From a virus, in the IMG/VR virus record IMGVR_UViG_3300028409_000001, positions 1-29,407 of that record: DNA of 29,407 nucleotides. One strand, 5' to 3'. The notes under the pieces were generated by a model, which was not told where the DNA came from, ran no database searches, and saw only the letters and a list, made by a program, of their open reading frames with translations. This document shows, piece after piece, positions 1-29,407 of the stretch; the first letter of the stretch is position 1; each line of letters starts with the position of its first letter. Both the position numbers and the translations under genes were made by a program.

Positions 1-127
1 CCGCGTGCGCAGGCCATAGCGGGGTACTCCCTGCATTTATGCTTCCTCCACGGTAATGACCGCCACACCGTCCACGCGGCTGACCGCGCGGCGATCGGCG
101 ATCGCGTTGATAGCTGCTGCCAGCTGG
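1..127. repeat. Direct repeat copy 1 at the window edge
   Basis: Bases 1-127 are identical to 1731-1857 (offset 1730). The first mismatch is base 128 (t against g at 1858), and identity is lost completely from 131. The copy may continue beyond the left edge. It carries the last codons of the 89-residue tail gene and the first codons of the 116-residue gene that precedes mtd, and here it is joined directly to the middle of avd. A length of exactly 127 equals a common largest assembly k-mer, so an assembly-graph origin must be considered beside a true tandem duplication. Confidence 0.97.
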
Positions 128-343
128 TTCATCTGCACGGTAAACCTTGCTTTTCTGGTTGCTCATGGCTGCCTCGATCAGGCGCCGCACCAACTCCCAC
201 AGCTCGTCCTCTAGCCGTATGGCGTAGCGGTAGCGCTGGTGTTTCGGGATCTTGTCGATGTGCGCCCCCAGGTCGATGATCAGCCGCTCGGCCTTGTTGA
301 CGATAACCAGACCCCGCTGTCGCGGGGCCTTTTCAGGAGTCAT
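1..343 (-). CDS. avd: DGR accessory protein Avd, broken after about 72 residues
   Basis: Avd is the small helical, pentameric accessory protein that binds the DGR reverse transcriptase and nucleic acid and is needed for mutagenic homing. The ORF starts with ATG at 343, two bases after the mtd stop. Residues 1-72 look like an Avd four-helix protein: an early LVIV..AERLI segment, then IPKHQRY, then SNQKSKVYRADE, which matches SNQVSKLYAADA in BPP-1 Avd as I recall it. After ADE the sequence changes abruptly to the 127-base repeat, read out of frame with its normal gene, so helices 3 and 4 are lost. The ORF stays open to the edge. About 115-130 residues are expected for an intact Avd. Native sequence is roughly 128-343. 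The truncation is either real or an assembly junction. Confidence 0.78.
   Translation of the reverse strand, partial: MTPEKAPRQRGLVIVNKAERLIIDLGAHIDKIPKHQRYRYAIRLEDELWELVRRLIEAAMSNQKSKVYRADEPAGSSYQRDRRSPRGQPRGRCGGHYRGGSINAGSTPLWPAHA
310..329 (-). promoter_or_regulatory. DGR target-site stem-loop with GACA (GRNA) tetraloop
   Basis: On the minus strand CCCCGC, loop GACA, GCGGGG form a perfect 6-bp stem (312-317 with 322-327), extendable by a G-T and a G-C pair. It sits 18 bases downstream of the mtd stop, inside the first codons of avd. In the BPP-1 DGR a hairpin or cruciform just downstream of the variable region, with a short GC-rich stem and a GRNA tetraloop, is required for efficient target recognition. 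Position, stem length and loop class all fit. Function here is inferred by analogy. Confidence 0.72.
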
Positions 344-345
344 GG

Positions 346-485
346 TCACAGGGCGTCACAGACGCAGCGCAGCCCGACACTGCCAACCGCGCGCCACGGA
401 CCCGCGTCGGAGATCAGGCACCGCGAACCGCAGTACACGCCGCGGCCGAACCGCCCGCCGCCGATGACGGAGCGCCAAGAGGACG
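346..485 (-). repeat. DGR variable region (VR) at the 3' end of mtd
   Basis: This stretch encodes about residues 311-356 of the Mtd homologue. Aligned without gaps to the end of BPP-1 Mtd, it runs from GSR through SDAGP to GLRCVCDAL, against GSR, YSGP and GARGVCDHL in Mtd. Between the fixed residues lie many NNC or NNT-type codons coding V, I, G, F, R, Y and C, as expected where template adenines (AAC or AAT codons) have been replaced. The 3' end is GC-rich, as expected for the initiation-of-mutagenic-homology segment. Exact VR limits cannot be set without the template repeat, which is not in this window. Confidence 0.75.
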
Positions 486-1416
486 CATCGCTGGCGCCAT
501 AGACGTACGTATACGCCTGCCCGCGAGCGAAGGCGGCATCCTTACCGACGTCAACAATGGCAGTGCTCCAGAGAGCGCGGTTTTCTATGCCCAGGTCGTA
601 GTGGTCATCCAGCCATTCCCACAGGTTCCCGGCCGCGTCCACCACGTTGAACATGGAGACCGCCTTGGCCACCGCTCCGGTGTTGGTCGGGCCGGTGTTG
701 GTGGTCGCGCTCCATGCAGTATCGTTGTTGGCGTCGTTGCCCTGGGGCGCACCCTCGGCGTAAGTCAGGAACTCCTCGGCGCCGGGAATGCGCTTGCCAG
801 CATTGCGGGCCAGCAGATGGAAGTCGGAGCGGGCGTAGATGTCGTCCTTGATCGGCGGCACGCCGTAGCGGCTCACCGGGATGTTCTCCGGCCAGGTGCC
901 GCTGCCCTCGCTGGCCAGGTAGATGTCCACCCACAGCTTGCCGGGGACCACCTCCACCATGCCGGTGGGGTCACAGGTCGGGCGGTGCTTCAGGTCCCAC
1001 ACGCTGTTGGGCACGATCTGCGTGGCCGGGGTGATGCCGGTGTCGTAGCGCTCGGCCACGGTGCGCACGCGGCCGTAGTGGAAGCCGCCGATCTTGCGGC
1101 TGTTGGCGCTGGTGTAGCCGCCGGGCACGGTGATGTTGGTGCTGGCGATCAGGCCGGCGCGGCCGTCGTCGCTCTGCACCGCGTACAGGTACACGTCGTC
1201 ACCCAGGGCCAGCGCATCCAGCGACCCGTCCTGGTTGGCCACGGCCGTGGGGTCCCAGTCGGTCAGCGGCTCCAGCACGTAGCCCTTGCCGTTACCACCG
1301 ATGTTCAGGATGCCTTCGGGCACGTCCAGGCGCATGGCGCCGGACGCCTCGATCGCCCCCATCAGCTCGAAGTGTCCCGCCCCCTGGGCGGGGATTGCAT
1401 AAGTCCGCTGGACCAT
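346..1416 (-). CDS. mtd: Major tropism determinant (Mtd) homologue, DGR-diversified receptor-binding protein
   Basis: The 356-residue protein resembles BPP-1 Mtd (381 residues), the tail-fibre tip protein whose C-type lectin fold binds the host receptor. Shared stretches, from memory of Mtd, are GGFHY (110-114), SVWDLKHRP (138-146, Mtd SLWDIKFRP), a DPTGM..V.G.LWVDIYL block (149-167), GKRIP..EEF (207-216), AAGNLWEW (261-268) and the terminal SVGLRCVCDAL. Residues about 170-356 form the lectin / formylglycine-generating-enzyme-like domain, and about 1-130 the less conserved shaft-like part. ATG at 1416 overlaps the upstream stop as TGATG, with GGAG 9 bases before it. The last 45 or so residues are the variable region. 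It probably gives the virion its switchable host range. Confidence 0.9.
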   Translation of the reverse strand: MVQRTYAIPAQGAGHFELMGAIEASGAMRLDVPEGILNIGGNGKGYVLEPLTDWDPTAVANQDGSLDALALGDDVYLYAVQSDDGRAGLIASTNITVPGGYTSANSRKIGGFHYGRVRTVAERYDTGITPATQIVPNSVWDLKHRPTCDPTGMVEVVPGKLWVDIYLASEGSGTWPENIPVSRYGVPPIKDDIYARSDFHLLARNAGKRIPGAEEFLTYAEGAPQGNDANNDTAWSATTNTGPTNTGAVAKAVSMFNVVDAAGNLWEWLDDHYDLGIENRALWSTAIVDVGKDAAFARGQAYTYVYGASDASSWRSVIGGGRFGRGVYCGSRCLISDAGPWRAVGSVGLRCVCDAL

Positions 1417-1766
1417 CAGACAGCCTCCAGATCAGTGATTGCTTGTTCGACCTCTGCCACCGTGAAGCCCAGCCGGAAGATCTCCGCCTGCGGGCTCTCG
1501 ATGCGCTGCATCTGCACGCGCCGGGTGGTGCCGGCCTCCTCGTCCTCCACGTTCAGCACGCGGTAGTCGGGCATATCGCCGTCCGGGCTCTCGCCGTCGG
1601 CCAGATCCCGGTCGTAGACGTAGGTGAACCGGCCAGCCAGCAGGCCCTCCAGGTGCCGCTTGAGCGTGGCCACGCCCTGGGGGCGGATCTCGCCCTGGGT
1701 GGCCAGGCCCTGCAGCAGGTCATAGTCGGCCCGCGTGCGCAGGCCATAGCGGGGTACTCCCTGCAT
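1416..1766 (-). CDS. Unknown protein between tail linker and Mtd
   Basis: This is a 116-residue soluble protein that I do not recognise. It begins MQGVPRYGLRTRADYDLL and ends with a short helical, acidic stretch. No signal peptide or membrane segment is visible. The start is ATG at 1766, immediately after the TAA of the upstream gene, with a strong GGAGGAA ribosome site inside that gene's last codons. Its stop overlaps the mtd start. Position between the baseplate/tail-fibre genes and the receptor-binding protein suggests a fibre-assembly chaperone or connector. Its first 12 codons are also present in the repeat at the left edge. Confidence 0.75.
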   Translation of the reverse strand: MQGVPRYGLRTRADYDLLQGLATQGEIRPQGVATLKRHLEGLLAGRFTYVYDRDLADGESPDGDMPDYRVLNVEDEEAGTTRRVQMQRIESPQAEIFRLGFTVAEVEQAITDLEAV

Positions 1767-1857
1767 TTATGCTTCCTCCACGGTAATGACCGCCACACCG
1801 TCCACGCGGCTGACCGCGCGGCGATCGGCGATCGCGTTGATAGCTGCTGCCAGCTGG
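1731..1857. repeat. Direct repeat copy 2 (native location)
   Basis: This copy matches 1-127 exactly and lies in its expected context, spanning the end of the 89-residue tail gene (stop at 1767-1769) and the start of the 116-residue gene (ATG at 1766). The reading frames run through it intact, so this is the original location and the copy at the window edge is the secondary one. Confidence 0.97.
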
Positions 1858-2036
1858 GTCTCGTCCTGGATGTCGGCGTTGATGCCGGCATCGGCCAGGA
1901 CGTTCAGCAGCTCGCGCTGCAGCATGTTGAAATAATCGGCCAGCATGGGCGTCGCTCGGACGTTGCTGGCCGGGTCTCCGTTTCTCCACTCACCTTCGGA
2001 TGTGGTCCGCTCGGTGAAGGCGCTTACCTTCTCCAT
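1767..2036 (-). CDS. Short tail-fibre/baseplate linker protein
   Basis: 89 residues, starting ATG at 2036 with GGAGG 7 bases upstream. A longer in-frame extension to 2123 lies inside gp48 and has no supporting ribosome site. The sequence (MEKVSAFTERT, then a helical region with DYFNMLQRELLNVL) looks like the N-terminal attachment segment of phage tail fibres, but the long fibre shaft is missing. It ends with a compact beta-like tail (VDGVAVITVEEA). I infer a small protein that docks the Mtd-type receptor-binding unit to the gp48 end of the baseplate. The family assignment is tentative. Confidence 0.7.
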   Translation of the reverse strand: MEKVSAFTERTTSEGEWRNGDPASNVRATPMLADYFNMLQRELLNVLADAGINADIQDETQLAAAINAIADRRAVSRVDGVAVITVEEA

Positions 2037-2038
2037 CG

Positions 2039-2665
2039 TTAAGCCTCCTGATAGCCCACGTTCAAAATCAACCAGGACGGCGCGGCTTCGTGCAGCGCGC
2101 ACTCCACCAGCTGATCGCCCCAACTCCGCAGCGGGTCGCCAATCTCCGACGCGCCAACCTCAGCCACACGCACCACGCCATTCGGCACCAGCACGTCCCA
2201 CGCCCACAGCCAGTCCTCACCGTTCATCGGGTCGCCGATCTCCGCGCCCCGCGTACCGGCACCGGCGGCCAACTCCATGGTCGCCTCGCGGTGCTCGATG
2301 ATCTGCGCGCCCTCGTAGCCCAGCCCCTCGGCCAGGTCGGTGTAATCCTGCTGGCGCATGCCGCCTCGGCCGACAATTCGCCCGATCAGCGCCACACGGC
2401 GATCGGTCAAGCTCTGCTCGGTGGGCGCGCACTCGCTGGGCAGGCTGTAGCTGCGCTCCCACTCGGGAAACAGCGCGTCGGCCTGGCGCGGGTCCGCCTC
2501 GGCCAGCAGCTCCAAGGCCCGGCCATCCACCCGCGCGAACTCCTGGGCGGAACCGTCCAGCAGCCGCTGCAGGTTGCTCTCCGGCTCGGTCGGCCAGACC
2601 ATGCCCGGCGGCAGCAGGCTGAACAGCAGCCCGCGATAGTCGGCGCCCGTCAGCTCTGCACCCAT
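2039..2665 (-). CDS. Mu gp48-like baseplate / tail-fibre attachment protein (DUF2313, YmfQ family)
   Basis: 208 residues. The N-terminal YRGLLFSLLPPGMVW motif and the following helical RLLDGSAQEFARVDGRALELL stretch are typical of the YmfQ/DUF2313 family, which sits at the end of Mu-like baseplate operons and connects baseplate and tail fibre. The ATG at 2665 overlaps the end of gp47 by 16 bases, with GGAGGGG before it. The C-terminal half contains W-rich beta segments (DWLWAWDVLVPNGV) and ends in LILNVGYQEA. Order gp46-gp47-gp48 is as in Mu. Confidence 0.88.
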   Translation of the reverse strand: MGAELTGADYRGLLFSLLPPGMVWPTEPESNLQRLLDGSAQEFARVDGRALELLAEADPRQADALFPEWERSYSLPSECAPTEQSLTDRRVALIGRIVGRGGMRQQDYTDLAEGLGYEGAQIIEHREATMELAAGAGTRGAEIGDPMNGEDWLWAWDVLVPNGVVRVAEVGASEIGDPLRSWGDQLVECALHEAAPSWLILNVGYQEA

Positions 2666-3702
2666 GTCACCCCTCCCCAGATCGGCAGCACGCCCGTGGC
2701 GTGGGTCACGTCAGCGGTGGGCGACTGCAGGTCGTAGTCCTCCACGCCAGGCGCCAGGCTGATCGCCGCGCGGATGCGGGAAATCAGCAGGGTGCCGCCC
2801 GGCTCGCCCTCGCGCTCCACCAGGTCGGCCAGAGCCTGGGCGGCGGCGCTGCGCACCTCCTCGGTGTCCGGCGTCACGATCAGCTCCGGCGCGAACGCCT
2901 GGGTATCCGGCGCCACCACGTACACCTGGGCCTGCACGTTCCGGCGGCCCTTGATGTAGTCCAGCACCGCGTCCAGCAGCTGCTGCGAGGGCAGCGGGCC
3001 GTCGCTGGCATCGTCCGCCATGACGCGGATCACCACCGAACCCGGCCCCATACCCCTCGGGTCCTCCCAGGCACGGGTCACGCCCGGCACCTCCAGCGCC
3101 CAACCTTCCCAGTCACCCTCGGCCCCGCCGCGCGGCACCCGCGCCCGGCGCAGCAAAATGCGATCACGCCAGCTGCTGTGCGCCTCCAGGTCAGCGCCGC
3201 CCCGGATGCCATCGGCACCCACCACGGCCGCCGTAGACACCCCGGACAGCGGCGACACCAGGCGCAGCTCCGCGCCGTCGTCCTGATCACCAGCCAGACC
3301 CGCCTCCAGCGCCTCAATGGTCGCCGTGGCAGTCGCGCCGCCGATCACCGCCTCCTCGGTGGTCTCATACTCCTGGCCATCCAGCTGCAGCCGCGTAGCC
3401 TCGACGATCACCGCGCCGTCGCTGCCCTCGAACGCCACCTCGCCGGTGGCCTTGGCCGCCTGGCGGCGGGGCACGCCCGCGCTGTGCAGGTGCAGCAGCT
3501 CGTCGTCGCAGGTCTCCGGGAACAGCTGACGCTCCAGCCACTGCAGGTAGCCATAAAGCCCGTGCGTCACCCCAGCCTGGCTGGTCGCCAGGGCCTTGGT
3601 CAGTCGGGTAGCCAGCGCCGCCTGGGCGCCCGGCAGCCGGGACAGCAGATCCTGATCCACTCGCCCCAAAAGCTCCGGTAGTGAAGGCCGTCTAAACGCC
3701 AT
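2650..3702 (-). CDS. Mu gp47-like baseplate wedge protein (baseplate J family)
   Basis: 350 residues, normal length for the baseplate J-like family that forms the wedge arms of contractile tails. Family features include the opening FRRPSLPELLGRVDQDLLSRL, the HTGL-like helix GVTHGLYGYLQWLERQLFPE, a central VTRAWEDPRGMGPGSVVIRVM block and a C-terminal VNVQ-type segment (RRNVQAQVYVVAPD). ATG at 3702 is set by a perfect GGAGG 5 bases upstream. It follows gp46 by 11 bases and overlaps gp48, so it is translated as part of the baseplate operon. Confidence 0.93.
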   Translation of the reverse strand: MAFRRPSLPELLGRVDQDLLSRLPGAQAALATRLTKALATSQAGVTHGLYGYLQWLERQLFPETCDDELLHLHSAGVPRRQAAKATGEVAFEGSDGAVIVEATRLQLDGQEYETTEEAVIGGATATATIEALEAGLAGDQDDGAELRLVSPLSGVSTAAVVGADGIRGGADLEAHSSWRDRILLRRARVPRGGAEGDWEGWALEVPGVTRAWEDPRGMGPGSVVIRVMADDASDGPLPSQQLLDAVLDYIKGRRNVQAQVYVVAPDTQAFAPELIVTPDTEEVRSAAAQALADLVEREGEPGGTLLISRIRAAISLAPGVEDYDLQSPTADVTHATGVLPIWGGVTWVQS

Positions 3703-3713
3703 TTATTCCTCCG

Positions 3714-4157
3714 TTATGCAGCGTTTCGCCACACATAGTCGTATTGCCGTTCCAGCAGCGAGCGATCGCCGCGCCGAATCACCACCCGCAGGCCCAGGGT
3801 GTCGCGCCGCATGTGCCACGCCTCCACCTCCACGGCCTCGGCCACCTCGTCCTCGGTCAGCCAGGCCAGCGCCTCCTCGGCATACACCTGGGCGCGGCGC
3901 AGCACCTCGTCCTGCTCCTTTTCCCGGTGCAGCAACCACAGGCGGGAGCCATGCGGCCGGTCGTTGTAGGCGTCCGCCCAGTAGCCCCGCCGGTCGCCGG
4001 TGCCATCCGGCAGCCGGTCCTCTTCCAGGGCGCGCCGATCAGTGAACAGCGACAGAATCACCGCCGTTTCCAGTCCCTCGTCGGTCGCCAGGTCGCCGCC
4101 CTGGATGTCCAGGTCGAAGCGCTTGGCGCCGGGGTCGAATCTCAATGCAATATCCAT
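3714..4157 (-). CDS. Mu gp46-like baseplate protein (GpW / gp25-like lysozyme family)
   Basis: 147 residues. It begins with the family pattern MDIALRFD...FDLDIQGGDLATDEGLETAVILSLFTDRR, and the RRGYWADAY...GSRLWLL segment in the middle is characteristic of Mu gp46 proteins. These are sheath-initiator/wedge components of the baseplate, related in fold to T4 gp25. The ATG at 4157 overlaps the gp45 stop as TGATG, indicating translational coupling. The C-terminus, ending VWRNAA, is complete. Confidence 0.9.
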   Translation of the reverse strand: MDIALRFDPGAKRFDLDIQGGDLATDEGLETAVILSLFTDRRALEEDRLPDGTGDRRGYWADAYNDRPHGSRLWLLHREKEQDEVLRRAQVYAEEALAWLTEDEVAEAVEVEAWHMRRDTLGLRVVIRRGDRSLLERQYDYVWRNAA

Positions 4158-4774
4158 CAGCCCATCCCCTGGTTAGGCGCGCCGGTCGTGCCGCCGGAGT
4201 CGCCCGGGTGGTTGTGCCCGTTGTAGGTGTCGCGGATGCCCTGCATGGTGCCCTTCGGATCGGCCACGGAAGTCGCCGAAGACAGCGCGTCGGTGAAGGC
4301 GCCCGTACCGTTCACCACCAGGTTGCCGTTGATGGTCACGTTGCCGTCGTGGGTCGTGGTCGCCGTGATGTGACAGGTTGGCGCGGTCACCTCCAGGTGT
4401 TGCACCGCCTGCACCTGGATCTTGTCGCGCTTGAACACGATCACGTTGCCCAGGTCGTCGTAAATGGCCACCTCGCCCTGGGCCAGCTCCTTCACCCGGT
4501 ACCGGCGGTCGTCCACCGCCAGCGCCACCAGGTGCGCCCGGGCACCGCCCACAGCCGCCACAATCGCCTCGGCCCCCGGGTGCGGGTGGCTGGTGTAGCC
4601 GTACTCCTGGAAGCGCTCGGCCCACGCGGGCTCGCCACCCAGCAGCGACACCTGCACGCCTTGCAGCTTCAGGCTGTCGTCCACCAACTTCAGCACGCCA
4701 CGGGAAACCAGCAGGCGGATGCGCCGCCACACCGGCCCCATGAGGCGCTGCCAGGTACGTCGTTGATCAGCCAT
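4157..4774 (-). CDS. Mu gp45-like central spike (baseplate assembly protein V)
   Basis: 205 residues. This is the membrane-piercing needle at the centre of the baseplate. The N-terminal RRIRLLVSRGVLK segment and OB-fold region (to about 100) are followed by repetitive beta-helical sequence (DGNVTINGNLVVNGTGAF, 143-160). The C-terminus carries the YNGHNHPGD motif with H187 and H189, the HxH pair that in Mu gp45 binds an iron ion at the spike tip. It overlaps the gp44 stop as TAATG and gp46 as TGATG. Confidence 0.93.
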   Translation of the reverse strand: MADQRRTWQRLMGPVWRRIRLLVSRGVLKLVDDSLKLQGVQVSLLGGEPAWAERFQEYGYTSHPHPGAEAIVAAVGGARAHLVALAVDDRRYRVKELAQGEVAIYDDLGNVIVFKRDKIQVQAVQHLEVTAPTCHITATTTHDGNVTINGNLVVNGTGAFTDALSSATSVADPKGTMQGIRDTYNGHNHPGDSGGTTGAPNQGMG

Positions 4775-5844
4775 TACATCACCACCCAGCCGGTTGCCTG
4801 GTCGCCGCTGCCACCCTCGGCCTGCGGCTCCGGTACCGGCACTGGCTCAAAGGCCGCCGGCGGGGCCACGCGCAGCTCGGCGGTGCGCCCCTCGTTGCTC
4901 TCGATCAGCTGCACATCGCTGATCAACATCTGTTCATTCAGCCCCAGGTAAGCGTCCCGCACCTGCGCCAGGTCGCCCGGGCGCCACACGCCCTGTTCAT
5001 GCCGCCAGGTGCCCACGGTGTAGGTCACGCCTCGGCCTTTGGCCCAGCGCATGCGCGCCTCCAGCTCTGCCCGGGTCTTGCAGTCGGCGGGGTCCGCCGG
5101 GGTGTCGCACACGATCAAGGTGGTGCGCGGCTTGCGCACACGCGGGTCGGTCGCTTCGCCCCGGGGGCCGGCGGCGTCCTCGCCGTTCCAGGAATCGGTA
5201 CCGGGCGTCTGCCCCTCCACGATGTAGGTGTAAAAGCGGTCGCGGTCGCTGAACGCCCCGGAGCCCTTGCGGATATTCCCGCCCAGCTCCAGCGGCGTGC
5301 GGATCTCCCGCTGCACCGCGTGCACAATCACCAGACGGCCCTCGGCATCGCTGACAATGCGAGCGCCACGGATCTGCGCCGCCCGCTCGATGGCCTCGGC
5401 GATCGGCTGGCCATCCTCCAGGGCAAACTCCCGGAAGGGCTTGTCCGCACCCACCGTGTCGATCACCTCGATGCCGTAGGGCTCGGCCAGGGTGGTCGCG
5501 ATCTGCAGCAGGGTCTGTCCGTCGAAGCGCTGATCCTTGCCGCTGCAGTCGATCAGGTCCGACGCCTTGCTCCGGCCGCTGGCCGCGATGGTGTGGCTGG
5601 TCGCGTCGTAGTCGGGCAGCACCTCGTCCAGGTAGCCGGTCACCACCAGCTCGTCACCCACGTGCACCGTGCAGGCTTCGCCCGGCGTCACCGGGCGCAC
5701 CAGGCCGGAGTCGGCCCAGCGCTCGGTCAGGGTCAGCTCGAAGCTGTCGGCGATCTGTTCCAGGGACAGGCGAATGCGTACTTCCTGCCAGCCCTGGTGG
5801 CGCTGGCTGCCGATCTGCAGCACTACTGGCTCGCGCTTACTCAC
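4774..5844 (-). CDS. P: Mu gp44-like baseplate hub protein
   Basis: 356 residues, close to Mu gp44 length. It forms the trimeric hub (T4 gp27-like fold) on which the gp45 spike sits. Family features are an N-terminal beta domain with WQEVRIRLSLEQIADSFELTLTERW, the VGDELVVTGYLDEV and HTIAASGRSKASDLIDCS segments, and a later KTRAELEARMRWAKGRG helix. The start is GTG at 5844, overlapping the end of gp43 by 8 bases, with GGAGG 6 bases before it. The extreme C-terminus is a Pro/Glu-rich tail (PVPVPEPQAEGG). Confidence 0.9.
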   Translation of the reverse strand: MSKREPVVLQIGSQRHQGWQEVRIRLSLEQIADSFELTLTERWADSGLVRPVTPGEACTVHVGDELVVTGYLDEVLPDYDATSHTIAASGRSKASDLIDCSGKDQRFDGQTLLQIATTLAEPYGIEVIDTVGADKPFREFALEDGQPIAEAIERAAQIRGARIVSDAEGRLVIVHAVQREIRTPLELGGNIRKGSGAFSDRDRFYTYIVEGQTPGTDSWNGEDAAGPRGEATDPRVRKPRTTLIVCDTPADPADCKTRAELEARMRWAKGRGVTYTVGTWRHEQGVWRPGDLAQVRDAYLGLNEQMLISDVQLIESNEGRTAELRVAPPAAFEPVPVPEPQAEGGSGDQATGWVVM

Positions 5845-7087
5845 TCAGCACCTCCAGCGCGATCCCGCCGCGCAGGGCACCGGGGTGGCGGGCGTCGTTG
5901 CGCACCGTGATCTCGTCCGCCCGGGTGGCGTCGCCATACAGCCGGTGGGCCACCACCAGCGCCGGCAGTGTCGTCTGCGGCGTATGGCTGATCAGCCCCG
6001 GCAGCGCCACTGCCCGGGTGCGCAAGTCCTCGGAAACCGCTGCCCGCAAATCCACCAGCGACGCGTACACGCTGTCGGTGATTGCCTCGTCGGTGGTCAT
6101 CTGGGCGTCGATCAGCGCCAGGGTGTCGGCGCCGGCCGCCACGGCGTCCTGCCGGCTCATCCAGTCCGTGTCCGCCACCAGGCGCGCCGCCGCCAGGGTC
6201 GCCGCCCGGCCGTTCAGTTGCCGGGCCGCGACGGTGTTCTGTGCCCGCTGGATACGCTCGGGCGTGTCCGCCGTCGGCGGGGTCACGCTGTCGCTGCTGG
6301 TGCCGGTATCCAGCATCAGCCGGGCCGCACGGGTCGGGGTGCCCGGGGTCAGCAGCACGCGGCCGCCGCCCTCGGTGTCCTTATTGCCCAGGATGGTGCC
6401 GCCGCTGTACAGGTCCAGGGCATTTATCGGTCGCAGCACCGCGCCACGCAGGCGGTTGTAGCCGCCCAGCACGATGCCCACCATGTTCATCGGCGCGCGG
6501 ATCTGCTCGGCCACCTGGTCAGCAATGCCGCCCACCACGTCCTCGATGTCTCGCACCACCGCCGCCAGGTCGCGCTCCACCGCCACCAGCGACCATCCCA
6601 GCAGGCCCTCCACGCTCCACTTGTCGGCAAAGTCCTGGCTCAGTTCCTCCTCGAACAGGTCCGCCGCCTGGCGCACCTCGCGCCGGGTGTCCACCGTGGT
6701 GGCCGGGTAGGCCTCCTCGCCGCCCTCGGCAAAGGTCACCTGGAAGCTGCACACGCCGCCATCACGGGTGCTCTCGCTCCAGCGCACGTCGCTGGCCACC
6801 GCCTTGAAGCTGCCCAGATACGGGTGCACCAGTGTGGCCGCGCCCGGCGCGTCCAGGGCTTCGATCAGGGCATCGCGCTGGCGGTCGTAATCGTCGCCCG
6901 CCACGAACATCGACAGGCGCCACTCGCGGGCCTTGCGGCCCATGTCCTCGGCGTAGGGCCGGTCGCGGCGCGGGTACTCATGGATCAGCCAGCGGCGGCC
7001 GCCCGTAGTGTCGGAGCGCTCCACGTGGAAGCGCACACCGCGATAGGAGCCCGCCAGCTCGGGGTCGATGCGGTCACGCCAGGTCAT
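5837..7087 (-). CDS. N: Mu gp43-like DNA circularization / tail protein N
   Basis: 416 residues. The N-terminus, with SYRGVRFHVERSD..GGRRW, HEYPRRDRPYAEDMGR and an FVAGDDYDRQRDALIEAL block, is the signature of the Mu N / DNA circularization protein family, a tail component ejected or placed between tape measure and hub. A helical, Ala-rich middle follows. The ATG at 7087 has AGGAG 8 bases upstream. Unusually for the operon, it is separated from the tape measure gene by 255 bases that hold an opposite-strand gene. Confidence 0.9.
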   Translation of the reverse strand: MTWRDRIDPELAGSYRGVRFHVERSDTTGGRRWLIHEYPRRDRPYAEDMGRKAREWRLSMFVAGDDYDRQRDALIEALDAPGAATLVHPYLGSFKAVASDVRWSESTRDGGVCSFQVTFAEGGEEAYPATTVDTRREVRQAADLFEEELSQDFADKWSVEGLLGWSLVAVERDLAAVVRDIEDVVGGIADQVAEQIRAPMNMVGIVLGGYNRLRGAVLRPINALDLYSGGTILGNKDTEGGGRVLLTPGTPTRAARLMLDTGTSSDSVTPPTADTPERIQRAQNTVAARQLNGRAATLAAARLVADTDWMSRQDAVAAGADTLALIDAQMTTDEAITDSVYASLVDLRAAVSEDLRTRAVALPGLISHTPQTTLPALVVAHRLYGDATRADEITVRNDARHPGALRGGIALEVLSE

Positions 7088-7130
7088 GTGCTACGCTCCT
7101 GTTCACGCATGAATAAAAAGGGAGAACACC

Positions 7131-7340
7131 ATGAAAACCACTGAAAAAGCGTCCTTGATCGGCGTCGTATCCGGCGTCGCTGCCGGCAGTGCTCTGGCGT
7201 ATTTCGTGCCGGAAGCCCACTGGGGCGTGTACCTGGCGGCGGGGCTGATAGTCATGGGCGGGGCCTATACGGGAATCACCCAGCAGGCCGCCACCGATCG
7301 CATTGCCGACGGCGATCTGCCCGCCAAAGACAAGGGCTAA
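7131..7340 (+). CDS. Small two-pass membrane protein on the plus strand (moron candidate)
   Basis: 69 residues, the only well-supported plus-strand gene in the window. ATG at 7131 has GGGAG 6 bases upstream, in a short A-rich leader unlike the GC-rich neighbours. Two hydrophobic segments are visible (about 8-25, IGVVSGVAAGSALAYFV, and 32-48, GVYLAAGLIVMGGAYTG), then a charged tail ending AKDKG. It fills the gap between gp43 and the tape measure gene, ending 2 bases from the tape measure stop. I do not recognise the family. Independent genes inserted in phage late operons are often expressed in the lysogen and alter host properties such as superinfection. That role is only an inference. No convincing promoter or terminator was found. 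Confidence 0.65.
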   Translation: MKTTEKASLIGVVSGVAAGSALAYFVPEAHWGVYLAAGLIVMGGAYTGITQQAATDRIADGDLPAKDKG

Positions 7341-7342
7341 GC

Positions 7343-9292
7343 TCACGGCGCCACCCCCAGCACACCCGACTCCACATCGAAATCCATGCCCCCGTTGCGG
7401 CGCGCCTCCGTCACGCGGGGCCGCCCCTCAGAATCCACCACGATCCGTAACTCGCCACCCACATCGGCACGCTGCGGTCCAGGCATTGCGCCCCGGCGAT
7501 TCTCTGCCACCGGCGCGCCGGTCGGCATTGGCGCCTCCATGCCACCAATCCCCAGGCGATCCTTCACCCAGTCCGGCATCCACTCGATCAGCCCGGTGAT
7601 GCGCTCAGACAGCCAGCCGGTCAGGTTCGACCACTGGGCGCTGACCCCATCCCACAGTCCGCCGATCCACTCCTGGCCCATCTCGGTCAGCGGGCGGGCG
7701 CCGAACAACTCGAACACCGCGTCGATACCCTTCATCAGCAGCGCCGCCGGACTAAACGCCAGCAGATCCTTGGCCACCTGGCCGATGCCCTGGCTGAAAT
7801 AGCCCTTGATGCCACCCCACATGCCGCTGAACCATTCGGTGATACCGCCCCAATGCCGATAGATCAGCCCGGCCGGCGTCCAGGCCACCAGGTCCGCCGC
7901 GATCTCGCCGGCGCCCCGGCTGAAGAAGCCCTTGACCCCCTGCCACAGGTTGCCGAACCACTCGGCGATACCGTCCCAGTTGCGGTAGATCAGATACACC
8001 GCGCCGGCCAGGGCCGCCACGCCGCTAATGATCCAGCCGATCGGGGTTGTCAGCAGGGCCAGCGACAGGGCGCGAATCCCAGCAATAGCAGCGGGCACTG
8101 CGCGGGTCGCCAAGGCGACTAAACCCCGCGCCATAGAAGCCAGGGAGGCAACCAAGGCACCGCCGATACGCCCCGCAAAGGTCAGCGCCGCCCCGCCTGC
8201 TGTAAGTAGGCCACGCACCAGCATGGGGATAACGGTGACCGCACTGGTGGCTATAGCTGCGCCCATGCGGTACAGCGACACAACGGTGCTGCCGATTGCC
8301 AGGAGCAAACGGCCGCCCATCAGGGCAGCCAGCCAAACAATAAGATTGCCGTAACCGCCCACCAGGTCAGCCGCCCAGGACACCGCCGCGCCTACCATTC
8401 GCATGCCCCGCCACACGTCGCGGATGCTGTCCACGATGTCGGTGGCGATGGCCTCGCGGTTGGCCTGACCCAGGGCACCCATGCGCTCGATCCAGTTGTT
8501 GATGGCCGGCAGCAGCTCGCCTACCACGGCGGTCTGAATGCCGAACAGCACGGTGCGCAGGTCGCCCATCTGGCGGGTATACGCGCGGCTGTTGTTGATC
8601 TCCTCCTCGGTCAGGATGGCGCCCTTGTCGTGGGCGGTGCGCATCATGGCCTCGATCTCCTCGCGGCTGGCCTGCAGCATCTCCACCATCTGCTCCGCAC
8701 CCTGGCCGCCGAAGATCTCGTCCATCACCCGCTGCCGGGCGGCGTCGTTCTCCAGGTCACCCAGGCGTGAACGCACCAGGTCGAACATGGTGGCGGTGTC
8801 GCCGCCGGTCTTGCGCAGGTCGTCGATGCTGATACCCAACCGCCCGAATGCCTCGGCAGCCGGGCCGCCGGCGGTCACCACGAACTCGTCCGCACGCAGG
8901 CCCAACTCCTTCAGGCCGTCCACCAGGGCGTCGTTCTGCACCCCGAACTGCTTGCCGACGTACTGCCATTCCTGCAGCCAGGTGGTGCCCACGCTCACTC
9001 GCTCGGCGGCGTTGCGCACCTCGTTGCCCAGGTCGGTGACACCCGACACCAGGCGTTCCGTACCCCAGGCCGCGCCGGCGGTAATGCCCCCCATCCATAA
9101 CAGCCGCTGACCCAGCCCCCGGGCGCGCTCCACCACATTGCCCAGGGACTGCCCCACGCGACGGGCGGAAGACGCCAGGCGGTCCAGCCCGGCCCGTTGC
9201 GACAGGCCGGAGAGCGTGCGCTGGATGCGGCGAACCGGGCGTGTCACCCGGTCCACCAGCTCCATGACAACACTGGTCACCATGTTAGCCAT
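7343..9292 (-). CDS. Tail tape measure protein (Mu gp42-like)
   Basis: 649 residues, similar to Mu gp42. It sets tail length and is held inside the tube. The N-terminal 70 residues (LVDRVTRPVRRIQRTLSGLSQRAGL) are typical of the family. A helical region follows, then hydrophobic segments at about 300-450 (LLAIGSTVVSLYRMGAAIATS; TTPIGWIISGVAALAGAVYLI). Residues about 437-520 contain two imperfect tandem repeats of about 42 residues built around IYR.W.GI.EWF..MW.GIKG.FS. ATG at 9292 has GAGGAG 10 bases upstream. The segment 8040-8350 uses rarer codons than its flanks, suggesting mosaic exchange. Confidence 0.92.
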   Translation of the reverse strand: MANMVTSVVMELVDRVTRPVRRIQRTLSGLSQRAGLDRLASSARRVGQSLGNVVERARGLGQRLLWMGGITAGAAWGTERLVSGVTDLGNEVRNAAERVSVGTTWLQEWQYVGKQFGVQNDALVDGLKELGLRADEFVVTAGGPAAEAFGRLGISIDDLRKTGGDTATMFDLVRSRLGDLENDAARQRVMDEIFGGQGAEQMVEMLQASREEIEAMMRTAHDKGAILTEEEINNSRAYTRQMGDLRTVLFGIQTAVVGELLPAINNWIERMGALGQANREAIATDIVDSIRDVWRGMRMVGAAVSWAADLVGGYGNLIVWLAALMGGRLLLAIGSTVVSLYRMGAAIATSAVTVIPMLVRGLLTAGGAALTFAGRIGGALVASLASMARGLVALATRAVPAAIAGIRALSLALLTTPIGWIISGVAALAGAVYLIYRNWDGIAEWFGNLWQGVKGFFSRGAGEIAADLVAWTPAGLIYRHWGGITEWFSGMWGGIKGYFSQGIGQVAKDLLAFSPAALLMKGIDAVFELFGARPLTEMGQEWIGGLWDGVSAQWSNLTGWLSERITGLIEWMPDWVKDRLGIGGMEAPMPTGAPVAENRRGAMPGPQRADVGGELRIVVDSEGRPRVTEARRNGGMDFDVESGVLGVAP

Positions 9293-9470
9293 GCTGTTTC
9301 ATCTCCTCGGCCAGTTGCTCCGCCTGGTGGTACCACCACTCCAGGTCCTCCATGTCCATCTCCAACAGCGTCTCCGGGTTGAAGCCCGTAAACGCCACCG
9401 CCACGGTGCGGACTAGCGCCGCCCAGTCCGCGGGGGTCGTGGCAAAAAAGGCTTCATGGCTTCCAGGCAC
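9285..9470 (-). CDS. GpE-like extension of the tail chaperone, reached by -1 frameshift
   Basis: This reading frame overlaps the end of the gp41-type gene (9413-9470) and runs into the tape measure start. It encodes TPADWAALV..., a Trp-containing GFNPETLLEMDMEDLEWWYHQAEQLAEE segment similar to the GpE family. An ATG exists at 9470 but has no ribosome site, so it is more likely translated as a fusion: 112 residues of the zero frame plus 52 residues of this frame, about 164 in all. This is the G/GT arrangement conserved in long-tailed phages. Mu itself is reported to use a -2 shift, whereas the frame relation here is -1. Confidence 0.8.
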   Translation of the reverse strand: MPGSHEAFFATTPADWAALVRTVAVAFTGFNPETLLEMDMEDLEWWYHQAEQLAEEMKQHG

Positions 9471-9778
9471 AGCACGATGTCGCGCCCGTCCATCTCGTCG
9501 CAGGCATGCGGCGGGATATTGGCCAGCTTGGCCACCAGTGCCATGGACTTGCCCATCTCACCTTCGGCCTTGTCCAGCGCCTTCAGGTGCTTGCCCTTGA
9601 CCTTCTTGGGCAGGGTCAGCACCTCCAGGGTGCGCTCGCCATCCAGCTTGCTGGCCGTGAAGGTCAGCGGCTCGGAAAGCGCCACCTGGATGCTGTCGCC
9701 GGTGTCCTCGATGCGCGCCAGCTCCTCGTCGGTCAGGTCGATGTCGTCGCTGGCGGAATAGATCGCTTCGATGCTCAT
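9413..9778 (-). CDS. Tail assembly chaperone (Mu gp41-like), zero-frame product
   Basis: 121 residues. Its place between tail tube and tape measure and the sequence (LSEPLTFTASKLDGERTLEVLTLPKKVKGKHLKAL...) fit the Mu gp41 / P2 E tail assembly family, which coats the tape measure protein during tail assembly. Near its end, codons P-F-L lie on a U_UUU_UUG slippery heptamer. The zero-frame reading ends soon after with an unusual PRPPRTGRR tail, as expected when the functional C-terminus is supplied by frameshifting. The ATG at 9778 has AGAGGG upstream, just after the tube gene stop at 9782. Confidence 0.87.
   Translation of the reverse strand: MSIEAIYSASDDIDLTDEELARIEDTGDSIQVALSEPLTFTASKLDGERTLEVLTLPKKVKGKHLKALDKAEGEMGKSMALVAKLANIPPHACDEMDGRDIVLCLEAMKPFLPRPPRTGRR
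9443..9449 (-). promoter_or_regulatory. Programmed -1 ribosomal frameshift site (T_TTT_TTG)
   Basis: On the minus strand the zero frame reads CCT TTT TTG, giving the canonical X_XXY_YYZ heptamer T_TTT_TTG. Slipping back one base re-pairs both tRNAs on TTT and continues in the GpE-like frame as GCC ACG ACC. It is the only six-T run in this gene and falls exactly in the region where the two frames overlap. A GC-rich stretch follows immediately and could fold, but no clear pseudoknot was worked out. Confidence 0.8.
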
Positions 9779-9781
9779 GCG

Positions 9782-10138
9782 TTAAACCCTCTCGCAAGTG
9801 CGGGCGGCCATGTTCAGCCGGATCTGGCCTTCGCCGCTGTTGAGTTCCGCTGTCTCGGTCACAAAAGCCCCGGTCAGCATGTAGTCCTGGCCGTTGTCGC
9901 ACTCGAACAGCACGGTGGCATCGCGGATCTTGCCGATCTCGATGATGTCCAGCTCCTCGGTGTGCAGCACCGTCGCCTGCAGCGTCGGCGCCACCGGCTC
10001 CTCGTTGAAGTAAACGCGCTTGCCGGCCATCTTGGTGGCGCGGTTCACGCCGCCTGGGTTCAGGGTCGCGCCGCGCTCCGTTGGGTATTCCTGGCCATCC
10101 ACGCGAATGGTGGCCACCCCGGTGATTCGTCCGCTCAT
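9782..10138 (-). CDS. M: Tail tube protein (Mu gp40 / M)
   Basis: 118 residues, as for the Mu tail tube. The N-terminal GVATIRVDGQEYPTERGATLNPGG and the LQATVLHTEELDIIEIGKIRDATVLFECDNGQDYML core are the family pattern of the tube protein that stacks in hexameric rings inside the contractile sheath. The ATG at 10138 is supported by GGAGG about 10 bases upstream. It follows the sheath gene, as in all Mu-like tails, and precedes the frameshifting chaperone. Confidence 0.92.
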   Translation of the reverse strand: MSGRITGVATIRVDGQEYPTERGATLNPGGVNRATKMAGKRVYFNEEPVAPTLQATVLHTEELDIIEIGKIRDATVLFECDNGQDYMLTGAFVTETAELNSGEGQIRLNMAARTCERV

Positions 10139-10180
10139 GGGTGTTTACCCTCCTGTTAACGGGTGGTTATCCGCAGCTTA

Positions 10181-11665
10181 TCAGCGACGGAACTGGGTCT
10201 GTTGCGCATGCACGCGGTACTGACCGATCAGCATCGGCGAGTCCATCACGTTCAGGCGGCTTGGGTCGCTCGGGTCGATATTGGCCCGCAGGCTCTCGGC
10301 ATAGCCGGCGTAGTCCCGCGTCCAGCCATAGGCGCCCATCAGCGTCAGCCGGTAAAGGTTCAGCAGTTCGGTGCGGGCCACCTTCGGCGTCATAATCGGC
10401 TGGCTCGGGTCGTAGAACTCCCGGTCCACGTCAGCGGCCAGCTTGTGGCGCGGGTACTTCTGCGCGAACAGGCTGATCTGCTCGAAGCGGATGCGCTCCA
10501 GGGTCTCCGGCGTGTTGATGTCCAGATAACTGTCGTCGGCCACGCCGCTGGCGTTCTCCTGGTACGTGGTGATCTGGCGCTCGATCTGCACGCTGCCGTC
10601 GCTCGCCACGGTGTAAGTGGCGATGCCATCGAACAGCAGCAGATTGCGCTCGGCATCGTTCCAGCGCAGATCCTCCGCCGGCGGAATCAGCCCGGGCATG
10701 GTCAGCCGCTGCAGCGGCCGGGCCGGGTCGATACCCAGGGACTTGGCCGCCACGATGGCGTTGGTCGCCGCCCACAACCAGGTGGGGCTGGGCGCCAGGT
10801 TGGTACCCATCACCGTCAGGTGCGGCGAGTTGCGGCCGTTGCCCAGCGTGGCCACCTCGCTATGCGTGCCCCGGTAGGCCGCGAAGGCCCGCCCGCCGAT
10901 CTGGCGCATGGGACCGTAGCGGTCGGACAGCTCGCCCTCGATGGCCTCCAGGCTCACCGTGTCGGTGTAGGGCAGGCACACCCAGTTCCACCACTCGCTG
11001 CCCATGGCCGCGATCACCGGGTCCATCTCCGGGTTGACCGCGCCGCCGGTGGGCTGGGTGTAGGTCGCTACCAGCCCCGCCGGGCGCTGCTCGCCTTTGA
11101 CGCTGTCGCGCAGGTCGATGTCGTTGCCGGTCTCGCCACCCCAACGGCTGGTCAGCAGCACCTTGCTGGGCGTCACACCGTCGATCGCCGCCGTTACCGG
11201 CACCCGGTCATCGGTGTTCACCGCATCCACAATCGCCTCGGCCACCGCCTGCGGCTCGTCACCTCCAGTCATCTCCACCCATACGCGCCGGCCGGCGATG
11301 TACAGCGCCAGCGGCCGGGTGTTGGTCGGGCCGTCGGTCACGTCGATAGAGCCCTCGGCTTTCACCGCAAGCGCGGCGTCGTCCAGGGCGATCGCCCAGG
11401 TCTCGGTGTAGAGGTCCACGTCCTTGATGGCGCGCATCATCTCCGCCAGCATCGACCCCCGCCCGAACAGCTCGTCGGCCTCCTCCTTGCTGGTCACGCG
11501 TACCAGGCTGCCGGGCTCCTGACTGCCGCCGGCCAGCTTCTGGCCCATGACCAGCAGCTTGCCCATGAACACGGCGTTACCCGCCAGGCGGTTGTCGAAC
11601 TCGATATACCAGCCCGGCACACGCAGGGAGGCCGGGATCTCATTGAATACAGTGGAACTGATCAT
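10181..11665 (-). CDS. L: Contractile tail sheath protein (Mu gp39 / L)
   Basis: 494 residues, matching the Mu sheath (about 495). It begins ISSTVFNEIPASLRVPGWYIEFDN, the family start, and contains PLALYIAGRRVWVEMTGGD, WNWVCLPYTDT and the conserved C-terminal sheath core (SQPIMTPKVARTELL, YGWTRDYAGYAESL...NVMDSPMLIGQYRV). It polymerises around the tube and contracts to drive it into the cell. The ATG at 11665 has GGAGG 10 bases upstream, within the end of the gp38-like gene. Confidence 0.96.
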   Translation of the reverse strand: MISSTVFNEIPASLRVPGWYIEFDNRLAGNAVFMGKLLVMGQKLAGGSQEPGSLVRVTSKEEADELFGRGSMLAEMMRAIKDVDLYTETWAIALDDAALAVKAEGSIDVTDGPTNTRPLALYIAGRRVWVEMTGGDEPQAVAEAIVDAVNTDDRVPVTAAIDGVTPSKVLLTSRWGGETGNDIDLRDSVKGEQRPAGLVATYTQPTGGAVNPEMDPVIAAMGSEWWNWVCLPYTDTVSLEAIEGELSDRYGPMRQIGGRAFAAYRGTHSEVATLGNGRNSPHLTVMGTNLAPSPTWLWAATNAIVAAKSLGIDPARPLQRLTMPGLIPPAEDLRWNDAERNLLLFDGIATYTVASDGSVQIERQITTYQENASGVADDSYLDINTPETLERIRFEQISLFAQKYPRHKLAADVDREFYDPSQPIMTPKVARTELLNLYRLTLMGAYGWTRDYAGYAESLRANIDPSDPSRLNVMDSPMLIGQYRVHAQQTQFRR

Positions 11666-11667
11666 GA

Positions 11668-11898
11668 TTAGTCAGCCTCCTTCTGGTCAGCGGCCGCCGG
11701 CTTCGCCTGGGCCTTGGTCTTGGTCGGTGGCTTGGCTTCGACGATCGAACCCTCCGCCTTGCGGCGCACCCAGTACCCGCTCCAGTCCACCTCGGCACCC
11801 TCGGCGGGCAGCGGGCGGCCATTCTTCGGCTGGCGCACCACCAGGCCCTCGCGGGCCGGCTTGATGTATCGCTTACTCTTTTGAACGCTCAAGGTCAT
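11668..11898 (-). CDS. Mu gp38-like small protein (DUF2635)
   Basis: 76 residues. The conserved part is the first 45, which include the GRPLPAEGAEVDWSGYWVRR stretch typical of DUF2635 proteins next to the sheath gene. The last 30 residues are a Lys/Ala-rich low-complexity tail (TKTKAQAKPAAADQKEAD). The ATG at 11898 overlaps the gp37 stop (ATGA). The function of the family is unknown. Its constant position suggests a head-tail or sheath assembly role. Confidence 0.87.
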   Translation of the reverse strand: MTLSVQKSKRYIKPAREGLVVRQPKNGRPLPAEGAEVDWSGYWVRRKAEGSIVEAKPPTKTKAQAKPAAADQKEAD

Positions 11899-12449
11899 GT
11901 CTCCTCGTTACCCGTTGGAATGTCGGTGTAGCTCTCGGTGGCTGGGCCATCGCCCACCTCGTGGGTGGCGCTGTAGATGGCGAAGTCCGCCAGGTCGGCC
12001 AGGTCGCGCGGCGCCGGGAAGGCCATCTCCAGGCCGAACGCCATCTCGTAGACGGCCACGCCCTTGCGCTGGGCGCTGGCCGGGGTCAGCACCCGCAGCC
12101 CGTCGAACCGCAGGCTGCCCAACTGGGCGGCCGGCTGCTGGTCCAGGGTGGGCACCACCCGCTCCACGATCTCGTAGGCGCCGATCTGGCGGCTGTTGCC
12201 GCGCTGCCTGGCCTTGCCGCCGCTGGCGTGGCTGGTCACCGCGTACACCAGAAAGCGGGCCGACAAACGGCCACGGCCACGGCCAGGGTTGCCGCCGTCG
12301 AAGTACACCCACACCCCTGGCATCTTGCGAAAGGCCAGCGCCAGGGCGTCCTGGTCCCAAGGGCCAGGCAGGGTCTCGACGGTCTGCACCGTCTGCCCCA
12401 GGGCTTCCTGGATGGCGGCGACGATCGCGTCCTCGGCTTCGGCAATCAT
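11895..12449 (-). CDS. Mu gp37-like protein (DUF1834), head-tail joining
   Basis: 184 residues. It starts MIAEAEDAIVAAIQEALG and contains the VWVYFDGGNPGRG.GRLSARFLVYAVTSH segment and YEIVERVVPTLDQQ, characteristic of the DUF1834 family, which occupies the tail-terminator/neck position in Mu-like phages. The ATG at 12449 overlaps the gp36 stop as TGATG, and the end overlaps gp38 as ATGA, so three neck genes are translationally coupled. Confidence 0.88.
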   Translation of the reverse strand: MIAEAEDAIVAAIQEALGQTVQTVETLPGPWDQDALALAFRKMPGVWVYFDGGNPGRGRGRLSARFLVYAVTSHASGGKARQRGNSRQIGAYEIVERVVPTLDQQPAAQLGSLRFDGLRVLTPASAQRKGVAVYEMAFGLEMAFPAPRDLADLADFAIYSATHEVGDGPATESYTDIPTGNEET

Positions 12450-12859
12450 CAGTAGCCCCGCAACGTGTCTTTATCGAAGGTCCGGCCGGAGCCGGACACC
12501 ACGCGCGGTTCGGCGCTGGCCGGCGGCGGCGTGTCCAGGGGCAGGTTGATCTCGCCCCGGGCGATCGCCTTCAGCTTCGCCACTGCGTCCTCGTAGCGCT
12601 GGCGCGCCTGGTCGGTGGTTACGTGCGTCTGCAGCCGGTACCGGGCAATGTCCGTGCACAGCAGCGACAGCAGCCGGGGCGTGTCCGTCACCGGCAGGCG
12701 GTAGCGGGCCGCCAGATAACCGTCAATCTCGGACGTGGCATCGGTCAGGGCCTGCTCGGCCATGGCCTCGTCCACCGCCCCGGTGTGCTCCAGGTCGGTC
12801 AGCTCGACGATCTCCGTCTCGCCGAATCGCTCGATCAGGTCGGTTACGCTGGCGTACAT
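12449..12859 (-). CDS. Mu gp36-like protein (DUF1320), head completion
   Basis: 136 residues. The N-terminus MYASVTDLIERFGETEIVELTD and the helical DATSEIDGYLAARYRLPVTDTPRLLSLLCTDIARYRL core define the DUF1320/gp36 family, an adaptor-type protein placed directly after the capsid region and thought to form part of the head-tail connector. ATG at 12859 has AAGGGG upstream, and the gene follows the Lys/Ala-rich gene by 3 bases. Confidence 0.9.
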   Translation of the reverse strand: MYASVTDLIERFGETEIVELTDLEHTGAVDEAMAEQALTDATSEIDGYLAARYRLPVTDTPRLLSLLCTDIARYRLQTHVTTDQARQRYEDAVAKLKAIARGEINLPLDTPPPASAEPRVVSGSGRTFDKDTLRGY

Positions 12860-12862
12860 GGC

Positions 12863-13138
12863 TTACCCCTTGGCCTTGGTGGTGGTCTTGCCGGCCGCCT
12901 TCGGCTTCGCTTCCTGGTCTGCCTTGGCTTTGGCGTCCGCCTCGGCCTTCGCTTTGGCTTCCGCCTCCGCTTTCGCCTGGGCGTCACCCTCGGACGCAGC
13001 GCGCACGTCACCGATCACACCCTTGCGGACCAGGCGCTCGATCTCCTGGGCGTCCTTCTCCACGTCCAGCTCCACCTCGGCGGGTGGGCGGTGGGTCTTG
13101 CCGTTGCAGCGCAATGCCTCTTTCACTGGAAATTTCAT
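12863..13138 (-). CDS. Small Lys/Ala-rich protein after the capsid gene (gp35 position)
   Basis: 91 residues from ATG at 13138. A GTG two codons earlier is too close to the GAGG ribosome site. Residues 1-45 form an ordered part (MKFPVKEALRCNGKTHRPPAEVELDVEKDAQEIERLVRKG). Residues 50-91 are a repetitive, highly charged A-K-A-E tail made of near repeats of AKAEAEAKA and KAKA, ending TTTKAKG. The position corresponds to Mu gp35. The first part looks like a small phage domain found next to capsid genes, and the tail is probably unstructured. The function is unknown. Confidence 0.8.
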   Translation of the reverse strand: MKFPVKEALRCNGKTHRPPAEVELDVEKDAQEIERLVRKGVIGDVRAASEGDAQAKAEAEAKAKAEADAKAKADQEAKPKAAGKTTTKAKG

Positions 13139-13156
13139 ACTCACCTCGTCGGATCA

Positions 13157-13178
13157 GAGGCCCGCCGCAGCGGGCCTC
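13157..13178 (-). terminator. GC-rich hairpin after the capsid gene
   Basis: GAGGCCCGC (13157-13165), loop CGCA, GCGGGCCTC (13170-13178) is a perfect 9-bp stem in the 46-base space between the capsid stop and the next gene. No T-run follows on the minus strand, so it is more likely a partial terminator or mRNA-end stabiliser that favours high capsid expression than a full terminator. Confidence 0.5.
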
Positions 13179-13184
13179 AGTGGA

Positions 13185-14120
13185 TTACAGCGCGGCCACG
13201 TCCTGGATCAGGAAGCCGGACTCGATGCCGGAGAGCACCGGGGAGCGCTCGTAGGTCACCGGATAGATCCAGCTCTTGGCGTTGCGCTCGTTGTAGGGCT
13301 CCTCGACGATCGGGTGGCTTTCCAGGGTGTAGGTGTAGCCGAAGGACGGCTCCGCCCGGGAACTCACCTGCTCGGGCACGTAGGCCAGCACGGCCGCATT
13401 GCCCCAGGCGTCCACCATCTGGTCGCTGCCCTCGTTCATGTACACCGCCTCGCCGATCACGATGCGGCGCAGGTTGAACAGCCGGGCCAGCATCTCGACG
13501 GTGATGGAATCGCTGGAGGTGTACTTGAAGCGCTCCAGGATCTTCGGGTGCTCGGCCAGGGCGTTGAAGCCCGCCGCCGGGATCTCCAGCGTGTTGGGCC
13601 GGATGCCGACGATGGAGCGCACCGCCTCGCGGTACTCGCGGATCTGCTTGGCCGGGTCCGAGTTGGGGTCGGTCCACTGATCGGTACCGGCGAGCGTCAC
13701 CTTGTTGTTGGCGCTGTAGTTCGCGGCGTTGGTGGCGATCTCGGCCTGCTCGATCTCCAGCGAGAGCGACATGATGTTCATGGTCTCGTTGGTCGCCTGG
13801 GTGCCCAGGTCGATGCCGGGCACCTGGTTGGCGTCCTGCATGTGCTCCCAGGGCACTTGGCCTTCCAGGGCGTCCTGCACCAGGGCAAAGGGCTTGCCCT
13901 CGTAGCCGAACTGCACCCGCTTGGTGTTGGAGCCTGGAGCGCGGCGCGTCTTGTAACGCTTGAAGCTCTCGCGGCCAAACTCGATGATCTGTCCGCCGCG
14001 CTGCTTGACTGGCACGCGGGGGAACAGGGCGAAGCCCACGCGCTCGGGGTGTTGGTAACCCTGGGCGACGTTGGACAGAATCGGGTCGATCACCCGGACC
14101 TGCTGGTTATTCATAGGCAT
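13185..14120 (-). CDS. T: Major capsid protein (Mu T / gp34)
   Basis: 311 residues, near the usual Mu-type length. Features are an N-terminal PILSNVAQGYQ..ERVGFALFPRVPV, the GRESFKRYKTRRAPGS loop, the IEQAEIATNAANY helix, and a C-terminal region with GYTYTLESHPIVEEPYNER and SPVLSGIESGFLIQDVAAL. This is the Mu-type HK97-fold capsid family. ATG at 14120 is preferred over the one two codons later because AAGGAG lies 10 bases before it. It follows the decoration protein and protease/scaffold, as in Mu. Confidence 0.95.
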   Translation of the reverse strand: MPMNNQQVRVIDPILSNVAQGYQHPERVGFALFPRVPVKQRGGQIIEFGRESFKRYKTRRAPGSNTKRVQFGYEGKPFALVQDALEGQVPWEHMQDANQVPGIDLGTQATNETMNIMSLSLEIEQAEIATNAANYSANNKVTLAGTDQWTDPNSDPAKQIREYREAVRSIVGIRPNTLEIPAAGFNALAEHPKILERFKYTSSDSITVEMLARLFNLRRIVIGEAVYMNEGSDQMVDAWGNAAVLAYVPEQVSSRAEPSFGYTYTLESHPIVEEPYNERNAKSWIYPVTYERSPVLSGIESGFLIQDVAAL

Positions 14121-14156
14121 GGTTTAACGTCTCCTTAATTCGCGTTTACGCGCCGC

Positions 14157-14501
14157 TTACTTGACCAGCAGCACTTCGATGAACTCACCGGCGCCGGCCG
14201 CCGAATCCAGGGTGTGGGCGGCCACCACCTCACCGCCCACGGCGGGGTTGACGATGGCCATGCCGTTGGCGTCGGACACCACGTCGTCACCCACGCTGAT
14301 CGCGCCGGCGGTCTCCACCACCGTGGTGCCCAGGGCATCGACGGACAGATCCTTGCCGTCGGTGGCGTCGAAGGTGGCGACCCCCAGGGCCTTGCCACCG
14401 GAGGCGGCAACCTGGGCGCCGTCGTAGCCCACAAAGCGGTGGGCGGTGACTGCACCGGCGGCGATCACGGTCAGGGTCAAAAGCGGAATTTTCTGGCTCA
14501 T
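14157..14501 (-). CDS. DUF2190-type capsid decoration protein (Mu gp33 position)
   Basis: 114 residues rich in Ala, Val and Gly with a beta pattern: VTAHRFVGYDGAQVAASGGKALGVATFDATDGKDLSVDALGTTVVETAGAISVGDDVVSDANGMAIVN, then VLLVK at the end. This matches the DUF2190 / head-fibre or decoration family commonly encoded between protease and capsid genes. Such proteins bind the outside of the capsid. The ATG at 14501 overlaps the protease stop (ATGA). The hydrophobic N-terminus is part of the fold and not a signal peptide. Confidence 0.82.
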   Translation of the reverse strand: MSQKIPLLTLTVIAAGAVTAHRFVGYDGAQVAASGGKALGVATFDATDGKDLSVDALGTTVVETAGAISVGDDVVSDANGMAIVNPAVGGEVVAAHTLDSAAGAGEFIEVLLVK

Positions 14502-14986
14502 ACGGCACCTCCTCGCTGGACGGCACGCACGGCCGTCACGTAGTCACACGTGTTGCGCTCCTGGTAAGCGAGCGCCTGGCGGTGCAGTCGCACCTTGTCC
14601 GGGTCGGCCTGGTAGCCGTCCGGGGTCTCGAAGCTCGTGGTGTCCTGGTCGTCGGCGTTGCCGGCGGCCCGTTCGCTGTAGTCAACGGCCTGGGGCAGCT
14701 CCTTCAGGAACCCCTCCAGGAAGGCCCGGCCGGTGGTCTTCACCTTGTCGTTGCCCTCGCCGAACTCCAGCGCGCCCTCGGCGTCCTGGTTGGCCATGAA
14801 TGCCACCAGGCCGTCGCGGTGCTTGGGCAGCACGCGGCCTCCGGTCACCAGTTGGTCGACCATCTTGGCGCTGGTCTCGGCCTGCTGTTGGCGGGTGCGC
14901 TCGGCGAACTCCGCCTCCTGTTGCTTGATGCGGTTCTCCCGCGCCTCGATCTCCTGGCGCTGGCGCTCCAGATCTTGTTTATCCAC
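14498..14986 (-). CDS. Z: Internal scaffold product (Mu Z equivalent), in frame inside I
   Basis: Codon 211 of the protease gene is a GTG (14986) preceded by GGAGGTGA with 5 bases spacing, one of the strongest ribosome sites in the window and unnecessary for the protease itself. Starting there gives a 162-residue protein beginning with the coiled coil VDKQDLERQRQEIEAREN and carrying the whole C-terminal scaffold part. In Mu, the scaffold Z is likewise made from an internal in-frame start in gene I. The sequence therefore supports separate scaffold synthesis. Confidence 0.72.
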   Translation of the reverse strand: MDKQDLERQRQEIEARENRIKQQEAEFAERTRQQQAETSAKMVDQLVTGGRVLPKHRDGLVAFMANQDAEGALEFGEGNDKVKTTGRAFLEGFLKELPQAVDYSERAAGNADDQDTTSFETPDGYQADPDKVRLHRQALAYQERNTCDYVTAVRAVQRGGAV

Positions 14987-15616
14987 GTCGTTCACCTCCT
15001 GGGTGGTTTGCGGTTTCGGTTTCGCGGGCGTTGCGGCCTCGCTGTAGGCGGGTGAGTCGGGCGCCTCCAGGTGCTCGATCTCAAAGTCGGGTAACACCCG
15101 ATCGGCGACCTCCAGCCCCTTCTCGCCGATCAGGTGATCGCGCAGCGCCCGGAACAGCCGCTGCACCATCCCGGCGCGGACCTCGCCGAACTCCAACTCC
15201 ACCACATCGGTGTCGCCGTCGGCGAACTCGATCTGTTTCAGGCCCTTGATGGCCGGCGGCTGGGCACCCAGAAAGCCCACATGGCGCAGGTAGTAAACGC
15301 CGGGCTTGGGGTTGGCGGGGGAATCGGGGCGGTAGAAGCTCGCGGACACCTTCTTGAAGCGGCCGGCTTCCACCAGCTCGGCGAACTGCGGCTCCACCTG
15401 GTCAGGCTCGGCCTCCAGGCTCTCGCCATAGCTCAGCGACTTGACCCAGCCATAGGCCGGGTGGTCATGACTGGGGTGGCCCACAACGATGGGCGCTTCA
15501 TGGAGCGCCGGGTCGTAGGCTTGGGCGGATGCGCGCAGCTCCGCCTCGGTAAAACCGATGGTCTCGCCGGACATCGCTGTGTGCTTGCCCGACCGGAAAA
15601 TTTCGATTCGCTGCAT
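14498..15616 (-). CDS. I: Prohead protease with fused scaffold (Mu I / gp32)
   Basis: 372 residues, close to Mu I. The N-terminal protease domain (about 1-160) includes the conserved APIVVGHPSHDHPAYGWVKSL segment, FKKVSASFYRPD (catalytic Ser region) and YYLRHVGFLGAQPPAIKGL. A linker (170-205) is followed by a Gln/Glu-rich coiled coil (211-255) and a scaffold-like end. The protease processes scaffold and itself in the prohead. ATG at 15616 has GGGAGG 5 bases upstream and is the first gene after the long intergenic region, so it is likely served by the late promoter there. Confidence 0.93.
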   Translation of the reverse strand: MQRIEIFRSGKHTAMSGETIGFTEAELRASAQAYDPALHEAPIVVGHPSHDHPAYGWVKSLSYGESLEAEPDQVEPQFAELVEAGRFKKVSASFYRPDSPANPKPGVYYLRHVGFLGAQPPAIKGLKQIEFADGDTDVVELEFGEVRAGMVQRLFRALRDHLIGEKGLEVADRVLPDFEIEHLEAPDSPAYSEAATPAKPKPQTTQEVNDVDKQDLERQRQEIEARENRIKQQEAEFAERTRQQQAETSAKMVDQLVTGGRVLPKHRDGLVAFMANQDAEGALEFGEGNDKVKTTGRAFLEGFLKELPQAVDYSERAAGNADDQDTTSFETPDGYQADPDKVRLHRQALAYQERNTCDYVTAVRAVQRGGAV

Positions 15617-15662
15617 AGCGGCCTCCCGTGATCGTGGAGGCCAGTATCAGGGGTGGCGCCAA

Positions 15663-15689
15663 CGCCTATAAGGTGTAGGGCTTCAGCAG
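15663..15689 (-). promoter_or_regulatory. Candidate late promoter PI with activator motif
   Basis: On the minus strand a 17-base element (15673-15689) reading CTGCTGAAGCCCTACAC is followed at once by CTTATAGG, a possible -10. A weak CTGACT lies 16 bases before TTATAG. The start of I is 56 bases downstream of the element. The same element (16 of 17 bases) occurs before the holin gene. In Mu, late promoters before lys and I have poor -35 boxes and are driven by the activator C, so this is a candidate C/Mor-type binding site. Confidence 0.5.
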
Positions 15690-15772
15690 TCAGGAGGGGG
15701 TGGCGGGGTGCCGGGAAAGGGGCGCGTATGCGCGCGAACTATGTAATCACCAGACGAAGCTGCTGGCAAGTT

Positions 15773-15809
15773 GTTTAAGACCCGTTTAACGGCTCGCAGG
15801 CTGGTTTAA
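15773..15809. promoter_or_regulatory. Three phased GTTTAA repeats in the G-I gap
   Basis: GTTTAA occurs at 15773, 15784 and 15804 on the plus strand, with spacings of 11 and 20 bases, about one and two helical turns. This is an AT-rich island in a GC-rich genome. The 264-base gap (15617-15880) has no gene. Mu has its strong gyrase site, needed for efficient replicative transposition, between G and I, so this gap is the positional equivalent. The repeats could be protein-binding sites or part of such a site. Confidence 0.4.
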
Positions 15810-15843
15810 AAACTTTTGGGCGGGCCTACGTTGCGCCCCGCCC
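15809..15843 (-). terminator. Terminator-like hairpin downstream of gene G
   Basis: On the minus strand GGGCGGG (15837-15843), a 12-base loop and CCCGCCC (15818-15824) form a 7-bp GC stem followed by AAAAGTTTTT. It lies 37 bases past the G stop. The late T-run makes it an imperfect Rho-independent terminator that would end the terminase-portal-G transcript before the PI-like promoter restarts transcription at I. Confidence 0.5.
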
Positions 15844-15880
15844 GTGCATCGCCTATCAGGGGCCTTACAGAGCGTTCCCG

Positions 15881-16393
15881 CTATCGGGCCGTTTCGGGCA
15901 ATGTGTGCCGGGTCAGGATGGCGTCGATCGCCTGGCGGTCATCCTCGGACAGACCCAGGTATGGACGCGCCGGAATCTTCACCTGCTTGACCAGGGCGAA
16001 GGCGCCGCCGGGGCTGCCGATCGCCAGGGCCGGCGCACGCTTGGCCCTTATGGTACCGCCCAGCTGGTGGATGGCTCCATAGATCTTGTTGGTTCCTTGC
16101 TCCAGGGAGTTGCTGCCCACCTGGTAGTGGATAGAACCGCGCAAGCCGGGGCCGCCGCTCTCGGTCAGGATCTTGTCGTTGCGTTTGTTGGCCAGGGTGA
16201 ACGGTGATAGCGGCTCCCAGGGCTGACCCTCGGGGTCGGTCTCGGTGCGGAAGCGCTCCTCCACCGAGCCCTGCAGGTGCTCGCCGATCTCCAGCAGCGC
16301 CGGGCGCAGACTGCCCATGTTGCGCGCGATCCGCTCCAGCACCTCGCTGGTGACCTCGTCGCGGATCTGCGTGTTCAGCTCAATGCCAGCCAT
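15881..16393 (-). CDS. G: Virion morphogenesis / tail completion protein (Mu G / gp31)
   Basis: 170 residues. It contains the family hallmarks SVEERFRTETDPEGQPWEPLSPFTLANK (P2 gpS / Mu G signature with the F..E.DP.G..W..L pattern) and the C-terminal KVKIPARPYLGLSEDDRQAI segment. The family acts in tail completion and head-tail joining. ATG at 16393 has GGAG 7 bases upstream and follows F by 3 bases. It is the last gene before the long intergenic region. Confidence 0.92.
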   Translation of the reverse strand: MAGIELNTQIRDEVTSEVLERIARNMGSLRPALLEIGEHLQGSVEERFRTETDPEGQPWEPLSPFTLANKRNDKILTESGGPGLRGSIHYQVGSNSLEQGTNKIYGAIHQLGGTIRAKRAPALAIGSPGGAFALVKQVKIPARPYLGLSEDDRQAIDAILTRHTLPETAR

Positions 16394-16396
16394 CGT

Positions 16397-17188
16397 CTAC
16401 TCCAGATCATCAGGGTCTTGGCGCAGCGCCGCGCGGATCTCGCCCATCATCGCCGTGCCCAGCACGTCCGGCAGCTTGCCGCGCTTGCGCTCCACCGTGG
16501 CGCGGGTCCGTTCGGCGATGCTGCGCCCCGGCGGGTAGCTCCAGCCCGGGTCGACACCCACCGGTACATCCTCCTGGCGCGCGCCGGTCGGGTCCTGCCA
16601 GGGCTCGCGTTGAACCGTCGGGGCATTGTCCGGGGCAGCCTTGCCCAGGCGCTTCAAGTCATCCGGCCCCACCGCCACCACCTTGCAGCTGCAGCCCCAG
16701 CCGTTGGGCGGGTAATGCTCGTTCCACCAGGGATCGTCAGCGCGCAACACCAGGCCATCCCAGCTCAGGTGCTCGGGGCGCGGGTCGGCACTGCCGCCGT
16801 GCAGGTAGCGCCAATACGGGCGCACCCGCAGCAGGTCGGGGTCGGTCAGCTGGGCATGGCGGCCGGCGGCGTAGGCGGTGCGCAGGTTGGTCTCGTAGAT
16901 CACCCGCGTGCGCCAGCCCCGGCCGCCGCGATACTCCCAGCCGGTGCGCTCCACCGCCTCGTCGAAACGCTCGCGGAACTGTGCCAGGGTGGTGCCCTCG
17001 CTGATCGCCTGGTCCACGGCGTTGCGCAGATCGTTCAGCAGATCCGCCTTGGCCGCGCCTGCCACCATGAAGGCGCTGTCGTGGGACTGCTTCCACACAT
17101 CGGTCCAGCGCTCGGTGGGCACGTTCGCCTTATTGCGAAAAAACGCGATCGCCTCCTCGAACGGCAGGTCCTTGTACTCGACGGCCAT
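16397..17188 (-). CDS. F: Phage head morphogenesis protein (Mu F / gp30), short form
   Basis: 263 residues. The conserved SPP1 gp7 / Mu F core is present: RVIYETNLRTAYAAGRHAQL (about 93-112), then YWRYLHGGSADPRPEHLSWDG and DPWWNEHYPPNGWGCSCKV with its two Cys. This minor head protein binds the portal and is carried in the head. It is much shorter than Mu F (over 400 residues), lacking a long C-terminal part, which is a known variation in transposable phages. The ATG at 17188 overlaps the portal stop as TAATG. Confidence 0.92.
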   Translation of the reverse strand: MAVEYKDLPFEEAIAFFRNKANVPTERWTDVWKQSHDSAFMVAGAAKADLLNDLRNAVDQAISEGTTLAQFRERFDEAVERTGWEYRGGRGWRTRVIYETNLRTAYAAGRHAQLTDPDLLRVRPYWRYLHGGSADPRPEHLSWDGLVLRADDPWWNEHYPPNGWGCSCKVVAVGPDDLKRLGKAAPDNAPTVQREPWQDPTGARQEDVPVGVDPGWSYPPGRSIAERTRATVERKRGKLPDVLGTAMMGEIRAALRQDPDDLE

Positions 17189-18648
17189 TACTCGCCCTCG
17201 CTCACATCAGCCCGGCCGGACAGCTCGGCGGTGGCGATTGCCTTCTGCATGACCTTCGCCAGCTGCTCGCTGGGCATCTCCTCGTACAGCTCCAGCATGC
17301 CGTCGCGCAGCTCCTCCATGGTGGCGGCGCTTTCCACCAGGCGACGCACCGGCTCCATCATCTCGCCCCAGCCCGGCCCGGCCTCACGTTCCAGCTGATC
17401 GGCCAGACGATCGCTGCGGCGCTTGGCGCTCTCGTCGTCACGTTCGGCGAAGCCCACCGGGCGGCCGCCACCTGGTGGCGGGGGTGGGCGGTTGTCCACT
17501 TCCCAGCCCTCGCCATAGGTCTCGGTGATGTAGCGCAGCGTGGGCTTGTAGCCCAGGCGGGCGACGCGCTCATCGCGCAGCGCCTTGCGTGCCAGGTCGT
17601 CCGTCTGATCCATCTGGCGCCACATGCGCGGGGCGCGGGCGTTGGGGTAGTTCCACTCGGTCAGCCACTTGGCCACCGACTGGTTGAAGCTCTCGCACAC
17701 CACATCGGCGTCCGCCTTCACGATGTCATCGCGCACCGTGTTGGCCATGTCCTCGCCACCCAGGCGGCCGGGCGCGCTCTCGCTGGAGCCCGTGTGTCCC
17801 AGGATCACCTTGGCGATCGCCCGGTCCATGCGGTCATACAGCGACGTGTAATCGCCGGTACCGGAGCGGGCCGCCTCGATCAGCTCGATCTGCATGCCCT
17901 CGGGCACAATCACCCCGGAGTCGCTGTGCACCGCTTGCAGGGCCTGCAGCAGACGCTGCTTTTGGGCCTCGGTGCTGGACGGCGGAAAGGTGCCCTTGGC
18001 CGTGGGCTGGCCGAACTTGTCCAGGAACGTCAGCCACAGGCGCAGGCCGTTGCGCTTGAAGAACACCGGCCAGTACAGCCAGTGGCCCAGGCCCTGGCCA
18101 TAGGGTTCGTCGTCGTGGTCGGCGCCGGTGCTGAACGTCCAAAACTTGCGATCGGGCAGCAGCTCGCCGCTGGGGTCGCTCGATGTCAGCAGGCGCAGCC
18201 GGCCCGCACCGTCGAAGCGAAAGCGGCGGCGGTTGCGCACCTTCAGGTCGTCCAGGGTGACGTGGCGGCCGTCCCGACCCCACAGACACTCGGCCACCGC
18301 GTAGCCGTAGAACACGCCGTACAGCATATTGCCAGTGGCCCGGTCGAAGCGGATGGCCTGCAGCTGCTCGCGCAGGAAGTCGGCGGCGGCCTTGTCCTGG
18401 CGGCCGGTGCCGCCGGGCTCCACCTCCCAACTGGCCTGGGTGACGGCCAGCTGGCGCTGCTGCCAGGTAGCTTTCACCTGGTCATCGCGCAGCAGCTCCT
18501 GGTACAGCCGCAAATCGCCACCGCCCCGGCTGGCCAGCACGCTGTCCGTAGGCTGCATCAGCTGCAGCGGCGAGACGTACCCCCGGGTAATGTCGCGGCC
18601 ATCCAGCGTGGTGGCCACCTCCTGCAGTTCTGGCTTCTCGGTCGCCAT
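17188..18648 (-). CDS. H: Portal protein (Mu H / gp29, DUF935)
   Basis: 486 residues. It forms the dodecameric DNA entry channel of the head. Family features are LYQELLRDDQVKATWQQRQLAVTQASWEVEPGG, GNMLYGVFYGYAVAECLWGRDGRHVTLDDLKVRNRRRFRF, KFGQPTAKGTFPPSSTEAQKQRLLQAL, and IELIEAARSGTGDYTSLYDRMDRAIAKVILGHT. The start ATG at 18648 directly follows the terminase TAA, with AGGGGG before it. The C-terminal 80 residues, after GGGRPVGFAERDD, form a charged helical region. Confidence 0.95.
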   Translation of the reverse strand: MATEKPELQEVATTLDGRDITRGYVSPLQLMQPTDSVLASRGGGDLRLYQELLRDDQVKATWQQRQLAVTQASWEVEPGGTGRQDKAAADFLREQLQAIRFDRATGNMLYGVFYGYAVAECLWGRDGRHVTLDDLKVRNRRRFRFDGAGRLRLLTSSDPSGELLPDRKFWTFSTGADHDDEPYGQGLGHWLYWPVFFKRNGLRLWLTFLDKFGQPTAKGTFPPSSTEAQKQRLLQALQAVHSDSGVIVPEGMQIELIEAARSGTGDYTSLYDRMDRAIAKVILGHTGSSESAPGRLGGEDMANTVRDDIVKADADVVCESFNQSVAKWLTEWNYPNARAPRMWRQMDQTDDLARKALRDERVARLGYKPTLRYITETYGEGWEVDNRPPPPPGGGRPVGFAERDDESAKRRSDRLADQLEREAGPGWGEMMEPVRRLVESAATMEELRDGMLELYEEMPSEQLAKVMQKAIATAELSGRADVSEGE

Positions 18649-20205
18649 TTAAAAACCCCCTGTGTCCGTGGCGCCACCGACGGCGCCCCAGCCTACGTCC
18701 TGCTGGACGCGGCCAGCCTCGTAGCCGCTGCGCTTGATGCCGGTGCTGCGAAATTCGATTTCCACCCCATTCTGACGGGTGGCGTAGTAGGCCAGGGCCA
18801 GGGCGATCGCGGCGTCACCGTGGCGATTCTTCTGGCCAGTGCTCTTGGGCAGGCGGGCCACGCCATCCACCAGCTTGATCGCGCGCAGATCGTCCAGCAG
18901 GTGTGAGTCCTTCGGGATCTCCAGGGCGCCATCTTCAAATGCCGCCTTCAGCGGCGGCATGTGCTCGCGGTACCAGCCCTCGGTGAACTGCACCTCATGG
19001 ATGCGGGCGCCGTAGTGCTGCGTTGCCACCTCGGCCAGGTAGGCGCCATTGCCCCGGGCGTCCAGGGCGCCCACATGGAAGCGCGGGAAGCGATCGCAGA
19101 TATAGAACAGCACCTGGCGCTGCTGCTCGAAGGGCATATTGCCCAGCTCCACCACGAACGGCACCCGGCGCACCAGGTCCACCCCGGTGACCATGGGCGC
19201 GATCACGGTCAGGTCGGAGACCCGGCCGAAGTCCTCGCCCAACGAAACCAGCAGATCCGCCGGCAGCGCCGCCAGGCGCGGGTGCAATTCGCGCTCGCAC
19301 CACTCGCGGATCTCGGCCTCGCGCAGGTGCGGCGCCCAGTGCTTGAACTCGTCGGGCATGGCCAGGCGCAACACCTCGGCCTGGTCGGTCATGCGCTCCT
19401 CGATAAGGGCACGCGACAACCAGGCGCCGGAGCCCTGCGACGGGATCACGTCCAGCTCCTCGCTGGCCGCGTCGCCATAGAAGGCGTACACGCTCTCGAT
19501 CCACTCGGCCTCGCCCTCGGCGGTCCATTCCTTGCCCAGGCGCAGACACACCCGCCGGTACAGCCCCTGGTCCACGGCTTCCTTGAAGCTAATGCGCTGG
19601 ACGTTACCCCGGCGCTTGCCGGCGCGGATGTCGTTGATCAGTTCGTTGAAGGGGTTGCGCTCGCCGTTGTGGGTGCTGATCACACGGACCTTGCCGCCCC
19701 AAATCAGCAGGGCCAGGGCCGCCTTCAGCAGCTCGCCCAGTTTGTCATGGAACGCCGCCTCGTCGATTACCACCACGCCCTGCTTGCCGCGCAGGTTGGC
19801 GGGGCGGCTGGACAGGGCCACGATGCGGTGGCCGCTGTCAGGAAACTTGATGGTAAAGGTCTTGATGTTCTTGTCGTCGCCGGCGTCTTCCCAGAGCCCC
19901 TCCTCGACAGCGCTGGCCGCGTGGTTGAACACGCGCGCCCACATGCCGCACGCCTCCACGTACTCGATGGCCATGTCCTGGTTGTAGCCGATGTAATAGA
20001 TATTCTGCCCGCCGGCGACCTTGGCACTGGCGGCAATCAGCACATCGTCCGACGCCTCCGCCCAGGTCAAACCCGTGCGGCGCGACTTCTCGGACACCTT
20101 CAGCTGGCTGTCATCAGCGATCCACGCCTGCTGATACGGCAGCAGCACCGGCGGCGGGGCGTCGGCCTCGTGGGTGGATGGCAGGCGGGCGGGCACGTCG
20201 GTCAC
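18649..20205 (-). CDS. Terminase large subunit (Mu gp28)
   Basis: 518 residues. It is the headful packaging motor. The ATPase half has a variant Walker A (SEKSRRTGLTW, 38-48) and Walker B VVVIDEAAF (144-152) followed by the coupling segment KVRVISTHNG. The nuclease half shows the RNase H-like acidic residues D325 (GEDFGR), D382 (LDARGNG) and D464 (RHGDAAIALALA). The start is GTG at 20205, sharing GTGA with the Gp49 gene stop. Mu-type packaging cuts flanking host DNA along with the phage genome. Confidence 0.95.
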   Translation of the reverse strand: MTDVPARLPSTHEADAPPPVLLPYQQAWIADDSQLKVSEKSRRTGLTWAEASDDVLIAASAKVAGGQNIYYIGYNQDMAIEYVEACGMWARVFNHAASAVEEGLWEDAGDDKNIKTFTIKFPDSGHRIVALSSRPANLRGKQGVVVIDEAAFHDKLGELLKAALALLIWGGKVRVISTHNGERNPFNELINDIRAGKRRGNVQRISFKEAVDQGLYRRVCLRLGKEWTAEGEAEWIESVYAFYGDAASEELDVIPSQGSGAWLSRALIEERMTDQAEVLRLAMPDEFKHWAPHLREAEIREWCERELHPRLAALPADLLVSLGEDFGRVSDLTVIAPMVTGVDLVRRVPFVVELGNMPFEQQRQVLFYICDRFPRFHVGALDARGNGAYLAEVATQHYGARIHEVQFTEGWYREHMPPLKAAFEDGALEIPKDSHLLDDLRAIKLVDGVARLPKSTGQKNRHGDAAIALALAYYATRQNGVEIEFRSTGIKRSGYEAGRVQQDVGWGAVGGATDTGGF

Positions 20206-20555
20206 TTATCGAACATCCTCTGCTTGAGCAGGTAGCCTTCCAGGGGCCAGATCTTCTCGATGGCATTTTCCCGTGCGATCTTGCGGCCCATCTCGGGGTC
20301 GAAGTTCTCCGGGCTAGCACACGCGGACTGGCCCGCAACAGTGAAGCCGTTGCGCAGCACCAGGACGCAGAAGGTCAGCAGCTTTAGCGCCTCACTGTCC
20401 GCCGGCTCGTCTCGGGTGATGCGCCCATACTTGGCCCCGCCATAAGCTGTGAAACAATGCTCGCTGGCGATGCTGGCTTCGATGTCAGCCGGCGTAACGC
20501 GCGGGGCCGTCTGTCCCTTGGCGGCGATCTCCTGGTGGATCTCGGACTTGCTCAT
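20202..20555 (-). CDS. Gp49-like small protein (phage gp49 family)
   Basis: 117 residues. The conserved part is VLRNGFTVAGQSACASPENFDPEMGRKIARENAIEKIWPLEGYLLKQ, the signature of the phage Gp49 family, found in many unrelated tailed phages. The N-terminal part (MSKSEIHQEIAAKG...TPADIEASI) is also typical. The molecular function is not established. ATG at 20555 has GGAG 7 bases upstream. It lies between the two terminase genes, not a position found in Mu itself, so it is an accessory insertion there. Confidence 0.87.
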   Translation of the reverse strand: MSKSEIHQEIAAKGQTAPRVTPADIEASIASEHCFTAYGGAKYGRITRDEPADSEALKLLTFCVLVLRNGFTVAGQSACASPENFDPEMGRKIARENAIEKIWPLEGYLLKQRMFDK

Positions 20556-20573
20556 GACTCATCTCCTGGTCGG

Positions 20574-21125
20574 TTACTTGGCAATCCCCAGCAGCTCGCG
20601 CCGCAGGTCGTTCACCATCTCGGCGGACAGACCGCCACGCTTGGCCACTTCGGCGGCCTTGTCGGCGGCCTCCTGGGCCACCTCTCGGCGCACCTCGCGC
20701 GCCCATTTCTTCTGGCCCAGACTCATGCGGCCAATGTCGGCCAGGGCGTGGGTGATGCTGGCCATGTGCTTGGCGGCCTTCTCGGGCTCGTGCTCGGCCT
20801 TGCGCAGGTTGATGGTGATGCGCAGCAGTTGCTCCTGGACGATGCGCGCGGTGGCATCCACCAGGCTGCCCTTGCTGTCGTCGTCGCTCTCGGTGAACGC
20901 CTTGGCCATCTCGGTGGTTTTGCGCACGTCACCCATGGCCGCCTCGAACTCCTCCTGCAGGTCCTGGCCGTAGCGCTGAACGCTGGAGCGCGACACCTTG
21001 AAGCCGCGCTCCTCCAGCCAGTTGGCCATCTGCTCATAACCCTGAAAGCCACTGCTGACCAGGCGCTCGTTCAGCTCGTCGCGCAGATCCGGCGGCAGCT
21101 CGTAAACCTTGGATCGCTTGGGCAT
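20574..21125 (-). CDS. Terminase small subunit candidate (Mu gp27, DUF3486)
   Basis: 183 residues from ATG at 21125. A longer in-frame form to 21191 overlaps the upstream gene without a ribosome site. It begins MPKRSKVYELPPDLRDELNERLVSSGFQGYEQMANWLEERGFKVSRSSVQRYGQ, the DUF3486 helix-turn-helix region that recognises the phage packaging site in the predicted small terminase role. A long helical, charged region follows (about 70-183). Order gp26-gp27-gp28 is as in Mu, apart from the inserted Gp49 gene. Confidence 0.87.
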   Translation of the reverse strand: MPKRSKVYELPPDLRDELNERLVSSGFQGYEQMANWLEERGFKVSRSSVQRYGQDLQEEFEAAMGDVRKTTEMAKAFTESDDDSKGSLVDATARIVQEQLLRITINLRKAEHEPEKAAKHMASITHALADIGRMSLGQKKWAREVRREVAQEAADKAAEVAKRGGLSAEMVNDLRRELLGIAK

Positions 21126-21126
21126 C

Positions 21127-21426
21127 TCACACCCCCGGACGCGGGCGCGCCACGCCGGGGGCATTGGCCCGGCCAGCAGCGACATCGCCACCGCGCGCGG
21201 TCAGGGTCACGATCCAACCGGCGCGGGGCTGCTGAACAATCGCCAGGCCCTGTTCCTCCAGCCAGGCCAGATCCGCGTGCAGCCGGTCGCGGCTCACGTT
21301 GTGGGCATAGGCCCCGGCCAGCTCGTCGTTCAGGCTGTACTCGTTGGTGGTGTACTCGTTGCGCCGTGACAGGATGCGCAACACACCCAGGCGGCGGCCC
21401 TCGGTCTCGAAATCTTGAAAGCTCAT
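21127..21426 (-). CDS. Winged-helix protein, Mu gp26 position
   Basis: 99 residues. The sequence (FETEGRRLGVLRILSRRNEYTTNEYSLNDELAGAYAHNVSRDRLHADLAWLEEQGLAIV, then a beta hairpin with GWIVTLTARGGDVA) has the helix-helix-helix-wing pattern of a small winged-helix DNA-binding protein. It fits the family seen next to DUF2730 and DUF3486 in Mu-like phages. The ATG at 21426 has GGGAG upstream. The function is unknown. Its place directly before the terminases suggests packaging or late regulation. Confidence 0.8.
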   Translation of the reverse strand: MSFQDFETEGRRLGVLRILSRRNEYTTNEYSLNDELAGAYAHNVSRDRLHADLAWLEEQGLAIVQQPRAGWIVTLTARGGDVAAGRANAPGVARPRPGV

Positions 21427-21428
21427 GA

Positions 21429-21770
21429 TTACTTCTCCCTCCGCTCCTGCAGCAGGTAGTCGTGCAGCCGGTGCAACAGCGCCGTGGTGCCCTGCAGCTG
21501 CGCCGTCACACCCTCCAGCGTTCGGTTCGTCTGCGCCATCTCGGCCCGCAAATTATCCAGGTCGCCGTACCCGGGTCGGTTGTCCAGCGTCTGCTCCAGG
21601 CGCTTCATGTGCTGGTCCACATCGGTCACCCGGTCATCCACCTGCTGGATCGCCTTGGTGGTCGCCCGCGTGCGCCCGGTCCACCACACATAAATGCCGA
21701 TCACTGCCATGATTACGGTCTGCGCCACGTCCCAAAAAAACCGCGCGCCGTCGATGTCTACAGCCTCCAT
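21429..21770 (-). CDS. Membrane-anchored coiled-coil protein (DUF2730-like, Mu gp25 position)
   Basis: 113 residues: a short acidic N-terminus, one transmembrane helix at about 12-32 (FWDVAQTVIMAVIGIYVWWTG), then a long coiled coil (36-110) with VDDRVTDVDQHMKRLEQTL. This is the layout of DUF2730 proteins in Mu-like phages. The topology (inner-membrane anchor, periplasmic or cytoplasmic coil) would also suit an i-spanin, but no partner lipoprotein is seen. The ATG at 21770 overlaps the upstream stop as TGATG. Confidence 0.82.
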   Translation of the reverse strand: MEAVDIDGARFFWDVAQTVIMAVIGIYVWWTGRTRATTKAIQQVDDRVTDVDQHMKRLEQTLDNRPGYGDLDNLRAEMAQTNRTLEGVTAQLQGTTALLHRLHDYLLQERREK

Positions 21771-22006
21771 CAGGCCCCCGTTTTTTTCTGTTGTCGTTCA
21801 TGGTCCGCCTGGCACTCCACGCAGCGGCTGGCGGTTGGCCAGGCCGCAAGGCGGGCCGCCGGGATCGGCAGCCCACACTCCAGGCACCCCCCGTCCGGCG
21901 AGCCGGCGCCGCCGTCCCGCATTTGCTGGCGGTGCTGTTCCAGGGCGTGATCAATCTCCCCCTGGGCCAGCGCACTGGCTCGCTCATAGTCGCGTTCATC
22001 AAACAC
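21770..22006 (-). CDS. DksA/TraR-type C4 zinc-finger protein
   Basis: 78 residues if started at GTG 22006, which has GAGG 7 bases upstream. A TTG two codons earlier is too close to that site. It consists of a helical pair (ERDYERASALAQGEIDHALEQHRQQM) and the zinc finger CLECGLPIPAARLAAWPTASRCVECQ, with all four Cys present (C-x2-C, then C-x2-C). This is the TraR/DksA fold in its short phage form, which can bind the RNA polymerase secondary channel. Several Mu-like phages carry such a gene in the lysis region. Confidence 0.88.
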   Translation of the reverse strand: MFDERDYERASALAQGEIDHALEQHRQQMRDGGAGSPDGGCLECGLPIPAARLAAWPTASRCVECQADHERQQKKTGA

Positions 22007-22015
22007 GGCCAAACC

Positions 22016-22606
22016 TCACCCGCCCAGGCGCTTAGTGATCGCACCCAGAAGGCCGCCGCCCGGCTGCTGCCCGGCGGCCACCTGCTTGTCCTGGCTGCGC
22101 TTGGCCACATTCACACCCAACACAGAGAGCGCCACCGCCCACTGCATGCCCAGGGCGGACACCATGCTGCCCACGGCGTTGATGATCGGGCCAGCTTCGG
22201 TCGGCGAGGCAATGGCCGCGTACAGGCACGCGCCGATGATGCCGAACGCCTGAACCACCCAGGCCAGGGCCACGGCATAGCCGAAGGTAGGCCGCCAGCG
22301 GCGCACGTAGCCGTCATTGCTGGCCGCCTCGGCGCGCATGGTCTTGTTCACCTGGCCCAGGCGGGCGGTCTCCGCCTCCAGGTGCATCCGGGTCAGATCC
22401 CGCTCGTTCTCCATCTCCAGCTTGCGCACGCGCTCCAGCGCCTCGGGGTCCGCCTTCAGCGCCTCCACGGTCGCCTCCGGGGTTGCCTCACTGCCCAGGG
22501 CCTTGGCCACCAGGCCACCCACGGCGCCGCCGGCCGGGCCGCCCAGCATGGACCCCACCAGCGGGGCCGCCTTGGCGACCATGCCGCCCACATCAGACCA
22601 ATCCAT
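22016..22606 (-). CDS. 3TM holin-type membrane protein
   Basis: 196 residues from ATG at 22606, sharing one base with the endolysin stop (TGATG), with GGAG 7 bases upstream. A 41-codon upstream extension lies inside the endolysin gene and was not used. The layout is a glycine/alanine-rich N-terminus (VGSMLGGPAGGAVGGLVAKALG), a charged helical middle (70-105), the NDGYVRRWRPTFGYAVALAWVVQAF motif, and two further hydrophobic segments. It matches the 3TM holin family of gene-transfer agents and Mu-like phages. It may be the holin or a partner of the smaller one upstream. Confidence 0.82.
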   Translation of the reverse strand: MDWSDVGGMVAKAAPLVGSMLGGPAGGAVGGLVAKALGSEATPEATVEALKADPEALERVRKLEMENERDLTRMHLEAETARLGQVNKTMRAEAASNDGYVRRWRPTFGYAVALAWVVQAFGIIGACLYAAIASPTEAGPIINAVGSMVSALGMQWAVALSVLGVNVAKRSQDKQVAAGQQPGGGLLGAITKRLGG

Positions 22607-23115
22607 CAGGGTGTCTCCTCGATAAACTCGGCCACCCGGTTGGCCCAGCCAGCAGCAAACGCCGCCTGCGAGGGGTCGCGGGTGATTATTTGTCCATAGA
22701 AACGGCAGCGCTCGGCGAGCACCCCGCAATAAAGATCCGTGCCGTCCTGGCTGTTGACGGCCGCCAGGGTTATTGGCCCCACCTTGCCGTCGGTGTTCAC
22801 GTCCGCCGCCTGCTGCAGCCAGCGGGCGGCGCGGGCCGGGCCGTGGTTCACGGCGCAGTCCACCACCAGGGCCGCCAGGTCCTCGTCCTCGATGTCAGCG
22901 AAGCGGGGCTCCACCACATAGCGGGCGGCGTAGATCTCCCGGGCCTCGTCCTCGGTCAGGTCGCGGACCTCGTCCACGCTCACCGAACGGCCGCGCCAGC
23001 TGGCCAGGGTCTCCTGGGTGATGCCGTAATTGGTGGCGCCGCCCCGGTCGGCGGCGTGGTTCACGAAGCCGCCCTCGCGGCGCAGGATGTCGTCGATCAG
23101 TTGCTTGATGTTCAT
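22606..23115 (-). CDS. Endolysin, glycoside hydrolase family 108
   Basis: 169 residues. The N-terminal IDDILRREGGFVNHAADRGGATNYGIT is the GH108 signature, with E14 in REGG as the catalytic Glu. The second domain (about 95-169) has the peptidoglycan-binding pattern WLQQAADVNTDGKVGPITLAAVN. It cleaves the glycan strands of the cell wall at lysis. No signal peptide is seen, so it depends on a holin to reach the periplasm. The ATG at 23115 overlaps the holin-candidate stop (ATGA). Confidence 0.93.
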   Translation of the reverse strand: MNIKQLIDDILRREGGFVNHAADRGGATNYGITQETLASWRGRSVSVDEVRDLTEDEAREIYAARYVVEPRFADIEDEDLAALVVDCAVNHGPARAARWLQQAADVNTDGKVGPITLAAVNSQDGTDLYCGVLAERCRFYGQIITRDPSQAAFAAGWANRVAEFIEETP

Positions 23116-23423
23116 GGCGCCCCCAGGCCGATGGCCACGATAGCGGCCGCCATGATCAGGGCACGGCGCAGCATGCTAGCGGCGATCAGCAAGGCGGTGT
23201 TGGGGCCGGCGTCAGCAATGGGCACCGATCCCGGGCGGGAGTAGTGAAAGACGGAGCGGTCGATCCAGTACCCCAGGAAGGCGCCCAGGGCCAGCTTGGC
23301 CAGCGCCCACACCAGGAACACAGGCAGGTCAGGGTTCCACCAGGTCACCAGGGCCAGCGCCACAAGGGCAACCAGCAGCCAGGGACTGGCACGGAGAAGG
23401 TCGAGTAAGCGTTTAGTATCCAT
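23112..23423 (-). CDS. Putative holin, first lysis gene
   Basis: 103 residues with three hydrophobic segments: about 14-29 (PWLLVALVALALVTWW), 34-53 (VFLVWALAKLALGAFLGYWI) and 76-100 (TALLIAASMLRRALIMAAAIVAIGL). The DRSVFHYSRPG loop after the second helix is a pattern I associate with putative holins of Mu-like phages. It is immediately upstream of and coupled to the endolysin. ATG at 23423 has only a weak G-rich ribosome site. It is the first gene after the probable lysis promoter. Confidence 0.78.
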   Translation of the reverse strand: MDTKRLLDLLRASPWLLVALVALALVTWWNPDLPVFLVWALAKLALGAFLGYWIDRSVFHYSRPGSVPIADAGPNTALLIAASMLRRALIMAAAIVAIGLGAP

Positions 23424-23460
23424 GCCCCGCAGACTACGAGACGGGCACGGGGGTAATCAT

Positions 23461-23477
23461 GTGCAGGGCTTCAGCAG
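23461..23477 (-). promoter_or_regulatory. Candidate lysis-operon promoter motif
   Basis: The minus-strand element CTGCTGAAGCCCTGCAC matches the element before gene I in 16 of 17 bases and is followed by ATGATTACC. Its left end overlaps a perfect inverted repeat GCAGCG-CC-CGCTGC. The 106-base gap 23424-23529 between the activator gene and the holin is where Mu has Plys. The start codon of the holin is 37 bases downstream. A binding site for the Mor/C-type activator encoded immediately upstream is the simplest reading. Confidence 0.5.
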
Positions 23478-23529
23478 CGGGCGCTGCCGGGAGGGATTCG
23501 CGCAGAGTAGCGCGGCGCGCGCTCGGGGT

Positions 23530-23919
23530 CTAGAGGAGGGACTGCTGCCGGTCGTCCACCGGCTCGTCGGCTGCCGCAATGATCGCATACACCTGGCGCT
23601 CGGTCAGCCCGTAGCGCAGGGCCAGCAGTGCCGGGCTTGCGCCGACGTGGCGCTCGGCCCGGATGCGGCTATTGCGCACAGCCCGCAGCGCGTGCAGGCA
23701 GCGCGGGATCTGGATGGTCTCGCCGCCGTAGCGGCTGGCCAGCAGGTCGGCCTCGGCGCGACCCAGGGTGGACACCAGCAGGTGGTCCTCGGGCATCTGC
23801 TGTGGCACGTACAACCGAATACCGCCCCACGCCTCCACCAGGCGCAGGGCGGCCTCTACGCCTACCACGTCCACAATCTCCGCCGCGCTGTGCGGCAGCT
23901 GGTCGATGTCAATGTCCAC
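23530..23919 (-). CDS. mor: Mor/C-family transcriptional activator
   Basis: 129 residues, as for Mu Mor. The dimerisation domain shows the family pattern IVDVVGVEAALRLVEAWGGIRLYVPQ (15-40) and LASRYGGETIQIPRCLHALRAVRN (60-83). The helix-turn-helix is at about 92-116 (VGASPALLALRYGLTERQVYAII). Such proteins bind dyad sites and recruit RNA polymerase to promoters lacking a -35 box. Only one family member is visible. It sits directly before the lysis genes, the place of C in Mu, so it may do the work of both. The start is GTG at 23919, with a G-rich ribosome site, overlapping the upstream gene by 11 bases. Confidence 0.93.
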   Translation of the reverse strand: MDIDIDQLPHSAAEIVDVVGVEAALRLVEAWGGIRLYVPQQMPEDHLLVSTLGRAEADLLASRYGGETIQIPRCLHALRAVRNSRIRAERHVGASPALLALRYGLTERQVYAIIAAADEPVDDRQQSLL

Positions 23920-24313
23920 GGCTTCCCCCCAGGTTCAAACCTTTCATCATTTCCCGCAGCTTGGCCAGCTGCGCCTCGGCCTTCGCCTTCTGTTCGGGCG
24001 TCTGCGGCGGTGGCGGCAGCGGCTTGCGCTGGGGCCTGCTCGGCAGGTGCGTCATCAGCTCGCGCGGCGCCGGCCAACGGGTGACCCGCTGGGTCAGGGC
24101 GCGGAACGCCCGGCGCAGGCGGTCGGTGTCCAGCTCCTCGTCCCAGGCGACGTTGCTGTACCAAAGCGCCTCGACCCACACCATCTCCACCCCGTCCAGG
24201 GTGTCGGCCGCCGGGGTGCTGTCCAGGCGCAGCACGTACAGCTTGGCGATGCCCTCGGCCACCACTTCCTCGAACCAGTCCGCCGGCGGTGCTTGTCGTT
24301 TCTGCTCAGCCAC
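23909..24313 (-). CDS. Unknown early/middle protein with proline-rich tail
   Basis: 134 residues. An ordered N-terminal domain (about 10-90: WFEEVVAEGIAKLYVLRLDSTP, then a W/Y-rich strand and LRRAFRALTQRVTRWPAPRELMTHLP) is followed by a proline-rich linker (PLPPPPQTPEQKAK) and a short amphipathic helix (AQLAKLREMMKGLNL). The WPAPRELMTHLP stretch followed by a proline linker resembles small replication-type proteins of phages, but I cannot assign a family. The start is GTG at 24313, overlapping the previous gene by 8 bases. Confidence 0.75.
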   Translation of the reverse strand: MAEQKRQAPPADWFEEVVAEGIAKLYVLRLDSTPAADTLDGVEMVWVEALWYSNVAWDEELDTDRLRRAFRALTQRVTRWPAPRELMTHLPSRPQRKPLPPPPQTPEQKAKAEAQLAKLREMMKGLNLGGSRGH

Positions 24314-24782
24314 GGCGATCTCTCATCAGTCGGTTGACCGCTTGCCGGGTCTTGCTCTCGGGCACGGCATTGGCGGCCGGACTCAGGGTGCGGTCGGCGT
24401 GCTCAATGCGCGCCACGGGTGCCGGCTTCGGGCGGGCGCCCACGCTCTCCAGCACCCGCTTGAAATAGTTGTGGTTCTTCAGCGGTCGGGCATCCTCGCC
24501 CGCGTCGCGCTTGGCGCGGATGGCCTCCACCGTCTCCGACAGCGCAGCGCCCACCAGCAGGGTGTCGCCACTCATGGCCAGCACCTCACGCGCCAGGCGC
24601 AGCTGGCGCTCGTAGGCGGTGGCGCGGGTCTTGCCCCGGAACAGGCCAATGTAGGCGGCCAGCGGGCGGGAGGTTTCGCGCGGCAGATCCGCGATCAGGC
24701 CCATCAGCTCGCGCAGGGCCTCGTCCTCGGCCACCTGTTCCAGGGTGAATGTGCTGTGACAACTCGGGCAGCGAACGTCCAT
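24306..24782 (-). CDS. Unknown zinc-finger protein of the early region
   Basis: 158 residues. It opens with a CPSCHSTF knuckle (Cys 5, Cys 8) and no second Cys pair, so any zinc site would need His or a second subunit. A helical region follows (ALRELMGLIADLPRETSRPLAAYIGLFRGKTRATAYERQLRLAREVL), then LKNHNYFKRVLESVG and a basic tail ending RLMRDRRG. The helical core with a DNA-binding-like basic end suggests a role in replication or regulation. No family was recognised. ATG at 24782 has AAAGG 6 bases upstream. Confidence 0.75.
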   Translation of the reverse strand: MDVRCPSCHSTFTLEQVAEDEALRELMGLIADLPRETSRPLAAYIGLFRGKTRATAYERQLRLAREVLAMSGDTLLVGAALSETVEAIRAKRDAGEDARPLKNHNYFKRVLESVGARPKPAPVARIEHADRTLSPAANAVPESKTRQAVNRLMRDRRG

Positions 24783-24791
24783 AAAGTGCCT

Positions 24792-25391
24792 TTAACCTTG
24801 GTTTGAATCGGGTGTACCGGGCGTTTCCGCCAGCGGTGCCAGCAGGTCGATCAGCGATCGCAGCGTCGCCCTGTGCCGGGTCCAGTTGCGGCGCAGCGTG
24901 TACTGCTCGGTCAGCTGCTCGCGGGCAATGCCGGCGCGCTCCAGTATGTCGTCCAGACTGGCCAGCAGACCGCGCTTTTCCTGCTCGACGTGCAGCGCAC
25001 CGATTACCCCGGTCAGGTCGTCGGCCTTGCGCAGCCAGGCCACACGCTCGACCCCGGCCTGCTGCTTGGCGATCGCATCGGCGTAGGACCAGGGCAAGCC
25101 CATGTCGGTCAGCTGCGCCTCGATCTTCTGCAGCATCTGCTCGCGGCCGATGTTGTGGGGCGTGCCTGGATACTGGGCCACCCGCTTGCGTGGGCGCTTC
25201 TCCCAGCCCACCCGGCGCAGGTGATCCAGCACCTGGCGGCGACCGTCGGCGTCCAGATCCTTGGCGGAATCGACCCCGACCACCTCACGCAGCATCAGCC
25301 GGTACCCGTCCTCGTCCAGGCCCAGGTCGCGGCGGCCCGCATGAATGGCGGCCAGCTGCTTGCGGCGGCGGATCTCGGCGGTGGTGCTCAT
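24792..25391 (-). CDS. gemA: GemA-like regulatory protein (Mu gp16 family, DUF1018)
   Basis: 199 residues. The N-terminal RRRKQLAAIHAGRRDLGLDEDGYRLMLREVVGVDSAKDLDADGRRQVLDHLRRVGW is the GemA/gp16 hallmark, and the following LQKIEAQLTDMGLPWSYADAIAKQQAGVERVAWL is also shared by the family. Mu GemA modulates host gene expression and DNA supercoiling. The C-terminus (about 150-199) is basic and ends in a poorly conserved tail. The ATG at 25391 overlaps the upstream stop (ATGA). Confidence 0.92.
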   Translation of the reverse strand: MSTTAEIRRRKQLAAIHAGRRDLGLDEDGYRLMLREVVGVDSAKDLDADGRRQVLDHLRRVGWEKRPRKRVAQYPGTPHNIGREQMLQKIEAQLTDMGLPWSYADAIAKQQAGVERVAWLRKADDLTGVIGALHVEQEKRGLLASLDDILERAGIAREQLTEQYTLRRNWTRHRATLRSLIDLLAPLAETPGTPDSNQG

Positions 25392-25795
25392 GACAGGCCC
25401 TCGCTTTCTTTCAGCTCCAGATCCGGGAAGCGCTTCTTGAGGTGCGCCACGGCGGCACCCTCGGTTCCGAAATCCGGGACCACGCCGATGACCCGGGGCG
25501 TCACCATGCGGTCGGCTTTCTTCTTGCCAAATGCCCGCTTCGCCCTGGCGTATACCTTTTTCGGATAGGCGGCTCGCTTCATCGGGCGCCAGAAACGACC
25601 CTCGGAATGCACCGGCTTACCGTCCTCGGTCTTGGTCCACTCGCCTTTCACAAGGCCGTCAACATAGACCCGAACGAAGATCTGCTTTCCGTTATGTACC
25701 TTGGTCAGTGTCAGCTCGTGGCCGTCGGCCAGAAGCTCAACAGCCCCGCCCAGGTGCTTCAATCGCTCTTTGATTTCTCCCCACTTGTCCATCAT
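25388..25795 (-). CDS. Unknown basic protein of the early region
   Basis: 135 residues, strongly Lys-rich. The N-terminal half is a beta-like domain (GHELTLTKVHNGKQIFVRVYVDGLVKGEW). The middle is very basic (RPMKRAAYPKKVYARAKRAFGKKKADRM), followed by a C-terminal LKKRFPDLELKESEGLS. The base composition is lower in GC and codon use less biased than neighbouring genes, suggesting a more recent arrival. The start is a double ATG at 25795/25792 overlapping the upstream stop. The function is unknown. Its charge suggests nucleic-acid binding. Confidence 0.75.
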   Translation of the reverse strand: MMDKWGEIKERLKHLGGAVELLADGHELTLTKVHNGKQIFVRVYVDGLVKGEWTKTEDGKPVHSEGRFWRPMKRAAYPKKVYARAKRAFGKKKADRMVTPRVIGVVPDFGTEGAAVAHLKKRFPDLELKESEGLS

Positions 25796-25965
25796 TCACC
25801 TGCCCGTTCTGTTGGCTCGGAATGCGACTCGTAAGCGATAGCCACCGAGACCCCGACCAGTTTTGCCGCCTGATTGGCCCCCAGCATGCCCATGAAGCCG
25901 AACACCCAGGCCGCCGAAGCAATCATTGCGAAGGCTTTGGCCTCCTTTAAAAAACTCCTCATCAT
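25792..25965 (-). CDS. Small single-pass membrane protein
   Basis: 57 residues beginning MMRSFLKEAKAF, then a hydrophobic segment at about 12-34 (FAMIASAAWVFGFMGMLGANQAA) and a second weak one (LVGVSVAIAY), ending in an acidic tail (SEPTERAGE). The first of two adjacent ATGs overlaps the upstream stop (ATGA), and the gene overlaps the next by 4 bases, so it is embedded in the coupled early operon. I do not recognise it. Early small membrane proteins of temperate phages often act in exclusion or host takeover, which is only a possibility here. Confidence 0.7.
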   Translation of the reverse strand: MMRSFLKEAKAFAMIASAAWVFGFMGMLGANQAAKLVGVSVAIAYESHSEPTERAGE

Positions 25966-26375
25966 GCCCGGGCCTCCTTCTCCAGCTTGCGGATGCGCGC
26001 CTGCAGTTTCTTCTCCACGGTCTTCTGCAGGTTCGCCACGGTCAGTCCCTCGCGGCACTGGTCCAGGTCGAAGCCCTCCGCCATCATCAGGCGGCCGGCC
26101 ACGTCCACCGTGCCCACGCCATCAGCATTGGCGAAGGGGTTGGCCTGTGCGTCTTCCTCGGCTTCGATCTCCTTCTCCACCGACTCGATGGCACGCATGT
26201 AGCGGTCGGCGTCCGGGCCGCGCAGCACGATCAGCCCGCCCACGGTGCGCTCCTGGTCAGTGCGTACGGTCAGTGCGATCTGATCCATGCCGGTCTCGTC
26301 CATGTCCTTCAGGATCTCGCCGACCGGCGTGGTGGCCACGCGTTCAAAATCCAGGTATCGACTTAATGCACTCAT
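25962..26375 (-). CDS. Unknown early protein
   Basis: 137 residues from ATG at 26375. Another ATG two codons earlier abuts the GAGGAG ribosome site and is unlikely. Sequence features are a mixed alpha/beta first half (LTVRTDQERTVGGLIVLRGPDADRYMRAIESVEKEIEAEE) and a helical basic C-terminus (LQKTVEKKLQARIRKLEKEARA), with a Val/Asp-containing middle. The RTVGGLIVLRG...RYMRAIESVE stretch suggests a small phage tail- or DNA-linked domain, but I cannot name a family. It lies between the DUF3164 gene and the small membrane gene. Confidence 0.72.
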   Translation of the reverse strand: MSALSRYLDFERVATTPVGEILKDMDETGMDQIALTVRTDQERTVGGLIVLRGPDADRYMRAIESVEKEIEAEEDAQANPFANADGVGTVDVAGRLMMAEGFDLDQCREGLTVANLQKTVEKKLQARIRKLEKEARA

Positions 26376-26385
26376 AACCATCTCC

Positions 26386-27018
26386 TCAGACTGCCGCCAG
26401 GTCGAGCGTTACCGCCTGGTACTGGTCGGACTCGCCCACGCGCTTGTAAATGCGGATATAGACCGCCGTGCCGGCGCTCTGAATGGAATCCTTCAGGGCC
26501 TGCATGGCGCGCTGCCAGCCGTCGTCGTCAATCTCCAGGCGCAGCAGCTCCAGGATGGCCGTGGTCTTGATCTGGCCTTTGCTGTCCGTGCGGAAGGCCC
26601 GGTCGACCAGGGCGCGGATGTTGACGTTGGCGCCCTCACTCCAGCGCATGATGCAGTCGTTGATCAGTTCCTTGGCGGCCTCCAGCTCCTCGGTAAAGGT
26701 CACCCGCTCGGCATAGCTGCGCATGACCTTGTACTGGCCGTCGTAGGTGGCGGCGGTCACGTTGCCTTTCTTGCCCCCCAGCTGCACGTCGTAGCGCTCG
26801 GCGGCGATGGTCACCAGGTCGGCGATGTCGCCCAGGGCCTTGGCCTTAAACGCCTTCAGGCGGGCGTGCAGCTCCTCGGCTTCCTGGGCCAGCTCGCGGG
26901 CCACGTCGTCGCGCAGCTTGTCCTGGTCGCGCACCTGCTCCTCGGGCACCAAGTGCCCGGAAGCGTTGCGCATGTACCCCTCGGGGATGGTCGGTTTGTT
27001 GGTGGTTGTTTCGTTCAC
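26386..27018 (-). CDS. DUF3164 family protein (Mu-like early protein)
   Basis: 210 residues from GTG at 27018, which has AAAGGAG 9 bases upstream. The longer ATG form to 27087 overlaps the previous gene and lacks a ribosome site. The conserved features are GYMRNASGHLVPEEQVRDQDKLRDDVARELAQEAEELHARLKAFK, then KKGNVTAATYDGQYKVMRSYAERVTFTEEL and ALVDRAFRTDSKGQIKTTAILELLRLEIDDDGW. The family is widespread in Mu-like phage early operons and of unknown function. It is sometimes annotated as a sulfate transporter by mistake. Confidence 0.9.
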   Translation of the reverse strand: MNETTTNKPTIPEGYMRNASGHLVPEEQVRDQDKLRDDVARELAQEAEELHARLKAFKAKALGDIADLVTIAAERYDVQLGGKKGNVTAATYDGQYKVMRSYAERVTFTEELEAAKELINDCIMRWSEGANVNIRALVDRAFRTDSKGQIKTTAILELLRLEIDDDGWQRAMQALKDSIQSAGTAVYIRIYKRVGESDQYQAVTLDLAAV

Positions 27019-27046
27019 GGCTGTGTCTCCTTTATCGGGTAATCGG

Positions 27047-27409
27047 TTAGCACACCAGGCGCGCCAGACTCGGACGCGCCAGGCCAATGGTCAGGGTCTT
27101 GCAGGCCGGGCACTCGCCGGCCACCAGGCGGTGGCTGATCAGCCCGCACCACTCGCAGGGGCCAACCTCCACCGGGCGATACACCGGCTTGCGATCGGCG
27201 CCGCGCGCCACCTGGGTAATGCGCCCCTGAAGAACCAGGTCGCACACCGCCCGCTGTACCGCGTGGCGGGGCTTGCCCAGGGCGGCGGCGATGTCACGGC
27301 TGCCGTGCGGGCAGCGATGGGTCGTCAAGTAGTCCAGGATCTCGCCGCGCAGCTTGGTGCGCAGCAGGATCTCCAGCTCGTCGATGGTCTTGTCCAGTTG
27401 CACGCCCAT
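27047..27409 (-). CDS. Winged-helix protein with C-terminal zinc ribbon
   Basis: 120 residues from ATG at 27409, overlapping the upstream stop (ATGA). An in-frame extension to 27733 has no support. Residues 20-80 look like a winged helix (RGEILDYLTTHRCPHGSRDIAAALGKPRHAVQRAVCDLVLQGRITQVARG...PVYRP). Residues 85-105 hold a zinc ribbon with CEWC and CPAC. A likely DNA-binding regulator of early genes. The combination of both domains in a protein this short is unusual. No family name is offered. Confidence 0.78.
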   Translation of the reverse strand: MGVQLDKTIDELEILLRTKLRGEILDYLTTHRCPHGSRDIAAALGKPRHAVQRAVCDLVLQGRITQVARGADRKPVYRPVEVGPCEWCGLISHRLVAGECPACKTLTIGLARPSLARLVC

Positions 27410-27720
27410 CACTTGGCCCTCCGCGCGAACATGGCCAGCGGGCTGCGCTTGGGGTGGCGGTGGTGGTGCAGCACCTCGACCACGGCGCCGTTGCGCCTGG
27501 GCAGGTGCGCCACCGCCGCCTCGACTCGGGCGGCCTCGGCGTCCAAGCGCTCCTGGACCGTGCGCTGCTCGGGCAGCAGCGGGAACGGCTCCAGGGCCAG
27601 GTGCTCGTACCGGGCCGGGTCGGCCAGGTACTGGTCCAGCGTGACGCCGTGGCCGCGCAGGTGCATGGCCACGTAGCGGTCGGCGTAGTGCTCCAGGTAC
27701 TCGTCGCTGTAGGTCTTCAT
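27409..27720 (-). CDS. Unknown small protein following MuB
   Basis: 103 residues. N-terminal MKTYSDEYLEHYADRYVAMHLRGHGVTLDQYLADPARYEHL is helical and Tyr-rich. The middle contains a coiled segment (RTVQERLDAEAARVEAAVAHL), and the end is basic with a His cluster (LHHHRHPKRSPLAMFARRAK). ATG at 27720 overlaps the B stop (ATGA), so it is coupled to the target-DNA activator. I have no family name. Its place suggests a role in replication or transposition control. Confidence 0.78.
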   Translation of the reverse strand: MKTYSDEYLEHYADRYVAMHLRGHGVTLDQYLADPARYEHLALEPFPLLPEQRTVQERLDAEAARVEAAVAHLPRRNGAVVEVLHHHRHPKRSPLAMFARRAK

Positions 27721-28682
27721 GATTCACCCCCAAGGTCTTTCCAGGCGTCGCGGATGTGTTCCACGCCCGGGCGATTGGTGCCGCTCGCGGCGGCGAACAT
27801 GCTGGCCAGGCGCAGGGTCTGCGACAGGCCGCGCAGGGCGCCCGGCCGGCGGCCGATGCCCAGGCACAGCTGGCGGGCTTCCTTGTCGGTGATGCCCCAG
27901 GCTTCCAGCAGGGCCGTCACATCGGCGTCCTTGGCACGGGACAGGCGCACCCGCTTGGCCACCCGGCTGAACAGTTGGGCAAAACCCACGGAGCGGCTGC
28001 CGCCGGTCAGCTGGCTGTACACGATCTCGTTACCCACCAGGGCCAGGCCGATGCCGGCGGCGTCATGAATGGAGCGGATGGCGTCCAGGGCGCGGTGCGT
28101 CAGGTGCTGGGCTTCGTCGATCACCAGCAGGCCCCGTGTCTCGCGTACCCGTTCGATGATGTTGGCCTCGACCATGTGCACCGCCCCGGTGGAGCGAATG
28201 CCCAGGGCTTGGGCGATACGGGTCAGGATCGGCCCCGGCGCAGACACGGCCGGAGTGGCGGTGACCACCCACACGTTCGGGGCCTGCTGCTTGTAGCGAG
28301 CCAGAGTGGTGGTCTTGCCCACACCCGCACCGCCGTACACCACCGACACCGCCTCGGCCATCTGCGCGAAAGACAGCGCAGACAGCACGGCCCGGGCGCT
28401 GGGCGTCTCCACCCACTCGGGGGCGGTCGGCATCTGACCTTCCAGGGTGGTGGCCGTCTGGCGGCTGTCCAGCCAGCGGCGGATGCTCTCCTCGATGGTG
28501 GGCACGCTGCCCTTGTAAACGCCGTTTAACCACTGGCTTAACCGGGCTTTACCCACGCCGGTCAGCTGCGACAGGGCGGTCTGTGACAAGGTCTCGGTCT
28601 CCATGATCTGGCGAACCTCGGCGATCAGCGCGTCGTCGTGCTTACTTGTTGGCTTGTTGAACTGGGTTACGTTGTCGGTCAT
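27717..28682 (-). CDS. B: MuB-like AAA+ ATP-binding transposition activator
   Basis: 321 residues. It binds target DNA, activates MuA and directs target immunity. The N-terminal 75 residues form a helix-turn-helix region (SQTALSQLTGVGKARLSQWLNGVYKG). The AAA+ core has Walker A GGAGVGKTT (117-125) and Walker B LLVIDEAQH (185-193). The C-terminal part with DADVTALLEAWGITDKEARQLCLGIGRRPGALR matches the B winged domain. ATG at 28682 has GGAG 8 bases upstream. It follows A by 82 bases. Confidence 0.95.
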   Translation of the reverse strand: MTDNVTQFNKPTSKHDDALIAEVRQIMETETLSQTALSQLTGVGKARLSQWLNGVYKGSVPTIEESIRRWLDSRQTATTLEGQMPTAPEWVETPSARAVLSALSFAQMAEAVSVVYGGAGVGKTTTLARYKQQAPNVWVVTATPAVSAPGPILTRIAQALGIRSTGAVHMVEANIIERVRETRGLLVIDEAQHLTHRALDAIRSIHDAAGIGLALVGNEIVYSQLTGGSRSVGFAQLFSRVAKRVRLSRAKDADVTALLEAWGITDKEARQLCLGIGRRPGALRGLSQTLRLASMFAAASGTNRPGVEHIRDAWKDLGGES

Positions 28683-28708
28683 CTGATATACTCCACTCGC
28701 TTTTTGAT

Positions 28709-28759
28709 GGGCCGTTCGGCCCGTTGCTTCGGCCCTGCGGAGCGCTCACTCCCAGGGCC
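28709..28759 (-). promoter_or_regulatory. Two tandem hairpins between A and B
   Basis: Reading the minus strand, GGCCCTG/CAGGGCC plus an inner GGAG/CTCC with one bulged base (28731-28759) is followed by GGGCC-GAAC-GGCCC (28709-28722). They fill the 82-base gap between the transposase stop and the MuB ribosome site. There is no T-run after either, so they are probably an attenuator or mRNA processing/stability element that lowers B relative to A, or simply spacer structure. Confidence 0.4.
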
Positions 28760-28764
28760 ACCTT

Positions 28765-29407
28765 TCAAATCTGCTTTTTCTTCCAGCTGTCCATCTGACC
28801 CAGGATGAAGTTATCGAAGCTGTGCCGATCGGCCGGGCTCTCGTCGTCGCCTTCTGCTGTCGGGTTCACATCACTACCGGCCACCCGCTTGCGCTCGCCA
28901 AAGCTGCCGCGCACCACCTCGGTTTGTACCGGGGCGGTATCTTCGGGCTCGGGCTCGGGCAGGTAATCCAGGGTCTCCACTTCGGACATCCGCTTTTCGG
29001 CGGCGGCCTGGGCCTTGGCGGCCTTGCCTCGCTGGGTGCGGTTGCGTGCCCACTCGCGGGCGGCGCTGGAGTCGCCGAAGCCAACCGCGAACTGGCACTC
29101 GATCTCGCCGATGTAGCGGCCGTCGGTCTGGTAGGCGTACACCGCCTCGTGCAAGTTGTCGGGGTCGAAGCGCACCACCACCTTGCGGCCGATGTGGTCG
29201 ATCAGGGCGTCGCCACCGTAGCGGTTCTTGCCGCTCGGCCCGCTGCCCACGGCCAGGGCGATGCTGCTGTCCCGATGCACGGTTACCGCCTCGGCGGCCA
29301 TCAGCCACATGCGGCGCTGCGCCGTGGTCGGGCGGCGGATGCGGTCGGCGTTGCGCTGGTAGCTCTCGTCGAATGCCTGGGCATAGCTCAGCTTGCCGTC
29401 GCAGATC
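28765..29407 (-). CDS. A: MuA-type transposase, C-terminal part (cut by the window edge)
   Basis: The open frame runs from the right edge to the stop at 28765, 213 residues visible. It starts within ICDGKLSYAQAFDESYQRNADRIRRPTTAQRRMWLMAAEAV, the end of the catalytic domain region, and continues into the Mu transposase C-terminal beta-barrel (VVVRFDPDNLHEAVYAYQTDGRYIGEIEC), then a basic AREWARNRTQRGKAAKAQAAAEKR helix and an acidic linker, ending FDNFILGQMDSWKKKQI, likely the MuB-contact segment. DDE catalytic residues lie beyond the edge. The ATG at 29310 is internal and not the gene start. Confidence 0.93.
   Translation of the reverse strand, partial: ICDGKLSYAQAFDESYQRNADRIRRPTTAQRRMWLMAAEAVTVHRDSSIALAVGSGPSGKNRYGGDALIDHIGRKVVVRFDPDNLHEAVYAYQTDGRYIGEIECQFAVGFGDSSAAREWARNRTQRGKAAKAQAAAEKRMSEVETLDYLPEPEPEDTAPVQTEVVRGSFGERKRVAGSDVNPTAEGDDESPADRHSFDNFILGQMDSWKKKQI

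Follow-up and report, generated by a model that had tools for sequence, protein, structure and literature searches.

A conserved 16-bp dyad before the protease and holin genes of a Mu-like phage is the probable operator of its Mor/C-family activator

Does a short element shared by the gaps before the protease and holin genes of a Mu-like phage mark the site at which an activator turns on its late genes? In the window, an entire linear record of 29,407 bases that may be a fragment, the minus-strand 17-mer CTGCTGAAGCCCTRCAC is matched without any mismatch at 15673-15689 and again at 23461-23477, as the sequence-only reading had it. That reading also equated the two gaps with those of Mu PI and Plys and placed an activator gene directly upstream of the second copy, and the gene order agrees on both counts: the protease ATG lies at 15616, the holin ATG at 23423, and a Mor-like gene carrying PF08765 stands just before the holin (Table 1). 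A motif search of the whole record allowing up to 3 mismatches returned these two copies and no third, an absence that holds for the window only, since the record is possibly a fragment.

The two copies were further held to be improbable by chance, which is correct between the two gaps alone (a 16/17 match in 2 of 5,000 shuffled gap pairs) but not across the whole window, where 17-mer pairs matching at 16/17 number 16-45 per shuffle in six shuffled windows against 213 in the real one, the latter count being inflated by a 130-nt repeat. The pattern itself has a mean of 0.33 matches in dinucleotide-shuffled whole windows, with two or more in 3 of 100. The main support for the element as a candidate site is conservation among relatives rather than this self-match, and although both copies are real, the 17-mer is not the conserved unit; its leading CT lies outside, and what is conserved is a 16-bp dyad.

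Table 1. Features of the two predicted late promoters and their genes in the 29,407-base window
Feature	Position	Strand	Remarks
Head maturation protease, gene I-like, first in late operon	14498..15616	minus	phrog_976, E 1.4e-117
Hairpin 3' arm GGAGGCC	15620..15626	minus	covers most of the Shine-Dalgarno GGGAGG
Shine-Dalgarno GGGAGG	15622-15627	minus	starts 15 nt after -10
Hairpin 5' arm GGCCTCC	15636..15642	minus	about -6 to +1 of predicted start
-10-like hexamer GATACT	15643..15648	minus	23 nt after dyad; predicted +1 ~15636
Candidate operator dyad GCTGAAGCCCTACACC, 16 bp, PI-like promoter	15672..15687	minus	from relatives and motif search
TTGCCA-N17-TTACAT, similar sigma70-like pair	15741..15769	minus	53 nt upstream of protease dyad
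Holin	23112..23423	minus	PF13272, E 3.1e-12
Weak inverted repeat round -10	23424..23442	minus	arms 23435-23442 and 23424-23431; abuts ATG
-10-like hexamer TAGTCT	23431..23436	minus	23 nt after dyad; predicted +1 23424 or 23423
Candidate operator dyad GCTGAAGCCCTGCACA, 16 bp, Plys-like promoter	23460..23475	minus	from relatives and motif search
TAGACC-N17-TACTCT sigma70-like pair	23504..23532	minus	28 nt upstream of lysis dyad; conserved
Mor/C-family late activator gene	23530..23919	minus	PF08765, 60.8 bits (cut-off 24.9); phrog_836, E 1.8e-38

The consensus of the dyad is NNTGAA-N4-TTCANN, with the right half relaxed to TRCA in the clade of the window, and the site was recognised through relatives in which the dyad is intact. 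On the protease side it is present in 30 of 42 one-per-contig records (54 loci with a protease match, minus 11 duplicates and minus Mu, which lacks the site), a count that is partly in-sample, several of the counted sequences having been used in drawing up the search rule. The extra sites described below and a set of 58 further protease loci, mostly more distant, are out of sample; in that set the rule matches 6 loci and finds no dyad in 52. Ten of the 12 records without a dyad by the rule carry distant proteases of 30-42% identity (L026, L074, L078-L084 and L090), and the remaining ones are Klebsiella phi1.1, with the related variant ACTGAAGCCC[CG]TCAA, and Mannheimia 3927AP2. Absence from these 12 records and from the 52 further loci indicates that only a subgroup of Mu-like phages carries the site. 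The dyad after the activator gene, on the lysis side, is kept in the same lineages as that on the protease side, and the two copies share lineage-specific letters: both read GCTGAA/TTCGCC in L020, L024 and YPCBV-1, GGTGAA/TTCACC in L023, the Bordetella hinzii prophage L089 and the Pusillimonas prophage L088, and CCTGAA/TTCAGG in Alteromonadaceae phage B23. In L007 the right half of the holin copy is gone (GCTGAAGCCCAACATC), and the rule misses this copy.

Sites also occur elsewhere in the late region. Curvibacter phage TJ1 has four in all, and Burkholderia phage KS10 and B23 have three each; in all three isolates the additional sites lie ahead of tail genes, the one in B23 preceding a homologue of tail gene P. 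Over 1,187,486 strand-bases from 35 loci (some of them near-duplicates) the rule gave 52 matches, made up of 46 late promoters, 2 palindrome echoes and 4 elsewhere; in shuffled gaps it matched 4 and 2 times per 5,000. A rule-free search for shared dyad pairs ranked this dyad top in 17 of 38 loci, several of them from one contig, and not first in TJ1, KS10, L065-L068 and the distant loci; in loci of the window clade it was outranked by GC-rich chance repeats because the right half-site is relaxed there.

Downstream of the dyad, a -10-like hexamer NANNNT follows after 23 nt; the B23 clade and the proteases of L021 and L022 have 24 nt instead. With start sites predicted from these hexamers, the dyad falls at -51 to -36, and the promoters would have the layout of Mor/C-dependent ones, with a dyad near -35 at a near-fixed distance from the -10. 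The protein encoded beside the lysis copy is by sequence a member of the Mor family. PF08765 is matched at E <= 0.001 by 27 of 27 aligned members of its family, the window's included, a profile search matches Mu C in the PDB at E 5.3e-5, and the C-terminal helix-turn-helix region LALRYRLTERQVY is among the conserved parts. The AlphaFold2 model (mean pLDDT 86.6) is less telling: Foldseek returned nothing at E <= 1e-3, with 1rr7 at E 0.83, and VIA-align over 48 residues gave Z 6.3 to Mu C in 9l0x and 6.0 to 1rr7, scores tied by unrelated helix-turn-helix chains. With tblastn the activator has one copy in the window, itself possibly a fragment, and each of the 8 matching relative records (12 examined) holds one Mor-family gene, so that the two-gene Mor-then-C cascade of Mu is not found here.

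Taken with the extra late-gene sites in three isolates and the adjoining PF08765 gene, the conservation before both operons, the common lineage changes, the dyad symmetry and the 23/24-nt spacing bear out the proposal of a late-regulon activator site, as far as sequence can, and the shared dyad very probably serves as operator for the one Mor/C-family activator known in this phage. That the copies are due to chance, or are functionless remnants of a duplicated promoter segment, is extremely improbable; 16/17 matches are indeed common over a window of this size, but the sequences flanking the two copies do not align to each other, perfect dyads are found in several lineages, and with activator identity down to roughly 43-53% the arms and their spacing are still in place, the bases between them being variable. 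A dyad near -43 could also suit other dimeric regulators, such as a phage repressor or a host factor. It is very unlikely to be the site of one, since the phages in which it was seen have an activator of this family, 46 of its 52 matches stand at late genes, it is as far from the -10 as the Mor dyad is at Mu Pm, and the helix-turn-helix region of the activator is conserved, as is the site core TGAA. The sigma70-like pairs upstream of both dyads present a further possibility, namely that they mainly drive the late operons and the dyad is a modifier. The lysis-side pattern is very specific, with 20 matches in 32 loci, all 20 of them 25-43 nt upstream of the lysis dyad; the looser protease-side pattern also matches many unrelated places. 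Both pairs match the consensus poorly, and at the threshold of the scanning tool neither gap contains a sigma70-type promoter. The lysis-side pattern has no match in TJ1, KS10, Klebsiella phi1.1, L057 or L086 despite their lysis dyads, the position of the ATG and its weak Shine-Dalgarno suit a start further downstream, and a holin promoter that is always on would endanger the lysogen, which together make this account improbable.

These promoters have a second feature. At nearly all of 34 promoters of this kind an inverted repeat straddles -10/+1, with its 3' arm over the Shine-Dalgarno or abutting the ATG, and the ATG itself lies at the predicted +1 or +2 in 13 of 31. Among 16 starts whose ATG lies 6-7 nt from the hexamer, a subset selected by dyad and spacing and not by hairpin (the L065-L068 proteases, for example, are omitted), all 16 have at least 5 of the last 8 nt in the 3' hairpin arm, compared with 35 of 150 control starts; the mean hairpin z is -2.18 against 0.02, and z is <= -1.5 in 10 of 16 against 9 of 150. 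These 16 come from about six lineages and are therefore not 16 independent events. The cost of opening the ribosome site, taken as read-through minus promoter RNA, has a median of 5.5 kcal/mol over 31 late starts and 1.2 over the controls (447 tests, with no start contributing more than three; p 8e-8); the difference is absent for the KS10 holin and L067 (-0.5 and -0.1) and small in the leaderless class generally. The hairpin layout is a poor match for the KS10 holin and the Klebsiella protease, Mu PP (362 nt upstream of gene P as annotated) was left out of the comparison, and the short stretch folded in the layout survey favours local hairpins. A set of 29 distant protease starts, drawn from 59 of 62 distant loci (L123, L133 and L167 being outside the pool), was hand-picked for a visible ATG near a -10-like hexamer and is biased, and no claim is based on it. 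Arm sequences vary from promoter to promoter and from lineage to lineage yet still pair, and any lock would be one kept by structure and not by sequence. Some changes in the arms are compensatory; the protease leader shows modest covariation, with 2 pairs and equally high values in 69 of 500 shuffles, in a MAFFT alignment whose rows L023 and L109 are misaligned, and the ungapped leader alignment places 6- and 7-nt loops in one register.

In the window, the case for a lock with its 3' arm over the Shine-Dalgarno or AUG and its 5' arm before the start appears strong for the protease and weak for the holin. The protease 5' arm would lie outside, or at the extreme end of, an RNA begun at the predicted start. 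The holin repeat (-7.9 kcal/mol) has a z of -0.66 and so is not significant alone in this phage. Its ATG, 7 nt after the -10 hexamer and with weak Shine-Dalgarno pairing (-5.0), predicts a leaderless or near-leaderless mRNA, as an ATG 6-7 nt from the -10 with a weak Shine-Dalgarno does in general. From these features we infer the following chain of binding, start sites, operon run-on and translational effect. Early transcription would run on into the activator gene, and a dimer of its product would bind the dyad of two late promoters in which a -10 is present and a usable -35 absent, recruiting or activating host RNA polymerase to turn on the lysis genes (holin, endolysin) and the head genes from the protease onward. 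Read-through RNA would fold at the inverted repeat and hide the protease ribosome site, and at the holin would offer an ATG with a poor Shine-Dalgarno, while RNA from the late promoter, lacking the 5' arm or starting at the AUG, would be translatable.

We lean modestly toward such a translation layer, in which late genes are translated solely from transcripts that start at the late promoter. It is an even question whether many Mu-like phages share the double lock of an activator-dependent promoter and a hairpin arm at -10/+1, with early read-through silent and often an AUG-start RNA. The inverted repeats might instead act on DNA, as a hard-to-melt or cruciform initiation region of an activator-dependent promoter, which would accord with the GC-rich arms that closely flank the -10 in the leaderless class. 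In the leadered class, though, the 3' arm keeps to the Shine-Dalgarno, the start of which lies 15 nt beyond the -10 at the window protease and about 33 nt beyond it at the TJ1 holin, a placement that is not expected from a melting model; we regard action on DNA as unlikely, if deserving of some weight.

How does this arrangement compare with known systems? The Mu C promoters Plys, PI, PP and Pmom have the activator site upstream of the -35, and their -10 and -35 are non-consensus (PMC4461284), features predicted here too. As in Mu, a Mor/C-family activator gene stands just before the lysis promoter, and there are promoters at the lysis genes and at gene I. The specificity is not that of the C regulon, the site letters being different from those of the Mu lys, I and P oligonucleotides: these carry ATAA, with TTAT-N11-ATAA at lys, whereas the window dyads read TGAA-N4-TRCA. 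The ATAA and TTAT are presumably C half-sites. Where Mu has Mor and then C, the window has one activator and two predicted late promoters. At Mu Pm the Mor dyad occupies -51 to -36 and overlaps the -35 region (PMC4287176). The window dyads are alike in predicted position; a by-eye search did not fix the letters of the Pm site. Mor itself drives the middle operon and not late genes, and in alignment it lacks about 20 residues present in the window activator family. Leaderless mRNAs such as that of lambda cI have the AUG at the 5' end and no Shine-Dalgarno; here they are predicted for activator-dependent lytic genes. In T4, as described for e, soc, 49 and I-TevI, the ribosome site is inaccessible in a long early RNA, and a late-promoter RNA without the 5' strand is translated (PMC3014915). 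The loss of the 5' strand from the late RNA is what we infer for the window protease, whereas T4 uses its own late sigma factor in place of a Mor-like activator, and here a phage has the layout at several of its late promoters, together with predicted leaderless starts.

We found no report of the operator or of a translation layer for these phages in a search that covered few subscription journals and the accessible parts of papers on KS10, YPCBV-1 and P. aeruginosa Mu-like phages. The dyad offers a concrete operator, TGAA-N4-TTCA at near-fixed spacing, for a Mor-like subgroup labelled merely 'late transcriptional activator' in databases, and would make the late regulons of uncultured transposable phages readable from sequence. 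If the translation layer is true, it would explain the silence of a lysis gene directly behind early genes, and the safeguard of T4 gene e would recur in unrelated phages, joined with leaderless starts.

The gene content of the record is that of a transposable, Mu-like phage: a transposase fragment and a DNA transposition protein lie at the right end, and the other genes include a GH108 endolysin, terminases, portal, protease and major head protein. The sequence-only reading had taken a shared 17-base element before the protease and holin genes to be the likely activator site of the late regulon, and both copies are indeed exact to the pattern, the first in the gap that separates the head maturation protease from a tail-completion gene like Mu G and the second between a Mor-family gene and the holin. 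As had been said, there is no third copy in the window, even with up to three mismatches allowed, the window being a whole record that may itself be a fragment. The accompanying claim that such a match is unlikely by chance holds within the two gaps, where 16/17 was reached in 2 of 5,000 shuffled pairs, but not across 29 kb, where it is unremarkable: six shuffled windows contained 16–45 such pairs each and the real window 213, where a 130-nt repeat contributes many. This direct repeat at the left end of the contig (99% identical, copies 1,730 nt apart) could have arisen in assembly of the contig end, or could be a genuine duplication.

Coordinates of features in the window
Feature	Position	Strand	Remark
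17-base element, first copy	15673-15689	minus	before protease
17-base element, second copy	23461-23477	minus	before holin
Protease start	15616		ATG
Holin start	23423		ATG
Mor-family gene	23530-23919
TAGACC-N17-TACTCT	23504-23532	minus	bipartite sigma70-like pair at activator gene end; same place in relatives
Repeated TTAAAC/TTTAAA block + TTGCCA-N17-TTACAT	15741-15820	minus	G-I gap
GGCCTCC arm	15636-15642		about -6 to +1
GGAGGCC arm	15620-15626		over Shine-Dalgarno
Direct repeat	1-130 and 1731-1860
Mtd second domain	346-1416	minus	E 2.8e-23

Relatives, both close and distant, were collected by searching with the activator and with the protease, and named phages were added; relatives' loci carry L numbers. 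When these were lined up, the conserved unit was a 16-bp dyad, which takes the form TGAA-N4-TRCA in the window's clade. Intact dyads occur in L023 (GGTGAAGTGCTTCACC and GGTGAACCGCTTCACC, identical in Bordetella hinzii and Pusillimonas caeni prophages), in phage B23 (CCTGAACTCCTTCAGG and CCTGAAGGGCTTCAGG) and at the L055 holin (GGTGAAGTCCTTCACC), and the lineage-specific outer letters are mostly common to both copies in one phage (exceptions, L086 and L007). In B23 a third dyad precedes a homologue of tail gene P, in the gap where Mu has PP; KS10 has three dyads; and TJ1 has four, all perfect GGTGAA-N4-TTCACC, which stand before the holin, the protease, a gene located near 25.6 kb and gp46 and are each followed after 23 nt by a -10-like hexamer, NANNNT. 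The 32–35 kb contigs nearest to the window have at most two by the rule described below.

The same 23 nt separate dyad end and hexamer in the window, L020, L023, L055, YPCBV-1 and KS10; the B23 clade and the proteases of L021 and L022 have 24 nt instead. With the hexamer taken as -12 to -7, the 23-nt spacing puts the dyad at -51 to -36 of the predicted start sites; PMC4287176 places the Mor dyad at Mu Pm at -51 to -36. By our own reading of the oligonucleotides in PMC4461284, the -10 is TAGACT for Mu lys and TATCCT for Mu P. The resulting rule (NNTGAA-N4-T[TGA]C[AG]NN, 23 or 24 nt, NANNNT), drawn up on part of the tested material, found a site ahead of the protease in 30 of the 42 records, one per contig, that remained of 54 loci with a protease match once 11 duplicates and Mu had been removed. 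The misses were L026, L074, L078–L084 and L090, whose proteases show 30–42% identity, together with Klebsiella phi1.1 and Mannheimia 3927AP2; the site is likewise absent upstream of the Mu protease. In a later set of 58 additional protease loci, most of them more distant, six matched (L109, L124, L138, L141, L144, L160); outside these 58, three loci had insufficient upstream DNA and L123 is a duplicate. Over 35 loci (1,187,486 strand-bases) the rule found 52 matches, comprising 46 at late promoters, two palindrome echoes and four elsewhere, and in the window it matched exactly the two copies. A distant protease family (L131, L136, L142, L146, L147, L150 and L153; ~975–1003) fails the dyad rule and carries TTAGAT-N6-ATG; the arms on either side of it vary in concert.

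The Mor-like protein scores over the Pfam cut-off, and the profile of its group matched Mu C in PDB entries 9l0x (E 5.3e-5) and 9vw8 (E 7.8e-5) and Mor in 1rr7 (E 0.023); the titles of 9l0x and 9l0y describe transcription initiation complexes of E. coli that contain C and Mor. Its AlphaFold2 model is confident, and fold comparison of the model did not single out Mor/C. One Mor-family gene was found in the window and one in each of the 8 matching relatives out of 12 searched, which gives no indication of a cascade from Mor to C. Judged by sequence comparison, the case for the dyad as the predicted operator is strong and ordinary in kind: what is new is the putative operator sequence, which a subgroup of Mu-like phages shares, and what is known is the activator family.

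For the sigma70-like pair, a pattern drawn up from these very sequences, T[AT]G[AC]C[ACG]-N17-TA[ACG][CT]CT, gave 20 matches in 32 loci (1,180,420 strand-bases), all 20 of them 25–43 nt upstream of a lysis dyad; within that search TJ1, KS10, Klebsiella phi1.1, L057 and L086 lacked it. The block in the G–I gap is a candidate strong gyrase site, since Mu has an annotated gyrase cut site in the corresponding gap. Similar blocks occur in YPCBV-1, Klebsiella phi1.1 and Mannheimia 3927AP2.

Across 31 promoters, the hexamer lies 6–7 nt from the ATG in 13, 9 nt in one (the Klebsiella protease, read with 21-nt spacing) and 24–62 nt in 17. The shortest class, which is predicted to yield leaderless or near-leaderless RNA, comprises the holins of the window, L005, L007, L055, L023, B23, L065 and L067, the proteases of B23, TJ1 and KS10, and TJ1 sites 3 and 4. 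Shine-Dalgarno pairing is weak to moderate in this class (-1.7 to -5.9) and mostly stronger in the 24–62 nt class (-5.9 to -10.3, except the Klebsiella endolysin at -2.8 and KS10 site 3 at -2.6). The annotated protease starts of KS10 (L047 18120, TTG) and TJ1 (L048 18593) fall within the predicted promoter or next to it, and the ATGs downstream fit better (KS10 ATGGACACG, TJ1 ATGACACAA).

A hairpin straddling the promoter would add a translation layer, in which read-through RNA hides the ribosome site and promoter-started RNA is translatable. In the window's protease leader the arms GGCCTCC and GGAGGCC pair over the Shine-Dalgarno, L055 has GGTCTCC/GGAGACC as their counterpart, and at Mu PI, with the oligonucleotide taken, following the paper, to end 20 nt beyond the start, CTGCTCA at about -6 to +1 faces TGAGCAG adjoining the Shine-Dalgarno. 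The TJ1 holin folds at -34.8 kcal/mol in read-through RNA versus -3.2 in promoter-started RNA. Among 34 promoters folded, in short stretches that bias towards local hairpins, the KS10 holin and Klebsiella protease fit the layout poorly. For dyad-defined starts of the 6–7 nt class, at least five of the last eight nucleotides lay in a 3′ arm in 16/16, against 35/150 controls (other annotated starts in four phages), with mean hairpin z of -2.18 and 0.02, respectively; the window holin hairpin alone is not significant (z -0.66). The cost of opening the ribosome site differed between the two RNAs by a median of 5.5 kcal/mol at 31 late starts versus 1.2 in 447 control tests, and by 4 or more in 18/31 versus 65/447; this measure shows little gain for leaderless starts and no difference for the KS10 holin and for L067. 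In the protease leader 90.4% of cells were paired and two pairs had changes in both partners (69 of 500 shuffles equally high), and in the distant family of seven three pairs had them (10 of 500). The translation layer is a prediction for which the group as a whole offers real support; no description for Mu-like phages was found in the literature searched, and T4 gene e is a clear precedent (PMC3014915).

The protein with the Mtd second domain also has an FGE-sulfatase-like match barely below the cut-off (23.0 vs 23.3 bits), a domain pair that resembles tail proteins diversified by retroelements. Avd and a reverse transcriptase are encoded at the end of YPCBV-1, and the window phage may therefore have a retroelement beyond the contig.
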